From positions 1 through 59,933 of the forward strand of contig NZ_CAMPJD010000023.1 of assembly GCF_946886695.1 (NCBI RefSeq): DNA of 59,933 nucleotides, in the 5' to 3' direction. This DNA comes from an uncultured Pseudoxanthomonas sp. (GTDB lineage Bacteria > Pseudomonadota > Gammaproteobacteria > Xanthomonadales > Xanthomonadaceae). Below, one piece after another: positions 1 to 59,933 of this stretch. Every line of letters starts with the position of its first letter. Within the stretch, counting starts at the first letter, position 1. A program made the position numbers and the translations under genes. Below the pieces are notes generated by a model. The model was given only the letters and a program-made list of their open reading frames with translations, searched no databases and was not told the origin of the DNA.

Positions 1-286
1 TGCCAAACACGGTGTCGCCCCGGGCGAAGCTGGTCACGTCCTCGGCGATCGCCTCGACCGTGCCGGCCAGATCGATCCCGAGAACCGCGGGTAAGGGGTG
101 TTGTGCGTGCAACGCCTTCCCTGCGCGGATCTTTGTGTCCAGCGGATTCAGGCCCGCGGCTGCCACACGTACCTTGACGTGGCCTGGACGCAGCTCGGGA
201 ATGGGCACATCCATGAGCTGCAAGGGTTCGCCATCATTGACCAGGAGGGCGGCGTTCATCGTCATGGGAGAGAAATGCGCTTTCAT
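1..286 (-). CDS. Zinc-type alcohol dehydrogenase / quinone oxidoreductase, N-terminal part
   Basis: The gene is cut by the window edge; only about 95 N-terminal residues are seen. Translation of the minus strand gives a GroES-like medium-chain dehydrogenase N-terminus with the stretches GLNPLDTKIR and LGIDLAGTV, typical of NADPH:quinone oxidoreductases. The family uses NAD(P)H on quinones or other carbonyl substrates. In-frame ATGs exist at 286, 265 and 259; 286 is the longest choice and the true start is unsure. It is divergent from the LysR gene with a gap of about 100 bases, the usual layout of a LysR regulator and its target. Substrate cannot be told. Confidence 0.7.
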   Translation of the reverse strand, partial: MKAHFSPMTMNAALLVNDGEPLQLMDVPIPELRPGHVKVRVAAAGLNPLDTKIRAGKALHAQHPLPAVLGIDLAGTVEAIAEDVTSFARGDTVFG

Positions 287-386
287 CGGCGTGATCCGTA
301 GTTGAGGAACAGAGGGGAGGGTAATGGCGCATTTTTGTTTGGGTAGACTTAGAATCTAATGCTGCACATACAAATTTGAATGCGTC

Positions 387-1259
387 ATGGACTGGAGCGA
401 TGTTCAGATCTTCCTGGCGGTAGCGCGCACAGGCTCGTTAGGCGGCGCTGCACGCCAGTTGGGCATTACGCAGCCGACTGCGGGTCGGCGGGTGACAGCC
501 TTGGAACAGGCCACGCACGCACGACTGTTTCAGCGTTCGCATCGGGGCCTGGTACTGACGGAAGAAGGACTCAGGGTGCTGGCGGCAGCGGAGGCGATGG
601 AGGCGCAAGCCTTGGCGTTTCAACATCATCTGCTGGGTGACGCGCACTCGATCGCAGGATTGCTGCGCATCACCTCGTCTGACTGGTTTGGTTCCCATGT
701 GATTGCCCCTGCGGCAGCATCCTTTTGCGTTCTTCATCCAAGGGTCGAGGTTGAGCTGCTGACGGACAGTCGACTCTATGACCTGACACGGCGTGAGGCG
801 GATCTGGCCTTCAGATTGACCCCATTCACAGGCGGCGACATCGTGTCCCGGCGGTTTGTCCAACTCGACTATGGCCTCTTCAGCGCTGCGTCCGGGGGCT
901 TTCCGGAGCCTCGTCTCATCACTATGGATGCAGCCTTCGAGGATCTGCCCGATGTGCGATGGCTCGTCCAGCATGTGCCGGAGGCGAAGATAGTCTTCAG
1001 AAGCAATAGCCGGGAAATCCAGGCGCGAGCATGCCAGCAGGGGGTCGGCATGGCCGTCCTGCCCTTGGCTCTGGCCAATAGGTTCCCTGGTCTTCGACGT
1101 ATCAGCGTGCAAGAAGAACCGCCTGCACGAACCATCTGGCTCGGCTATCACCAGGATCTTCGTGAGCTGCCGCGACTTCGCTCTCTGATCAGTCATTTGG
1201 AGGCGGAGATTCCCGGCCTGCTGGCAAGCGCGGCCGCCACTCCTGTTGTCATGAGCTGA
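387..1259 (+). CDS. LysR family transcriptional regulator
   Basis: This 290-residue protein has the usual LysR size. Residues 2-60 form the winged helix-turn-helix, with FLAVARTGSLGGAARQLG followed by QPTAGRRVTALE. The rest is the effector-binding domain, ending in an oligomerisation part around QGVGMAVLP. It is divergent from the partial alcohol dehydrogenase to its left and convergent with the quinone oxidoreductase to its right, so the left-hand dehydrogenase is the likelier target. The ligand is unknown. Confidence 0.9.
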   Translation: MDWSDVQIFLAVARTGSLGGAARQLGITQPTAGRRVTALEQATHARLFQRSHRGLVLTEEGLRVLAAAEAMEAQALAFQHHLLGDAHSIAGLLRITSSDWFGSHVIAPAAASFCVLHPRVEVELLTDSRLYDLTRREADLAFRLTPFTGGDIVSRRFVQLDYGLFSAASGGFPEPRLITMDAAFEDLPDVRWLVQHVPEAKIVFRSNSREIQARACQQGVGMAVLPLALANRFPGLRRISVQEEPPARTIWLGYHQDLRELPRLRSLISHLEAEIPGLLASAAATPVVMS

Positions 1260-1390
1260 GGGAGTTGCCGCGGCCCCGTCGGCCAGAGGCCAACTTTCCC
1301 AACGACCCACATTCGAATGAACAACGACACGAGTCGGTAGCCGAGACAGAACAGCTCCAAGCCGCCATGGGTAAGCTAGCCAGCCGGAGG

Positions 1391-2359
1391 TCATGGCAAC
1401 AACAACAGCTTGCCAGTGGTGCGTCTGGCCTCGAGCTGTGCCAGCGCCTCACCAGCATCATCCAGTGGATAGATCTGCCCGACGTGGACGTGGAGCCTAC
1501 CGTCGATCATCCATTGAAACAGCTGCTTGCTTCGCTGCTGTAGCAATTCCCACGTGCGGATGTGATCCAAGAAGACGGCATAGCCGATCTTGACGCTACG
1601 GGGTAACGCCACAAGATCGATCTGTCGAAGCCCATCCAAGGCCGTACCGTACCAACACAGCGTCCCGCCGTTCTTCAGACTGGCCAGCGAGTCCTCGAAG
1701 GTTTCGGCACCGGAACCGTCAAAAACCACATCGACGCCTCGACCCTGTGTCAGCTCCAGCACTCTCTTCGCAAAGTGTCCGGTGTTATCGACGATGATGT
1801 CGTCAACACCTGCAGCTTTCGCCACGGCCACCTTTTCCGGACTGGAGACTCGGCCAATGACGCTTCCTCCACGAATGCGTACGATCTGAGTTAGCAATGT
1901 CCCGACGCCGCCTGCAGCGGCATGAATGAGGGCGATGTCCCCTGTTCGAACTGGATAAAATTCAGTTGCGAAGTGACTGGCGGTCAGGCCCTGCATCATG
2001 ATCGATGCCGCCTCTTGATCGCTGACACCCTCGGGAATGGGGACGAGCGCCTCTTCCGAGGCGCATACCCAATCTGCATAGCTGCCCGGCACGAACACCC
2101 AGGCTACCCGCTGCCCGAGACGGACCCGCGTTACACCCGGACCTAGAGCGCGTACCACGCCCGCGCCCTCGACGCCCAGCGTCTTCGGATTAGGGATTTC
2201 CCTCAGAAATCTTCCTTCACGAACACCGATGTCCATGAAGTTGACGCCCGCCGCTTTGACTTCAACTGCAACCTCACCCGGCCCAGGGCGACAATTGGGA
2301 CCCTCACGAAGCGCCAGCGCCTCGTTGCCTCCATCCCGCATCATCATGATAGATCTCAT
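1391..2359 (-). CDS. NADPH:quinone oxidoreductase-type zinc-binding dehydrogenase
   Basis: A 322-residue medium-chain dehydrogenase of the quinone oxidoreductase branch. The GroES-like N-terminus contains AGVNFMDIGVREGR and the Rossmann part contains HAAAGGVGTLLTQI, which matches the QOR nucleotide-binding motif; the zinc ligands of classical alcohol dehydrogenases are not evident. The start at 2359 (MRSIMMMRD) lies 10 bases after the stop of the Gfo/Idh/MocA gene, so the two are probably co-transcribed. A longer start at 2386 would overlap that gene. Physiological substrate not known; possibly reactive carbonyls. Confidence 0.85.
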   Translation of the reverse strand: MRSIMMMRDGGNEALALREGPNCRPGPGEVAVEVKAAGVNFMDIGVREGRFLREIPNPKTLGVEGAGVVRALGPGVTRVRLGQRVAWVFVPGSYADWVCASEEALVPIPEGVSDQEAASIMMQGLTASHFATEFYPVRTGDIALIHAAAGGVGTLLTQIVRIRGGSVIGRVSSPEKVAVAKAAGVDDIIVDNTGHFAKRVLELTQGRGVDVVFDGSGAETFEDSLASLKNGGTLCWYGTALDGLRQIDLVALPRSVKIGYAVFLDHIRTWELLQQRSKQLFQWMIDGRLHVHVGQIYPLDDAGEALAQLEARRTTGKLLLLP

Positions 2360-2369
2360 GGAGCGCCCC

Positions 2370-3452
2370 CTAGTGCCATGAACCACCCCGTGCCAGGGCG
2401 GCTATGAGGGCATGCAAGTCCCTCGCATCGTCAAACGTGGGCGCGTTTCGAGTGCCTCTGAAGCAATCATTCGCGATGCGAGCGTACTGAATGGCGACGT
2501 TTTGAGCAGGTGATCCGACGGCCGCGTGCATATCGTGTTCGGGTGGAATGTTCAGATCCCCCAAAGGCGCCCCGTTCCTTGCGCCTTGAAGCCTGGTGCC
2601 TCCGATGCCGACGTAGCCAACGGGGCTTGTCAGAAGCAGATCACCCTCAGTGCCATTCACTTCAACATGGAAATTCGTCCCTTGGCACAAGCCTCCTCTG
2701 AAGTGGCTCATGAGGGCCGTACCATCGCTCAAACGGGCCGATAGCAGGATCTGGTCAGGGACGGAGAGGGGAACATCACGCCCCGAGTTGCTCAACCTGA
2801 TCGTGTGACGCGAGTTGCTTAACGTGCAGACATGATCAACAACGCGCTGACCTAGCGCATCTAGTAGCCCGTCGATCGAATGAGCGAACGGAACCTGCAA
2901 CATGCCGGCGCCGTTGTCAGGATCCAATGTGTACTCAAAGCCGTCACTCATCTCATGACCCCACACGATACCGGAGCCGATCATCGTTGCAGATAGGACA
3001 CGACCCACGAAGCCTTCGGAGATTAGAGTTTTCATCGTTCTGAAAGCGGGTGCCGAGCGCGTCTGGAGCCCAATGAAGTTCGAAATCCCGGCTTGCTGTG
3101 CCAGATCACGCAATGCCTGTGCTTCTGCAAGATTGACGCCTAGTGGCCACTCTGAGAAGACTATCTTGCCCGCATCGATGGCCTTGCTAATGGCATCACG
3201 GTGCCGCGTCACCTTGACGGTGACGACCACCATGTCCACTTCCGGATCATTGACCAGATCATGCGTGGAGAGGTGGTAGTTTGGGATATCAAACTTCTCC
3301 GCCGCCGCTTTGGCGACGTCCTCCTGATGATGAGCGAGGGCCTGCAGCTTGTACTGGGGCAGCGCCTTGAGGGCAGGAATGTGTGCCGAGGATGCCCAGC
3401 CTTGATCGGGATGAACCCCAATGATCCCGACGCGTATCGGATCGAAGGCCAT
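2370..3452 (-). CDS. Gfo/Idh/MocA family NAD(P)-dependent oxidoreductase
   Basis: About 360 residues. The N-terminus VGIIGVHPDQGW is the Rossmann fold entry of this family, followed by an EWPLGVNLAEAQ stretch equivalent to the family's EKP motif (here EWP), and a C-terminal domain with the HSIDGLLDALG region. Members oxidise or reduce sugars, cyclitols or related compounds. The start at 3452 (MAFDPIRVG) is chosen because the reading frame upstream has no similarity and overlaps the next gene. It sits 4 bases after the stop of the SnoaL-like gene, so translation is coupled. Confidence 0.88.
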   Translation of the reverse strand: MAFDPIRVGIIGVHPDQGWASSAHIPALKALPQYKLQALAHHQEDVAKAAAEKFDIPNYHLSTHDLVNDPEVDMVVVTVKVTRHRDAISKAIDAGKIVFSEWPLGVNLAEAQALRDLAQQAGISNFIGLQTRSAPAFRTMKTLISEGFVGRVLSATMIGSGIVWGHEMSDGFEYTLDPDNGAGMLQVPFAHSIDGLLDALGQRVVDHVCTLSNSRHTIRLSNSGRDVPLSVPDQILLSARLSDGTALMSHFRGGLCQGTNFHVEVNGTEGDLLLTSPVGYVGIGGTRLQGARNGAPLGDLNIPPEHDMHAAVGSPAQNVAIQYARIANDCFRGTRNAPTFDDARDLHALIAALARGGSWH

Positions 3453-3456
3453 GATG

Positions 3457-3894
3457 CTAGCTCCTAGTGATGGTTTCAAGGATGGTTCTGCGAAGCTCAA
3501 GCGACGAGATCTGCCACCCGTTTCCGCGGTCCTCCCAGCGCTCGAGATAGTGGCCGTAGCCATGTATCGAGGACGGCTCACCGCGACGCGCATCCGGATA
3601 GACGATGTAATCTTCCATCGACCAGATGACCGATGCCGCAGAGGGCGACTCAAACGAGAATTCCTCGTTATGCACCTGGTGAATGGAGCGCGCGCCAGTT
3701 AGAAAGCGCTGTGCGGATTCCGAGAACTCACCGCCGCCCCTAAAGCTGACCAATGCGTTGCCGTCGACATCAAAAATAGAAATCTTCGCTTCATGTGTAA
3801 ACAACGCTTCAAAGTCACGCCAATTCTTGACGTCAAGGAATCGACAGTACCTGGCCTTCGCTGCACGAATACCGTTGCGATCTTCTAGTTCCAT
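3457..3894 (-). CDS. SnoaL-like / NTF2-fold protein
   Basis: A 145-residue protein with the pattern of the SnoaL-like (NTF2 superfamily) polyketide cyclase/dehydratase fold: an N-terminal helix pair with ARYCRFLDVKNWRDFEALF, then beta strands ending in YLERWEDRGNGWQISSLELR. Such proteins are small isomerases, dehydratases or ligand binders. It is in the middle of a leftward run (SDR, TehA-like, SnoaL-like, Gfo/Idh/MocA, QOR) and may process the same small molecule as its neighbours. No catalytic assignment can be made. Confidence 0.8.
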   Translation of the reverse strand: MELEDRNGIRAAKARYCRFLDVKNWRDFEALFTHEAKISIFDVDGNALVSFRGGGEFSESAQRFLTGARSIHQVHNEEFSFESPSAASVIWSMEDYIVYPDARRGEPSSIHGYGHYLERWEDRGNGWQISSLELRRTILETITRS

Positions 3895-3915
3895 CGCGCA
3901 CCTCGCTAATGATGC

Positions 3916-4902
3916 TCATCGTTGTATCGGTGTTGTGGCCTTACGGCTGTCCGTAAGGGGCGCAGGAAGAAGACGTCTCTGCCACAATCTCACCACCGTC
4001 CCTGATAGCAGTAGGGCGATGGCTAGATTGCTGAACACGAAGGTGGGAAGAGCCACTGTCGGACCGATACCGTTGGGTGCTCGAAATGCCATTTGCAATG
4101 CAGCGACGGAGATGGCGGTCGCACCAAAGCTGTAGCCCCAGTAGCTGGCACCGAATGGGTGCTGTAACACCCAGGGCAGGAGACGGAGAGCGAAAAGCAA
4201 CTGGAGCAATCCGTAACCCCAAAGGCCCGAGACGATGAATTCCTCAGGGACGGGCGCATTGGCTAGGTAGGCAACGGCAGCGACCACTGGCGGAGCCGTT
4301 TGAATGCCGAGGGTCGGGCGCAAGCCGGTCGGCAAGGGCGAAGCCATCCATAGCCGGAAGAGCAACACGGACTCGATCGCCAGCCAACTCAGGACGCCCA
4401 TACCCAAGAACAGCTTTCCCCACTCGGTAAGCCCGAGGACGCCGGCTACGATCGAGCTAATGAGATTGGCCGCTACTGCTGGCAAATAGAGGACCGGAGT
4501 GACCGAGTCCAGGTTCATGCCGCCGCGCCAAAGACCCGCAGCACGCCACGTTACAAAGGCGAGTTGGCCAGCCGTTCCGATAACCCAAAGCAGGAGTGCG
4601 ATCGTGGGCAGATAGGGAAAGACCACCAACCCCATCAGCGTTGTAGTGGCGGGTACCAGCGAGACGAAACAGCACTGAATGGGGTGACGGATCTCGGCCA
4701 ACGCTTCCTCCGTATCCAACAGCCATTTCATCCCGTACAGGATGAAGAGGAGTGTCCAGACCATGGCACCGAACACCATCAATGATTCTGCGATAGCAGC
4801 AGGCAATCCCCACAGCCTGGTGGCGGCCCGCCACGCACTGCCAAGCCCCACCAGTCCTAGAACGATGCCGAAGAAGGAAGCCGGGATGATAGGCGGCGAC
4901 AT
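3916..4902 (-). CDS. TehA-like SLAC1/TDT family transporter
   Basis: A 328-residue, very hydrophobic protein with about ten predicted membrane helices. The N-terminal PASFFGIVLGLVGLGSAWR is the signature first helix of the tellurite-resistance/dicarboxylate transporter (TDT, SLAC1-type anion channel) family, of which TehA is the model. Family members move anions or small organic acids through the inner membrane. It is 11 bases downstream of the SDR gene. Assignment to family is good; assignment to tellurite resistance itself is not supported because tehB is absent. Confidence 0.88.
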   Translation of the reverse strand: MSPPIIPASFFGIVLGLVGLGSAWRAATRLWGLPAAIAESLMVFGAMVWTLLFILYGMKWLLDTEEALAEIRHPIQCCFVSLVPATTTLMGLVVFPYLPTIALLLWVIGTAGQLAFVTWRAAGLWRGGMNLDSVTPVLYLPAVAANLISSIVAGVLGLTEWGKLFLGMGVLSWLAIESVLLFRLWMASPLPTGLRPTLGIQTAPPVVAAVAYLANAPVPEEFIVSGLWGYGLLQLLFALRLLPWVLQHPFGASYWGYSFGATAISVAALQMAFRAPNGIGPTVALPTFVFSNLAIALLLSGTVVRLWQRRLLPAPLTDSRKATTPIQR

Positions 4903-4913
4903 GACCCATTTGC

Positions 4914-5867
4914 TCAGAGATCACGCGTGGCACGATCAAACAGGTTGAGGCGGTGAAGCCGGGCACGTGAGTGATCCCAGAGCTCTCGGGCATTCAGCGG
5001 ATCTAGCGCGTAGTGCGCGACGCCGATTAGATCATCCGTGCGTGATGCCACTTCTATCGCCTCCTGACAGTCCTCGAAATAGCGACCACCCACCTCTTTC
5101 AGGAGGGGTGACACTGCAAGCAGAACCGATGTCGCAGCGCCTTGTTCGACGGTCTTTCGTCGATGAGCCGGCGTGCGCAAGCCACCAGTGTGACGCTGTA
5201 GCGCCGTGGCAATAGCGCCCGGATGGACCGCGTTGGCAAAAATGCCGCGCTCACGTCCCCACCGGCGAGTCACTTCGACAGCAAGCAGCGAGCAGGCGGT
5301 TTTTGACTGCCCGTAAGCCAGAATCGGATCGTAGGGACGGAACTTGAAATCCGGGTCCTGCAGGATGACCGGACTGAACTGGTGAGCGCTTGAACTCAGA
5401 CAGACGACGCGAGCGCCACCTGCTTGTGTAAGTGCAGGCAACAGCCCCAGGGTCAGAGCAAAGTGGCCGAAGTAGTTGATCGCGAATTGGGCCTCCATGT
5501 CGTCCGCGTTTCGCGCCAGTGCTGGAAGCGCCATCACGCCCGCATTGTTCACCAGCACGTTCAATGGTCCCGTCCAGCGGCTCACAAAATCCAAGATGCT
5601 GCGCAGGTCCGCGAGGTCTAGCCGCTCGATGTGGAAGGAGCCGGGGGTTTGGACGCCAGACAATGAGTCCACCACGTCTTGAACACGGCTGGGATCGCGA
5701 ACGGCCAGGACGACGTCCGCACCTGCCTGGTGCAAAGCCCGCACGGTCTCCGCGCCGATCCCTGACGAGGCCCCGGTTACGAGGATGCGCCGTCCGGTGA
5801 GATCCACGCCTTCAAGTACATCGTGGGTGGTGGACGTAAAGCCGAGTCTGGAGAGGTCGGTTGTCAT
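4914..5867 (-). CDS. Short-chain dehydrogenase/reductase
   Basis: About 317 residues. The N-terminus holds the NAD(P)-binding TGASSGIGAE motif, then NNAGV, a serine in LSSSAHQF and the catalytic YGQSK tyrosine-lysine pair. The C-terminal half resembles the retinol dehydrogenase/WW-oxidoreductase-like SDRs. The start at 5867 (MTTDLSRLG) is preferred to one at 6005 because the extra residues look random. It is the first gene of the leftward run and is divergent from an AraC regulator that probably controls it. Confidence 0.88.
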   Translation of the reverse strand: MTTDLSRLGFTSTTHDVLEGVDLTGRRILVTGASSGIGAETVRALHQAGADVVLAVRDPSRVQDVVDSLSGVQTPGSFHIERLDLADLRSILDFVSRWTGPLNVLVNNAGVMALPALARNADDMEAQFAINYFGHFALTLGLLPALTQAGGARVVCLSSSAHQFSPVILQDPDFKFRPYDPILAYGQSKTACSLLAVEVTRRWGRERGIFANAVHPGAIATALQRHTGGLRTPAHRRKTVEQGAATSVLLAVSPLLKEVGGRYFEDCQEAIEVASRTDDLIGVAHYALDPLNARELWDHSRARLHRLNLFDRATRDL

Positions 5868-6106
5868 GGGGGTCTCCGCGACGGAGTAGGGCAGCGCAGC
5901 ACCCTGGTTATGAGCCGGCTGCGCTTCGAAGGGGCGAGTATAGAGAGCGCACAATTCGTTGCGCATTGCAGTCTTCTGCGCGCTTGCGGATGGCTTTCGC
6001 GTCATTGCGATCGTGTTTTCGACTGGCCGCTAGGTCATTGACGTGACGTGTCTTCTCGGTAGCGTCACGGCATTGCACACTGACATCTGGGCATGCAAGG
6101 CTCCCT

Positions 6107-6994
6107 ATGGCGAACGCTCGTTTAAGTAGTTCCCTGGAAGAAGTCACTCGCATCTCGGCGAGTGTCCCCAATGTCTTGGCAGAGATCCTCCAGGGCGAAA
6201 CCCGGGTTACGGGCCGATGGCAGCACGGTGCCTTCGAGGCTTATGTACCTCCGATGCAGGAGCATGTGCTTTCCGCGACTTACGAAGGCAGCGGCTGGGC
6301 GACCTCTAGCATCGAGGGCAAGACCACGCGCGCGCAGGCCAGAGCGGGGACCATCACCTTCTTGCCCCGAGGCTTTGATGGAACCTACCGGTGCACGGCC
6401 AATACGACCTCCAACATCTACTTGGGTCACGATCGACTGCAGAGCTGCGCGGATCATCTCGCTGAGGGGCGTTCGTTTGATCTTATGGATCGCATCCATT
6501 ATCCCGATGAGCGTGCATTCGCGATCATGCGCATGATCGCGGACGAGGCTGATCAGCCAGGCTTGCATTCACGCCTGTTTATCGAGCAAGCCGTGGACCT
6601 GCTGTGTTTACAGTTGCTCAGGGCGCATACCTCGCTCTCAAGACCCTTACAGAATCGCCAACATGGACTCGCCCCATGGCAAGTCAAGCGTGTCACGCAG
6701 TACATGCGCGACAACCTGACACGGGATCTGACCCTACAAGAACTCGCCAACATCCTTGGCATGAGCCGTTTTCATTTTTGCACGGCTTTCAGGAAGGCCA
6801 CGGGTGCCGCACCTCATGCGCATCTCACTCGCATGCGCATGGAAATGGCGTGCGGCCTCCTGCGAGGAACCGAGCTTCTGATCGGAGACGTCGCAGTGGC
6901 GGTGGGCTACGGCTCTATCGCCTCCTTCTCTACAGCCTTCCACAGATTCACTGGGCTCTCCCCTCGGGCGTACAAGAATTTGCGCCGGAACTAG
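6107..6994 (+). CDS. AraC family transcriptional regulator
   Basis: A 295-residue protein with a variable N-terminal sensing half and a C-terminal pair of helix-turn-helix motifs typical of AraC/XylS. The first motif is in LTLQELANILGMSRFHFCTAF and the second in GDVAVAVGYGSIASFSTAF, followed by the family's FTGLSPRAYK ending. It is divergent from the SDR-led run with a gap of about 240 bases, and is likely to regulate that run or the hydrolase downstream. Confidence 0.9.
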   Translation: MANARLSSSLEEVTRISASVPNVLAEILQGETRVTGRWQHGAFEAYVPPMQEHVLSATYEGSGWATSSIEGKTTRAQARAGTITFLPRGFDGTYRCTANTTSNIYLGHDRLQSCADHLAEGRSFDLMDRIHYPDERAFAIMRMIADEADQPGLHSRLFIEQAVDLLCLQLLRAHTSLSRPLQNRQHGLAPWQVKRVTQYMRDNLTRDLTLQELANILGMSRFHFCTAFRKATGAAPHAHLTRMRMEMACGLLRGTELLIGDVAVAVGYGSIASFSTAFHRFTGLSPRAYKNLRRN

Positions 6995-7284
6995 TTTTGT
7001 AATTGCGATTATTCACGGCGACACATTTGTAGTGCCCTGCCTGGCAGGTCGGCTTTAGTGCGATTGTGGTCGGATTCTTCGCGATTGCGATCTTGAGTCG
7101 GCGATACCAAAAACGATCTTGACGGACGACGCGCCCGGGCGTGTCCTAGCACCGTCGAAGATGTAACCGGCTAATGCGCCTTCGACCGGGTTTCTCGCCG
7201 TCCTGATGGATGGCGATCCGATGCCTTGCCTCGCCGACTCTCCGCATCTCCCTGGTGCCTTCGCTCGTCCCCCTGGAGCTCGCC
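6995..7284. other. Intergenic region, no gene recognised
   Basis: About 290 bases between the AraC gene and the chloroperoxidase-like hydrolase. Open frames through it are short and unlike any family; the hydrolase frame could start at 7210 but its first 25 residues do not resemble a leader. It presumably contains the hydrolase promoter; no clear palindrome was noted. Confidence 0.5.
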
Positions 7285-8283
7285 ATGCAGCCAACGTCCC
7301 CCCCTCCCCAAGGCCCTGTCGATCTTCGGCGCCGATCTCTCATTGTGACCAGCGGCATCGTCGCGGTCGGCCTGCAGCTCCCGCTCATTGGCTGCAGCCG
7401 CCAACCGGCGGCGACGAGCGAAGCACCCCCCACACCCACAGAACACTGGAGTAAAGCCATGGGCACCTTCACCACCAAAGATGGCACGAACCTCTATTAC
7501 AAAGACTGGGGCAAGGGCCCCATCATCACTTTCAGCCATGGATGGCCGCTGTCGTCGGACAGCTGGGAAGCCCACATGTTCTTCTTTGCCTCACAAGGCT
7601 TCCGCTGCATCGCGCACGATCGCAGAGGACATGGCCGCTCCAGCCAGCCTTCGGGTGGCAATGACATGGACACGTACTCCGATGACCTGGCGCAGCTGAT
7701 GGAGCACTTGAACATCACTGACGCCACGATGGTCGGCTTCTCGACCGGCGGGGGCGAGGTCGCTCGCTATATCGGTAGGCACGGAACCAAGCGCGTCAAG
7801 AAGGCCGTACTGATCTCGGCGATTCCCCCGCTGATGCTCAAGACACCGGCCAATCCGAACGGGACTCCAATGGAAGTGTTCGATGGCTTGCGCAAGGCGT
7901 TTCTGGCCGACCGCTCTCAGTTCTTCCGCGACGTCCCGTCTGGCCCCTTCTATGGCTTCAACCTACCCGGCGCGAAGCCCCAACAGAGTTTGATCGACTT
8001 CTGGTGGCTCCAGGGAATGATGGGCGGTTACAAGAACACCTATGAGTGCATCAAGGTGTTCTCGGAGACCGATCTGACCGAAGACCTGAAGAAATTCGAT
8101 GTACCGACGCTTCTGGTGCATGGATCCAAAGACCAGGTCGTGCCGATCATTGCGGCCGCTGAGGCAGCAGCCAAGCTCGTCAAGGACAACAAGCTGCTGG
8201 TCTATGAAGGAGCGCCGCATGGCCTGGTCGATACCTATCGCGATCGGCTCCTTGCCGATGTCCTGACCTTCATCCGCGGCTGA
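7285..8283 (+). CDS. Alpha/beta hydrolase, non-heme chloroperoxidase type, exported
   Basis: About 332 residues. Residues after the leader match bacterial non-heme chloroperoxidases/esterases: [11 protein letters not shown] around the oxyanion hole, the nucleophile elbow [17 protein letters not shown] with the catalytic serine, an acid in HGSKDQVVP and the histidine in GAPHGL. Most relatives are cytoplasmic and start near [10 protein letters not shown]; here an N-terminal extension carries [10 protein letters not shown] and a hydrophobic run ending LIGC, which looks like a twin-arginine and/or lipoprotein signal. The start at 7285 gives this leader directly; an upstream start at 7210 is possible. 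Confidence 0.85.
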
Positions 8284-8314
8284 CCTTGTCAGTCGCATGC
8301 CCTTGAGACCCCCC

Positions 8315-9262
8315 ATGAACACACATCACCGACTGCCACGCTACCTTGCGCGTGTCTACCAGACGCTGCTTCTGATCGCCGCTGTGCTCGCTCCCGGACT
8401 GTCGCTGGCCCAGGAAAGTCCTGTCATCAAGATCAATGCCGAAGCCGAGAAGGCGGAGATCAAGGTGACCCCATTAAGGGGCAACGTGTACCTCCTGGAA
8501 GGCTCGGGAGGCAACATCGGCGCTCTGGCAGGACAAGACACGAAATTCTTGGTCGACGCGGGCATTTCCGTCTCCAAGGACAAGCTCTCCCGCGCGCTAC
8601 AAGGGTTGGGACCAGGAAGGATCAGTCATGTCGTCAACACCCACTGGCATTGGGATCATGCTGACGGCAACCCGTGGCTGCCGGGGAAGAATGTCGTGGT
8701 GGTAGCCCACCCGAACACCGCACGTTACCTCGCTCAGACTGAGCGCGTGGATGACTGGAACTACACGTTCAAACCACTCGCGGCATCTGGCCAACCAAAG
8801 GACCTTGTTGATCATCACAAGTCGTACAAGCTGGGCGGCGAAGGCATCGAGGTGGTGGCGCTGCCGCCTTCCCACACCGATGGCGACCTGTACATCTACT
8901 TCAAGAAGGCGGATGTACTCTTCCTAGGTGACACGTTCTGGAATGGGGTGTACCCCTTCATTGACAATGAGCATGGCGGCAGCATCGACGGGATGATTCG
9001 TGCCGTGGATGTCGGCCTCAAGGTCGCCGGGCCCAACACGATCATCGTTCCAGGCCACGGACCGGCGGGCAACAAGCAGGACCTGGTCGCTTTCAGATCG
9101 ATGCTACAGACCATTCGTGACAACGTCTCCGCACTGAAGGCGTCGGGCAATAGCGAGAAGGACGCGATCGCCGCAAAGCCCACTGCTGCATACGACGCCA
9201 AGTGGGGCAACTTCGTCATCAACCCGGATTTCTTCGTGCACCTGGTCTATAGCGGACTTTGA
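8315..9262 (+). CDS. Metallo-beta-lactamase-fold hydrolase, secreted
   Basis: About 315 residues with an N-terminal signal peptide (LLLIAAVLAPGLSLAQE). The metal motif THWHWDHADGN is the HxHxDH signature of the fold; further ligands are in LPPSHTDGDLY, LGDTFWNG and VPGHGPAG. The family includes beta-lactamases of subclass B3-like shape, glyoxalase II and quorum-quenching lactonases; the sequence around the active site is closest to the periplasmic enzymes often called MBL-fold hydrolases. It follows the chloroperoxidase-like gene by about 30 bases and is probably co-transcribed. Substrate unknown; antibiotic hydrolysis is not implied. Confidence 0.87.
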   Translation: MNTHHRLPRYLARVYQTLLLIAAVLAPGLSLAQESPVIKINAEAEKAEIKVTPLRGNVYLLEGSGGNIGALAGQDTKFLVDAGISVSKDKLSRALQGLGPGRISHVVNTHWHWDHADGNPWLPGKNVVVVAHPNTARYLAQTERVDDWNYTFKPLAASGQPKDLVDHHKSYKLGGEGIEVVALPPSHTDGDLYIYFKKADVLFLGDTFWNGVYPFIDNEHGGSIDGMIRAVDVGLKVAGPNTIIVPGHGPAGNKQDLVAFRSMLQTIRDNVSALKASGNSEKDAIAAKPTAAYDAKWGNFVINPDFFVHLVYSGL

Positions 9263-9344
9263 GCTCGGGATACGGTTAGGCGGCCAGGGAGGTTGCTGTG
9301 GCGGGCAGCCTCCACCGCTCGATGTCTTAAGGATGGAGATCGGC

Positions 9345-10241
9345 ATGGACGTAGCGGAGACAAGGCCCGAACCGGTGACGGCGTTCGTATTCGCCGGTGG
9401 CGGCAGTCTTGGCGCCGTCGAAGTGGGCATGCTCCTGGCCCTCATGGAGTGGGGTGAAAGGCCGGTTTTTCTGGTGGGAGCCTCGGCTGGTGCCATCAAT
9501 GCGGTGCTCTTTGCCGCGCAGCCCACCTTGGATGGCGTTCTTCGGATGGCATCGATCTGGCAGGGCGTACGTCGTCGCGACGTATTTCCGGTGAAGCTCA
9601 GTGGCGTGGTCTCCGGCATTTTCGGGAGTAGCGGCCATTTGGTCAGTTCCGAAGGATTGCGCCATCTGCTAGGACGGCATCTGCCTTATTCACGCCTGGA
9701 GGAGGCTTTGCTCCCGGTTCACGTGGTCGCGACCGATGTAGTGTCCGGACGTGAAGTTGTTCTCTCCCGAGGTAGCGCGATCGATTCGGTGCTCGCCAGC
9801 ACCGCGATCCCAGGCGTGTTCTCACCGGTGATGATCGATGGACATCTCCTTGTAGACGGCGGCCTATCCAACAATGCCCCCATTTCTGTTGCGGTCGCCA
9901 AGGGTGCCAAGCGCGTGATCGTCCTGCCGACCGGATTCGCGTGTGCGAGGAGGGCGGGCGCGGAAGGCGTGGTGCCCAGAGCCATGCATGCCATCAGCAT
10001 GTTGATTGCATCGCAACTCCTACGTGATGCCGAGCATTGGTACAACAGCCACATCGAACTGAGGATCGTACCGAGCATCTGTCCACTGAGAACATCGCCG
10101 TACGATTTTACAGAAACAAGCGAACTGATCAGCCGGGCTCACGTGGCCACACAGGCATGGCTGGAGCGCGGTGGGCTCGAAGTTGCAGAGATACCCAAGC
10201 AGCTGGGTTTCCACCACCATTTTTCATCTGCCTCGCACTGA
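9345..10241 (+). CDS. Patatin-like phospholipase
   Basis: About 298 residues. The N-terminus has the glycine-rich oxyanion segment AFVFAGGGSLGAVEVG, then the nucleophile serine in VGASAGAINA and the catalytic aspartate in VDGGLSNNAP, giving the Ser-Asp dyad of patatins. No signal peptide is seen, so it acts in the cytoplasm or at the inner face of the membrane on acyl lipids. ATG at 9345 has GGAG six bases upstream; the ATG at 9333 has no spaced ribosome site. Confidence 0.9.
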   Translation: MDVAETRPEPVTAFVFAGGGSLGAVEVGMLLALMEWGERPVFLVGASAGAINAVLFAAQPTLDGVLRMASIWQGVRRRDVFPVKLSGVVSGIFGSSGHLVSSEGLRHLLGRHLPYSRLEEALLPVHVVATDVVSGREVVLSRGSAIDSVLASTAIPGVFSPVMIDGHLLVDGGLSNNAPISVAVAKGAKRVIVLPTGFACARRAGAEGVVPRAMHAISMLIASQLLRDAEHWYNSHIELRIVPSICPLRTSPYDFTETSELISRAHVATQAWLERGGLEVAEIPKQLGFHHHFSSASH

Positions 10242-10307
10242 GTCAGCGACGCGCGCCCGATCCCGGGTCGGTTGAGGCATCCCCCAAACACATCGAGGTC
10301 TAGAACA

Positions 10308-10613
10308 ATGCCTTTCGTCAACATAAAACTGGTAGATGGCGTTTTTACGCCGGAGCAGAAGCATGACATGGCTCGACAGATCACCGACGTCATGGTGCGC
10401 TGTGAAGGCTCTGAAGCTTTTCGCGAGGTCGTCTGGGTGCTGATTGAAGAACTTCACACCGATGGCTGGCACATCGGGGGAAGACCCTTCGAAGGACCCA
10501 AATCGCTTATGGAGACGCTGCAGCGGTCGAAGCACATGTTCGAGATGATCGACGGCCACCCCACAACACGCCCCGAGTTTGCAGCCAAGATGCCGCCCAA
10601 GCGAGCGGACTGA
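10308..10613 (+). CDS. Tautomerase (4-oxalocrotonate tautomerase family)
   Basis: A 101-residue protein starting MPFVNIKLVDGVF, where removal of Met exposes the catalytic Pro1 of the tautomerase superfamily. The length is greater than the 62-residue classical enzyme and agrees with the longer 4-OT-like group. The start at 10308 is fixed by the need for proline at position 2; an upstream ATG at 10272 would bury it. It lies between the patatin and the DsrE-like gene on the same strand. Substrate unknown. Confidence 0.85.
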   Translation: MPFVNIKLVDGVFTPEQKHDMARQITDVMVRCEGSEAFREVVWVLIEELHTDGWHIGGRPFEGPKSLMETLQRSKHMFEMIDGHPTTRPEFAAKMPPKRAD

Positions 10614-10649
10614 TCGAGGCTAGACACACTACCGTCCTTGAGGTGATTT

Positions 10650-11090
10650 ATGTCTGCTCAGAATCCCGTCCTGAACATCGATATTCCGGTTGTGCTCTCC
10701 GAGGTAAAGAGCGTCTTCAGCGTCGCGGCCCTCTCCTTCGAGGGGGACTTGCCCGCCTCTCTGTTCCACCTTGGCCTGATCATGGACGACGTCTCCGCTT
10801 GGAAGGCAAAGTCGTCGGTGATCGTTGTATTCCATACCAATGCCGGTCACGTGACCTTGGCGGATAAGATCTACAACGCTGATCGGAACATCAGCACCGG
10901 CAATCCGTACAAGGGACTGGTCCAGGAGCTGATGGCCCGCGGAGTGAGCGTCGAGCTGTGCGGGGCAACAGCCCAGGCCCATGGCTGGGGTAACGGTGAC
11001 ATCCTGCCGGGCATCAAGATCAATACCGACGCCATGGCGCGAACGACCCAGCTCGTGCAGGAAGGCTACGTCAAGATCTCCGAGTACTGA
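10650..11090 (+). CDS. DsrE-family protein
   Basis: A 146-residue protein of DsrE/DsrF-like shape: an N-terminal beta strand with LNIDIPVVLSEV, the FHLGLIMDD region, and a conserved cysteine in VSVELCGATAQAHGW, equivalent to the sulfur-carrying or structural cysteine of DsrE-like proteins, then GDILPGIKINTDAMARTTQL. Members act in sulfur transfer or as small-molecule binders. No partner DsrF or DsrH gene is nearby, so a sulfur relay is not supported. It is 36 bases after the tautomerase gene. Confidence 0.8.
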   Translation: MSAQNPVLNIDIPVVLSEVKSVFSVAALSFEGDLPASLFHLGLIMDDVSAWKAKSSVIVVFHTNAGHVTLADKIYNADRNISTGNPYKGLVQELMARGVSVELCGATAQAHGWGNGDILPGIKINTDAMARTTQLVQEGYVKISEY

Positions 11091-11286
11091 GCTAGTCGAG
11101 AGGCTCGCAGTTCAAGGTTAGCGTTGCGGGCGAGCGTTTGTCTTTCGCGCCCGCTGCGCGGTGCGAATCTTTGCCATTGATGACTACGGTGGAGCTGGAG
11201 ATAAGGGCAGCTTACAACCCAGGGTGGGCAACGATTGTTGACTACAAAGGATCTACGACTGCTGGTTCCTTAGTTCAGCCAACAGT

Positions 11287-11306
11287 GCATTACCAAAAAA
11301 TAATGC
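11287..11306. promoter_or_regulatory. Inverted repeat upstream of the AraC gene
   Basis: GCATTA and TAATGC form perfect 6-base arms around an 8-base A-rich spacer, 28 bases before the AraC start codon. It may be an operator; it lies in an otherwise gene-free stretch from 11091 to 11334 that shows nothing else. Confidence 0.35.
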
Positions 11307-11334
11307 GCTTGCTCGCCTGTTGGAGGAGTTAGTC

Positions 11335-11832
11335 ATGTGCGTTCAATCTGCTAGACAAAATGGACTTCGCGCTCTCGATGCATCAGCCTGTGGCCACGCG
11401 GCAAACGCCATTCTTCAACAGCGATTGTCTGGACGTAGGAGCGCTCGTGTACGAGCAGTGGCCAAGGCTGTGGTATTCATCGAGGCTCAGTTTCGCCAGA
11501 ATCTATCTCTAAAAGACATCTCCGACGTTGCCTGCTTGAGTAGATTCCATTTCTCACGAGTGTTCCGTGAGGACATTGGACTAAGTCCGATGCAGTATGT
11601 CCGCTGGCGCCGCCTCGTGGAGGCGGAACGTCTTCTAGCTGCAGGGAAGCACCCCTTGATGAGGGTCGCAACTGACTTGGGCTATTTCGACCATAGTCAC
11701 TTCTGTCGATCATTCCGCGCAGCTACTGGCCTTCGCCCAACGCAATTCATGGCCAAAGGGTCTGCCGTAGATGGACCGAAACAGCGGGAAGCGACTCTGT
11801 CGCAGGGCTCGCAGAACGGTCGGGCGGATTAA
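11335..11832 (+). CDS. AraC family transcriptional regulator, short form
   Basis: About 165 residues, made almost only of the C-terminal AraC DNA-binding domain, without the large sensing half. Helix-turn-helix one is LSLKDISDVACLSRFHFSRVF, then DIGLSPMQYVRWRRLVEAERLL, helix-turn-helix two in RVATDLGYFDHSHFCRSFRAATGLRPTQF. GGAGG is present 8 bases before ATG 11335, which fixes the start over the TTG at 11320. Short AraC proteins of this kind often act as stand-alone activators. It converges with the long NTPase gene that ends at 11941. Confidence 0.85.
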   Translation: MCVQSARQNGLRALDASACGHAANAILQQRLSGRRSARVRAVAKAVVFIEAQFRQNLSLKDISDVACLSRFHFSRVFREDIGLSPMQYVRWRRLVEAERLLAAGKHPLMRVATDLGYFDHSHFCRSFRAATGLRPTQFMAKGSAVDGPKQREATLSQGSQNGRAD

Positions 11833-11940
11833 TTCGCTTTAGCTGTGGCCTGAAACTGCTTGACCGCTCGCTGCGAACCGTATCAGGCTCGAACGTGTTA
11901 ACGCCCGAACCTGACTCAGTACGGAGGGCTCTGGCTTCCA

Positions 11941-14900
11941 CTAGTGCAGCCGCGAAACAAGGTTCAACGCCCTTACGGTCAGATACATCTGATAACCGCT
12001 CTCTACAACCAACTTGTCAGCTATCGCCCGAAGATACTCAACTACCTGTTGTGCCGTGAGCGAGGAACCCCTTTCCGGATCCACCCAGTGCTTGTCTCTT
12101 CTTACTGTGAACAGCAAGCACCCAGCGCGCCGATTCTCTGGAGCCAAGTAGCGCTCTACCAGCTGAGTACGCAGAGCCGCTTCCAGTTCACGAACAGAGT
12201 AATTCTCTCCAATCTTCAGTTCGATGACAGCTTCCTGATTGCTAGCTGTGGAGCGAAGTCTTATGTCGGTCTCTTTCTCTTCCGCGGTTACCGCCTCTTG
12301 AATAACGACATAGGCCCCATATTCTCGATCCCTAAAGAATCGAGATAACTCGCGACGCATCAAGGCTTCTACGTTTGTAGTCGACCACAACTGCCGCGAA
12401 GATTCGTCCTGTAGAATGAAATCGTCCAAGTCATCCAACCTTGAAGCCAGCAAGGCGGCCATGTCGGCCCGTATGCGAGGGGCAAAATCGTTCCGCTTCT
12501 CCAGCGCGATCAGCGCCTCCTGCCCCAGTTGCGGGCTATCAATCTCCTCCGCCATGGCTTCGTTTGCTAGCGCCACAGCCCGATCGCGCAGATGGTCCAT
12601 CAAACCATCCGCCGCCAACTTTCGTTTGGCCTCCCAGGCATCTATTCCCTTCGCCGACAAAAGTGCATTACACAGAATGCTGCGTGCACGCTCCGCTGTG
12701 TCGCGTGGCCCGGGACTGAAGCATCCTTCACGAAGAACATCGTCAGCGACCCTTACGTATCGGTAAGCAAGCAGTGTGAGTCGCAAGAGAAGGCTAGGAC
12801 TACTTTTCAGCTCCTCCCAATAGATCGCCTCGCCTGTATGGCGATCACCGAAAAGTTCTGCGATCCACTCTGTCGCGGCTCCATGGTTAGCAGGATCCAG
12901 ATCTGCTGCCAAGGCCTCCAATTTCGATACCGTCAGCGAGATATTCAGCTGCGACAACATGCGGAGCCAGAAAAGGATGGAGTCTTGAGATGAGCTAGAG
13001 ACCAGGTGCTTCTCCGCAAGACCCTCCAGCCAGGCTCGCTCGGCGGGGCTGCAATGCCTCAGCACGACCTGTATGGCCTGCTTGAGAACTGCCGCATGCG
13101 CATAAGAGGGATCTTCGCCCGCGAGGACTTCCACTATCCACGCTTTTAGCTGATCAATCGCACCGCCAATCCACTCGCTGCCCGAGTGCTCCATGGACTG
13201 CAAGAGCATGGAATAGTTGGCCGGCTTCGTCGGGCTTCCCAACTCACCCTCGAGTTCCTTGGTCACGATCGCAAGCACCGTAGCAGGATGCACCTGAGCC
13301 AAGGTATCCAGCCAAGGGGGGAGCCCATTGCTGACCATCGCAAAGCGGACAGCTCGCTCTACCTCCTCGGACGAAAGACGGGCAGCCCATCCAGGCTTCT
13401 CGGCTTCCGCATAGAGACCCGCGATACCCATCCCCCAGACATCCCAGTACAGATTTCTCTGCTCTGGCTCTCGTTCGCACTTGAGAGACGGCGCAGGCTC
13501 CAAGCTGCGCCAACGCGCCATCAACGCCTCCCTCACGCGGCCGGCGGTCTGTTCGTCGAACACACGCTCTAGGAAGCCTCTGTTCCAACCTGGCTCTCCA
13601 GTACTACTTGCCAGTCGACGCATTGCGCGCCATAGATTGTAAGCAATGTTGGCTTGCCGCTCTTCGCTGTTGACTAACGTCGGATCATTTCTCAGTTCTC
13701 GGAACAGTCCGCACCAGCTGGCGTAGTCCTTAGCATGCTTGCGGCGCTGCGTTTCCTGATGTTCTCGCGATCTTCTGGCCCACGACGGCTCTTCAGCTGG
13801 CTGGCGCACTTTCTCGATTTCGGTGGCCAGCGATCCGGTGAGAGCCGGACTGTCAGCAACGAGTGGCAAGTATTCCGCCAAATGGCCGATTGCAGCTTCC
13901 GCGTCATGCGCATTTACGACAAGCATTACAAGCAGCTCCAGGGCAACGGCTCGCTGGGTCAACGGGCGTGACTGGTCTTGCAGATCGCTCTTGATCCAGG
14001 TTTCGTCGGCTAGAAGGTCTGGACTGAATGGTTGGTGATGATGGAATCGGAAGAGACGGGATCGGGGTTCCTGCTCCTTAGCGGGAAATCGTCGCAGCAT
14101 CAGCGCATCGTGCGACCAGAAAACCTCGCGGCGCAATGAGACAGGCGCAGACTTCATCGCTTCGTGCAGGGACTGGATTTCATCACTGTCCGCGTGCTCT
14201 TCACTGGCCACGTGGAAAGCCAGCGAGATGGCATCTGCCAGGCTGGCGGCAGCCGAACATTGCTGGATCTCGAGGCGGCACAGCACTAGCAGGGTCGTGA
14301 TCAGATCAGCACGGCCGGCTTTCAACCGATGATCGGGCGCATCCCACTGACAGGAGTGCTCTATCAGCGCGAAGACACCTTGTCGCAGCTCGGTGAGCTG
14401 ATCGGGCCTGAGAGCCTCCCGTTCGCAAATGCGGGGAAGCACACTGAGGGCCCCGACGTACCTTCGCTTCTTGAACTGGAGACGTTTGAGAGCACCTAGC
14501 AACAGAGGTACTGTCATATAAATAGGGAACAGACGAACGATGGCGCCTTCAACCAAAGCTTGAGGCCATTGCGGCGTATCCACAGACATCTCTGCCAAAG
14601 CATCTGCAAGGCGAGGATCCTGCAGATCAGCCAGGGCGGTCAGTCCGTTGAGCCTTTCGCTTGCTGGCGCATTGATATCCCAGGCGGCCTGATGCGCGAT
14701 GTCCGCACATTCGAGCATTCCACCGGCTCCGATAGCGTGCAGTAGCGTTTCTCTCACCTCTGGATTCTGAACACCCTTACTCCACAGCTCCTTGATGGTG
14801 GGCGCGAGATCAGCCGTCGAGAATCGCTGAATCTGAAGGGCCGTCAGCGTTTGCCCACGCCAGTTTCCTGCTCCGTGAGTTTCCACATGGCATCGCACGG

Positions 14901-16257
14901 CCCGCGCTCTGGCTGACAGTGGCAATTGGGCAGGATCCCCGTGACGCAGCAAGACGTCGGGCTCGCGCCGAAGAAGCTCCTCAAAGATTTCGTGGACGTC
15001 GCTCGCCAGCCAAGCGGCCACGGGCCTCATTGACGGCTTGACGATTTTGGTTCCAACTGGCGTTTCAACGAATAGCAGGCGCTTGAGGGTGCTCATGGGC
15101 AGCCCCGCGCGATAGAGATTGAGCAGCAGACACGAAGACAGATACTCGATCACGGATCGATTATGGAAACGCACTCGGCCATAAGTTGCCAACCCGAATA
15201 GGGGGCGCTCCAAGAGTGCCCAAACTTCTTCATGCGTTAAACCTTCCAAGACTAGCGCCGGGTCAAGCGCATCATCGCCTCGCGAAAGATCCACGTCTTG
15301 GCTGTGCCAGAACGTGAAACGACGTGTGAGTAGTGCCGCCAATGCTAATCGCTCAGCGCCTTCGCGTGCTTTGGAGGTGGATAGGTTGGTGCGGTCCTGC
15401 CGATCACTTGCGCTGCGTGGCTTTAGCTTCCTAGTGACGTCGGATTCGACCTGATCGCGGTGCGTACGCAGGGTTCCATGAATCTTCCAATCGCCGCACA
15501 GTGCAATGAAGTCCAGTGGACGCTTGGCGTAATCGTGAGCGTGCTGGCGATTGATGGCATCGAGTAAAGGGCTCGCATCAGAAATGCCATTGATTTTGGC
15601 CAGCGCCCGCATCTGTGGCTCTTCCAACGGCGCGAGCGCCACGTGCCTGACAGTTTGCCATTCCTTCTTATCACTCTTTCCTTTCTGCACGCCCATTGCC
15701 ACGTCGGCAAAGAGGGTTTGTGGATCAACCACAGGCTCAACCTTCACCACAGGCAGGTACCGTTGTACGGACTCCAGGTCGACTGGGACCGGCCGTGTCG
15801 TGAGCACAATCCGTACTCGGTCGAGGCGGCCACGCAGATACTGTGAGAACTGCTTCAGCGTTTGGTCGAAGCGGCGGTGGGTCAGGGCATGCTCATCGAT
15901 CGAGTCAAGGAAGAACGTGGCGATCTCGGTCTGTGCCTCGCGCCATGCTTCGAATCGCGCGTACACCACATCATCACTCAACGCCGTGCGCAGATCGCCA
16001 TTTACCAGGCTCATCAGTTCGATGAAGAACGCCGGCTCACCTTTGTCCCACAGCTCGCGCTGCTGTTGCTGACACTCGTAGGTCTTTCCCATTCCAGCTT
16101 CGGAGACAATCAGGATGCGGGATGACTGCAGGAGATCGTTCCATCCAAGCTTTCGGCCCAGTCCGTACGCTAGCCACTCGGCGTGGTTATCCAACCCCGA
16201 GTCTTGTTCGGGCAAGGTATAGAAGGTGCGCGCCAAGGGCGGTGTCGATGATTTCAT
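11941..16257 (-). CDS. Large STAND/NACHT-like P-loop NTPase with C-terminal PD-(D/E)xK nuclease domain
   Basis: A 1438-residue protein. Residues about 48-60 hold a Walker A motif (SEAGMGKTY, Lys58), residues about 120-135 a Walker B FFLDSIDEHAL, and then VLTTRP as a sensor, as in NACHT/STAND NTPases. A long helical middle part (about 330-1290) looks like a repeat-type sensor or scaffold. The last 110 residues contain TDIRL, then AVIELKI and RTQLVERY, which fits the D, ExK and Q positions (Asp1331, Glu1346, Lys1348, Gln1365) of the PD-(D/E)xK nuclease fold. The start at 16257 is 4 bases after the recombinase stop at 16262, with AGGGA ahead of it. The likely role is anti-phage nucleic-acid cleavage triggered by the NTPase; this is inference. 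The nuclease at the C-terminus is the reverse of the usual STAND order, where the effector is N-terminal. Confidence 0.8.
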   Translation of the reverse strand: MKSSTPPLARTFYTLPEQDSGLDNHAEWLAYGLGRKLGWNDLLQSSRILIVSEAGMGKTYECQQQQRELWDKGEPAFFIELMSLVNGDLRTALSDDVVYARFEAWREAQTEIATFFLDSIDEHALTHRRFDQTLKQFSQYLRGRLDRVRIVLTTRPVPVDLESVQRYLPVVKVEPVVDPQTLFADVAMGVQKGKSDKKEWQTVRHVALAPLEEPQMRALAKINGISDASPLLDAINRQHAHDYAKRPLDFIALCGDWKIHGTLRTHRDQVESDVTRKLKPRSASDRQDRTNLSTSKAREGAERLALAALLTRRFTFWHSQDVDLSRGDDALDPALVLEGLTHEEVWALLERPLFGLATYGRVRFHNRSVIEYLSSCLLLNLYRAGLPMSTLKRLLFVETPVGTKIVKPSMRPVAAWLASDVHEIFEELLRREPDVLLRHGDPAQLPLSARARAVRCHVETHGAGNWRGQTLTALQIQRFSTADLAPTIKELWSKGVQNPEVRETLLHAIGAGGMLECADIAHQAAWDINAPASERLNGLTALADLQDPRLADALAEMSVDTPQWPQALVEGAIVRLFPIYMTVPLLLGALKRLQFKKRRYVGALSVLPRICEREALRPDQLTELRQGVFALIEHSCQWDAPDHRLKAGRADLITTLLVLCRLEIQQCSAAASLADAISLAFHVASEEHADSDEIQSLHEAMKSAPVSLRREVFWSHDALMLRRFPAKEQEPRSRLFRFHHHQPFSPDLLADETWIKSDLQDQSRPLTQRAVALELLVMLVVNAHDAEAAIGHLAEYLPLVADSPALTGSLATEIEKVRQPAEEPSWARRSREHQETQRRKHAKDYASWCGLFRELRNDPTLVNSEERQANIAYNLWRAMRRLASSTGEPGWNRGFLERVFDEQTAGRVREALMARWRSLEPAPSLKCEREPEQRNLYWDVWGMGIAGLYAEAEKPGWAARLSSEEVERAVRFAMVSNGLPPWLDTLAQVHPATVLAIVTKELEGELGSPTKPANYSMLLQSMEHSGSEWIGGAIDQLKAWIVEVLAGEDPSYAHAAVLKQAIQVVLRHCSPAERAWLEGLAEKHLVSSSSQDSILFWLRMLSQLNISLTVSKLEALAADLDPANHGAATEWIAELFGDRHTGEAIYWEELKSSPSLLLRLTLLAYRYVRVADDVLREGCFSPGPRDTAERARSILCNALLSAKGIDAWEAKRKLAADGLMDHLRDRAVALANEAMAEEIDSPQLGQEALIALEKRNDFAPRIRADMAALLASRLDDLDDFILQDESSRQLWSTTNVEALMRRELSRFFRDREYGAYVVIQEAVTAEEKETDIRLRSTASNQEAVIELKIGENYSVRELEAALRTQLVERYLAPENRRAGCLLFTVRRDKHWVDPERGSSLTAQQVVEYLRAIADKLVVESGYQMYLTVRALNLVSRLH

Positions 16258-16261
16258 GCCG

Positions 16262-17371
16262 TTACATCCCTGAGTCATTGGCTGCGGCTGATCCGTCAGC
16301 GTCCAGTAGCCGCGCGGCTGGATTGTGCGCGCTACTGCCTGCTTGAAAATACCCCAGCACACTGGCTGCTGCCCGATGGTCGGTCATGGCCATCAACGCG
16401 GGCAGGGCGATGCCCTGACGGGCGCCTTCGGTGACAAACCCCGAGCGCAGGCTGTGCCCACCGAAGTCACCCTCCAAACCCGCTGCCCGGGCGCGGCGCT
16501 GGACGATCGCGGCCACCGCCGCGGGCGAAAGCCCCTCGCCTAGGCGCGACGCGCCCCAGACCCGTCGAAAGATCGGCCCGGTGACGTGCCCGGCCGCTTG
16601 CAGCCAGGCCTCCAAGGCAAGGGCGGCCGCGCCCAAGATCGGCTTTTCGGGTGTGGCGCCGGCGGCCGGACCCTCTTGCTGGGTCTTGCTGTGGAGCAGG
16701 CGGTAGACAAAGCCGCCTTCCGGCAGCCGATGTAGGTCGGCCAGATCGGCCGCGGCGATCTCGCTACGGCGGCGGCCGCCACTAGCAAAGCCGAAGCTCA
16801 ACAGGGCGCGATCGCGCCGACCGATCAACGAGTCATCGCAGATGGCCAACATCGCCTCGAGCGCGGGGCGGGGCAGGGCGGTCTTCTGCCGGGGGCGTTC
16901 GCCCCGCTTTGCGGCCGCCCGGCGGGCCGCGGTCACCAGGGCTTTAACAGCGGGGCTGGCGCAGGGATTGGGCTGCTCGCGCAGCTGGTGGATCTTGGAG
17001 AGCACCGCCAGCCGGTGCACGACGGTATTACGGCTCAGTGGACCCAGACGTTGCTTGAGGCCGGCGGCGACCAGGGCGGCATCCAGCGCCGGCGGCAGGT
17101 CGCAGACCTGACCGCGGGCGGTCCGCCGGGTCAGGTGATCGACCAAGAACTGGATTACCACCGGTTCGGGGACCGGCCAAGGCAGGGCGCGTCCATAACG
17201 GCCCTGGCCCCAACCGCTCCAGTAGCGCAGCGCGGCGGCGTAGCTGCGGGTGGTGTTGGCCGCGGCCGCCTCGGCCAGCAGCTCCCGCGCAGCAGTGGCC
17301 GCCTCGCGCGCCAACACATGGGGATCCAGCGAGGGCAGATCGACCAACGGCCGTAATTCGTTCTTTATCAT
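16262..17371 (-). CDS. TnpS-like tyrosine recombinase
   Basis: A 369-residue tyrosine recombinase. The catalytic set is visible: Arg in SGGRRRSEI, Lys in HSKT, HSLR for the HxxR box, His in MTDHR, and the Tyr nucleophile in SVLGYFQ. The N-terminal half is a SAM-like core-binding domain. It is divergent from a KfrA/TnpT-like gene across a 33-bp inverted repeat, the arrangement of the tnpS-tnpT cointegrate resolution module of Tn4651-type Tn3-family transposons. No tnpA is present in the window. It is much more GC-rich than its neighbours, pointing to a separate origin. Confidence 0.88.
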   Translation of the reverse strand: MIKNELRPLVDLPSLDPHVLAREAATAARELLAEAAAANTTRSYAAALRYWSGWGQGRYGRALPWPVPEPVVIQFLVDHLTRRTARGQVCDLPPALDAALVAAGLKQRLGPLSRNTVVHRLAVLSKIHQLREQPNPCASPAVKALVTAARRAAAKRGERPRQKTALPRPALEAMLAICDDSLIGRRDRALLSFGFASGGRRRSEIAAADLADLHRLPEGGFVYRLLHSKTQQEGPAAGATPEKPILGAAALALEAWLQAAGHVTGPIFRRVWGASRLGEGLSPAAVAAIVQRRARAAGLEGDFGGHSLRSGFVTEGARQGIALPALMAMTDHRAAASVLGYFQAGSSAHNPAARLLDADGSAAANDSGM

Positions 17372-17406
17372 ATGTACTATGTAGTGAAATAAACGTTTCT
17401 GGATCC

Positions 17407-17439
17407 CTACCGACGATAACTTTCAATTATCGAAGGTAG
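17407..17439. other. Probable recombinase core site (13-7-13 inverted repeat)
   Basis: Left arm CTACCGACGATAA (17407-17419) and right arm TTATCGAAGGTAG (17427-17439) are reverse complements except at two positions, around a 7-base spacer CTTTCAA. It lies between the divergent tyrosine recombinase and TnpT/KfrA-like genes, where Tn4651-type elements have their resolution site. The geometry is that of a tyrosine recombinase crossover core. Activity is inferred. Confidence 0.6.
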
Positions 17440-17478
17440 CAGCCAGAAGCGACCCTCGCCAGATCCAGGAGACCCCCA

Positions 17479-18372
17479 ATGCCGAAGGGCATTTCCGAAA
17501 CCGACGTCCACCAAGCAGCCGACACGCTGGTGGCGCGAGGCGAGCGTCCAACTGTGGAGCGAATTCGTGCCCATCTGGGCACCGGCTCGCCGAACACGGT
17601 GACGCGATGGCTCGAAACCTGGTGGCAGCGCTTAAGCGATCGGCTTCAGGCTGCGCCGCCAGCTCTATCGGCCGGAGAGCCGCCCGCCACCCTGGCCGAG
17701 CTCGCGCAGCAGTGGTGGGGACTGGCGGTCAGCCACGCACACACCGTTGCCGAACAAGCCCTGACAGAGGCTCGGACGGAACTGGAGGCGCGCTTCGAGG
17801 CCTTGGCCACGAGCGAGGCGCAGATCAGCCATGAACGCATCAGTTGGGCAGAGGAGCGATCGGCATTGGTCCACGCACGCGACTTGGCACAGCGCGGAAT
17901 CACCGACTCTGAGGCCCATCTACAAGCACTGGGCCGGCATTTGGACGAACTGCAGCGTCAACACGCCCAGATGGACGCCGAGCGTGAAAGCTTGCTGGGG
18001 CAGCTCTTGGCTGCGCAGAAGGCCGCCCATGAAGCGGCGACTGCCGCCAACGCAGAACGCGTCGAGCGCGAGCAAGCACATCGCGCGGCTGAGGATCGGT
18101 GGTTGCAGGAGGTGGATCGGGCGCGCCAAGAAGCGGCACGACAAACCGCCCTGGTTGTCCAGCGAGACAAGGCCTTGGAACGCCTCACCTCGGCTGCATC
18201 CGATTTGCAGGAGCGACTCCGTGGTGCTGAGGCCTTGGCGGCGGCCGCCGAGGCTCGCGCTTCCACATTGCAGGCCATACATGCACCTCGCCCGAAAACG
18301 AAGGTGCCCCGCACGGCCAAGACCGCTGCAACCACGCCGATGGCATCCACCCGAAAGTCGCGCCGCAAGTAA
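17479..18372 (+). CDS. KfrA-N domain coiled-coil protein, TnpT-like
   Basis: A 297-residue protein. Residues 1-60 (GISETDVHQAADTLVARGERPTVERIRAHLGTGSPNTVTRWL, given here in part only by its key words DVHQAAD and GSPNTVTRWL) match the KfrA N-terminal DNA-binding domain. From about 85 to 275 the sequence is a long coiled coil rich in Ala, Glu, Gln and Arg, and the tail is basic. In Tn4651-type transposons TnpT has this same build and helps TnpS in cointegrate resolution; plasmid KfrA proteins bind DNA in partition. The position beside a TnpS-like gene favours the TnpT reading. Confidence 0.75.
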   Translation: MPKGISETDVHQAADTLVARGERPTVERIRAHLGTGSPNTVTRWLETWWQRLSDRLQAAPPALSAGEPPATLAELAQQWWGLAVSHAHTVAEQALTEARTELEARFEALATSEAQISHERISWAEERSALVHARDLAQRGITDSEAHLQALGRHLDELQRQHAQMDAERESLLGQLLAAQKAAHEAATAANAERVEREQAHRAAEDRWLQEVDRARQEAARQTALVVQRDKALERLTSAASDLQERLRGAEALAAAAEARASTLQAIHAPRPKTKVPRTAKTAATTPMASTRKSRRK

Positions 18373-18486
18373 CCATCCAAGTTCATGCATTTACGTCAAC
18401 GCGCTCGTCAGCACCTAAGGCCGAGGGCTTGAAGTCGCCCCCAACGCCGGCGCAGCATAGAAGCAGGGGCGCACGGGGGTGGGGCC

Positions 18487-18894
18487 ATGGAAAGCATCGA
18501 GCTGGAGCTCGACGCCCAGTTTTTCTCGAAGGACGTCATCTCGCATACGGTCTACCGGTACTCCGGAGACTACTTCGTGCGCGTGGAGTGCACGGCCACG
18601 ACGCACCGCGTCTCGCTGTCACCACGCACACCGGACATCACCACCAGCCATCTTGCGGAGCGGCTTCAGGCCGATGCCTGCGCTGATCGCCTGCGAGAGC
18701 AGCCGGTGTTCGTTAGCTATGCTTCAGGCTGCCGCCACACCGAGCCGGTGCGCCTGCCGCCGCTGGACTCTGCGCTGATGCTGGACATGAATGCGCGACA
18801 TCTCGCGGCCGGTCCGGTGGGCTTGCTGCCGGCTACCAAGACAATGACCAAGCCGACCCTCAAGCGCTGGAGGTCGCTCTCGCGCCATGATTAA
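18487..18894 (+). CDS. Small protein with HxsD-like N-terminal part
   Basis: A 135-residue frame. Residues 1-80 resemble HxsD of the His-Xaa-Ser peptide maturation system: an acidic ELDAQFFSKDVISHTVYRYSG start, a strand FVRVECT, and CADRLREQ, comparable to the LRE motif that ends HxsD homologues. After that the sequence diverges (PVFVSYASGCRHTEP and on), and no hxsB, hxsC or hxsA follows. It may be an orphan or a decayed remnant carried by the island, or an unrelated protein. It is about 115 bases after the TnpT-like gene on the same strand. Confidence 0.4.
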   Translation: MESIELELDAQFFSKDVISHTVYRYSGDYFVRVECTATTHRVSLSPRTPDITTSHLAERLQADACADRLREQPVFVSYASGCRHTEPVRLPPLDSALMLDMNARHLAAGPVGLLPATKTMTKPTLKRWRSLSRHD

Positions 18895-18919
18895 TGGTAC
18901 GGAGGGACGGCAGCAAATA

Positions 18920-18939
18920 GTCTCATGGGATCATGAGAC
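18920..18939. promoter_or_regulatory. Perfect 8-4-8 inverted repeat
   Basis: GTCTCATG, spacer GGAT, CATGAGAC. It lies 26 bases after the HxsD-like gene and 134 bases before the toxin gene. It could be a weak terminator (no T run follows) or an operator for the toxin-antitoxin-chaperone operon. Confidence 0.35.
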
Positions 18940-19072
18940 CGGGCAGGTTGACCGAGTAGTCAAAGTGCTAATGTGGGGCGCGTCATTCAGGAAGATGATC
19001 GCACGCATGGCTTCATGTATCGGCAGCATGCCCCCATTTGCCCACTTTGGCATAACTCAGGGGTTATAATTC

Positions 19073-19489
19073 ATGACCTGGACGGTCGAAGCCACTCCGG
19101 AGGTTGGTCAATTTCTAAGGGAAGAATTGACAGATGCAGAGCGCGTCGAGGTCTATGCCGTCATCAGACTGCTCGAGCAATTTGGCCCGAACCTGCCCCG
19201 TCCTCACTCAGGCACTTTGCGTGACGATGACATTTCCAAGCTCAAAGAGCTACGCATTCCCTACAAAGAAAAACAATTCCGAATTCTCTACGCCTTCGAC
19301 TCTGAACGTAACGGAATATTGCTTGTGGGTGGCGACAAAGTTCCTCTTGGAGAGAAGCTCTGGTACCCCAAATTTATTAAGGAAGCGAAGGAGCTTCTCG
19401 AGAAGCATGAAGCACAGATTGCGATGAAGAATGAATCAAAAAAAGTCGACAAGAAGCAAGGAAAGAAGGAAAAAAGGAGAGCCAGATGA
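19073..19489 (+). CDS. higB: HigB/RelE-superfamily toxin of a toxin-antitoxin-chaperone operon
   Basis: A 138-residue protein. Residues 1-105 match the Gp49-like HigB family of RelE-fold mRNA interferases: EVGQFLREEL at the start, RPHSGTLRDDDISKLKELRI and then KQFRILYAFD and GILLVGGDKV. A lysine-rich tail (KKVDKKQGKKEKRR) is added. The stop overlaps the start of the antitoxin gene by 4 bases. An AGGGG ribosome site is 9 bases before ATG 19073. The GC content is clearly below that of the core genes. Confidence 0.82.
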   Translation: MTWTVEATPEVGQFLREELTDAERVEVYAVIRLLEQFGPNLPRPHSGTLRDDDISKLKELRIPYKEKQFRILYAFDSERNGILLVGGDKVPLGEKLWYPKFIKEAKELLEKHEAQIAMKNESKKVDKKQGKKEKRRAR

Positions 19490-20022
19490 GCACAATCAAT
19501 TTCAATGATCTGCTTGCGGAACAGAGCCCTGAGATCAAGAATGCCATTGAGGAGCGCTTTCGTTCTCTATTGGAGGCTTTTCCTCTTGGGGCAATGAGGA
19601 ATGATTGCAATGTCTCGCAGGCCTTTCTCGCTAGCACGCTTGGAATAAGTCAAGCTGCGGTCTCCAAAATGGAGAGCCGAGGAGACATGTTGGTTTCTAC
19701 CTTCTTTCGCTATGTGAAAGCGCTTGGCGGAGCCCCGCACCTTGGCGCAAAGATTGGCGATTGCGTTTATGCAATAGAACCCGTGGACTCATCTGCACGG
19801 GCATTTCGTGCGATCAGTAGCAAGCGCAACTCAAGAGAGTACTTCGCTGGGTTTGCGGAGACGAAGCTCCGCCAGGATGAAGATGCGAAGCAGAAGACTA
19901 TTGCGCCTTGGATCCAACGAAATCACGGAGGCGTGGCCGTGTCAGTCAGCGTTGCTCACGGCCTGCTTGATGCGGTGGCCAATGAGAGCGCGTGCGATGA
20001 CTACTATGCAGAGGCCGCGTAA
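19486..20022 (+). CDS. higA: HigA-like XRE antitoxin with long C-terminal extension
   Basis: A 178-residue protein. Residues about 35-90 hold an XRE helix-turn-helix (VSQAFLASTLGISQAAVSKMESR), preceded by a helix as in HigA of Gp49-type pairs. Ordinary HigA proteins are near 100 residues; this one has about 80 extra C-terminal residues. In tripartite toxin-antitoxin-chaperone systems the antitoxin carries a C-terminal chaperone-addiction segment that makes it depend on the SecB-like partner, and the gene right downstream is SecB-like, so this extension probably has that job. Confidence 0.78.
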   Translation: MSTINFNDLLAEQSPEIKNAIEERFRSLLEAFPLGAMRNDCNVSQAFLASTLGISQAAVSKMESRGDMLVSTFFRYVKALGGAPHLGAKIGDCVYAIEPVDSSARAFRAISSKRNSREYFAGFAETKLRQDEDAKQKTIAPWIQRNHGGVAVSVSVAHGLLDAVANESACDDYYAEAA

Positions 20023-20028
20023 TCTGCC

Positions 20029-20595
20029 ATGAAGCTTAGCCCACTACAGCTAGGACCCGTTGTCTATACCGAAGTCTCCGTCAGAGCTATTCCAGAAATC
20101 GACAGAGAGCTCCGGGAGGATAACCTTCCGGTCACCGTAGATTCTCAGATCTTCTACGATGAAGATGGGAGTCACTTCGCAATGCTAACAGTGAAGCAAG
20201 CAGACGATAGCTATCCCTACGTAGTGAAAGTGACTGCCTTTGCCACTTTCACTTTGGATAAAGATGGATGCAAAGCGGCTTATAGAAATCACTTCAATCC
20301 TGCGGTTATTGGCGTCAACATCGCGCGCTTACTGTACTCGACGGCGCGCGAGATGATCGTAAATCTCACTGAGCGAGGGCCGTACGATGCAGCCAAGATC
20401 CCAACGCTTATTCTTGAGCCTGCAGACATAGAAATTTCATTCTCGGAAGAGAAAGAAGAGGCTATTCTGAAAGATCAGTTCGACCTGACTGAAGAACAGT
20501 TACAGGCGTTAAAAAACAAGAGTCTGCCAATAGAGCAGGCAACCTTGACATCTACGAACAAGTCGAAAGCTCGCACTAAAATTGCGAAGACATGA
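20029..20595 (+). CDS. SecB-like chaperone of the toxin-antitoxin-chaperone operon
   Basis: A 188-residue protein. The second half has the SecB pattern: GVNIARLLYSTAREMIVNLTERG, then an alternating hydrophobic PTLILEPADIEI, corresponding to the FPYAREVISDLVSRGGFPP and LAPVNF region of SecB. It begins 6 bases after the antitoxin stop. In such operons (for example Rv1955-Rv1957 of Mycobacterium tuberculosis) the SecB-like protein folds the antitoxin and so keeps the toxin silent; disturbance of the chaperone frees it. Role here is inferred from gene order and similarity. Confidence 0.8.
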   Translation: MKLSPLQLGPVVYTEVSVRAIPEIDRELREDNLPVTVDSQIFYDEDGSHFAMLTVKQADDSYPYVVKVTAFATFTLDKDGCKAAYRNHFNPAVIGVNIARLLYSTAREMIVNLTERGPYDAAKIPTLILEPADIEISFSEEKEEAILKDQFDLTEEQLQALKNKSLPIEQATLTSTNKSKARTKIAKT

Positions 20596-20925
20596 TCTCG
20601 CGTTTAGCTTTCGCGGCTTCTTGATATCACGGTGACCACGTTAAGCAGCGAAGTCATACAAGGCTCGTGCACGGCGCACACTTTTCGCCCAAGGGAAATC
20701 CTTAATGGCAGGACCAGAACGGGGATGCGTCTAGTACATCTGCCCGAAGAACCCAACGGGCTCTTCAATGACTTGTTCACGCGTCCACCCTAGCCAACGG
20801 CATCTCCAGGCAACGATCGGAGCAGGTGCTACAGCCAGTCGAAGAGTCAACGCCAACTTCCGGGACAAGCGGATCTGAGTTCTACTTCGTTCTGAAAAGG
20901 CCTCGATCAGAACAGACTCAGCAGC
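20596..20925. other. Gene-free stretch between two convergent defence operons
   Basis: About 330 bases between the ends of the chaperone operon and the CBASS operon. No convincing frame, tRNA or long palindrome was seen. It must hold the two transcription ends. Confidence 0.5.
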
Positions 20926-21651
20926 CTATTTCACGAGCCAGCGACTATAGGCTTCTACATCGATCATGGGCACAGTTCCACTGTGCTGAAGTCGCGAGAT
21001 AAGTTTGAAAAGAAACGCGGTGGCAGGTTTGTTCTCAGTCGCGAACAGATATGCGCCGGCCGTTGGATCGAAGTGGAAGTGACCATGTGAGGCAATGCAG
21101 CCGATGTCTAGACGGCCCTGCTGCGTGTCCGCCGTCAGCGCGTCCTGGCAAGCAGGCCCGAACGGAGGCTTCCACTGGCTCTCAAGGGTTAGTAGGCCAC
21201 CGAGGATCGGTGTTAATGGTTTTGCTTGGTAGACTCCATCGGCGTAGGGGATCGGCAGACTAGTGCGGTGCAGGCGGCGGACCGTGGCTACTTTCTGCTG
21301 CGCGTAGCTGACGATGCCCGCGTCAGCGGTCTGCTTGGCTTCGAAGACCGCGTACACGCTTTCGGCCGGTACGATGATTTGATTCTCGAACGTGAAAACG
21401 AATGGCGAATACTGACGATCGAACACCACGACGTCGATCTGATTGCTGAAATTTCCTTGACTGTCGACAACATGCGCCTTGGCAGTTTGGTAGCGCTTGG
21501 GCAAGTAGGTGTTGAGCAGTTCAATCCAGACATTTTCGCTGCCATCACCTTTGGTGCCAGGATGGCCGAAGGCGCGCCGGACCGTGGTCAAGCGCTGCTC
21601 GATATCATCGTGCAGCGACGACAGTAGTTGGGGGAGGGACCATTCACTCAT
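20926..21651 (-). CDS. DUF6602-type nuclease, probable CBASS effector
   Basis: A 241-residue protein matching DUF6602: an N-terminal GDGSENVWIELLNTYLPKRYQ segment, then NQIDVVVFDRQYSP and ESVYAVFEAKQT. The spaced Asp (QIDVVVFD) and E-x-K (FEAKQ) fit a PD-(D/E)xK restriction-type nuclease core. It is the last gene of the CBASS operon, 15 bases after the nucleotidyltransferase. Type III CBASS usually uses NucC as the effector, and no NucC gene is here, so this protein is the best candidate for the cyclic-oligonucleotide-controlled DNA-degrading effector. No ligand-binding domain is recognised. Confidence 0.7.
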   Translation of the reverse strand: MSEWSLPQLLSSLHDDIEQRLTTVRRAFGHPGTKGDGSENVWIELLNTYLPKRYQTAKAHVVDSQGNFSNQIDVVVFDRQYSPFVFTFENQIIVPAESVYAVFEAKQTADAGIVSYAQQKVATVRRLHRTSLPIPYADGVYQAKPLTPILGGLLTLESQWKPPFGPACQDALTADTQQGRLDIGCIASHGHFHFDPTAGAYLFATENKPATAFLFKLISRLQHSGTVPMIDVEAYSRWLVK

Positions 21652-21666
21652 GTCGGTCTCTTTGCC

Positions 21667-22569
21667 TCAGGATAAGGGGAACTTGGGGCCAAACAACGTC
21701 CGCCAGGTCTTCAAGGCATCGCCGTTTCTGCCGTGTCGGGCGTGGTCGATGGCGATAGAGGCCTGTTTGCTGGCAGCCATGAGCAATGAGCGTGCGCGGT
21801 CCTTTCGCGCGGCGTCCATGTCGTTGCTGATGGGGGGACCTAGGCCCGCCGGGTCTGGCCAGACATCGTGGATGCGGTCAGCCAAGGTAGCAAAGAGACC
21901 CTGCAACTCGCGATCAAACGCGCCGCCCCAACCGCCGTACAGGCATTCCAACGCCATCACTTCGATCAAGAATGATGGCTTGACCGGTTTGAGTTCTCCG
22001 TGCGCTGGGTTGTTATTCCAGTACTTGACCATGCGGACCAACCCTTTCCACTCATTGCCATAGGCTTGATGGGCTGCAGTAGCCTTTTCTTTGTGAATTT
22101 CGGGATCGGTTTTGATCCATTTGCCCGAGCCAGAATCCGGGATCTCATACTCGTTACCAATATCGAAAGCGGGTACCGCATCGATGCTCAGCACGCGGTA
22201 GTCGGTGTTGTCGTTGCTATCGACCACGATGCCGAAATCTACATTGACCGACCGCGCCTGTTTGCGGACGGCGGCCTTACCGTACTTCTGAACCAAGGCA
22301 TCGTGGAACGCATCGAGGACCTCGCTGGCGGGCTTGCTTCGGTAATGCTTCTCAGTCGCCTTCAGGACGAAGAAGATGTCGATATCCTTGAGCGGCTTGG
22401 TCTTGGTATGCCGCGCGTAGGAGCCGGTGAGAAAGCTCCGTTCGATATCGAATTTGGTCTCAAGATAGTCCCGCACCTCGTTCTGGCGCTGGGAGGCGTT
22501 CTTTTGCTCGCGCTCATTCAGTTCGAGGCGAGATTTGAACTTGCGGAACGCATCATCGATCGTAAGCAT
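21667..22569 (-). CDS. CD-NTase, CBASS cyclic-oligonucleotide synthase
   Basis: A 300-residue nucleotidyltransferase of the cGAS/DncV-like family. [19 protein letters not shown] gives the GS motif and the two catalytic aspartates (DID), and VNVDFGIVV gives the third. The C-terminal helical half carries [12 protein letters not shown]. It makes a cyclic di- or trinucleotide signal on phage infection. ATG 22569 is chosen over an in-frame TTG at 22584 because GGAGGA lies ahead of it and the ATG overlaps the HORMA stop as TGATG. Product nucleotide not predictable by eye. Confidence 0.9.
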
Positions 22570-23069
22570 CAGGTCTTCCTCCAATAGCCCGTGTGCGCCC
22601 CCAAGCCACTGTGCTCGACAGTTGCGCCCAAGCTTTGCTTGACCATGCCAGTGGTCGAGCGATAAGTGGTCGTGTACCAGCCATCCACATCAGGTCGGCC
22701 ATCCTTGGTGTCCATAAGCAAACGATACTTGGCCTGGGAAGGCACCAGCCCAGCCTTTTTGATGGCATAGCGAAGTTGATCGGTATCGGTCCAGAAGCTG
22801 CCGTCGCCGCCCGACCAGCCGTACTCGATCGTGATATCCCAGCGGAAAACCAACCCATCGTCAGAAGGGTCATAGATTTCCAGGACGACCTTGCGCAGAT
22901 CCTCGGTGCCCAACCACGTGCGGGTCGCCCGCATGTTGCTTTCCCAGCGGTCTGCAAAGTGCCCTGGGTCCAGTCCACTGAGCAGAATGATGTCCTTCAG
23001 GCTCTTGAGGATGTTGTCAGCCACGTAAGTGACGGAGTGTGTGCGAGAGTAGGTGGCGACGGTTGTCAT
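22569..23069 (-). CDS. cap7: CBASS HORMA-domain protein (Cap7)
   Basis: A 166-residue bacterial HORMA protein. Typical features are the start [20 protein letters not shown], the segment [12 protein letters not shown], and the strand VLEIYDP followed by RWDITIEYG. In type III CBASS the HORMA protein binds a closure peptide, associates with the CD-NTase and switches it on. It overlaps its upstream neighbour by 4 bases (ATGA) and touches the CD-NTase start, so the operon is translationally coupled. Confidence 0.85.
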
Positions 23070-23548
23070 GGCTTCAGGAAACCTCCCAAGTCCAGCGTCA
23101 GGCCGGGAGCAGGCGCAGCTGAAGCCGCGGCTTTGCCCGACACGGCAATGCCGGCCGACAGACTACGGGCGGTGATGCGCGCACTATGACGCTTGAGCGA
23201 AGCCTGCACCCAGGCCAGGTCCTCGTCCGTGCAAGGCAGGGATACAGCCCAATCCCCTTTGAGCGGATCGAATCCCAAGGGATCTTCGCTGGCGTCACTG
23301 TCCTCTATCGCATCGTCCTCGTACAGACAGTAGATCCGCGTGCGAGGCCCGTCGCATGTCACGATGATGGGAGCGGTATTGGGGGCATGATCTGAAATGA
23401 TGCTGGCGGCGATCCCTGCAGCTGCTTGCAGTTCATTGCGCGCCGAACCCTGCTCACCTCGGGTCAGCAATTCGACGATCATTTGCCACGTTTGCGTCGC
23501 ATCGCGAAAGGGCGAACTTCGAATCTTGCGACTGGCCACTGTCGTCAT
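23066..23548 (-). CDS. cap8: CBASS second HORMA-position protein (Cap8-like)
   Basis: A 160-residue protein between the TRIP13-like and HORMA genes, where two-HORMA type III CBASS operons carry Cap8. Its fold cannot be proved from sequence by eye. After about residue 130 comes an Ala/Pro-rich linker ([12 protein letters not shown]) and a short hydrophobic tail [11 protein letters not shown]. That layout would suit a HORMA closure motif, an inference. The start at 23548 ([10 protein letters not shown]) overlaps the upstream stop by 4 bases; the earlier start at 23599 lies deep in the neighbour. Confidence 0.65.
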
Positions 23549-24453
23549 TTGACCGCTCCCCCCGTTCGCGCGTGCTTGGCCGTCCGCATGGCGGCACACA
23601 GGTGGCTAACGGTCATCTTGTTGGGATCCATCGCCACGTTCGGTTCGGTGGCCAATGCATTGGCGACTGCTTTTCTAATGGCACGTCCATCCAAGCCGAC
23701 CGCCTCGGCGGCGCAGGTATCGAACTGCGCGCTCGTTGCGACCCTGGCGACGCCCGGAAAGGTTTTCGCCAGCCCCTGAAGACAATCAGTTAGGATCTGT
23801 TTGCAGGCTTGCTTGCCTGGTAGGGGTACTTCCATCACCAAGTCACAGCGCGACTTGAAGGCGCTGTCGACGGCTTGGGGAAAATTGCTGGTGGCCACAA
23901 ACAGCAAATGCGGGTGCTGCTCAGCCAACATGTCTAACTGCACCAGCACTGCATCCGTGGCTCGGTGAACGTCCACCGGATTAGCCTCAAGGCTGAGCTT
24001 GGAGCGGTCTGCGGCCAACGTTTCGACTTCGTCGAGCAGCACGATCGTAGGACCTTGCGAGGCGGCTTCAGCGATGGCTTGGGAGAACAGATCCGACACT
24101 GCCCGCTGGGTCTTACCCATGGATGCACTGGTCAGGGCGTGCGGGTCGACCTCCAGCAGACGGAATTTGCCCGCAGGGAAGGATTCGGCGACCCGATGAG
24201 CCAAACCGCGAGCCAAGGAGGTCTTTCCGGTCCCGGGCGGTCCTACCAATAGCAGCACGCCATGCAAGGGCAGTACGGTACGGGCAACCTTGGCCCGGAC
24301 CGTGAAGTTGACGATGGCCTGCGAAAGCAGCTGGCGCTTGCTTTCCTCATCCATGACGATCGAGCTCCACAACGCGCCCAGAGCCGGATCGGGCAGGGCA
24401 ACACTGCGGTGTATGCCCTTGGGCAGGTCAATGGGGGGCGGGTTTTTGGTCAT
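23545..24453 (-). CDS. cap6: CBASS TRIP13-like AAA+ ATPase (Cap6)
   Basis: A 302-residue AAA+ ATPase. Walker A is GPPGTGKTSL (about residue 71), Walker B is VLLDEVETLA, and the sensor is VATSNFPQAVDSAF with the arginine-finger region SRCDLVMEVPLPG. This is the Pch2/TRIP13 pattern. In type III CBASS, Cap6 unfolds the closed HORMA and holds back the CD-NTase, so it limits immunity. It is the first gene of the leftward CBASS operon and is divergent from the CapW-like regulator. Confidence 0.88.
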   Translation of the reverse strand: MTKNPPPIDLPKGIHRSVALPDPALGALWSSIVMDEESKRQLLSQAIVNFTVRAKVARTVLPLHGVLLLVGPPGTGKTSLARGLAHRVAESFPAGKFRLLEVDPHALTSASMGKTQRAVSDLFSQAIAEAASQGPTIVLLDEVETLAADRSKLSLEANPVDVHRATDAVLVQLDMLAEQHPHLLFVATSNFPQAVDSAFKSRCDLVMEVPLPGKQACKQILTDCLQGLAKTFPGVARVATSAQFDTCAAEAVGLDGRAIRKAVANALATEPNVAMDPNKMTVSHLCAAMRTAKHARTGGAVK

Positions 24454-24488
24454 TCAGGGCCTCCAGAACCAAGCGTAGCGATGGGACC

Positions 24489-24503
24489 GAATACTTTGTA
24501 TTC
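24489..24503. promoter_or_regulatory. Candidate CapW operator
   Basis: Perfect inverted repeat GAATAC, TTT, GTATTC in the 120-base gap between cap6 and capW. It lies just downstream of the predicted leftward -10 box, a position where a bound repressor would block initiation. A related half-site pair CCGAATA (24487) and TATTCGG (24540) frames the whole region. Confidence 0.6.
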
Positions 24504-24505
24504 TC

Positions 24506-24534
24506 ACAATAGCGTATAGTTTCTTTATAGGCAA
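24506..24534 (-). promoter_or_regulatory. Predicted promoter of the CBASS operon
   Basis: Reading the minus strand, TTGCCT (24534-24529) and TATTGT (24511-24506) are separated by 17 bases, a sigma70-like layout. The local sequence is AT-rich against its surroundings. Confidence 0.5.
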
Positions 24535-24574
24535 CTAACTATTCGGATGGTAGGGTGGCGGGCAGGAGGTGACC

Positions 24575-25486
24575 ATGGAACCCGCACCGGCCCCGGCGGC
24601 CGAGAGACCCCGTTGGGGCCAAGCCCGGCGATTAACCTTTATCGACGTGCGCCTGCAGTACGACGGGCGCATAAATCGAAAAGATCTAATGGCCTTCTTC
24701 GACATTTCAGTGCCACAGGCATCGGCGGATCTGGCGCTTTACCAAGCCATGGCCCCAAACAACCTGGAGTACGACGCCCGACTGCGTACTTACGTTGCGC
24801 TGCCCACGTTTGCTCCGCAATTCGGCCGTTCTGCGGCAACTCGCTATCTAGACGAGTTGAGACGGCTAGCGCGCGAGGTCATTTCCGAAGAAGAGAGCTT
24901 CATCGGCTTCGTGCCTGCGACCGGTGTGGTGGCCACACCAGCGCGCACGATTGAAAGCTCAGAAGTTTCGACCATCGTGCGGGCAATTCGTGATGCGCAT
25001 GGGCTTCATGTGCGTTATCAGTCCATGGACGAAGATCAACCCCAGCATTGGCTGCTGATGCCGCATGCCTTGGGTTTTGACGGGCTGCGTTGGCACGTGC
25101 GGGCCTGGTGCCACTCCCGAAAAGTCTTCCGCGACTTCGCCATCGGTCGACTTGCCATCCTGGACGTGCTTTCTGACGCGCAGCGTGTGGATCCGGCCAC
25201 GGACGCAGGCTGGAATACTCGTGTAGACGTCATCCTGAAGCCACATCCAAAGCTCACCGGCCCGCGTCGAGAGGCGGTAATTAAAGATTACGGCATGGTG
25301 CGTGGCCGCTGCGTGCTCGCGTGTCGCAAGGCGATGCTCTTCTACACGTTACGTCATCTGAATCTTCAGGGATTGACGACTTCTGACAACCCCGCGACCC
25401 AACATGTGGTCGTAGACAATGCCGACGATGTCCAGCGCTGGGTGGATGAAGATCGATGTGGCGCTGTGGTCGACCAGGTGCGATGA
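24575..25486 (+). CDS. capW: CapW-like WYL-domain transcriptional regulator
   Basis: About 303 residues: an N-terminal winged helix (YDGRINRKDLMAFFDISVPQASADL), a middle WYL-type domain with LHVRYQSMDEDQPQHWLLMPHALGFDGLRWHVRAWC (quoted in pieces: LHVRYQSMD, LMPHALGFDG, RWHVRAWC), and a C-terminal WCX-like region. CapW proteins are repressors that hold CBASS operons silent until infection. It is divergent from cap6 with an operator-like palindrome between them. ATG 24575 is chosen because AGGAGG lies 5 bases ahead; GTG 24569 overlaps that site. Confidence 0.85.
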   Translation: MEPAPAPAAERPRWGQARRLTFIDVRLQYDGRINRKDLMAFFDISVPQASADLALYQAMAPNNLEYDARLRTYVALPTFAPQFGRSAATRYLDELRRLAREVISEEESFIGFVPATGVVATPARTIESSEVSTIVRAIRDAHGLHVRYQSMDEDQPQHWLLMPHALGFDGLRWHVRAWCHSRKVFRDFAIGRLAILDVLSDAQRVDPATDAGWNTRVDVILKPHPKLTGPRREAVIKDYGMVRGRCVLACRKAMLFYTLRHLNLQGLTTSDNPATQHVVVDNADDVQRWVDEDRCGAVVDQVR

Positions 25487-25506
25487 GGCGTTCGGAGGCC
25501 TGAAGG

Positions 25507-26043
25507 ATGGATAGCAAGACAGCGCTGGCCGTGGCCGCAATTGGGGCCTTGGGCGTCTTGGGGGCCGCGTGGATTACATCCCGATCGCGTGCTCCCGAAC
25601 CGGCCGGCGAGTCGATACCTGTGGCGACTGTTACGCCTTCGGCTGCACCGGAGCATGAATCCGTGCAGGTGACGCTGCCTCTTGCTATCACCGGAGTGAA
25701 AATCGGCGAAGCCAGCGATGAGTTCGAGTTCGCCACACCGAAAACCCAGTTCTCTGCAGATGAAGTCATCGTAGTGACCGTTCACTACAGTGCTCAAGAA
25801 CGTGTGGCCGACTTCCCCGTTCGATTATCCACTCGCATCATGTCCGGTATGATGGGGTGGGGAGATGCCGAACAAACGGCAGATATCTCCCGATCCGGCG
25901 ATAGTTTCAAGACCTTTCGTTTCGTCCCAGACGGGAGACGCCTTTGGTCTCCTGGTGTCCATGTGGTGAACGTCTCGGTAGACGGGCACGAGGTCTACCG
26001 TCAAGTTCTTGATGTGGCTTACGAAGAGCAGAGCCGTCCCTGA
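25507..26043 (+). CDS. Membrane-anchored protein of unknown function, next to capW
   Basis: A 178-residue protein with one N-terminal membrane helix (LAVAAIGALGVLGAAWI), a Pro/Ala/Thr-rich linker (about 28-48), and a C-terminal half with alternating strands that ends in HVVNVSVDGHEVYRQVLDVAYEE, which looks like an Ig-like beta sandwich. It should face the periplasm. It is 20 bases after capW, with GGAGG ahead, so the two are likely one transcript. It could be a CBASS accessory, but no family was recognised. Confidence 0.7.
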   Translation: MDSKTALAVAAIGALGVLGAAWITSRSRAPEPAGESIPVATVTPSAAPEHESVQVTLPLAITGVKIGEASDEFEFATPKTQFSADEVIVVTVHYSAQERVADFPVRLSTRIMSGMMGWGDAEQTADISRSGDSFKTFRFVPDGRRLWSPGVHVVNVSVDGHEVYRQVLDVAYEEQSRP

Positions 26044-26195
26044 CAGCTCTGACAAAGCGACATACCGCGTGCTGTTGAACGACGAGACAGCGCTCTTCAG
26101 AGCGAGTCGAGGACAGACATAGACCGGACGCTCAGAATGGTTGACGCACGGACCAGGGAGCAGCAGCGGCTATAGGGAACTTATAGGAGATACAG

Positions 26196-26954
26196 ATGCC
26201 GATGCAGCAATTTGTTGGCCAAAGGTTGTATCACTTGGTGGGTGCGGGACATCCGGACGCTGACCCGGAGAACTTCGAAACTCTGTGCGCAATCTTGCGA
26301 TCGATGGAGTTGCGGACGTGCGAAGTTGCAGGTGAGCGTGGCGGGATCCGGACGCTCCGCGACCCCAGTCGTCCAGTGACCAACGGCGAGCCCATTCAGC
26401 AGTCCGTGGTCTGCTTGTGTGATATTCCGAGGAGGGATCTGCCCTTTCATGCTCGCCGCTATGGCCAATTCGGCATCGGAGTTAACCGATCTGTCGTCGC
26501 TCAATGGGGCGGTCGTCCCGTTATTTATGTTCCTTTTTCTAGAAAATCCCACGGTAGTTGGGGCGCCCGATTTCCTGCTGAAGTGAACTCCGTGCTCGAC
26601 GGGCTGGATCGCTTCTTTCCAGACACGCCATGGGAGCAATCAAGAATAGCGGGGAGCCCTGCAAGGGATGTACAAGAAGCCGCTGATCTGGCAAGTAGCT
26701 TGATCACGCGTGATGTTCAGGCCTTCCTAAAATTCTGGGATGTGGATCTTCCGGAGGACCATCCTGAAAACTTCTACATGGAACGGGAGTGGCGTAAGTT
26801 TGGCAACCTTGCGTTGGCGTCGTGTCTCCAAGAAATCATTGCGCCCCGGATGTATCACGATACTTTGCGAGAGCTTCTTGATGATCTTCGACGGGGTGAA
26901 CGCTACTTGATTAGCGAAGTCGAGTTGACCAGCGTCAGCGACCAGATGACCTGA
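26196..26954 (+). CDS. AbiGi-like abortive infection protein
   Basis: A 252-residue protein whose pattern fits the AbiGi family: VVCLCDIPRRDLPFHARRYGQFGIGVNRSV, followed by GGRPVIYVPF and later ENFYMEREWRKFGNL (quoted in part: CDIPRRDL, YGQFGIGV, YMEREWR). AbiGi is the antitoxin half of the lactococcal AbiG type IV system. The partner AbiGii nucleotidyltransferase is not adjacent. AGGAG is placed 6 bases before ATG 26196. Its role alone is uncertain; it may act with another toxin or be a stand-alone defence gene. Confidence 0.65.
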   Translation: MPMQQFVGQRLYHLVGAGHPDADPENFETLCAILRSMELRTCEVAGERGGIRTLRDPSRPVTNGEPIQQSVVCLCDIPRRDLPFHARRYGQFGIGVNRSVVAQWGGRPVIYVPFSRKSHGSWGARFPAEVNSVLDGLDRFFPDTPWEQSRIAGSPARDVQEAADLASSLITRDVQAFLKFWDVDLPEDHPENFYMEREWRKFGNLALASCLQEIIAPRMYHDTLRELLDDLRRGERYLISEVELTSVSDQMT

Positions 26955-27084
26955 AGTCGTTGCGCCGTGCCAAGTAGTTGCGGCATTCTTCACTTTGCCG
27001 GGGGAGAGGGCCGGTGGCATCCAAACGCAGCCAGGACAGTTGTCATTTCTAGGAAGACCCCTGAGCGCTAAGTGTTGTTTCGAT

Positions 27085-27112
27085 TGTTTACATAACGGAT
27101 GTTATGCGAAGT
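27085..27112 (-). other. dif/pdif-like XerC-XerD site, left
   Basis: Read on the minus strand: XerC-type arm ACTTCGCATAA, 6-base spacer CATCCG, XerD-type arm TTATGTAAACA. The 11-6-11 layout and the CGCATAA and TTATGT cores equal those of chromosomal dif and plasmid pdif sites. It is in a short AT-rich gap (26955-27153) just after the exonuclease operon. Confidence 0.6.
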
Positions 27113-27153
27113 AAGCTATTGATTTTAAAGTATATTTAAAGCTTCCGCCTCAG

Positions 27154-27642
27154 TCAAGCCAGAGGCTTCTTCGCCCGCTCGTCCAGCCAGGCCGTCCGGA
27201 ATGCGAAAGCATCTACAAGCGCATGGTGCCGGCGTGCCGCTTTAGCGGGATCGAGCTCGAAGTACCGCTCCAGCCTCTGCATCAGAAGACCTTCCCGTGC
27301 AAGCGTTGTGCGGTAGGGAGGAGTTGGAGGGCTCAGTTGTCGTCCGCTCCAAACTCTATTGAGCATCGTGAAGTCGAGAGGTGCATCAGCAAATATCTCC
27401 ATGACACCCAATGGCTCCAGGAAGGCACGCAGAGCCTGCGTCATGGATGGGTCATTCAATGCAGCCTCACCTCGATCCAGAAGAGGGTAGACATTCTTGC
27501 TTACGAAGCTTGAAGGCATCCCGGGCAAAGGATCGCGCTCCGCGTAGAAAACATGTGCTCCATCCTCGCTCACCAGAGCCAAACTTACCAACTCGCGGAG
27601 GGCATCATTGGCCCACTCCGAATCTAGGAAAAGCCTGACCAT
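27154..27642 (-). CDS. DEDDh 3'-5' exonuclease-like protein, copy 2
   Basis: A 162-residue protein of the Rv2179c-like/DUF5051 exonuclease group. Asp7 and Glu9 (LFLDSEW), an Asp at 86 or 90, and His140 with Asp144 (RRHHALVDAF) supply the DEDDh set. Family members are RNase T-like 3'-5' exoribonucleases. It shares size, both end motifs and the ERDPLP loop with the gene directly upstream, with no bases between the genes, so it is a tandem duplicate that has diverged. Confidence 0.8.
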   Translation of the reverse strand: MVRLFLDSEWANDALRELVSLALVSEDGAHVFYAERDPLPGMPSSFVSKNVYPLLDRGEAALNDPSMTQALRAFLEPLGVMEIFADAPLDFTMLNRVWSGRQLSPPTPPYRTTLAREGLLMQRLERYFELDPAKAARRHHALVDAFAFRTAWLDERAKKPLA

Positions 27643-28194
27643 CTAAGGTTGCACTCGATGGATCTTCATAGTTCGCGCCCATGCCGGCGTCGGAACACGC
27701 CCCGTAACCACCAGCCACGCCATGCGTAAGGCTTCCGCGTCGACAAGCGCGTGGTGGCGGCGCGCTGCGGCACGAGGATGGCCCGCAAAATAGTCTTCCA
27801 CCAACATGCCCGTGGCGCCTTCCTTCAGCATTCGCGTCATGACGGGATTCGGAACCGGCCCACATGCCGCTGCCTGATCGTCTGAAAGGTCGAACCCAGC
27901 GATCACGTACTGTAAGAGGGCCAAGTCGTTAGGATAGTCTGCCACCACCATCGGCTCAGGGATGGCGCCCAAGAAGGCGCGCAGGCCGGTCGTCATTGCC
28001 TGATCGGTCATACGCCATCTGCCACGTTCGAGCAGGGGATAGACAACCGACCGCACGAAGTCGGTGGCCACCTCGGGCAAGGGATCGCGCTCAGCGTAGA
28101 ACCGGTGGATTCCGTCTTCAGTGATGAGCGCCAAACTCACTAGCTCGGAGCCGATCGGGTCCGCCCATTCGGTATCAAGGAATAAGTAGGTCAT
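27643..28194 (-). CDS. DEDDh 3'-5' exonuclease-like protein, copy 1
   Basis: A 183-residue protein with the same signature as the downstream copy: Asp7 and Glu9 (LFLDTEW), Asp86/Asp90 in VADYPNDL, His148 and Asp152 in RRHHALVDAEAL. The predicted activity is trimming of RNA (or DNA) 3' ends. It lies 4 bases after the small upstream gene and abuts its paralogue, all on the same strand as, and downstream of, an unusual tRNA gene. That suggests a shared transcript and possibly tRNA as a substrate; this last step is inference. Confidence 0.82.
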   Translation of the reverse strand: MTYLFLDTEWADPIGSELVSLALITEDGIHRFYAERDPLPEVATDFVRSVVYPLLERGRWRMTDQAMTTGLRAFLGAIPEPMVVADYPNDLALLQYVIAGFDLSDDQAAACGPVPNPVMTRMLKEGATGMLVEDYFAGHPRAAARRHHALVDAEALRMAWLVVTGRVPTPAWARTMKIHRVQP

Positions 28195-28198
28195 GGCT

Positions 28199-28441
28199 TC
28201 AGCTTGACGTGTACTTCTTCGGCCAGATCACTGTTGCCCCCTTAACCATCTCCGGCTGGATGAAATGTGTATAGGAGGGAGGCTTTCGGCCCTCGATTAC
28301 ATCCATGCGATCAAGCTCCTTGGTCCTGGCAATCATCTCTTGGACAAGAAGCCACCGGCCTTCTTCAGTCAGGCACCAGCCACCACGCACTTCGTCATAG
28401 ACAATGTGCGAGATGTAGTCGTCGGGATCTAAGACGGGCAT
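28199..28441 (-). CDS. Small protein of unknown function behind the tRNA
   Basis: An 80-residue protein, not recognised. It has YDEVRGGWCLTEEGRWLLVQEMIART, which resembles a short winged-helix or TA-type domain, and an end rich in basic and aromatic residues (VIWPKKY). The start at 28441 is set because the frame upstream runs into the tRNA gene, whose 3' end is 21 bases away. It is the first of three tightly spaced genes. Confidence 0.6.
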   Translation of the reverse strand: MPVLDPDDYISHIVYDEVRGGWCLTEEGRWLLVQEMIARTKELDRMDVIEGRKPPSYTHFIQPEMVKGATVIWPKKYTSS

Positions 28442-28462
28442 AAGCAACCCCGGTGAGAGGTA

Positions 28463-28555
28463 TGGTGCCCCTGGCCGGACTCGAACCGGCATAAGCCGCT
28501 TATCTGGCGCTGACGGGTTATAAAACCGCTGCTCTAACCATTGAGCTACAGGGGC
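28463..28555 (-). tRNA. Unusual tRNA, anticodon UAU, long variable region
   Basis: Acceptor stem GCCCCTG pairs with CAGGGGC, followed by discriminator A and an encoded CCA. The D arm is GCTC AATGGTTA GAGC, and the T arm GCCGG TTCGAGT CCGGC is perfect. The anticodon arm GCGGT, TTTATAA, CCCGT reads UAU (Ile, AUA codon) with a mismatch at the top of the loop. The variable region is about 23 bases with a hairpin ATAAGC/GCTTAT, which is class II size. tRNA-Ile is normally class I, and AUA is normally read by a CAU tRNA. It may be a real minor tRNA of the island or a decayed copy. Confidence 0.75.
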
Positions 28556-28576
28556 TGATCAGTCGACTGATCAGCC
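28553..28576. repeat. Perfect 24-bp palindrome at the tRNA 5' end
   Basis: Half-site GGCTGATCAGTC is followed at once by its reverse complement. Three bases (28553-28555) are also the first bases of the tRNA, so the palindrome covers the RNase P cleavage point of the precursor. It could be a regulator or recombinase site, or fold in the pre-tRNA leader. Confidence 0.7.
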
Positions 28577-28664
28577 AAGTATTCGGAGCGAGCGGCAAAG
28601 GATGTTCACGGCAGCGAATCTAGCAAGTCTGGACGACAAATCAATAGCTCTGCGGAACATCGCT

Positions 28665-28738
28665 CCCAAATTCTGGGGCATTACTACGAGTAACAGCATA
28701 CGATGTTGGTTAGACCACATGCCCCCAAATTTGGGGGC
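28665..28738. repeat. Inverted repeat pair around a perfect 18-bp palindrome
   Basis: Bases 28721-28738 form a perfect palindrome, half-site GCCCCCAAA. A partial inverted copy, CCCAAATTCTGGGGCAT, is near 28665. The pair looks like a leftover of an insertion element end; no gene lies across it. Confidence 0.4.
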
Positions 28739-28811
28739 GCTTGAACCGTCTGACACGCAGATGCATGATCGAACCGTGAAGTCCCTGAGAGCTGAGGCGG
28801 AGGCTACATCT

Positions 28812-28988
28812 ATGACTTCGGACGCACCTGGGACAGCTCAGGGCCTGCCAGACGACGAGTACGACGCTTGGTTCAGAGCCAAGGTGCAGCGTGCGCTGCA
28901 AGACCCGCGGCCTTCAATACCGCATGAGGAAGCCATGGCTCGGGTTGAGGCAACAATTCAGGCTATTGCCGATCGCCGGAATCGTTGA
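28812..28988 (+). CDS. RelB/StbD-like antitoxin, orphan
   Basis: A 58-residue protein ending LPDDEYDAWFRAKVQRALQDPRPSIPHEEAMARVEA (key parts DEYDAWFRAKVQ and RPSIPHEEAMARV), a pattern of RelB-type antitoxins of RelE/ParE pairs. GGAGG is found 8 bases before ATG 28812, which fixes this start. No toxin follows; a transposon end begins 48 bases downstream and may have removed it. It could still act as a solitary antitoxin. Confidence 0.55.
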   Translation: MTSDAPGTAQGLPDDEYDAWFRAKVQRALQDPRPSIPHEEAMARVEATIQAIADRRNR

Positions 28989-29035
28989 TGAGGCGGTCAC
29001 CGGATCGATGAATCAGATGCAGAACTGCAGGAATT

Positions 29036-29143
29036 TGTCGTCCCACGGAGCAGCGTTGCTGGAAATTAAAGTCCAGATTTCAGCGCTGCTGGAACTTATG
29101 GGCAGGGATTGCTGGAAATTAGGGCCTCGGCTGCTGGAACTTG
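29036..29143 (+). mobile_element. Transposon end with four 13-base direct repeats
   Basis: A TGTCG start at 29036 is followed by TTGCTGGAAATTA (29056), CTGCTGGAACTTA (29086), TTGCTGGAAATTA (29109) and CTGCTGGAACTTG (29131). TGT tips with multiple inner transposase-binding repeats are the build of Tn5053/Tn7/IS21-like elements. No transposase gene and no opposite end were seen in the window, so this is a solo end. Confidence 0.5.
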
Positions 29144-29228
29144 TTGGTCGTCAGCAATCGGCAGGGTTGGGGCCTTTCAGGAACCAGCCGATCAAACGGA
29201 TCCACCAGCCGATCTCGCCCAACCAGCC

Positions 29229-29256
29229 ATTTCGCATAATGCCTATTATGTCAAAG
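29229..29256 (+). other. dif/pdif-like XerC-XerD site, right
   Basis: XerC-type arm ATTTCGCATAA, 6-base spacer TGCCTA, XerD-type arm TTATGTCAAAG. It lies 17 bases before the end of glucokinase, exactly where the low-GC accessory DNA stops. Orientation is opposite to the site at 27085-27112 and the spacer differs. Confidence 0.65.
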
Positions 29257-29273
29257 ACAATGCCTGGCGCCAG

Positions 29274-30290
29274 TCAGATCTCCAAACGGTTCTGCCGATA
29301 CCAGGCCACGGCCCCCAGCAGCCCAAGCTGCCCATGCTCCACCCGCCATACCGGCACCCGCTCCAGCTGCTCGGTCATCACGCCCTTGTTGAGGTACCGC
29401 TGCAGGAAGCGCCCGTCGTGCAGGAACTGCGGAATGTGCGCCGTCACGCCGCCCGCCAGATACACGACCCGGGCACCGAAGATGATCGCCAGATCCCCGA
29501 CCACGCTGCCCAGCCAGCCACAGAACGTTTCCAGCGTTTCGCGTGCCAGCGCGTCCGATGCCGCCGCGGCCACCAGCGCACCGGCATCCGCATGCACGGG
29601 CGTGGCCCCGCGCAGTTCGCACAGGCAGCGATACAGGTTCATCAGGCCCGGACCGGACAGCACATGCTCGTTGTGCAGGTACGGACGGTCCCTCAACAGC
29701 CGGCGCACGATGTCCAGCTCCAGCGCATTGCCGGCCGCCAGCGATGCCTGGCCGACTTCCGTCGGCAGCACACGCGGCGGTTGGCCTTCGATCCAGACGG
29801 CGGCGCCCAGTCCCGTGCCGGGGCCGATCACCAGCGCCGGCGACGACGTGGCCACGGAGTTCAATGGCGTCAGCGGTGACAACGTATCCGGCGCCAACGT
29901 GGGCACCGCATTCGCTACCGCCTCGAAATCGTTGATCAGCTGCACCCAGGCCAAGCCGGCACCCACGCGCGTCTGTTCCACCGACACCGCCCACGGCAGG
30001 TTCGAATTGATCAGACGGTCGCCTTCCAGCACTCCGGCGATGGCCACGACCGCGCCATGGCAAGGCGTGCCGGCCGCATAGTCGTGCAGGATGGAAGCGA
30101 GATCCGGATGCTCCGCGCAGGCGTAGCGACGGTAATCGTGGATGTCGTTGCTGCCGTCGGCGTCAATCCAGCCGAGGCGGGCATACGTGCCGCCCACGTC
30201 AGCGACGATGATGCGTGCACGCGAAACATCCTGCGTGTGTGCTGCGGGAACGCCTGTCGGCACCTTGTCCATCGTTACCGTGCCTGCCAT
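29274..30290 (-). CDS. glk: Glucokinase
   Basis: About 338 residues. The ATP-binding entry IIVADVGGTYARLGW is at the N-terminus, the sugar-binding NDFEAVANAVP in the middle, with GPGTGLGAAVW and a C-terminal VYLAGGVTAHIP, as in proteobacterial Glk. It phosphorylates glucose to glucose 6-phosphate in the cytoplasm. Starts at 30290 (MAGTVTMDK) or 30272 are both possible; a start at 30329 seems too long. It forms the left edge of the core-like DNA and is divergent from the copper operon. Confidence 0.9.
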   Translation of the reverse strand: MAGTVTMDKVPTGVPAAHTQDVSRARIIVADVGGTYARLGWIDADGSNDIHDYRRYACAEHPDLASILHDYAAGTPCHGAVVAIAGVLEGDRLINSNLPWAVSVEQTRVGAGLAWVQLINDFEAVANAVPTLAPDTLSPLTPLNSVATSSPALVIGPGTGLGAAVWIEGQPPRVLPTEVGQASLAAGNALELDIVRRLLRDRPYLHNEHVLSGPGLMNLYRCLCELRGATPVHADAGALVAAAASDALARETLETFCGWLGSVVGDLAIIFGARVVYLAGGVTAHIPQFLHDGRFLQRYLNKGVMTEQLERVPVWRVEHGQLGLLGAVAWYRQNRLEI

Positions 30291-30432
30291 GCGAATGCCA
30301 CGCTGCCCAAAGCCTGAAATGCGCGACAAGGATAACGTGTCGTTGTCCGATCGTGGCGTGAGCCGACCGCGGACGGCGCGTAGCTCACCCTACGGAAAGG
30401 TACGTCCACGGGTCATGGCGTATCATGCGGGC

Positions 30433-30834
30433 ATGTCCCGGTTCGCCCCCCTGCTCCGTGCCCTGCTCTGCCTGGCGTTGCTGCTCAACGGCACGGCGTA
30501 CGCGCATGCCGCCACGCGCATGGCGATGGGCGACGTGGCGGGCGCCGTCCAGGCTGCCGAGGACACGCCACCGTGCCACGAGGGCATGGACATGGCGATG
30601 CCGGTGGACGGCGATGCTTCTTCCGGTCACCACGACGCCGACGCCGGCCTGCCTGATTGCTGCAAGGCAGGGAGCTGCGACGGCTTCTGTGCCCAGCACG
30701 CGCCTGCACTGGCCTGGCCGACCCCGCTGGGAGCGCTGCCGTATCCGCAGGCAGAAGCTCCCGCCTACCGTGCCGATGCCCACGCATCCGTTCGCCTGTC
30801 GCACCGTCACCGGCCTCCCATCCTGGCGGCCTGA
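30433..30834 (+). CDS. copL: CopL-like copper operon regulator, exported metal-binding protein
   Basis: A 133-residue protein with a signal peptide (LLRALLCLALLLNGTAYAHA), followed by a His/Met/Cys-rich part: CHEGMDMAMP, GHHDADAG, CCKAGSCDGFCAQHAPA. This is the CopL pattern of Xanthomonas and Stenotrophomonas, where copL stands before copAB and is needed for copper induction. ATG 30433 gives the signal peptide directly; ATG 30415 is also possible. The gap to copA is 120 bases. Confidence 0.82.
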   Translation: MSRFAPLLRALLCLALLLNGTAYAHAATRMAMGDVAGAVQAAEDTPPCHEGMDMAMPVDGDASSGHHDADAGLPDCCKAGSCDGFCAQHAPALAWPTPLGALPYPQAEAPAYRADAHASVRLSHRHRPPILAA

Positions 30835-30954
30835 CGCCGCATTCCCGCGGCTTTCCGCAGGGCCGGTGGCGCGTGCCGCGCGCCGGATCCACGACCACGA
30901 CGGACGCCACCGCCACAGCGGTCGGTCGTGCCGACGATGCACAGGATGCTTGCA

Positions 30955-32757
30955 ATGAACCACGATGAATCCACACCGGGACGCCTGGGCGCGTTCCGTC
31001 CCACACGCCGCCAGTTCGTCACCGGCCTGGCCACCGGCAGCGTCGCGCTGGGCCTTGGCCTGGCACGCATGCCCGCCTCGGCCGGCACGCCCGCACGTCG
31101 CGGCGGCGCGGCGCTCGTCACCGGCACCGACTTTGCGCTGAGCATCGGCGCGATGCCGGTCGACATCACCGGTCGCATGCGGCCCGCGATCACGGTCAAC
31201 AACAGCCTGCCGGCGCCGACGCTGCGCTGGCGCGAAGGCGATACCGTCACCGTGCGCGTCAGCAACCGACTGCGCGACATGAGCTCGATCCACTGGCACG
31301 GCATCCTGCTGCCGTCGAACATGGACGGCGTGCCGGGACTGAGCTTCAACGGCATCGCGCCGGGCGAAACCTTCCAGTACCGCTTCCAGCTGAAGCAGTC
31401 CGGCACCTACTGGTACCACAGCCATTCGCTGTTCCAGGAACAGGCCGGCCTGTACGGTGCGCTGATCGTCGATCCGCGCGACCCGCCCCCGTATCACCAC
31501 GACCGCGAACATGTCGTGCTGCTGTCGGACTGGACCGATCTTGATCCGGCCGCGTTGTACCGGCGCATGAAGAAGATGCCGGAACACGACAACTACTACC
31601 AGCGCACGCTGGTGGACTTCGTACGTGACGGGAAGCGCAATGGGCTGGCGGAGACGGTCGAGGATCGCGGCATGTGGGGGCGCATGCGGATGACGCCCAC
31701 CGACATCTCCGACATCAACGCGCACACCTATACCTATCTGGTGAATGGTGCGGCGCCCGCCGGCAACTGGACCGGCCTGTTCAAACCGGGCGAGAAGGTG
31801 TTGCTTCGCTTCATCAACGGCAGCGCGATGACCTATTTCGACGTGCGCATACCGGGGCTGAAGATGACCGTGGTTGCCGCCGATGGCCAGTACATCCATC
31901 CGGTGAGCGTGGACGAGTTCCGCATCGCGGTGGCGGAGACGTTCGACGTGATCGTCGAACCGAAGGGCCAGGACGCCTTCACCATCTTCGCGCAGGACAT
32001 GGGCCGCACCGGCCACGCGCGCGGCACGCTGGCCGTCCGCGACGGGCTGGAGGCACCGATTCCATCGCGCGATCCACGTCCGCTGCTGACGATGGCCGAC
32101 ATGGGCCACGACATGGGCGGCCATGGCACGCAGAAAGGCATGGAAGGCGGATGCGGCGCGATGATGGGCGAAGGCGGCTGCGGTGCGAACATGGGTGCGA
32201 TGGATCACGGCGCTCACGGCGCGACGTCGAACGCGCCGAATCATCCCGCCAGCGAAACTGGCAATCCGCTGGTCGACATGCAGTCGTCCGCCAGCGAACC
32301 CAAACTCGACGATCCCGGTATCGGCCTGCGCGATAACGGACGCCAGGTGCTGACTTACGGCGCGATGCGCAGCCTGTTCGACGATCCGGATGGCCGCGAA
32401 CCGGGCCGCACCGTCGAACTGCACCTGACCGGACACATGGAGAAGTTCGCCTGGTCGTTCGACGGCATCCCGTTCGCCAGCGCCGACCCGCTGCGACTCA
32501 AGTACGGCGAGCGCATGCGCATCGTGCTGGTCAACGACACGATGATGCAGCACCCCATCCATCTGCACGGCGTCTGGAGCGACCTGGAGGATGCGGACGG
32601 CGCATTCCAGCTACGCAAGCACACCATCGACATGCCGCCCGGCACGCGGCGCAGCTATCGCGTCCGCGCCGATGCGCTGGGACGGTGGGCCTTCCACTGC
32701 CACCTGCTGTACCACATGGAAGCCGGGATGATGCGCGAAGTGAGGATCGAAGCATGA
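30955..32757 (+). CDS. copA: CopA-type multicopper oxidase, copper resistance
   Basis: A 600-residue periplasmic multicopper oxidase. The twin-arginine signal TRRQFVTGLATGSVALG directs folded export. Copper ligands are in HWHG, YWYHSH, HPIHLHG and HCHLLYHMEAGM. A Met/His-rich insert near residues 385-425 (MADMGHDMGGHG, MGAMDHGAHG) is the copper-binding loop of CopA/PcoA. It oxidises Cu(I) and binds copper in the periplasm. The stop overlaps copB by 4 bases. Confidence 0.95.
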   Translation: MNHDESTPGRLGAFRPTRRQFVTGLATGSVALGLGLARMPASAGTPARRGGAALVTGTDFALSIGAMPVDITGRMRPAITVNNSLPAPTLRWREGDTVTVRVSNRLRDMSSIHWHGILLPSNMDGVPGLSFNGIAPGETFQYRFQLKQSGTYWYHSHSLFQEQAGLYGALIVDPRDPPPYHHDREHVVLLSDWTDLDPAALYRRMKKMPEHDNYYQRTLVDFVRDGKRNGLAETVEDRGMWGRMRMTPTDISDINAHTYTYLVNGAAPAGNWTGLFKPGEKVLLRFINGSAMTYFDVRIPGLKMTVVAADGQYIHPVSVDEFRIAVAETFDVIVEPKGQDAFTIFAQDMGRTGHARGTLAVRDGLEAPIPSRDPRPLLTMADMGHDMGGHGTQKGMEGGCGAMMGEGGCGANMGAMDHGAHGATSNAPNHPASETGNPLVDMQSSASEPKLDDPGIGLRDNGRQVLTYGAMRSLFDDPDGREPGRTVELHLTGHMEKFAWSFDGIPFASADPLRLKYGERMRIVLVNDTMMQHPIHLHGVWSDLEDADGAFQLRKHTIDMPPGTRRSYRVRADALGRWAFHCHLLYHMEAGMMREVRIEA

Positions 32758-33671
32758 AGACCTTCCTCACCCCTGCCCCGCTCCGCCTCGCCTCCGTCGT
32801 TGCCGTCGTGCTGGGCGTGGCCGCGCCTGCCATCGCGCAGCATCATGACCACTCACAGCCTGCGACGCAGACACAGGACACGCCGGCGCGGGACGAGCAC
32901 GCGCATCACGATCACGGCGCCATGTCCCAGGCAGCGCCGGCGACGACATCCGCTGCGCCGCGCGAACCGATCCCCGCCATCACCGCGGATGACGTGGCCG
33001 CTGCGTTTCCCGACATCGACCACCACGCCATGCAGCATGCACTGGCGTTCAACCACAAGGTGACCTTCAACCGGCTGGAAGTCTGGGATACGGACGAAAG
33101 CACCGGCCAGGCCTGGGAAGGCAGCGCCTGGTTCGGCACCGATACCGACCGCCTGTGGCTGCGCAGCGAAGGCGAGCGCATGGGAGGCCACACCGAGAGT
33201 GCCGACCTGGAAGTGCTGTACGGCCGCAGCGTCTCGCCGTGGTGGGACGTGGTGGCCGGCGTGAAGCACGACTTCAAGCCCGGCCACGCGCGCAGCTGGG
33301 CGGCGTTCGGCGTGCAGGGCATGGCGCCCTACCGCTTCGAGGTGTCGGCAACCGCGTACGTCGGCGAAGACGGACAGGTCGTCGCGAACGTCGAGGCCGA
33401 GTACACGCTGCGCATCACCAACCGCCTGATCCTGCAACCGCTGGTGGAAGTGGACATCGCAGCGAAGGATGATCCCGATTACGGCGTCGGGCGCGGCATC
33501 TCCGGCATCGAAGCGGGTCTGCGCCTGCGCTACGAAGTGACGCGCCGTTTCGCGCCCTACATCGGCGTGGTGCACGAACGTGCCGTGGGCGACACCGCCG
33601 ATCTCCGCCGCGCAGACGGCGAAGACACGCGCGATACCCGCATCGTCGCGGGCGTCCGGGTCTGGTTCTGA
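32754..33671 (+). CDS. copB: CopB outer-membrane copper resistance protein
   Basis: About 305 residues. A signal peptide (LRLASVVAVVLGVAAPAIAQ) is followed by a His-rich part (HHDHSQP, HAHHDHGAM), and then the CopB beta-barrel segment with VTFNRLEVWDTDESTG, DLEVLYGRSVSPWWD and a terminal aromatic RVWF for outer-membrane insertion. Works with CopA in periplasmic and outer-membrane copper handling. The start overlaps the copA stop as ATGA. Confidence 0.93.
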   Translation: MKTFLTPAPLRLASVVAVVLGVAAPAIAQHHDHSQPATQTQDTPARDEHAHHDHGAMSQAAPATTSAAPREPIPAITADDVAAAFPDIDHHAMQHALAFNHKVTFNRLEVWDTDESTGQAWEGSAWFGTDTDRLWLRSEGERMGGHTESADLEVLYGRSVSPWWDVVAGVKHDFKPGHARSWAAFGVQGMAPYRFEVSATAYVGEDGQVVANVEAEYTLRITNRLILQPLVEVDIAAKDDPDYGVGRGISGIEAGLRLRYEVTRRFAPYIGVVHERAVGDTADLRRADGEDTRDTRIVAGVRVWF

Positions 33672-33682
33672 TGGAGGACTTC

Positions 33683-34216
33683 ATGAATTACCGCACGCCC
33701 CTGCCCCGCCTCGCCTCCGTCCTGCTGCTCGCCACCACCCTCGCCGCCTGCACGCAGGCGGTGCCGGCGCCGGTGGACAGCGCCCTCGCGGCGACGGCTG
33801 TACCAGCGACGCAGCAGAAGACTGCGGTGGCCGCGATGCCGAAGATCATCGTCCATCGCGATGCCTACTGCGGCTGCTGCCATATGTGGGTCGAACACCT
33901 GCGCAAGGAAGGCTTCGACGTGCACGACCGCGTCGAGGACGCCATGAGTCCGGTGAAGGAACGGCTGGGCATCGTGCCCGAGCATGCGTCCTGCCACACC
34001 GCCGAAGTCGGGGGCTATGTGGTCGAGGGCCATGTGCCGGCATCGGACATCCGTCGCCTGCTGCGCGAGAAGCCGGCCATCCGCGGCCTGGTGCTGCCCG
34101 GCATGCCCATGGGTTCGCCGGGAATGGAGGTGGAAGGCGTCGACGCACCGGCCTACACCGTGCTCGCGCTGCACCGCGACGGCAGCACCACGCCCTACGC
34201 CGCGCATTCGCCATGA
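33683..34216 (+). CDS. DUF411 metal-binding lipoprotein-like protein
   Basis: A 177-residue protein with a signal and lipobox-like LLLATTLAAC, then a DUF411 domain: VHRDAYCGCCHMWVEHLRKEGF, SCHTAEVGGYVVEGHVPASDI and GLVLPGMPMGSPGME (quoted here only by key words YCGCCHMW, SCHTAEV and GMPMGSPGM). The CxCC and Met positions fit copper binding. GGAGG precedes ATG 33683. DUF411 genes commonly sit with copA and copB; exact role unknown. Confidence 0.85.
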   Translation: MNYRTPLPRLASVLLLATTLAACTQAVPAPVDSALAATAVPATQQKTAVAAMPKIIVHRDAYCGCCHMWVEHLRKEGFDVHDRVEDAMSPVKERLGIVPEHASCHTAEVGGYVVEGHVPASDIRRLLREKPAIRGLVLPGMPMGSPGMEVEGVDAPAYTVLALHRDGSTTPYAAHSP

Positions 34217-34223
34217 ACCGAGG

Positions 34224-34245
34224 GGGACGGCACGGACGCCGTCCC
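34224..34245. terminator. Hairpin after the copLAB-DUF411 operon
   Basis: GGGACGGC and GCCGTCCC form 8 perfect pairs around a 6-base loop. No T run follows, so termination strength is unsure; it separates the operon from the MerR-type regulator. Confidence 0.5.
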
Positions 34246-34250
34246 ACCGC

Positions 34251-34272
34251 TTGACTCTGGAGCGTACTCCAG
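34251..34272 (+). promoter_or_regulatory. MerR-type operator and -35 box of the copper regulator
   Basis: TTGACT at 34251 is followed by CTGGAG, CGTA, CTCCAG (34257-34272), the dyad placed between -35 and -10 in MerR/CueR promoters with long spacers. The regulator gene begins 35 bases after it, so autoregulation and control of the ATPase are likely. Confidence 0.7.
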
Positions 34273-34306
34273 GGTGCAGACTGCAGGTACTTCGAGGAGT
34301 TCCCGC

Positions 34307-34702
34307 ATGAACATCGGCCAATTGTCCCGCCGCACCGGCGTCCCTATCGACACCGTGCGCTACTACGAAAAGCAGCGCTTGCTGCCTACGCCCACACGCA
34401 GTGCCAGCGGCTACCGGCATTACGAAGCGGACGATGTGCTGCGGCTAAATTTCATCCGCCGCGCGAAGGCGCTCGGCTTCACGCTCGAGGAGATCCGCGA
34501 CCTGCTGGCGCTCAGCAGCGCCCACGACGGTGACATGGCGGCCATCCGTTCCGCCGCCACCGACAAGCTGGTCGACGTGGAACAACGCCTGGCGGAGCTG
34601 ACGCGCGTGCGTGACGGGTTGCGCCAGCTGGTCGATGCATGCCCGGGGCATGGCGCGCTGGACCAGTGCCCCATCCTCTCAGCGCTGGGAGGTGAGGCAT
34701 GA
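34307..34702 (+). CDS. CueR-like MerR family copper-responsive regulator
   Basis: A 131-residue MerR protein. The winged helix is [26 protein letters not shown], with [10 protein letters not shown] next, then the dimerisation helix and a metal loop with two cysteines, [15 protein letters not shown]. The C-x7-C spacing agrees with CueR/MerR-type metal sites. It overlaps the ATPase gene by 4 bases, so the regulator and the pump are one unit. Copper is the probable metal by context; lead, cadmium or others are not excluded. Confidence 0.87.
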
Positions 34703-37080
34703 GCCCCGCCCCGCACGCGCATGGACACCCTCCGGCGCAACACGCGGCGAAATCCGCATGCTGCAGCGGCCATACCACGGCGCGTGCCGACGAGGACACG
34801 CAAGCCACCGATCCGGTCTGCGGCATGAAGGTTGATCCGCTCACCACCTCGCACCATGCGGAGCATGCAGGCCAGGCCTACCATTTCTGTTCCGCGGGTT
34901 GCCGCACGAAGTTTCTTGCCGATCCCGAACGCTATCTGCGTCCGGCCGCTGATGTCGCACCGGCACCTGCGGGCACGCAGTACACCTGCCCCATGCACCC
35001 GGAGATCGTGCAGGACAGCCCAGGCACGTGCCCGCTCTGCGGCATGGCGCTGGAACCCATGCTCCCCTCGCTGGACGAGGAGGAGAATCCGGAGCTGACC
35101 GATTTCCGCCGGCGCTTCTGGTGGACGCTGCCCTTCAGCGCGGCCACGCTGCTGCTGGCGATGGGCGGCATGTATCTCGACGTCATCCCGCCCACCGCGC
35201 GCACCTGGCTGGAATTCGCGCTCAGCACGCCGGTCGTGCTGTGGGCCGCGTGGCCGTTCTTCCAGCGCTGGGCGCAATCGATCGCACATCGTAGCCCCAA
35301 CATGTGGACGCTGATCGGAACCGGCGTGGCCGCCGCCTACGGTTACAGCGTGGTCGCCGTGCTGGCACCGCAGCTGTTCCCGCCCTCGTTCCGCGACCAT
35401 GGCCACGTCGGTGTCTACTTCGAAGCAGCGGCGGTGATCGTGTCGCTCACCCTGCTCGGCCAGTTGCTGGAACTGAAGGCGCGCTCGCAGACCTCCGCCG
35501 CGATACGCGCCCTGCTGGGCCTCGCGCCGAAGACCGCACGCCGCCTGCGCGACGATGGCGATGAGGAAGACATCGACCTCTCGCACGTGCACGTCGGCGA
35601 CCGGCTGCGCGTGCGGCCGGGCGAGAAGGTGCCGGTGGATGGCGTGGTGCTGGAAGGCCGCACGCACATCGACGAATCCATGCTGACCGGCGAACCGATG
35701 CCGGTGGAGCGTGCGCCGGGCGACAGCGTGATCGGTGCCACCCTCAATGGTGCGGGCAGCCTGGTGATACGTGCTGAAAAGGTCGGCAGCGACAGCGTGC
35801 TCGCCCAGATCGTGCAGCTGGTCGCGCAGGCGCAGCGTACCCGCGCACCGATGCAGCGATTGGCGGACCGGGTGTCGTTCTGGTTCGTGCTCGCCGTGCT
35901 CGCTGCCGCACTGGCGACCTTGCTGGGCTGGGGTCTGTTCGGTCCGGATCCGTCATGGACGTACGGTGTCCTCAACGCCGTGTCGGTGCTGATCATCGCC
36001 TGCCCCTGTGCACTGGGATTGGCCACGCCGATGTCGGTGATGGTGGCCAGCGGGCGCGCCGCGCAGGCCGGTGTGCTGTTCCGCGACGCGGAAGCCATCG
36101 AGACGCTGCGCAAGGTGGACACGCTGATCGTCGACAAGACCGGCACGCTGACCGAGGGTAGCCCGGCTTTCAATGCTGTGCATGCGTTGGCACCGTTCGA
36201 CGAGGATGAAGTGCTGCGCTTGGCCGCCAGCCTGGATGCTGGCAGCGAGCATCCGTTGGCGCACGCCGTGGTGCAGGAGGCGCGTCGGCGCGGGCTGGCG
36301 CTCGCGTCCGCGCAGGATTTCGAATCCAGCAGCGGCGTCGGTGTCCGCGGCGTGGTCGACGGCCGTCGCATCGCTTTCGGCAATACCGTGCTGATGCAGG
36401 AAGAAGGCGTATCCATCGATGCCTTGCGGGAACATGCCGACCGCCTCCGCGAGGAAGGCGGCAGCGTGATGTTCCTCGCGGTCGATGGCGCACCCGCCGG
36501 CAGCATCGCAGTAGCCGATCCCATCAAGGCCAGTACGCCGGACGCCCTGCGCGCCTTGCGCGACGGCGGGCTCCGCATCGTCATGGCCACCGGCGATGGC
36601 GAGCGCACCGCGCGAGCGGTCGCCGCGCGCCTCGGTATCGACGAAGTCCACGGTGACGTGCGTCCTGCCGACAAGGCCGCGCTGGTGGCGCGTCTCAAGC
36701 AGGAGGGCCGCCACGTGGCGATGGCCGGGGATGGCATCAACGATGCGCCTGCCCTCGCGGCGGCGGATGTCGGCATCGCGATGGGCACGGGCACGGACGT
36801 GGCGATGTCCAGCGCGCAGGTGACGCTGGTGAAGGGCGATCTGCGCGGCATTGCGCGCGCCAAGGCGCTGTCGGAAGCGACGGTGCGCAACATGCGGCAG
36901 AACCTGGCCTTTGCCTTCGCCTACAACGCATTGGGCGTACCGGTCGCCGCCGGCCTGCTGGGCCTGTTCGGCGGCCCGCTGCTCTCGCCGATGTTCGCCG
37001 CACTGGCGATGAGCCTGAGCTCGGCGTCGGTGGTCGGCAATGCACTGCGGCTGCGCCGTGTCCGGCTTCCCGTCGACTGA
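34699..37080 (+). CDS. copF: Copper-translocating P1B-type ATPase
   Basis: A 793-residue heavy-metal ATPase. The N-terminus has no HMA domain; instead it has a YHS domain ([27 protein letters not shown]) and a heavy-metal-binding stretch ([19 protein letters not shown]). Then come the actuator motif TGEPMPV, the metal-binding CPC in [11 protein letters not shown], phosphorylation site [11 protein letters not shown] pair SEHPLAH, and [20 protein letters not shown]. It moves Cu(I) from the cytoplasm out. The YHS-plus-HMBD front is seen in CopF-type pumps. Confidence 0.92.
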
Positions 37081-37086
37081 AACGCA

Positions 37087-37110
37087 CACGGCCACCCGCG
37101 GGTGGCCGTG
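37087..37110. terminator. Two-way terminator, perfect palindrome
   Basis: Half-site CACGGCCACCCG followed by its reverse complement, placed between the convergent copF and the secreted-protein gene. It is GC-rich without T tails, so it is a likely bidirectional hairpin. Confidence 0.6.
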
Positions 37111-37130
37111 CCGTCACCGGTACCGCGCGT

Positions 37131-37568
37131 TTACTTGACGGTGACGTAGGTGCCCTTCAAGGCAACGCCGCTCATGATGTTGCCCGCGTAGCACTCGTAG
37201 TTGGTGGCGCTGCGGAACTCGTTCTTCTTGAAATAGCTGGTGATGTTGATCACGGCATTCGCCCCGCGATCCTTGGCGCCTTCCTGCAGCGCCTTGAGTG
37301 CGGATAGCGCCACCCAGTTGCAGGACTCCACGTCCGATTTACCCACGCCGTTGGTCTTCTTGTTGGTGACATCCTCGCCCATCCGCGTCACCACCGCCGG
37401 TGTCTTCTCGCCGGCCAGGAAGAAGCGCACGCTGCCGTCGATGCCTGCCGCCTTCGCCTGTGGCGAGTCGATCAGTTCGCGCAACGGAAGCTCGAGGCGG
37501 GTATCGGCAGCGAATGCCTGCGGCACGGCCAGCAAGGTCAGCAGGGTTGCAGTCAGAAGTCGTTTCAT
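37131..37568 (-). CDS. Secreted YbjQ-like protein of unknown function
   Basis: A 145-residue protein with a signal peptide (LLTATLLTLLAVPQAFA). The middle part KALQEGAKDRGANAVINITSYFKKN and the end with YECYAGNIMSG resemble the small secreted relatives of YbjQ-like proteins, often misnamed as excinuclease subunits in Xanthomonadaceae. Two cysteines (in ESCNW and YECYAG) could pair in the periplasm. No function is known. Confidence 0.6.
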   Translation of the reverse strand: MKRLLTATLLTLLAVPQAFAADTRLELPLRELIDSPQAKAAGIDGSVRFFLAGEKTPAVVTRMGEDVTNKKTNGVGKSDVESCNWVALSALKALQEGAKDRGANAVINITSYFKKNEFRSATNYECYAGNIMSGVALKGTYVTVK

Positions 37569-37689
37569 GGTCAGGCTCCTTCGGGGGAAAGGGTGGCGGG
37601 GCCACCGTGATGGTCAAGCATGCCGAGGCGGGCGTGGGGAGGCCGTGCAGGCCTGCCGAACGCAGCACCGCCAGTCGTGGCGCATCTCG

Positions 37690-38217
37690 TCACTGGATCG
37701 GTGGCACGTCTTCCTCGGGCCCGATCTCGATCCCGGCCTGCTCGTCTGCGAACAGGATCCGGAAATCGCCGCGGCGCAGCCATGCCGCCGTGTCGGCCGC
37801 CAGCGCATCGCTGATCTTGCTCAACGACGAGCAGCCACCCCGGAACAGCGTCATCGTCTGCCGGTAAGGCTGGTACTGCCCTATCAGCTTGCCGTCCTGG
37901 AACAGTTCCGCACGGATCATCGCCCACTTGGGACCGGAGAATCCGCCGCCGTCGGCAGTGCGCATGTTCATGATGCGGATGCGCAGGGTGCGGCCAGGCA
38001 GGCTTTCCAGGTCATGGTCGGTCAGTTCCACCCGTCCTTTCGAATACCCGACCAGATGCGCGGGCAGCTCCGCCGTCCAGTCGCAATCCTTCATGAACTC
38101 CGGATAGCCGGCATACCCCTCGCGCAGCGCAATCGTCGGGCTGGTACGGATGACATCATCGGCAAGCGCAGGCAGGGCGAGCACACCCAGCCATGCCGCC
38201 AGCAAAAGCCGGAGCAT
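37690..38217 (-). CDS. Secreted protein of unknown function
   Basis: A 175-residue protein with a clear signal peptide (LRLLLAAWLGVLALPALA). Mature part has two cysteines (DCDWTAEL, GGCSSLSK) that may bond. ATG 38217 has GAGGCGGG ahead; a GTG at 38229 overlaps the stop of the gene upstream. It forms a two-gene unit with that gene, right behind the aryl polyene operon, but similarity to known pigment genes was not recognised. Confidence 0.65.
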   Translation of the reverse strand: MLRLLLAAWLGVLALPALADDVIRTSPTIALREGYAGYPEFMKDCDWTAELPAHLVGYSKGRVELTDHDLESLPGRTLRIRIMNMRTADGGGFSGPKWAMIRAELFQDGKLIGQYQPYRQTMTLFRGGCSSLSKISDALAADTAAWLRRGDFRILFADEQAGIEIGPEEDVPPIQ

Positions 38218-38225
38218 GTCCCGCC

Positions 38226-38681
38226 TCACGGCGTAGCCGCCTGCGTCGCCTCGGCGACGTCGGGCTGGTGGAATACCGGGGAATTCTGGATGTCGTTGGC
38301 CAGGTTGCGGATCCAGCGGTTGTAGTTGCCGTGGATTTCCGGTGCGCCGCGCTTGATTTCGTAGTTCATCTCCCTGCTGGAGACATACTCGATCTTGAAG
38401 CCGTTGGCGTCGTAGCGCACCGCGACCACGACTTCATGCGTACGTGGCGCGTAGCGCAACGTGACGCGGCCTGGCTCGCTGTCCGCGACGGCCCAGCCAC
38501 GAGCCTTGCCCGCATGGATGATGGCCGCCTTGATGCGCGCCGCACTGGGTGGAATGCCATTGGTGGACTCCACCCGCTCGTACGCCGGCACGACCATCGG
38601 ATCCTGCTTACCGGCCAGCGCCGGCAGACTGACTGCTGACAGCACGAGCGCCACCAGCAACGAAACGGAACGCTTCTTCAT
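38226..38681 (-). CDS. Secreted protein of unknown function
   Basis: A 151-residue protein with a signal peptide (VSLLVALVLSAVSLPALA). The mature part holds AIIHAGKARGWAVADSEPGRVTLRY and a strand pair with VVVAVRYDANGFKIEYVSSREMNYE (key words ARGWAVADSEPG and FKIEYVSS), a pattern seen in small proteins of uncharacterised lipoprotein type. It lies 24 bases after the last KS gene and could be read through from the pigment operon. Confidence 0.65.
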   Translation of the reverse strand: MKKRSVSLLVALVLSAVSLPALAGKQDPMVVPAYERVESTNGIPPSAARIKAAIIHAGKARGWAVADSEPGRVTLRYAPRTHEVVVAVRYDANGFKIEYVSSREMNYEIKRGAPEIHGNYNRWIRNLANDIQNSPVFHQPDVAEATQAATP

Positions 38682-38705
38682 CTATCCCCCTGTGGATGTC
38701 CGGCG

Positions 38706-39947
38706 TCAGTCTTTCCAACGCTTGAAGATCAGCGACGTGTTGATGCCGCCGAAAGCGAAATTGTTGTTCATCACGTAGTCGGTCTGCAGTTCGCGGCCTT
38801 CGCCGGTGATGTAGTCCAGGTCCGCGCAGCGGGGATCGCGCTCCTCCAGGTTGAGCGTGGGGGCGAACCAGCCCTCGCGCATCATCTCCAGCGTGATCCA
38901 GGCCTCGTAGGCGCCGCATGCCCCGAGCGTGTGGCCGACGTAGCTCTTCAGCGAACTGATCGGCATGCGGCTGCCGAACACTGCCGCCGTGGCCGTGGTC
39001 TCGGCGATGTCGCCGTGGTCGGTGGCCGTGCCGTGCGCGTTGACGTAACCGATCGCGTCCGGCTCCAGCCCTGCATCCTCCAGCGCCAGGCGCATGGCCT
39101 GCGCCATCGTGTCGGCGCTGGGCTGGGTGACATGCTGGCCGTCGCTGTTGGTGCCATAGCCGACGACTTCGGCCAGGATGGTCGCCCCACGCGCCTGCGC
39201 ATGCTCCAGGTCCTCCAGCACCAGCGTGCAGGCGCCCTCGCCCAGCACCAGACCGTCGCGGTTGGCATCGAACGGACGTGGCGTCCGCTCGGGCTCATGG
39301 TTGCGCACGCTGGTGGCGAACAACGTATCGAACACCGCCGCCGCCGTGGCATCCAGCTGCTCCGCGCCACCGCCGATCATCGCGACCTGTTTGCCGCTGC
39401 GCACGGCTTCGTAGGCGCAGCCCACGCCCTGGCTGCCGGACGTGCAGGCGCTGGACGTGGTGTAGACGCGGCCGGTCAATCCGAAGAACACCCCGATGTT
39501 CACCGGCGCGGTGTGGCTCATCATCTTCAGGTAGGTCGTCGCGTTGATGCCTTCGGTGGTGTACGCATTGAGCATGCGGCCGAAGTCGCCAATGGCTTCG
39601 TGACTTCCCGCGGAGGAGCCATACGAGACGCCCACCTTCCCGCTTTTCAGGACAGGGTGACCGATCAGACCCGCCTGCTCCAGCGCCATCTCGGTGGCGC
39701 GCACGGCCATCACGGCCACCCGGCCCATGCTGCGCGTGGTCTTGCGGTTGTAGTGCGCCGGCAACTCGAACGGTTCGGCGGGCGCGGCCAGTCGCGTGTT
39801 GAGGCCTTCGTACTTGTCCCAGTCCTGCATGTGGCGAACGGCATTGCGGCATTCGCGCAGGCGAAGATGCACGCTGGCCCAGTCGTGGCCGAGCGGGCTG
39901 ATCGTGCCCGCGCCAGTGACCACCACGCGTCGATCGCTGCGACTCAT
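38706..39947 (-). CDS. Aryl polyene beta-ketoacyl-ACP synthase (FabF type)
   Basis: A 413-residue KASII-like condensing enzyme with the Cys-His-His triad in SSACTSGSQG (Cys168), NAHGTATDHGD (His305) and KSYVGHTLGACG (His339). In aryl polyene pathways this KS extends the chain with malonyl-ACP. The start at 39947 overlaps the FabG stop by 4 bases; a longer frame reaches 40136 but its extra residues are shadow sequence. It is the last gene of the operon. Confidence 0.92.
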   Translation of the reverse strand: MSRSDRRVVVTGAGTISPLGHDWASVHLRLRECRNAVRHMQDWDKYEGLNTRLAAPAEPFELPAHYNRKTTRSMGRVAVMAVRATEMALEQAGLIGHPVLKSGKVGVSYGSSAGSHEAIGDFGRMLNAYTTEGINATTYLKMMSHTAPVNIGVFFGLTGRVYTTSSACTSGSQGVGCAYEAVRSGKQVAMIGGGAEQLDATAAAVFDTLFATSVRNHEPERTPRPFDANRDGLVLGEGACTLVLEDLEHAQARGATILAEVVGYGTNSDGQHVTQPSADTMAQAMRLALEDAGLEPDAIGYVNAHGTATDHGDIAETTATAAVFGSRMPISSLKSYVGHTLGACGAYEAWITLEMMREGWFAPTLNLEERDPRCADLDYITGEGRELQTDYVMNNNFAFGGINTSLIFKRWKD

Positions 39948-40678
39948 CCGACCAGCCCTCCATTGACCGAGATCACCTGCCGGGTGACGTACGACGCCTG
40001 CGGCGACATCAGGAACGCCACCACGGCGGCGACTTCCTCCGGCCGCCCGACGCGCTTCATCGGGATCATCTTCAATGCTTCGTCCACCACCTCGCCACTG
40101 ACCATCTCGGTATCGATCAGGCCGGGCGCCACGCAATTGACAGTGATCCCGCGGCTGGCCAGTTCCAGTGCCAGCGCCTTGGTGGCGCCGATGATGCCGG
40201 CCTTGGCCGCGCTGTAGTTGACCTGGCCACGGTTGCCGACCAGGCCGGACACCGACGACAGCGTCACGATGCGCCCCGGCTTGCGTCGGCGCACCATCGG
40301 CATGACCAGGGGATTGAGCACGTTGTAGAACCCGTCAAGGTTGGTGCGCAGCACGGCATCCCAGTCGTCGCCACTCATGGCCGGGAACGCAGTGTCGCGC
40401 GCTATGCCGGCATTGCAGACGATGCCATGGTAGGCGCCGTGTTCTCCGACGTCGGCCTCCAGTGCCTGTGCTGCCGCGGTGCGGTCGGCCACGTCGAACG
40501 CGAGCACGCGGGCTTCGCGGCCCAGCTCGCGCACCTGGCCGGCGACGGCTTCGGCTTCATCCATGCGGCTGCGGCAATGCACGACGATGTCGAATCCGTC
40601 CTGCGCCAACCGCAATGCGATGGCCCGCCCGATCCCCCGGCTCCCCCCGGTGACCAGGATCGTATTGTCTCCACTCAT
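39944..40678 (-). CDS. 3-oxoacyl-ACP reductase of the aryl polyene cluster
   Basis: A 244-residue FabG-like SDR: TGGSRGIGRAIA nucleotide site, NAGIARD, SSVSG serine and YSAAKAG for the catalytic Tyr and Lys. It reduces the beta-keto group of the growing polyene. The start at 40678 overlaps the dehydratase stop by 4 bases (ATGA). Confidence 0.93.
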   Translation of the reverse strand: MSGDNTILVTGGSRGIGRAIALRLAQDGFDIVVHCRSRMDEAEAVAGQVRELGREARVLAFDVADRTAAAQALEADVGEHGAYHGIVCNAGIARDTAFPAMSGDDWDAVLRTNLDGFYNVLNPLVMPMVRRRKPGRIVTLSSVSGLVGNRGQVNYSAAKAGIIGATKALALELASRGITVNCVAPGLIDTEMVSGEVVDEALKMIPMKRVGRPEEVAAVVAFLMSPQASYVTRQVISVNGGLVG

Positions 40679-41130
40679 TTCTGCGTACTCTCCAGATACG
40701 CCATCGCGTCCGGTGGTTCGAACACCGACACGTTGGCAGTCGCCAGTTCTTCGCCGTCCCCCAGGATGCGGCAGCTGAACATTCCAAGCCCATTGTCGCC
40801 CAGCAGCTCGCGCGTTGCCTCTACCCGGAGCAATGCGCCCGTGCGGAACCACGAGACCCGGCTTTCGTAGCGGCGCGTGCCCAGCAGGAAGCCGATCGAC
40901 GGCTCGCGGCCGGACGTGCGGGCGTGGCAGCCCGCCCACGCGGCGATGGCCTGCGCCATGTATTCGACCCCAACCCAGGCAGGAACGCCTTCCGCATGGC
41001 AGAACGGTCCTTCATCGGGCACGCGCACCTCCACTGCCACGCTGTCTTCGCCCCAGGCAACGAGGCGATCGACCAGCCGCATCGTTCCCCGGTGCGGCAC
41101 CACACGTTCGATGTCGTACAACTCACCCAT
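40675..41130 (-). CDS. Beta-hydroxyacyl-ACP dehydratase-like hotdog protein
   Basis: A 151-residue hotdog-fold protein. It starts YDIERVVPHRGTMRLVDRL, like the ApeP family, with FCHAEGVPAWVGVEYMAQAIAAWAG as the central helix. It should remove water from the hydroxyacyl intermediate to form each double bond. It abuts the second KS gene exactly. Confidence 0.85.
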   Translation of the reverse strand: MGELYDIERVVPHRGTMRLVDRLVAWGEDSVAVEVRVPDEGPFCHAEGVPAWVGVEYMAQAIAAWAGCHARTSGREPSIGFLLGTRRYESRVSWFRTGALLRVEATRELLGDNGLGMFSCRILGDGEELATANVSVFEPPDAMAYLESTQK

Positions 41131-42321
41131 TCACTCAGCTCCGAATACCAGCACTGCATTGCTGCCACCAAACGCGAACGACTGGCTCAGCACATGGCGC
41201 AGCGGGCCCTTGGCAGTGCTTCCCGGCGGCGCGAAGGACAAGGGCGGCAAGGCCGGATCCGGCACGCCATCCCACCAGTGCGGTGGCAACCGGCGCTGCG
41301 GGTTATCGACCATCGCCAGCCAGCACAGGCCGGCTTCGACGGCACCCGCGGCGCCGAGCGTGTGGCCCGTCAGTGCCTTGGTGGAGCTCACCGGCACCTC
41401 GGACCCCAGTGCCGCCGCCACCGCTCGACTTTCCATCGCATCGTTCTGCGGCGTGGCTGTGCCGTGCAGGTTCACGTAGTCGATCTGCGCGGGCGACAGC
41501 TTCGCCCGCGCGAGTGCCTGCCCGATGGCGTCGATGGCGCCGATGCCCTGCGGCTCGGGCGCGGAAATATGGTGGGCATCGGAGGTTTCACCCCACCCCG
41601 CCAGCCGCACCGGCCCGGGTGAGCGCGTCATCAGGAACAGCGCGGCACCCTCGCCGATGTTGATGCCATGGCGGTTCATCGAAAAAGGATTGCAGCGCTC
41701 GGCCGACACCGATTCCAGCGCCATGAAGCCGCGCACGGTGAACTGGCACAGTGAATCCGCGCCACCGGTGATGACGGCGTCCACCAGTCCGGCACGCAGC
41801 AGCCGCGCCGCGGATGCCATTGCCTTGGCGCTGGACGAACATGCGGTGGAGATCGTCCAGGCCGGTCCGCGCGCGCCCGATTCGGCCGCGAGAAAACGCG
41901 AAGGCGCACCGATCTCCTGTTGCACGTAGTGGAACCCCTCGGGCCACTGTTGATGGCGATGCCAATGCACCATCGCCTGTTCCGCCTCGCCTATGCCCGA
42001 GGTGCTGGTGCCGACCACGATGGCCACGCGTGCAGGCCCATGGCGTTCGATCGCCTGCTGCACCTGGTCGTGGATCTGCAGGTAGGCAACGCGCAACAGT
42101 GCGTTGTTCCGCCCACGGAGCTGCACCAGATGGTGGTCGAGCGCGGGCAGCGTGGTGGTCACGGTGCCCATCGCGAGGCGATGGCCAGGCACCAGGGTGT
42201 CGTTCTGTGCCACGCCCGAGGGGGCATCGTCACGGAACAGGGCTTCGCGCACAGACGCCTTGTCTGCGCCGAGTGCACATACCAGCCCGAGATCGTTCAG
42301 GAAGATCGCGTCGCCGCTCAC
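41131..42321 (-). CDS. Aryl polyene beta-ketoacyl-ACP synthase, second copy
   Basis: A 396-residue KS with the triad in STACSSSAKA (Cys161), NLHGTATPQND and ALTGHTLGAAG. It differs clearly from the other KS of the cluster, so the two have distinct roles, perhaps chain start and extension. Overlap with the lipoprotein gene is 4 bases. Confidence 0.9.
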   Translation of the reverse strand: MSGDAIFLNDLGLVCALGADKASVREALFRDDAPSGVAQNDTLVPGHRLAMGTVTTTLPALDHHLVQLRGRNNALLRVAYLQIHDQVQQAIERHGPARVAIVVGTSTSGIGEAEQAMVHWHRHQQWPEGFHYVQQEIGAPSRFLAAESGARGPAWTISTACSSSAKAMASAARLLRAGLVDAVITGGADSLCQFTVRGFMALESVSAERCNPFSMNRHGINIGEGAALFLMTRSPGPVRLAGWGETSDAHHISAPEPQGIGAIDAIGQALARAKLSPAQIDYVNLHGTATPQNDAMESRAVAAALGSEVPVSSTKALTGHTLGAAGAVEAGLCWLAMVDNPQRRLPPHWWDGVPDPALPPLSFAPPGSTAKGPLRHVLSQSFAFGGSNAVLVFGAE

Positions 42322-42866
42322 GGGATCGGAGCTCCGCCGGCCATCGATTCAATCGTCAGATGATAGCCGTCCGCCTTGTTGTGAACCCGCAACGTGGTCG
42401 CATCCACGCGCTCGCGCACCAGCCATGCGTGGCCATCCTTGCGCAGTTCGCGCTTGTCGCCGGACTCGACCAGTTCCCAGCCCACGGGCAAGGCGGCGCG
42501 CACGGCGTCCGCGGGCCACAGGCTGAACTGCAGGTCGTCCAGCACGCGTTCACCCCGCACCGCCGCAGGCAGCCACGCCGCACGTTCTTCGGACAAGGTC
42601 GTGCCGTCCCAGTGCAGGCGGACGCCGGTACGGCCCATCGCCTGCACGGCCAGACGCACCGCATCGGCGTCGACTTCCAGCAATGCGTCGAGTTCGCGCA
42701 CGTGTTCGCCAAAATGAAACACCAGGCGCTGCTGGACCGCGACCTGCTGGCCCAGCGCTGCCGGTGCCAGGCGCAGCGAAGGCAGCACGACCGCAGGCGA
42801 TGCCGGACGCGTGGCGCACGCGGCCAGCAACAATCCCATCAGCAAGCAGGCGATCAGCCGGTGCAC
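42318..42866 (-). CDS. DUF3261 lipoprotein of the aryl polyene cluster
   Basis: A 182-residue lipoprotein. The GTG start at 42866 gives a short signal with lipobox LLAAC (HRLIACLLMGLLLAACA) and overlaps the halogenase-like stop by 13 bases; ATG at 42836 would cut the signal. DUF3261 lipoproteins occur in aryl polyene operons, probably for moving the pigment lipid to the outer membrane. Confidence 0.75.
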   Translation of the reverse strand: MHRLIACLLMGLLLAACATRPASPAVVLPSLRLAPAALGQQVAVQQRLVFHFGEHVRELDALLEVDADAVRLAVQAMGRTGVRLHWDGTTLSEERAAWLPAAVRGERVLDDLQFSLWPADAVRAALPVGWELVESGDKRELRKDGHAWLVRERVDATTLRVHNKADGYHLTIESMAGGAPIP

Positions 42867-44086
42867 AGCTGCTCCAGGACATGCAGGCGACGCTGCGTGT
42901 CGGCCACATAGGGGTTCTTCCTGTCCCACGCGTAGCCCGCCAGGATCGAACAGATCATCCGACGGATGTCAGGCTGTGCATCGGGGTGGAAGATGATGCG
43001 CTGGAAACCACCGGCGTACCAGGACTCCACGAAACGCCGGAAGGTCTGCACGCCGCCCCGCAGCGGCACGGAAAAATCCGCTTCCCAGTCCACGGTTTCG
43101 CCCGCGTAATGGCGGGCCAGGCACTCGCTGGCCAGTTGCGCCGACTTGAATGCGATGGTGACGCCCGACGAGAACACCGGATCAAGGAACTCGCCCGCGT
43201 TGCCCAACAGCGCATAGCCCGGCCCCCACAGCGACGATACGTTCGCCGAGTAGCCGGTGATCTGGCGCACCGGCAGCACCGCCCACTCGGCGTTCTTCAG
43301 CAGGCGGGTCAGGTTCGGATCCTCGCCGACGATGGCCTGCAGGCGTTCGAGCTCGGTGCCCGGGTAGCGGTTGAGGAAATCCATCTCCGCCACCACGCCC
43401 AGCGAGCAGCAGCCATTGGAGAACGGGATCGTCCAGTACCAGACGTCCACGTGTTCGGGATGCGTGGTGATCAGGATCTTGTTGCGGTCGAACCCGGCGT
43501 CATGCGCGATGTGGTCGCGCACATGGGTGAAGATCGCCCCGCGCACCGGGAAGTTGGAAGGCGACTCCAGCTTCAGCAGGCGCGGCAACAGGCGCCCGAA
43601 GCCACTGGCATCCAGCATGAAGTCGGCTTCGATGGCGTATTCCTCGCCCTCCGGCGAGCGCACGGTCACGCGCGGCGTCTGGCCGGGTTCGGCGGACAGC
43701 ACTTCATGCCGGTAGCGCACCTCCGCGCCCATGCGCTCGGCGCCCTTGGCCAGCACGTGGTCGAAGTCGGCGCGTTGCACCTGGTAGGTGGTGCCCCATC
43801 CCGGCGAGAACTTGTCGCGGAAATCGAACTCGGTGGTGCGCTCGCCGCGCACGAACGCCGCACCATTCTTGTACTGGAAGCCGGCTTCCACCACGTCCTG
43901 CAACAGGCCGGCCGCCTCGATGTATTCCATGCTCTGCGGCAGCAGGCTCTCGCCGATGGAGAAGCGCGGGAACTGCTCGCGCTCGACGATCAGGACCTTG
44001 CGTCCCTGCTGGCGCAGCATCGCCGCGGCGACCGAGCCGGCGGGGCCCGCGCCGATGATCAGGATTTCCGTGCGTTCCGTTTTCAT
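42854..44086 (-). CDS. Flavin-dependent halogenase-like enzyme of the pigment cluster
   Basis: A 410-residue flavoprotein. GAGPAGS (12-18) binds FAD, YKNGAAF (72-78) has the FxxKxGA-type lysine, and WYWTIP (216-221) is the WxWxIP motif of flavin-dependent halogenases. Xanthomonadins are brominated aryl polyenes, so this enzyme probably halogenates the aryl head. It lies between the exporter and the DUF3261 gene, with 4-base overlap to the exporter. Activity is inferred from motif and context. Confidence 0.82.
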   Translation of the reverse strand: MKTERTEILIIGAGPAGSVAAAMLRQQGRKVLIVEREQFPRFSIGESLLPQSMEYIEAAGLLQDVVEAGFQYKNGAAFVRGERTTEFDFRDKFSPGWGTTYQVQRADFDHVLAKGAERMGAEVRYRHEVLSAEPGQTPRVTVRSPEGEEYAIEADFMLDASGFGRLLPRLLKLESPSNFPVRGAIFTHVRDHIAHDAGFDRNKILITTHPEHVDVWYWTIPFSNGCCSLGVVAEMDFLNRYPGTELERLQAIVGEDPNLTRLLKNAEWAVLPVRQITGYSANVSSLWGPGYALLGNAGEFLDPVFSSGVTIAFKSAQLASECLARHYAGETVDWEADFSVPLRGGVQTFRRFVESWYAGGFQRIIFHPDAQPDIRRMICSILAGYAWDRKNPYVADTQRRLHVLEQLCTG

Positions 44087-46458
44087 TCCGAAGTGTGTCC
44101 ATGCAAAGAAGAATCATCCGGTAGTGGCCGGAACAGGGGCGACAGCAGCCAGACCAGGCCGATGCCGAACAGCAGGGTCAGGCCGAAAGCACGCAGCGCA
44201 GGTGTTGCCGACAGGCCCAGCAGGCCGAACGAGAGCCACGTGCTGGCCGCGCCCACGCAGACCGCGAGCCATGCGCTCGCGTCGCCGCGATGTTCGACCA
44301 GGAAGATGCCGTAGTCGATGCCCATGCCCAGCAGCAACATCAGCGCCAGCACGTTGAACAGCTGCAGCGGCTGACCCAGCCAGCCCAGCAGTGCGACCGT
44401 CAGCACGCCGGCCAGCAGTGTCGGCGTGATCACGCGCCACGCCTGCCCGCGGTAGCGGAGCGCCAGCACGACGAACACGACCACCACGCCCGCCAGCAGC
44501 AACCACGACATCATGTGGCGGTAGTGCGTCAGCAGGCGTGAAATGTCTGCGGTACGGTCCACCCAGCGCACGCCATCCAGCCCTTCGGCCTGCGCAGCGA
44601 AGATGGCCAGCGCATCGGGGCGCGACAGGTCGTTGACCATCACCACCGAGGCCACGCCCTGCCCCACCTGTCCCAACCACAGATGGCGCACGGGCCGCGA
44701 CGCGGACGACGCCAGGAAGGCATCGATGCCCATCGCCGATGCAGCGAACTCCCCGCGCATCAGCGTTTCTCCCGTGGTCGCCGACAAGTGCGCAAGCACC
44801 TCCTGTTCGACACGCGAGGTCAGTGCAGCGTCCTCATCCTGCCGGCGCTGCGATGGCAGCCAGTCGCTCAGGGCGCGATGGCCGCCGACGGACCCGCCGG
44901 CCTCGACCTGGCGCAACCGGGCGACCAGGCGCTCCTCGCGCTGCAGCACCTGCTCGGCATCGCGCCCCTGGACCAGGAAGAACTGCGCCGGGCTGGGCAT
45001 TCCCAGCAATCGCCCCACTTCGCGTTGCTGCGCGATCAGTGCCGGCGGCGATGACTGCAGGCCGCGCAGGTCATCGTTGGCTTGCAGCTTGATCAGCCCG
45101 GGTACCGCGACCAGCAGCACTGCGGCCGCCAGCACGCCAAAGGCACGACGGCTGGCCAATCGCGGCCATCGCGCGAGCGTGCCGCCCAGCCAGCGCGAGA
45201 ATGCGGTGGTGCCCATGCGCCCCCCATCCAGCCAGGGAAACCCGAGGATCACCGTCAGGAATGCGGCCGTCAGCCCGACCACCGAGAACAGCGCCATCTG
45301 CCGCAGCCCGGGGAACGGCGCGAGCCCCAGCGCCAGGTAGGCCATGGCACTGGTCAGCAAGGCCAGCCACAAGCCCGGCAGCAGGTGCCGCAGCAATGAC
45401 CAGCGACGCTCGGCGGCCACCCCCTGGCGCGAGGCGAACCAGTGGATGCCGTAGTCCTCCGCGACCCCCACCAGACTGGCGCCGAAGATCAACGTCAGCA
45501 GATGGATCTTCCCGAACACCAGCACGGTGACGGTCAACGCCACCGCGCAACCGACCAGCAACGACAGCGCCACCAGCAGCAGCGGGCGCAGCGAACGGAA
45601 TGCCAGCCAGACCAGCAGCAATACCGCCGCCAGTGACCCCCAGCCGATGGTGTTGACCTCGCGGCTGGCCTGCACGGCCGCGGATTCCGCGTGCAGCGGC
45701 ACGCCGGCCTTCAGCACGCGCAGCCCGGGTGCGGCGGTCGTCGCCGCGGACGCCGCGCCATCCAGAAGATCCTGCAACCGGCGTTCGCCGTCGAGCTTGA
45801 ACGCGGATTCGCGCAGGGTGAACTGCAGTACGGCCCAATGGCGGCCTTCCGCCTGCAGCAGGCCATCGGCATCCAGGGCCAGGCCCAAGGAAGCCGCCTG
45901 CGCCTGCCACCACTGCGGCCACAAGCCCAGCGGATCACGGCGCCACTCGGTCAGGCGGGGCGCTCCCATGGGGCCGTAAAGGGCGACAAGCGCGGATTCG
46001 GCCAGTGCATCGGCGGGCGTCTGTGCGAGCGCCTCCCGCTGCGCTTGCGTCAGAAGCCGGTCACGATACGGAGCGAAGAAATCGCGCGCCTGTGCGAACC
46101 AGTCGTCCGGCGATCGGTCAGAAACCAGCAGCGCCGATGCTTGCTCTGCCGCAGACGTCTGCACGAAGGCATCGAAAACGTCGCGCGCCTTCAGCGCCGT
46201 TTCCGGCGTATCCGCACCCAGCATCACCACCACGTCGCGCGCGCTGTTCCCGGCGATGCGCCGCGTGGCATCGGCAATCGCCGGGTCGCCGGCTTCTGCG
46301 GGCAACAACGCAAGCACGTCGGTGTCTATGGCCGGCGCGTGCCAGAACCGCCATTGGTGCCAGGCAACCGCCGCCAGCACCAGCACCCATGCAAGTGCCA
46401 GCCAGCGCCAGCCCCGCAGCGGATGCGCCGCAGGCAGATGGAGCAACGGCTCATTCAA
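44083..46458 (-). CDS. MMPL/RND-type exporter of the aryl polyene cluster
   Basis: A 791-residue membrane protein with about 12 predicted helices in two repeats, each with a large periplasmic loop. Typical segments are GASLVGVAEDYGIHWFASR and GMGIDYGIFLVEHRG, which match the MMPL family's GVAxDYGI helices. It should move the polyene lipid across or out of the inner membrane, with the LolA-like and DUF3261 proteins as periplasmic helpers. Confidence 0.9.
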   Translation of the reverse strand: MNEPLLHLPAAHPLRGWRWLALAWVLVLAAVAWHQWRFWHAPAIDTDVLALLPAEAGDPAIADATRRIAGNSARDVVVMLGADTPETALKARDVFDAFVQTSAAEQASALLVSDRSPDDWFAQARDFFAPYRDRLLTQAQREALAQTPADALAESALVALYGPMGAPRLTEWRRDPLGLWPQWWQAQAASLGLALDADGLLQAEGRHWAVLQFTLRESAFKLDGERRLQDLLDGAASAATTAAPGLRVLKAGVPLHAESAAVQASREVNTIGWGSLAAVLLLVWLAFRSLRPLLLVALSLLVGCAVALTVTVLVFGKIHLLTLIFGASLVGVAEDYGIHWFASRQGVAAERRWSLLRHLLPGLWLALLTSAMAYLALGLAPFPGLRQMALFSVVGLTAAFLTVILGFPWLDGGRMGTTAFSRWLGGTLARWPRLASRRAFGVLAAAVLLVAVPGLIKLQANDDLRGLQSSPPALIAQQREVGRLLGMPSPAQFFLVQGRDAEQVLQREERLVARLRQVEAGGSVGGHRALSDWLPSQRRQDEDAALTSRVEQEVLAHLSATTGETLMRGEFAASAMGIDAFLASSASRPVRHLWLGQVGQGVASVVMVNDLSRPDALAIFAAQAEGLDGVRWVDRTADISRLLTHYRHMMSWLLLAGVVVVFVVLALRYRGQAWRVITPTLLAGVLTVALLGWLGQPLQLFNVLALMLLLGMGIDYGIFLVEHRGDASAWLAVCVGAASTWLSFGLLGLSATPALRAFGLTLLFGIGLVWLLSPLFRPLPDDSSLHGHTSE

Positions 46459-47083
46459 ACCGGGTCGCCTCGTCGCGTGACAGGGTGGCCGGATTTTCGT
46501 TCATCGCGCTGAAGCGAAGCTGGGTGACGTCGCCACTGGCTTCACGCAATTCGACCTCACGCACGTACCGGTCGCCGGACAGGCGCACGGACGTGAACGC
46601 CTGAGCCAGTTGCCGCGAACGCGGCACCAGCGTCATCCGCCACCCCTTGCCGGCGGCAGGCTCGGCCTTCACGTCGAAGGTTGACGTCAATGCCTTCATG
46701 TCGCCGCTCATCAGCGCGAACATCATCGCGTTGACGCTGCGAAGACCGGGCTGCTGGCGTGCATCCACTTCCACCCGCCGGCTACCGTCGCGTTGCCGGC
46801 TGAGGATGCGGTCCCGCGTGATCACGGTCTCGGAGGGAAACGGCGCCGTCGTGGTCCAGACCACGCCCTTGTCGCGCACGAGCAGGAAGCGTCCGCTGGA
46901 GCGCAACGGGTTCCTGAAGCCGGCGACCTGCTTCTCCTGCGCGAACTCGCCACGCAGCAGCGGCACCTGTGCGATCTGCCCTTGCACCTGCGCCAGCGGA
47001 TCGGCCGCTGCCGCCGGCAGGATGCTGCCGCCCGCCGCGAGGGCCAGCAGGGACGCGGCCAGGAAACTGCGGACCGTCTTCAT
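46451..47083 (-). CDS. LolA-related outer membrane carrier protein
   Basis: A 210-residue protein with a signal peptide (RSFLAASLLALAAGGSILPAAAA). The mature part matches the LolA-related family: LLRGEFAQEKQVAGFRNPLRSSGRFLLV and GVVWTTTAPFPSE (key words FAQEKQV, GVVWTT). It may carry the pigment lipid through the periplasm. The start at 47083 overlaps the thioesterase stop by 4 bases. Confidence 0.83.
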   Translation of the reverse strand: MKTVRSFLAASLLALAAGGSILPAAAADPLAQVQGQIAQVPLLRGEFAQEKQVAGFRNPLRSSGRFLLVRDKGVVWTTTAPFPSETVITRDRILSRQRDGSRRVEVDARQQPGLRSVNAMMFALMSGDMKALTSTFDVKAEPAAGKGWRMTLVPRSRQLAQAFTSVRLSGDRYVREVELREASGDVTQLRFSAMNENPATLSRDEATRFE

Positions 47084-47511
47084 GGCGCCTCCACTCCCAA
47101 CCGCTGCCACAGGACAGGCGGGCACAGATACAGCATCTCGCCTGAAGCCGCGTCGACCGCGACCTGGATGGTGTGCGCGCGTGTCATCACCTCGCCGCTG
47201 GCGGCATCGTGGATCTCGTAGTCCAGCTTCAACCGGTTCTCCCATTCGCTGATGCGCGCGGCCACGACTAGCGGCTGCGCGTACCGCAGCGGACGGATGT
47301 ACTTCACGCGTGTGTCGACGATGGGCCAGAGATAGCCCGACGCCTGCATCTGCGGATAGTCGTAGTCCAGGCGCTGCAACAGCGCGCACCGGGCGATCTC
47401 CAGGTACTTGAAGTAGTGCCCGTGCCAGACCACCTGCATCGCGTCGCAGTCATGGAAGGCCGGGCTCAGCGCGACTTCGATGGCCAGATGATCATGCTGC
47501 TCAACCGGCAT
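47080..47511 (-). CDS. Acyl-CoA thioesterase, 4-hydroxybenzoyl-CoA type
   Basis: A 143-residue hotdog thioesterase: FHDCDAMQVVWHGHYFKYLEIARC gives the Asp-Pro/Met-like active loop of YbgC/4HBT proteins. It could release the aryl or polyene acyl chain from its carrier. The start at 47511 lies 10 bases inside the ammonia-lyase end; earlier starts overlap too far. Confidence 0.85.
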   Translation of the reverse strand: MPVEQHDHLAIEVALSPAFHDCDAMQVVWHGHYFKYLEIARCALLQRLDYDYPQMQASGYLWPIVDTRVKYIRPLRYAQPLVVAARISEWENRLKLDYEIHDAASGEVMTRAHTIQVAVDAASGEMLYLCPPVLWQRLGVEAP

Positions 47512-49054
47512 AGACGTTCCACCGCTCTTCGCGGATATCGGCCAGCAACTGGCGAAGCTCGCCATCCAGTGCCCGGTCCTCTTCCACCAGCGGGATGCGC
47601 TCGCGCAGGTCGGCGTACATCGCGGCAGGACCATCGCGCAGCGTCGACTGCAGGCCGACGCGTTCGCGCAGTTCGAGCGCCTGGCGTGCCGACACCAGCA
47701 TCCCCGCCATCACCTGCTCAGTCAGCTCGATCACGCGCAGGCAGTCCCGCGCGGCGATCGTACCCATGCTGACCTTGTCCTGGTTGTGGCATTCGGTCGA
47801 GCGCGAGAAGACCGAGGCCGGCATGGTCAGCTTCAGCGCTTCGGCCGTCCACGCCGAAACGCTGATCTGCAACGCCTTCAGGCCATGATTGATGGCGGCG
47901 CGCGACCCCGTCGCACCGGACAGGTTGGCGGGCAGCCCATGGTTGTAGCGGGCGTCGACGATCAGAGCCAGTTGGCGATCCAGCAGGTCGGCCACGTTGG
48001 CGACGGTGTTCTTCAACGAATCCATCGCGAAGGCGATGTGGCCGCCGTAGAAGTGGCCGCCGTGCAGGATCTGCTCGCGGTCCGGGTCGATCAGCGGATT
48101 GTCGTTCGCACTGTTGAGTTCGGTTTCGATCAACTGGCGGAAGAACGGAAGCGCGTCCTCCAGCACGCCGATCACGTGCGGCGCGCAGCGCAGCGAATAG
48201 CGGTCCTGCAGCCGTTGTTCGTTGCGCGGAGGGCGGTCGCTGTGGAGGTCCTCGCGCAGGCGCTGGGCCACCCGCGACTGGCCCGGGTGCGGCTTGGCCG
48301 CGAACAGCACCGCATCGAAATGGTGCGCATTGCCGTTGCTTGCCAGCACGTTGAACGCAGTCAGGCGGGTGGCGAGCCGCGAAAGATACTCCGCGCGATG
48401 GAACGCGAGACACGCCAGCGCCGTCATCACCGCGGTGCCGTTCATGATCGCCAGGCCCTCCTTCGGGCGCAGCGTGAGCGGCCTGAGGCCGATCTCGGCC
48501 AGCACCTCGGCGGCCGGTCTGCGCCGGCCGGCATGCATCACCTCGCGCTCGCCGCAAAGCACCGCCGCCACGTACGACAGGGGCGTCAGGTCTCCACTCG
48601 CGCCCACCGATCCTTCAGCGGGAATCAGCGGCAGCACGTCGTGGCGCAACAACGCCTCCAGACCTTGCAGCAGCGGCAGGCTGACCCCGGACATTCCGCG
48701 CACCAGCGATGCCAGGCGCGCCGCGAGCACTGCGCGCGTTTCGGTTTCATCGAGGAAACGGCCGAGACCGCAGCCATGGTAGGTGTACAGATGGTGCGGC
48801 AGTTCCGCGACCAGCGCCGGCGGAATGTTCACGGTGCAGGAATCGCCATAGCCCGTGGTGACGCCGTAGATCACACCGTCCTCGTCCAGCAGTCGATCCA
48901 GGAAATCCGCACCGCGCGCGATCCGCGCACGGAATTCCGTGTCCTCCGACAGTACGGCGGGCACCTGCCGCCGGGCGAGCGCCACCACGTCCTCGATGCG
49001 AAGAGGGGCATCGCCGAAGACCGGGGCCACGGATTCATTCATTGCGGGCGTCAT
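47501..49054 (-). CDS. Aromatic amino acid ammonia-lyase of the pigment cluster
   Basis: A 517-residue HAL/PAL/TAL family protein. The MIO-forming Ala-Ser-Gly is in VGASGDLTPL (152-154), the catalytic Tyr in IYGVTTGYG (Tyr63), and NSANDNPL is conserved. It may form the cinnamate- or coumarate-like starter of the aryl head. The substrate-selecting segment HHLYTYHGCGLG does not plainly match the tyrosine or phenylalanine types. Starts at 49054 or 49042 both overlap the acyltransferase stop; AGG lies ahead of 49054. Confidence 0.87.
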   Translation of the reverse strand: MTPAMNESVAPVFGDAPLRIEDVVALARRQVPAVLSEDTEFRARIARGADFLDRLLDEDGVIYGVTTGYGDSCTVNIPPALVAELPHHLYTYHGCGLGRFLDETETRAVLAARLASLVRGMSGVSLPLLQGLEALLRHDVLPLIPAEGSVGASGDLTPLSYVAAVLCGEREVMHAGRRRPAAEVLAEIGLRPLTLRPKEGLAIMNGTAVMTALACLAFHRAEYLSRLATRLTAFNVLASNGNAHHFDAVLFAAKPHPGQSRVAQRLREDLHSDRPPRNEQRLQDRYSLRCAPHVIGVLEDALPFFRQLIETELNSANDNPLIDPDREQILHGGHFYGGHIAFAMDSLKNTVANVADLLDRQLALIVDARYNHGLPANLSGATGSRAAINHGLKALQISVSAWTAEALKLTMPASVFSRSTECHNQDKVSMGTIAARDCLRVIELTEQVMAGMLVSARQALELRERVGLQSTLRDGPAAMYADLRERIPLVEEDRALDGELRQLLADIREERWNVYAG

Positions 49055-49979
49055 GCGTTACCTGATCCCAGAAGGGGTAGAAGTTGAACCAGTCATAGGG
49101 AGAAAGGCGGACCTGCCGTTCCATCCACGCCGCGAACTGCGCAGCGTAGCCGGCCAGGGCGGCGTCGCGGGAGCCACGCGGCAGTTCGATGCGTTCAGCG
49201 AAGGCCTCCAGACGCACGCGGTACCCGTCGCCATCATGCGTACAGGCCATCGTGAACACGGGACACTTCAGCGCAGCGCCCAGCACGTAGGCCCCGATGG
49301 GAAACGGTGCGTCATGCCCCAGAAACGGCGCGCTCACGCTGCGGCCACCGCGCAGCGGCACCCGGTCGCCCGCGATGGCGACGAATTCACCGCGCGCCAC
49401 GCGCTCGGCCAGCTTCACCGCATCGGCAGGTCCCAGGTCGGTGACCTGCAGCAGTTCGACTCGACTGCCGGCATCCAGGCGACGGATCAGCCGGTTGAAG
49501 CGCTCGGCGTGCGCGGTGTGAACAAGCGCGGTCAGGCGGAACCCGGGCACCTGGTCGGCCATGATCTGGCACAGCTCCAGGCAGCCCAGGTGCGCGGTGA
49601 CGATCAGGCCACCCTCGCCTGCCTTCACGCGCGCCAGCACATCCTTCCGCTCCATCCGCACCCGTTCCACCGGGTAGCGCTGGCCCAGCGCCAGGACTTT
49701 GTCGAGCAGGGTTTCGGCGAACATCGCGAAGTGATGCAGGCTGTGCCACATGCCCGGCCGCCGTGGCGGCATGGCCTGGTACGCATGCGCCCGTTGCAGG
49801 AATTGCAGCGACGCGCGGCGCGCCGTGCCGTTGGCGAGCCAGTGGATGAACACCACCGGATACACGCAGAGACGGAACGGCCAGCGCCCCAGCCAGCGGT
49901 GTACCGCGCACAACAGCAGGATGCCGCGCACGGAAGTGGATTCGCCGATCTCGGCCCAGTGCTGCCCGCGCTGGCTCAT
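49035..49979 (-). CDS. Lysophospholipid acyltransferase-like protein (LpxL/HtrB type)
   Basis: A 314-residue member of the LPLAT family. The HX4D box is replaced by the HtrB-like VTAHLGCLEL region with Glu (HxxxxE), then GDRVPLRGGRSVSAPFLG. It is predicted to place the aryl polyene acyl group on a lipid anchor at the inner membrane. It overlaps the GT2 gene by 4 bases. Confidence 0.85.
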   Translation of the reverse strand: MSQRGQHWAEIGESTSVRGILLLCAVHRWLGRWPFRLCVYPVVFIHWLANGTARRASLQFLQRAHAYQAMPPRRPGMWHSLHHFAMFAETLLDKVLALGQRYPVERVRMERKDVLARVKAGEGGLIVTAHLGCLELCQIMADQVPGFRLTALVHTAHAERFNRLIRRLDAGSRVELLQVTDLGPADAVKLAERVARGEFVAIAGDRVPLRGGRSVSAPFLGHDAPFPIGAYVLGAALKCPVFTMACTHDGDGYRVRLEAFAERIELPRGSRDAALAGYAAQFAAWMERQVRLSPYDWFNFYPFWDQVTHDARNE

Positions 49980-50734
49980 GCGGCTCTGTCCACGGCGCGG
50001 CGCGCCAGAAGGCGTGGCAGGCGGCGCACCATGCCGAAGAACAGTCGTGCGTGCATGCGGCTGATGCGCACGTTGTCGCGCCACACATCGAAGTGGGACA
50101 CGCCATCGAGCGGATACGTTACCCGGGTGGGCAGGTTGCGTACCGCGACGCGACGCCAGAACAACCGGACCAGCACTTCCACGTCGAAGTCCATGCGACG
50201 GCCGATGGTTTCCTCATCGATCAGCCGCAGCACCGGCGGCAGCGGATATACGCGGAACCCGCACATCGAGTCGCGGATGGCAAAGGACAGCGTGTTTATC
50301 CAGACCCATACATGGGTGAGGTAACGGCCATACAGCCGCCCCTTGGGCACGCTGTCGTCGTACAGCGGCACGCCACAGACCACATCATCAGGGTGCGCCC
50401 GCGCCATCGCCAGGAACGCGGGGATATCGGCGGGATCGTGCTGGCCGTCCGCGTCGATCTGCAGGACATGGGTGTGGGCATTGGCGCCGGCCCAGCGGAA
50501 ACCGGCCAACACCGCGCCGCCCTTGCCCTGGTTCTCGGGCAACCGCAGCAGGCATACGCGCGGCGCATGCGATGCCGACAGGCGATCCAGTTCGGCTGCG
50601 CATGCGACACCGGAGCCGTCGTCCACCAGCAGGCACGGCACACCCGATGCCAGCACACCCTCCACCATCGTCGCGATGGCGTGCTCGTGATCGAACACCG
50701 GGATCACCACCAGGGGACGGAACGCGGACGACAT
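49976..50734 (-). CDS. Family 2 glycosyltransferase of the aryl polyene cluster
   Basis: A 252-residue GT2: VVIPVFDHEHAI start, LLVDDGSG for the first Asp pair, then LQIDADGQHDPADIP as the DxD site. A hydrophobic part near the C-terminus suits membrane work. It probably adds a sugar to the lipid anchor. The start is 50734 or 50755, the latter overlapping the ligase stop. Confidence 0.87.
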   Translation of the reverse strand: MSSAFRPLVVIPVFDHEHAIATMVEGVLASGVPCLLVDDGSGVACAAELDRLSASHAPRVCLLRLPENQGKGGAVLAGFRWAGANAHTHVLQIDADGQHDPADIPAFLAMARAHPDDVVCGVPLYDDSVPKGRLYGRYLTHVWVWINTLSFAIRDSMCGFRVYPLPPVLRLIDEETIGRRMDFDVEVLVRLFWRRVAVRNLPTRVTYPLDGVSHFDVWRDNVRISRMHARLFFGMVRRLPRLLARRAVDRAA

Positions 50735-50744
50735 GGGCGCGGGA

Positions 50745-52427
50745 TCACTCAGCATCGGCGAACACCACGCGACCGCTCGCATGCGGCCCGTGCACGGAGG
50801 TGTAGCGGAACACCAGTGTGCCGCGCTCCGGGTGCCATTCGAGATCAAGCCGGACCACATCCCCTGGCCGGGCGACACGCTGGAATTTCAGCGCCTCCAT
50901 GCGCAGGAAATGTCGTGGCACTGCGAACACCTCGCGCGCCAGCTGCACCGCCCAATCCAGTTGTGCGACGCCCGGCAGGATGGCAGCCTGCGGGAAATGT
51001 CCGTCGAACACCGCAAGTGAAGCATCCAGCGGCAACTCGACTTTCGCATGCATGACTTCCCGCAGGATCCAGTGCGCGGCCGGCCGCTCGGGACGGAACA
51101 GCGCCGTCAAGCCTGCTTCGGTCACCTTGCCCTGCGCATTCACCGGCAGTGCCGCAACGAAGCGCCAGCGGCGCGGTCGTGTCACGGCATCCTGATGGCC
51201 GGCAAGGTGGCGCGACAGGGTCTGCGAAAGCGCGCGCCGCATCGAAGGGTCGTCCGGCACCTGCGCGTCGTCGTTCATCACCACGACCGCCGCCAGTGTG
51301 CTGCGTGCGCCTCCCAGCAACAGCACGCGCGCGTCCTTCACCGCAGGATGCGAGAGGATCTGACGCTCCAGCGCGTCCAGTGACACCCGCCGCTCCTCCA
51401 CTTTGACGATGCGGTCAGCGCGACCGAGCAAGCGGAAGCCGCCGGCGCTATCCGGCTCTGCGCGATCCTGGCTATGCCACCAGACATCTTCATTCAAGTG
51501 GGGCGAACGCACCTCAAGCGCGCCGTCCCGTATCCGCCAATCGACCCCTGGGAGCGGTCGCCATGCCGGCTGTTCTTCCCGCCACTGGCGCCACGCGATG
51601 CCACCGGTCTCGCTGCTGCCGAGGATTTCCGTGGGCGGCACGCCGAGCAGTTGAGCCGCAGCGTGCGCGGCTTCGGCAGGCAACGCGCCGCCCGAGGAGA
51701 ACACCGCACGCAACCGCCCATGCAGCGACGACCACGACAGCTGGGCCGGCAGGCGCTTCAGGTGTGCCGGACTGGCGACCAGCACGGCGTCGTGGTCTTC
51801 CATCGCCGCCAGCAGGTCCTCCGGGAAAAACGCGCGCGGCACGATGGCGCGGCCGGCGGCCAGTGGCCACAGCACGCGGAACAGCAACCCGTAGATGTGC
51901 TGGTGCGACACCGTGCCGTGCACCGCCGCCCCTTCCAGACCCGCACCCAGCGCGGTCTCCAACGCCTCGACTTCGGCACAGAACTGGGCAAGGCACTTCT
52001 CGATCGCAACGGGTTCGCCAGTGCTTCCCGAGGTGTATACGGTCAGGCGCGTGGTCCTGGCATCCAGGGGAGAAAGCAGGGTCTCGCCCTCATCATCATC
52101 GGCGCATGCCAAGGATGCATCCGGCCAGTCGCCTGCAAACCCGTCCACGCGAGTGCGCAAGCGTGCCTGCGTGCCGGCCAGGGCATCGCCCGGCAGCACG
52201 ACCGTCTTGCCCGCGTGCCATGCTCCGTACAACGCTGCGGCGAAGCGCGCGGCATCATCGAAATGAAGCGCCCATGTCGTGCCGGTCTGCGTCTTGAAGC
52301 TCGCATGCCAGCGCAGCACCTCGCGATGGAAGTACGCGTGGTCACGTGCTTCACGGCCCGCGACCACGAACACACGGCCAGGCAGCGCCTGCACGGCCAC
52401 ATCAGTCAGATTGCGCCACTCAGCCAT
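50745..52427 (-). CDS. Fusion of AMP-binding acyl/aryl ligase and hotdog dehydratase
   Basis: A 560-residue two-domain protein. Residues 1-450 are an adenylate-forming enzyme (TVYTSGSTGEP for the P-loop, GSSETGGIAWR, GRADRIVKVEERRVSL), and residues about 455-560 form a FabA/FabZ-like hotdog with the motif FDGHFPQAAILPGVAQLDW (DGHFP, PGV). Other aryl polyene clusters have these as separate genes or as this fusion. It should load the aryl starter onto a carrier and help dehydration. Confidence 0.87.
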   Translation of the reverse strand: MAEWRNLTDVAVQALPGRVFVVAGREARDHAYFHREVLRWHASFKTQTGTTWALHFDDAARFAAALYGAWHAGKTVVLPGDALAGTQARLRTRVDGFAGDWPDASLACADDDEGETLLSPLDARTTRLTVYTSGSTGEPVAIEKCLAQFCAEVEALETALGAGLEGAAVHGTVSHQHIYGLLFRVLWPLAAGRAIVPRAFFPEDLLAAMEDHDAVLVASPAHLKRLPAQLSWSSLHGRLRAVFSSGGALPAEAAHAAAQLLGVPPTEILGSSETGGIAWRQWREEQPAWRPLPGVDWRIRDGALEVRSPHLNEDVWWHSQDRAEPDSAGGFRLLGRADRIVKVEERRVSLDALERQILSHPAVKDARVLLLGGARSTLAAVVVMNDDAQVPDDPSMRRALSQTLSRHLAGHQDAVTRPRRWRFVAALPVNAQGKVTEAGLTALFRPERPAAHWILREVMHAKVELPLDASLAVFDGHFPQAAILPGVAQLDWAVQLAREVFAVPRHFLRMEALKFQRVARPGDVVRLDLEWHPERGTLVFRYTSVHGPHASGRVVFADAE

Positions 52428-52971
52428 GCCGATGGCTCGCCTTCACGCGCTGGCGCACCAGCCACTCGCCACCGAACAACAGCCCGATCAGTCCGTAGGC
52501 GATCAGTCCGTTGTACAGCGCCCATGCGCGATCGGACATCCACAGCGCGGTGACCAGCGCGGCCGCGCCGTTGAGCATGAAGAAGCCGCACCACATCTGC
52601 GTCACCCGACGCGTGTATGCCACACCAGCAGGCGGCAGGTCGGGCTCCGTCAGGCGGGCGATACGCTCCACCGCCGAGGGTGGAAACACAAGGCTGGCAC
52701 CGAACACGAGCAACATCACCGCGTTGATCAGCGCCGGATAGAGTTTCAACGGCAGCGCCTGGTTGAAAACCGTGGCCAGCCCCGCGAGGACCGCGGCCCC
52801 TGCCGCAGCGGCCAGCCACACTGCTTGCCGGGTGGCGGCGGCGCGAAGCAAGGCCAGCACCAGCAGCAGGACGGCCAACCATCGTGGCTCGAAGCGGCCC
52901 ATGGCCCAGTACACCATCAGCGGGTACGCCACGGACAACGCCACGAAGATGATCGCGCCGATGCGGGACAC
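52420..52971 (-). CDS. COG4648-type inner-membrane protein of the aryl polyene cluster
   Basis: A 183-residue protein with about five to six membrane helices (IGAIIFVALSVAYPLMVYWA, LAVLLLVLALLRAAA and others). Small membrane proteins of this group go with aryl polyene loci; a role in lipid handling is likely but unproved. It overlaps the ligase gene by 8 bases. Confidence 0.78.
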   Translation of the reverse strand: MSRIGAIIFVALSVAYPLMVYWAMGRFEPRWLAVLLLVLALLRAAATRQAVWLAAAAGAAVLAGLATVFNQALPLKLYPALINAVMLLVFGASLVFPPSAVERIARLTEPDLPPAGVAYTRRVTQMWCGFFMLNGAAALVTALWMSDRAWALYNGLIAYGLIGLLFGGEWLVRQRVKASHRHG

Positions 52972-52988
52972 GCGGAGGCGGCCTGCGC

Positions 52989-53243
52989 TCAGGCGGCTTG
53001 GTCGCGGATCAGGCCGTACAGCACGTCCACGATGTCCTGCACCGTGCGCACCGACTTGAAGGCATCCGGCTGCAGGCTGCGCCCCAGCAGCGGCTTGAGC
53101 TGCACGATCAGGTCCACCGCATCGATGCTGTCGATGTCGAGGTCGTCGTAGAGACGGGCCTCGGGCGTGATGCGCACAGGCTCGATCTCGAAGCTGTCAT
53201 GCAGGATCGTGACGATCCGGTCGAAAAGTTCGTTCTTGGTCAT
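52989..53243 (-). CDS. Acyl carrier protein 2 of the aryl polyene cluster
   Basis: An 84-residue carrier protein; the 4'-phosphopantetheine serine is in DDLDIDSIDAVDLI (DSI motif). It is shorter and more acidic than the core AcpP and is placed 17 bases upstream of the membrane protein gene. Carries the growing polyene. Confidence 0.92.
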   Translation of the reverse strand: MTKNELFDRIVTILHDSFEIEPVRITPEARLYDDLDIDSIDAVDLIVQLKPLLGRSLQPDAFKSVRTVQDIVDVLYGLIRDQAA

Positions 53244-53266
53244 CTTGCCAGTCCTACCGTGCCTGC

Positions 53267-53527
53267 TCAGGCCTTGCCCTGCGAGGCGACGAAATCCGCC
53301 AACGCGCGCACGCTGGCGAAATGCCGACGGGTTTCCTGCGAGTCGGCAGAGAGCGCCACGCCATAACGCTTCTGCAGCGCCAGGCCCAGTTCGAGCGCAT
53401 CGATCGAATCCAGGCCAAGGCCTTCCACGAACAGTGGCGCGCTGGTGTCGATGTCGTCCGGGGAAATATCCTCCAGCGACAACGAAGAAATGATCAATTC
53501 CTTGATCTCGTGCTCAAGTGCCTGCAC
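53267..53527 (-). CDS. Acyl carrier protein 1 of the aryl polyene cluster
   Basis: An 86-residue carrier protein with the serine in EGLGLDSIDALEL. No ATG is usable: GTG at 53527 fits the family start (VQALEHEIKELI) and overlaps the acyltransferase end by 14 bases. Two ACPs, one per stage or chain type, is the norm in aryl polyene loci. Confidence 0.88.
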   Translation of the reverse strand: MQALEHEIKELIISSLSLEDISPDDIDTSAPLFVEGLGLDSIDALELGLALQKRYGVALSADSQETRRHFASVRALADFVASQGKA

Positions 53528-54311
53528 GCGATGGATCTCCCGCAAAGTAGATGGCCAGATGTTCCGTGAGCCGCCGGGCTGCCAGCGCCTCTCCCCCCGC
53601 CGACGGGTCCGCCCCCTCCGTTCCATTCAGGAACGGGGCGATCGGCAGGTCTTCCTGAACATCGATCACCATATGGAACCGCACCGGCGGCACACGATAC
53701 CACTTATCCCCTTTCCCCAACGTCGGTGGCGAGCACGTGATGCGTACCGGGGTGATGTCCAGTCTGCCGCGCACCGCGATGTTGGCGGCGCCGCGCTGCA
53801 GCTTCAATGGCTGCCCCGGCGTGGTCCGCGTGCCCTCGGGAAAAATGACCAGCGCCCCCCCCGCCCGCACTGCGGCGATGCAGTCCTCGACCAGCCCCGC
53901 ACCGTCGTCGTTGGATACGTAACCTGCGGCCCGTACCGGCCCGCGCATGAACGGGTTGCGCGCGACCGCGGACTTCACCACGCAGTCGGCGTTCGGTAGC
54001 AGCGACACCAGCAGGACCACATCGATCAGGGTGGGATGGTTGGCCAGCACCAACAGGCTGTCGCGCGCCAGGCGCTCGCGTCCGCGGATTTCGTACGTCA
54101 TCACGCCCAGCCGCCGCATCAGCTCGACATGCGCGGCAAAGCTGCGCTGTACGAGGCGGCGGGACCACCGGCGGCGGCGCTCCGGGGCGCGCACCAGCCA
54201 CAGGAGGGGCGGCAGGACGCAGGCGCCCAGCAACAACCCGCCGATGCCGAAGGCGAGGAAGCTCAGCCCCGTACCGACGACCCGCCAAGCATGATCCAAC
54301 CGGTCACGCAT
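53514..54311 (-). CDS. 1-acylglycerol-3-phosphate-type acyltransferase (PlsC-like)
   Basis: A 265-residue PlsC-like acyltransferase: a membrane helix near residues 12-35, the HX4D box in ANHPTLIDVV, and FPEGTRT for the second motif. It acylates a glycerophosphate-like anchor. ATG 54311 overlaps the chain-length factor gene by 8 bases; the longer frame to 54545 is shadow. Confidence 0.87.
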   Translation of the reverse strand: MRDRLDHAWRVVGTGLSFLAFGIGGLLLGACVLPPLLWLVRAPERRRRWSRRLVQRSFAAHVELMRRLGVMTYEIRGRERLARDSLLVLANHPTLIDVVLLVSLLPNADCVVKSAVARNPFMRGPVRAAGYVSNDDGAGLVEDCIAAVRAGGALVIFPEGTRTTPGQPLKLQRGAANIAVRGRLDITPVRITCSPPTLGKGDKWYRVPPVRFHMVIDVQEDLPIAPFLNGTEGADPSAGGEALAARRLTEHLAIYFAGDPSRAGT

Positions 54312-55047
54312 CGCGCCGCCACTGCCACGTGGTTCCGTCGCTGATCCAGCGCAGCGAAGGGGCACCGGACAGCAGGAAACGCAGCACATCCAGGCTATGC
54401 GGCAAACGGGCGGGCTCAAGTTCCGCTTCAATGGCAGTGCCTTCGCTTTCCCATCCGAGCCGCAGCGTGGACGCAGGGCCATCGGCGGGCACCAGCCGCC
54501 AGCACCAGGCAAAGCCGGCATCCGGTTCATCCGGGAACCCCGCATAGATCGCCGGCAACGGAGCGTCGTAGACGACCAGCATCACTTCCGGTGCGCCGTC
54601 TGCAAGCAACGCGGCGGCCTCCACGCATGCGGTCTCGACAGTCACCATGCCGCCAGCCAGCGCTATGTAATTGCCGCGCTCGCGCCGGAGGATGGAATAC
54701 AGGGCGGCAATCGCGTTGTGGACCGACAGGCCGAACGTCGTCGGCGACGGCGGCTGCTCAGCCGCGAGTGCTTCGAGCAGCTCCATCGAGCGCGCCACGT
54801 CGCCATGCCGGGACGCGAACACCATCGGAACCCCACGCTCTTCTGCGCGCTGGCACCAGCATGCCGTCTGGATCGCCATGCGACCGAGCCGCTCGATGCG
54901 ACGGCGCTGCATGGCCGGCACTTCTTCGAGCGCGGGCGTGTCGTCCCCCACCGGCAGCCAGGGCGCCATGGCCCAAGCGCGCCATGCGTCGTGGTCCACC
55001 AGTCCGGGGGCCCACGCGCTCCACTCCTTCACTGAGAAACCGATCAT
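54304..55047 (-). CDS. Beta-ketoacyl synthase chain-length factor-like protein
   Basis: A 247-residue protein of the ketoacyl-synthase N-terminal type 2 group, with VFASRHGDVARSMELLEALA and TFGLSVHNAIAALYSI. It lacks the catalytic Cys region of a full KS, so it should pair with an active KS and set chain length. It is the first gene of the operon; the promoter is in the 140-base gap towards tRNA-Ala. Confidence 0.85.
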   Translation of the reverse strand: MIGFSVKEWSAWAPGLVDHDAWRAWAMAPWLPVGDDTPALEEVPAMQRRRIERLGRMAIQTACWCQRAEERGVPMVFASRHGDVARSMELLEALAAEQPPSPTTFGLSVHNAIAALYSILRRERGNYIALAGGMVTVETACVEAAALLADGAPEVMLVVYDAPLPAIYAGFPDEPDAGFAWCWRLVPADGPASTLRLGWESEGTAIEAELEPARLPHSLDVLRFLLSGAPSLRWISDGTTWQWRRDA

Positions 55048-55138
55048 CCGTCGCGCAAAGCCCCGCCGATTCCGAATCGCCCTATTTCACCCGCATGCCC
55101 GGAGATTCGCCAGTTGTGAATTTTTTCGTAAGGGATGC

Positions 55139-55167
55139 TTGCGCATCGCAAACAGGCTGGCTATCAT
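55139..55167 (+). promoter_or_regulatory. Predicted promoter of tRNA-Ala/tRNA-Glu
   Basis: TTGCGC (55139) and TATCAT (55162) are 17 bases apart, and the tRNA-Ala starts 20 bases after the -10 box. The stretch is AT-rich for this genome. Confidence 0.6.
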
Positions 55168-55187
55168 TTCGCTCCTGCCAGCACGTT

Positions 55188-55263
55188 GGGGCCATAGCTC
55201 AGCTGGGAGAGCGCCTGCATGGCATGCAGGAGGTCGGCGGTTCGATCCCGCCTGGCTCCACCA
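55188..55263 (+). tRNA. tRNA-Ala (anticodon GGC)
   Basis: A 76-base cloverleaf with CCA encoded. Acceptor GGGGCCA/TGGCTCC, D arm GCTC/GAGC, anticodon stem CTGC ATGGCAT GCAG with anticodon GGC, and T arm GGCGG/CCGCC. Confidence 0.95.
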
Positions 55264-55317
55264 ACATCCGGACAATAGGCCGTCCGGAATGAAAAACCTG
55301 GCAACATTTTTACGTGT

Positions 55318-55393
55318 GTCCCCATCGTCTAGAGGCCTAGGACATTACCCTTTCACGGTAGCGACCGGGGTTCGAATCCCCGTGGGGACGCCA
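55318..55393 (+). tRNA. tRNA-Glu (anticodon UUC)
   Basis: A 76-base cloverleaf with CCA encoded: acceptor GTCCCCA/TGGGGAC, discriminator G, anticodon loop with TTC, T arm CGGGG/CCCCG. It is 54 bases after tRNA-Ala and shares its promoter. Confidence 0.95.
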
Positions 55394-55403
55394 ACTATCT
55401 TGC

Positions 55404-55431
55404 AGGCCCGGGAAACCGGGCCTCTTTTTTT
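55404..55431 (+). terminator. Rho-independent terminator of the tRNA pair
   Basis: AGGCCCGG, loop GAAA, CCGGGCCT, then C and seven T. A textbook intrinsic terminator 10 bases after tRNA-Glu. Confidence 0.92.
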
Positions 55432-55603
55432 GTGTTTCGCCCGGCTGACAGTTCGTAATGCCGCTTTCGCAGGCATTTACAAGAAACTCACCGCAAACGG
55501 CGTAGAAGCGACTCCACGCTTCCTTCCCTCGCAATGGATGGGCAGGCGTGTGTACTCAGTAGGTGCAGTCGAAGCTGGTGCCCCTTTGCCGGAGCCTGCC
55601 GTC

Positions 55604-55831
55604 ATGACCCACGATTCCCTTGCCGACGAGTTGATCTCCCAGCTCCCGATCAACCGCGACACGCGGTGGACCGCGGGTTCGCTTGGCCTGGATGAAGCCG
55701 CATTCGACGCCGTCGCCCAGCGCCTGCTCGAACTCGAAACACTGGGCGCTGTCGACGTGATGAACCTGTCGCGCGACGCGAACAACGGACTTCGCCGCCT
55801 CAATGCCATCCGCTTCATGCGGGTGGCCTGA
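55604..55831 (+). CDS. Small conserved-looking protein of unknown function
   Basis: A 75-residue protein, MTHDSLADELISQLPINRD and on, with FDAVAQRLLELETLGAVDVMN, a helical winged-helix-like layout. ATG 55604 is the likely start; the frame is open further up but that part is shadow of the tRNA and operon region. No family recognised. Confidence 0.6.
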   Translation: MTHDSLADELISQLPINRDTRWTAGSLGLDEAAFDAVAQRLLELETLGAVDVMNLSRDANNGLRRLNAIRFMRVA

Positions 55832-55855
55832 GCACAGGCTTGGGCAGGTTGCGCG

Positions 55856-56338
55856 TCAGGCGACGTCGCGCGTGACATTGACCGGGTGCAGCGTCGCCAC
55901 GCCGTGGCCCTGTCCCGCCAGGTATTCAAGCCATTTGCCCAGGAAGGTATTCATGCGCATGCGATGGCTGATCACTTCCGCCGGTGGCGGATACAGACCG
56001 ATGACATCCTGCCAGCGCCTGCCGACATAACAGTGCGTGGCTTCCGCCTGGTGCGCGTCGCGGTACAGGCGCACGAAAGCGGAAGGATCGGGCTCTCCCG
56101 TGAGCGGGTCGCAGAGGTCATAGGTCAGTCGCAGTTCCACCGTGTAGCGGTGCGTCTCGATGACCTCCAGGCGCACGTCCAGCCCGTCGCCGATGCTGGA
56201 CAGGTAGGTTCCCGGCTGCAGGTGCTCCGGCGCGAACAGTCGCGTGAGCCGCGCATGGTTCTCCGCGTAGAGCGCCATCAGCCAGCCGAAGCGGCTCAGC
56301 CGGGGGATGCGTGCGGTGCGTGCGAGGGCCTGGGACAT
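55856..56338 (-). CDS. DUF1249 (YqiB-like) protein
   Basis: A 160-residue protein of DUF1249: RLSRFGWLMALYAENHARLTRLF at the start, then the YTVELRLTYDLCDP and HCYVGRRWQDVIG region, and MRMNTFLGKWLEYL near the end. Widely kept in gammaproteobacteria, often near nudF/cpdA; a role is not established. Confidence 0.87.
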   Translation of the reverse strand: MSQALARTARIPRLSRFGWLMALYAENHARLTRLFAPEHLQPGTYLSSIGDGLDVRLEVIETHRYTVELRLTYDLCDPLTGEPDPSAFVRLYRDAHQAEATHCYVGRRWQDVIGLYPPPAEVISHRMRMNTFLGKWLEYLAGQGHGVATLHPVNVTRDVA

Positions 56339-56452
56339 GGGTCGATCCTACACGCCGAACCGCGCGCGCGGCAGCATTGACGACCCGTGGCGTGCGGCCT
56401 AAGTTAAGGGTTCCCCGGCGTTGCTTTCCGGGCCCACGCAAGCGCCCTCCCC

Positions 56453-57274
56453 TCAGTACATATCGCGCTGCAAGCCCAGCGTGGACAGGACCTTGCTCGA
56501 GATCTCCTCGATCGATTTGTTGGTCGTGCTCAGCGTGGGCAGGCGCTCCACCTGGAACATCGCCTCGGCCGCGGCCACTTCGCGCTTGCAGGTTTCCATC
56601 TTCGCATAGCCCGAATTCGGCCGGCGCTCCTGGCGGATCTGGTGCAGGCGGTCAGGATCGATGGTCAGCGCGAACAGCTTGCGGCGATACGGACGCAGGC
56701 GCGCAGGCAGGCGATCGGTTTCCAGGTCGCCGTCGGTCAATGGGTAGTTGGCTGCGCGGATGCCGTAGTGCAGCGCCAGGTACACGCACGTCGGTGTCTT
56801 GCCGGCGCGCGAGACGGCCACCAGGATGACGTCGGCCTCGTCGTAGTTCACCGCCATGCCGTCGTCGTGGGTCAGCGCGAAGTTCATCGCATTGATGCGG
56901 CGATGGTAGGTCTCGAAATCGACCAGGCCATGCGCCTGCCCCACCCGAGACTGCCGCTGCTGGCCCAGTTCGCGCTCCAAGGGTTCGATGAAGGGCGCGA
57001 AGACGTCCAGCATCAACGCACCGCTCTCCGCGATCAGTGCGCTCAGCGACGGGTCCACGCAGGAATTGATGACGATGGGCCGGCTGCCGAGCTTCTCTCC
57101 CATGCGGCGGATGCGATCGGCGGCGTCCCGGGCTTTCTCTTCGTCATCGACGAAGGACAGCCGGTCCGTCTGGAAACGCATGCCGGCGAACTGGGTCAGC
57201 AGGCTGTGGCCGATGGTCTCGGCGGTGATACCGGTGCCATCGGAAACATAGAACACCGGGCGCAACTCAGACAT
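56453..57274 (-). CDS. ppsR: PEP synthase regulatory protein (bifunctional kinase/pyrophosphorylase)
   Basis: A 273-residue DUF299 protein: [13 protein letters not shown] at the N-terminus and the P-loop-like [16 protein letters not shown] in the middle, and a C-terminal [11 protein letters not shown]. It turns PEP synthase off by ADP-dependent phosphorylation and on by phosphorolysis. ATG 57274 is used; GTG 57280 is also possible. It is divergent from ppsA, the usual pairing of enzyme and regulator. Confidence 0.93.
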
Positions 57275-57427
57275 GGCCACCCGTTCCCCGCTTCACCATG
57301 GAAATCCCCTTCAGATCAAGCTTGTCTGCAATTGGTATGCACTGCATCATAGCGCCTCTTTCCCCATGGACACGGCCCCCACGCCGGTGGTCATCGGCAT
57401 GGCGCGGCCTGCTTCGGAGCATTGCGC

Positions 57428-59818
<2,391 letters not shown>

Positions 59819-59870
59819 CCCGCTGCGATCATCTTCACGCAAACGCGGTTACCATCATCCTGTAAACCCG

Positions 59871-59892
59871 GCACGCCCCTGATGGGGCGTGC
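59871..59892 (+). terminator. Hairpin after ppsA
   Basis: GCACGCCCC and GGGGCGTGC form 9 perfect pairs with a TGAT loop. A short TTTC follows, so it is a probable terminator. Confidence 0.65.
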
Positions 59893-59911
59893 TGCATTTC
59901 AGGAGTCCTGC

Positions 59912-59933
59912 ATGTCCGCGTCCCCCACCACGC
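59912..59933 (+). CDS. Start of the next gene, cut by the window end
   Basis: AGGAG at 59901 and ATG at 59912 open a frame MSASPTT that runs off the edge. Nothing more can be said. Confidence 0.4.

Follow-up and report, generated by a model that had tools for sequence, protein, structure and literature searches.

The window, the whole stretch of 59,933 nucleotides analyzed here from an uncultured Pseudoxanthomonas sp., carries two mutually inverted Xer-type sites of 11-6-11 layout with a small cargo of genes between them. The left site is called S, and its outer side is that of its XerD-type arm. The features are as follows.

21667–24453, minus strand: CBASS genes (cyclase, two HORMA proteins and TRIP13; profile matches), on the outer side of S.
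26196–26954, plus strand: AbiGi-like gene (profile match), the nearest to S on its outer side.
27085–27112, minus strand: S, a Xer-type site with XerC-type arm ACTTCGCATAA, spacer CATCCG and XerD-type arm TTATGTAAACA (sequence match; relatives).
27112–27124, minus strand: putative IHF box AATCAATAGCTTA, with 0 mismatches to WATCAANNNNTTR (motif match).
27125–27144, no strand assigned: A+T-rich stretch preceding the box (85% A+T vs 43% further out).
27154–27642, minus strand: exonuclease-like gene 2, 162 aa, with a weak RNase AS match (E 8e-4; 19.7 bits, far below the 200-bit cut-off).
27643–28194, minus strand: exonuclease-like gene 1, 183 aa (E 1.4e-3, below the cut-off).
28199–28441, minus strand: small ORF, 80 aa from an inner ATG (ORF list).
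28463–28555, minus strand: tRNA-Ile(UAU)-like gene with an enlarged variable region, read as Ile(TAT).
28602–28988, plus strand: gene with a PaaA2/RelB antitoxin domain at residues 85–115 (profile match).
29229–29256, plus strand: chromosomal dif, spacer TGCCTA, without an IHF box (genus-wide comparison).
29274–30329, minus strand: ORF of 351 aa, named glk in the earlier note, at which the collinear core begins (ORF list and locus comparison).

On the minus strand S reads ACTTCGCATAA-CATCCG-TTATGTAAACA, and on the plus strand the right site reads ATTTCGCATAA-TGCCTA-TTATGTCAAAG; with what we take to be the XerC and XerD arms, the XerC-type arms of both point inwards. Exact matches to CGCATAA-N6-TTATGT occur in the whole window at these two sites alone, and the chance expectation of such a match (0.00024 under a first-order Markov model), together with the lack of further exact matches in the window, rules out S as a random match. 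The earlier note's description of two inverted 28-base sites with different spacers and inward XerC arms was confirmed in coordinates and sequences, and the GC boundary that it placed here is a climb in G+C from ~57% to 67% at 29.2–29.5 kb. The cargo that it listed (a tRNA, an exonuclease operon and an antitoxin gene) corresponds to a tRNA, two exonuclease-like genes and a gene whose PaaA2/RelB domain was confirmed by profile. Gene 2 has, by eye, residues resembling what we take to be the DEDDh motif, and gene 1 has relatives in 20 of 247 family genomes. A Pfam search with the small ORF gave no match; its listed 97-aa version begins within the tRNA. Profile matches of the ORFs between S and dif were to families other than IS1202 transposase, or there were none, and comparison of the whole interval with phages and plasmids returned the tRNA and nuclease parts only, among the matches listed.

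The right site is the chromosome's own dif, because in 34 of 37 genus genomes a T-spacer site is present once. Its right flank is collinear (94–95%) with two relatives, G009 and G031, and dif forms the edge of a variable zone. In the single-contig relatives G001 and G015, dif lies at 49.6% and 50.5% of the record, which equals the terminus only if the record begins at the origin; Tn3-family elements may prefer the terminus. Where the earlier note saw two module sites bounding cargo, the genus-wide comparison showed one of them to be dif itself; the other, S, is of another class and adjoins a putative IHF box that the note had not described.

By its sequence, S is an IHF-flanked Xer site. The box, matched to what we presume is the IHF consensus, ends 3 bp ahead of CGCATAA and has one base in common with the XerC arm. 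Because the spacers of S and dif agree at 1 of 6 positions and the box is found only at S, the two are not partners. Eleven S-type sites occur in 9 of 37 genus genomes, and the spacer CATCCG is intact in G009 (locus L032). Among 118 distinct sites collected with a flank-blind pattern, a box with at most one mismatch stands at gap 3 on the XerC side in 15 sites (perfect in 11), which are non-independent and mostly from one bacterial family; the best alternative position accounts for 5 sites, and the XerD side for at most 2. In 17 copies the 20 bp preceding the box are 55–90% A+T, compared with 37–44% further out. The copy of S on an Erwinia plasmid has its box at gap 4 instead of 3.

This unit of box plus site, ~40 bp long, recurs in settings whose sequence is otherwise unrelated: next to dif (at least three genera), on plasmids, and within Tn3-family elements 74–123 kb in length. 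The stretch common to loci L265 and L266 is the unit alone (41 bp), and L143 and L053 share, apart from dif, a 35-bp unit. The IHF-Xer pattern is rare, being present in 1 of 369 class genomes (G001), and it occurs in 7 viral contigs of 8–108 kb. A plasmid search with the window S returned 225 records at E ≤10 (best E ~0.02), of which two were examined. The inverted pairing described in the earlier note recurs in relatives: S and dif are inverted in 14 of 16 pairs and direct in 2 genomes, while the box side of S faces dif in all 16.

Evidence that S recombines in relatives comes from the combination of two inner alleles with two unrelated outer flanks, because all four combinations are present and the junction of the exchange falls within the box-plus-site unit. 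Identity within each inner or outer class is 99.4–100%. Between outer flanks 1 and 2 there is no alignment, and both inner alleles continue unbroken to the site; the shared sequence therefore amounts to only ~41 bp. This comparison covered 14 of 19 S copies, pairwise, and concerns sites with spacer CGTCGC, the window S having CATCCG. The exchange seen took place at S, on its outer side; none was seen between S and dif. None of 38 genus genomes contains the outer flank of the window S, so that no exchange partner was seen among them, and G009 shares the 23-bp site alone. A clean exchange at S was considered for L053 (S. sepilia) and L113 (S. maltophilia) and set aside, since alignment of the two extends to the outer sides (85% over 1458 bp).

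Our studies suggest that S probably came from a mobile element and serves XerCD, with help from IHF, as an exchange site; it sits to the XerC side of dif, within the variable zone. XerC and XerD would occupy the two arms, and IHF would bend the A+T-rich DNA next to the XerC arm and thereby aid assembly of the synapse; we infer from the sequence both that these proteins act at S and that the window copy is active. Recombination between two S sites sharing one 6-bp spacer would then join, swap or release the DNA on the outer (XerD) side, while the box-side DNA would remain with the site. A recombination of S with dif in the orientation of the window would invert the cargo, with no excision. More tentatively, IHF may be a further accessory control of Xer: a compact IHF-XerC-XerD site would let mobile DNA, whether plasmid, viral contig, giant Tn3-family element or dif-side island, swap XerD-side DNA, and synapsis with dif may deliver such elements, cargo included, to the terminus, always in the same orientation.

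The pdif module proposed in the earlier note stands as regards its inverted Xer-type sites, different spacers and small cargo, and falls as regards its right site, which is dif, and its cargo, which is not tied to the pair. A closed module of the Acinetobacter type, in which S and dif bound the cargo and XerCD moves it as one unit by acting at both sites, would account for the inward XerC arms, the antitoxin gene and the prevalence of inverted pairs. We nevertheless consider it unlikely, as the identity of the right site, the two direct pairs and the cargo class between S and dif, which varies from genome to genome, count against it. The sites themselves gave a mixed picture in relatives carrying this cargo: G009 has it beside dif with both sites intact, and G002 (L047), G169, G209 and G254 have nuclease cargo next to dif but no S close by. 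The presence of cargo beside dif without S therefore argues against a closed S-dif module. Some plasmid stretches that lack a dif-like site also carry nuclease cargo, and among the genomes and plasmids examined no other pair of Xer sites, such as the earlier note envisaged, was seen to enclose this cargo.

It is improbable that S is the leftover attachment site of an IMEX inserted at dif by XerCD. An inserted IMEX should be flanked by direct repeats, yet the pairs are predominantly inverted and the spacers of S and dif differ. A third, degenerate site was sought in the window and 19 other oriented loci, with one weak candidate only (L046); no second direct site lies within the window, beyond which the island may extend. 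Such a relic would fit the ending of the variable zone at dif, and the available text of the sources describes filamentous phage XacF1 and IMEX using dif in related bacteria or elsewhere (PMC4076744, PMC5357621).

There is similarly little probability that plain homologous recombination took place near an inert S whose box is a promoter or a relic. In the SseB copies a promoter-like TTGCGA-N17-TATAAT, recognized by eye, does read outward across S, its TATAAT overlapping the box. Yet AATCAA-N4-TTA is conserved even without TATAAT (L053, L113, L214), the arms of S are conserved among relatives while the spacers vary, and the unalignable outer flanks leave the ~41 bp as the only shared sequence.

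S-carrying elements with GAGGGT repeats encode a tyrosine recombinase near tnpA; that S is the target of such a TnpS-kind enzyme instead of XerCD is nonetheless very improbable, given that each of the four long elements has S as its sole exact dif-like site, at the end away from tnpA, that the unit occurs in the window and in E. coli and Erwinia plasmid stretches without a nearby gene of this kind, and that the Tn4651 tnpS-tnpT intergenic region lacks a dif-like core, on which ground S as a TnpS resolution core was also rejected. The terminal GAGGGT inverted repeat is present in 6 of 38 genus genomes; matching 5-bp flanks were found for one of the four long elements (ATGAA, G001), with mismatches in G028, G020 and G021. 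No good match to the repeat was found near the window S or the cargo interval, and S was accordingly discarded as a constant end of such elements.

Comparison of S with known systems, as far as the accessible portions of the sources describe them, places the preferred reading, an IHF-assisted exchange site, among several partial likenesses. Acinetobacter dif/pdif modules, including chromosomal ones already described (PMC12907356), share inverted 11-6-11 neighbours, different spacers and toxin-antitoxin-type cargo (PMC12907356, PMC10132070, PMC13141974), whereas the window pair is dif plus an IHF-boxed site and its cargo also occurs without the pair. IMEX such as CTXphi, VGJphi, TLCphi and the gonococcal island are likewise mobile DNA using host XerCD near dif (PMC5357621), although the pairs of S and dif have unlike spacers and mostly an inverted orientation. 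Insertion in one orientation on the XerC side of dif is also a trait of the IS1202-family dif hunters, but these insertion sequences measure 1.5 kb and sit 5 bp from the XerC site (PMC10132070); none was identified in the interval between S and dif. TnXax1-like Tn3-family tnpS/tnpT transposons resemble the relatives' elements in their GAGG-type inverted repeats, tnpA, tyrosine recombinase and passenger blocks (PMC4619425, PMC7157771); in contrast, S lies near the end opposite tnpA, the Tn4651 rst is not dif-like, and the window S lacks a GAGGGT-type repeat nearby. The plasmid sites cer and psi also combine a Xer core with a site for an accessory protein on its XerC side, a counterpart to the putative box of S, but these span ~200 bp and use ArgR or ArcA plus PepA (PMC11724359, PMC5357621), while S would have a single IHF box directly at the XerC arm. 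As controls of Xer these sources name FtsK for dif and, for plasmid sites, PepA together with ArgR or ArcA (PMC11724359, PMC5357621); control of a Xer site by IHF did not turn up in the literature searched, which was the available text of a set mostly outside subscription journals. XerCD being widespread, a compact XerCD-IHF coupling site would, if true, represent another control mode, would help to explain how, in this family, defence and metal-resistance blocks come to be shuffled near dif as well as between chromosome and plasmid, and would make the dif flank resemble an ordered landing zone.

The left-hand Xer-type site of the window, S, is best read as an Xer exchange site that lies beside dif and is assisted by IHF; XerCD and IHF are the proteins likely to act there, judging from the arms of the site and a putative IHF box at its XerC arm. 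We call the box (XerC) side of S inner, its XerD side outer, and box plus site the unit. The features concerned are:

21667–25486, outer side of S: CBASS genes, two HORMA proteins, TRIP13, and an adjoining WYL-domain gene
27085–27112, minus strand: S, spacer CATCCG
27112–27124, minus strand: putative IHF box
27154–28194, minus strand: two tandem DEDDh-like exonuclease genes
28463–28555, minus strand: tRNA-Ile(UAU)-like gene, enlarged variable region with invariant GCCAGATAAGCG
29229–29256, plus strand: dif, spacer TGCCTA

A search of the whole window for CGCATAA-N6-TTATGT returned exactly two matches, at 27090–27108 (minus) and 29233–29251 (plus), where dinucleotide composition predicts 0.00024, and these matches bear out the coordinates, arms, spacers and orientation that the earlier note had assigned to both sites. 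All comparisons were made against relatives, the nearest genome compared being G001, in which 24% of the words in the window recur.

Of the two sites, the right-hand one is dif. A single site with a T-starting spacer was found per genome in 34 of 37 genomes of the genus, the spacer being TGCCTA in 13 of the 34. Because sequence to the right of dif is collinear with relatives (94% identity to G009, 95% to G031), whereas collinearity left of the cargo was found in none of 19 oriented loci from 16 genomes, which hold matching pieces only, dif is the edge of a variable zone. In the window this zone carries the CBASS genes and an AbiGi-like gene; a WYL-type gene 70% identical to the window's lies near dif in G024. 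Some 70 bp adjoining dif (29157–29228) are common to the window, L031 and L043, and similar sequence was seen by eye inverted across dif in several loci; this segment is perhaps the end of an element inserting at dif.

The exonuclease family occurs repeatedly beside dif in several genera. Relatives of exonuclease 1 were found in 20 of 247 genomes of the family, 12 of them with the gene and a dif-type site on one contig. Taking the nearer copy where two are present, and including a G633 "dif" site that has a C spacer, the distance is at most 2.5 kb in five of the 12, at most 70 kb in nine and at least 317 kb in three; the binomial figure for five within 2.5 kb, 2e-12, ignores common ancestry. 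Of 26 exonuclease loci, 10 have a full-length tRNA-like match no more than 0.8 kb from the gene, two of these loci overlapping. ARAGORN read the anticodon as TAT at seven loci, with a mean identity of 96%, and as TCA in L275; the tRNA-like gene may have no role in translation. Since the tRNA-like gene, nuclease and dif fall within 1.7 kb in G169 and G209 without S, the cargo is an independent passenger beside dif. Identity of the window's copy is 90.6% with its counterpart in G002, whose core beside dif is interrupted by a contig end, and 83% with that in G009, whose core is 94% identical, a pattern that suggests transfer. A gene at 1222–1761 of L265, which from inspection by eye we take to resemble an RNA 2′-phosphotransferase gene, is found in G163 outside S, close to a nuclease remnant.

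Every case with S and dif on one stretch or contig was considered, giving 16 pairs spaced 0.9–9.9 kb apart (the window, G001, G009, G017, G020, G021, G023, G028, G033, S. sepilia L053, S. maltophilia L113, L143, viral contig L166, G625, G163 and G186), many of common ancestry and thus not 16 independent events. The box side of S faces dif in all 16; S is inverted on the XerC side of dif in 14, and direct on its XerD side in G163 and G186. A second S in G028 lies 40 kb from dif in the same orientation. In G024 (L040) an incomplete S, its spacer the same as in the window, abuts dif head to head, as if cargo had been lost.

S differs in kind from dif. Spacers starting with C were found at 11 sites in nine of the 37 genus genomes, and their XerC side is conserved as TCAATAACTTACTT or a near variant ahead of CGCATAA. 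The IHF consensus is WATCAANNNNTTR, and the conserved letters match it, ending 3 bp ahead of CGCATAA. To gather sites from GTDB genomes and viral contigs, a pattern that ignores the flanks was built after the S core; once duplicates and sites within 75 bp of the end of a stretch had been discarded, 118 distinct ones remained. At a gap of 3 on the XerC side, 15 of the 118 have at most one box mismatch and 11 a perfect box; the best other position gave five sites and the XerD side at most two, and the Acinetobacter pdif sites in the set lack the box. The chance of a perfect box at one fixed place is about 2.5e-6 at the window's composition, and the window's S has no mismatch, whereas 11 chromosomal dif sites have three to seven at this position. 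In 17 copies the 20 bp ahead of the box are 55–90% A+T, against 37–44% further out.

The unit recurs in DNA that is otherwise unrelated. L265 and L266 have only 41 bp in common, and L143 and L053 only 35 bp, besides 25 bp at dif. The unit occurs on Xanthomonas plasmids (L210, with one mismatch, L211 and L212), on plasmids of E. coli (L255) and Klebsiella (L256), and on an Erwinia plasmid (L246), where it adjoins hipA and the box stands at gap 4. The perfect-box pattern matched seven viral contigs of 8–108 kb and one of 369 genomes of the class, and the C-spacer pattern four of 198 genomes of the family; sites of this kind are rare and patchy, as expected of mobile DNA.

A GAGGGT-type terminal repeat lies about 1.5 kb from S in six of 38 genus genomes, and in four of the six that contig also carries a partner repeat, 73.8 to 123 kb off. 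Only one of these four elements has matching 5-bp flanks:

2105781–2228815 of G001 (L031, L230–L235): 123-kb Tn3-family element, 8.3 kb from dif

The far end carries a Tn3-type transposase, which is complete in G001, G020 and G021 and a fragment in G028; a tyrosine recombinase lies near it in all four. Where transposon ends and dif share a stretch, all five ends are close to dif, at 17 bp (L166), 0.4 kb (G021), 1.4 kb (G023), 8.3 kb (G001) and 39 kb (G028).

S recombines in relatives, and the strongest evidence that it works, although for spacer CGTCGC, comes from the sequences on its two sides. The block between S and the repeat carries BPSL0761 and SseB genes; Xanthomonas plasmids have it too, with an identity of up to 99.7% across 1598 bp. 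Its allele a (L031, L045, L046, L148, L210; 99.8–100% identical) and allele b (L044, L138, L166; 99.7–100%) are 94.2–94.8% identical to each other. Outer flank 1 (L031, L138, L210; 100% over 330 bp) and flank 2 (L046, L148, L166; 99.4–99.7%) do not align with each other, and all four combinations are present.

Combinations of inner block and outer flank at S
a with 1: L031, L210
a with 2: L046, L148
b with 1: L138 (1094 bp of inner block compared)
b with 2: L166

The sequence common to all four combinations, judged by eye, is about 41 bp, the box plus the site. Rival readings, each less likely, are a closed module formed by S and dif, a relic of an IMEX, a transposon recombinase acting at S, and plain homologous exchange.

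Dif modules, IMEX, dif-hunting insertion sequences and Tn3-family passengers are already known; as far as the literature was searched, an IHF box at a Xer site and the table of four combinations are new.
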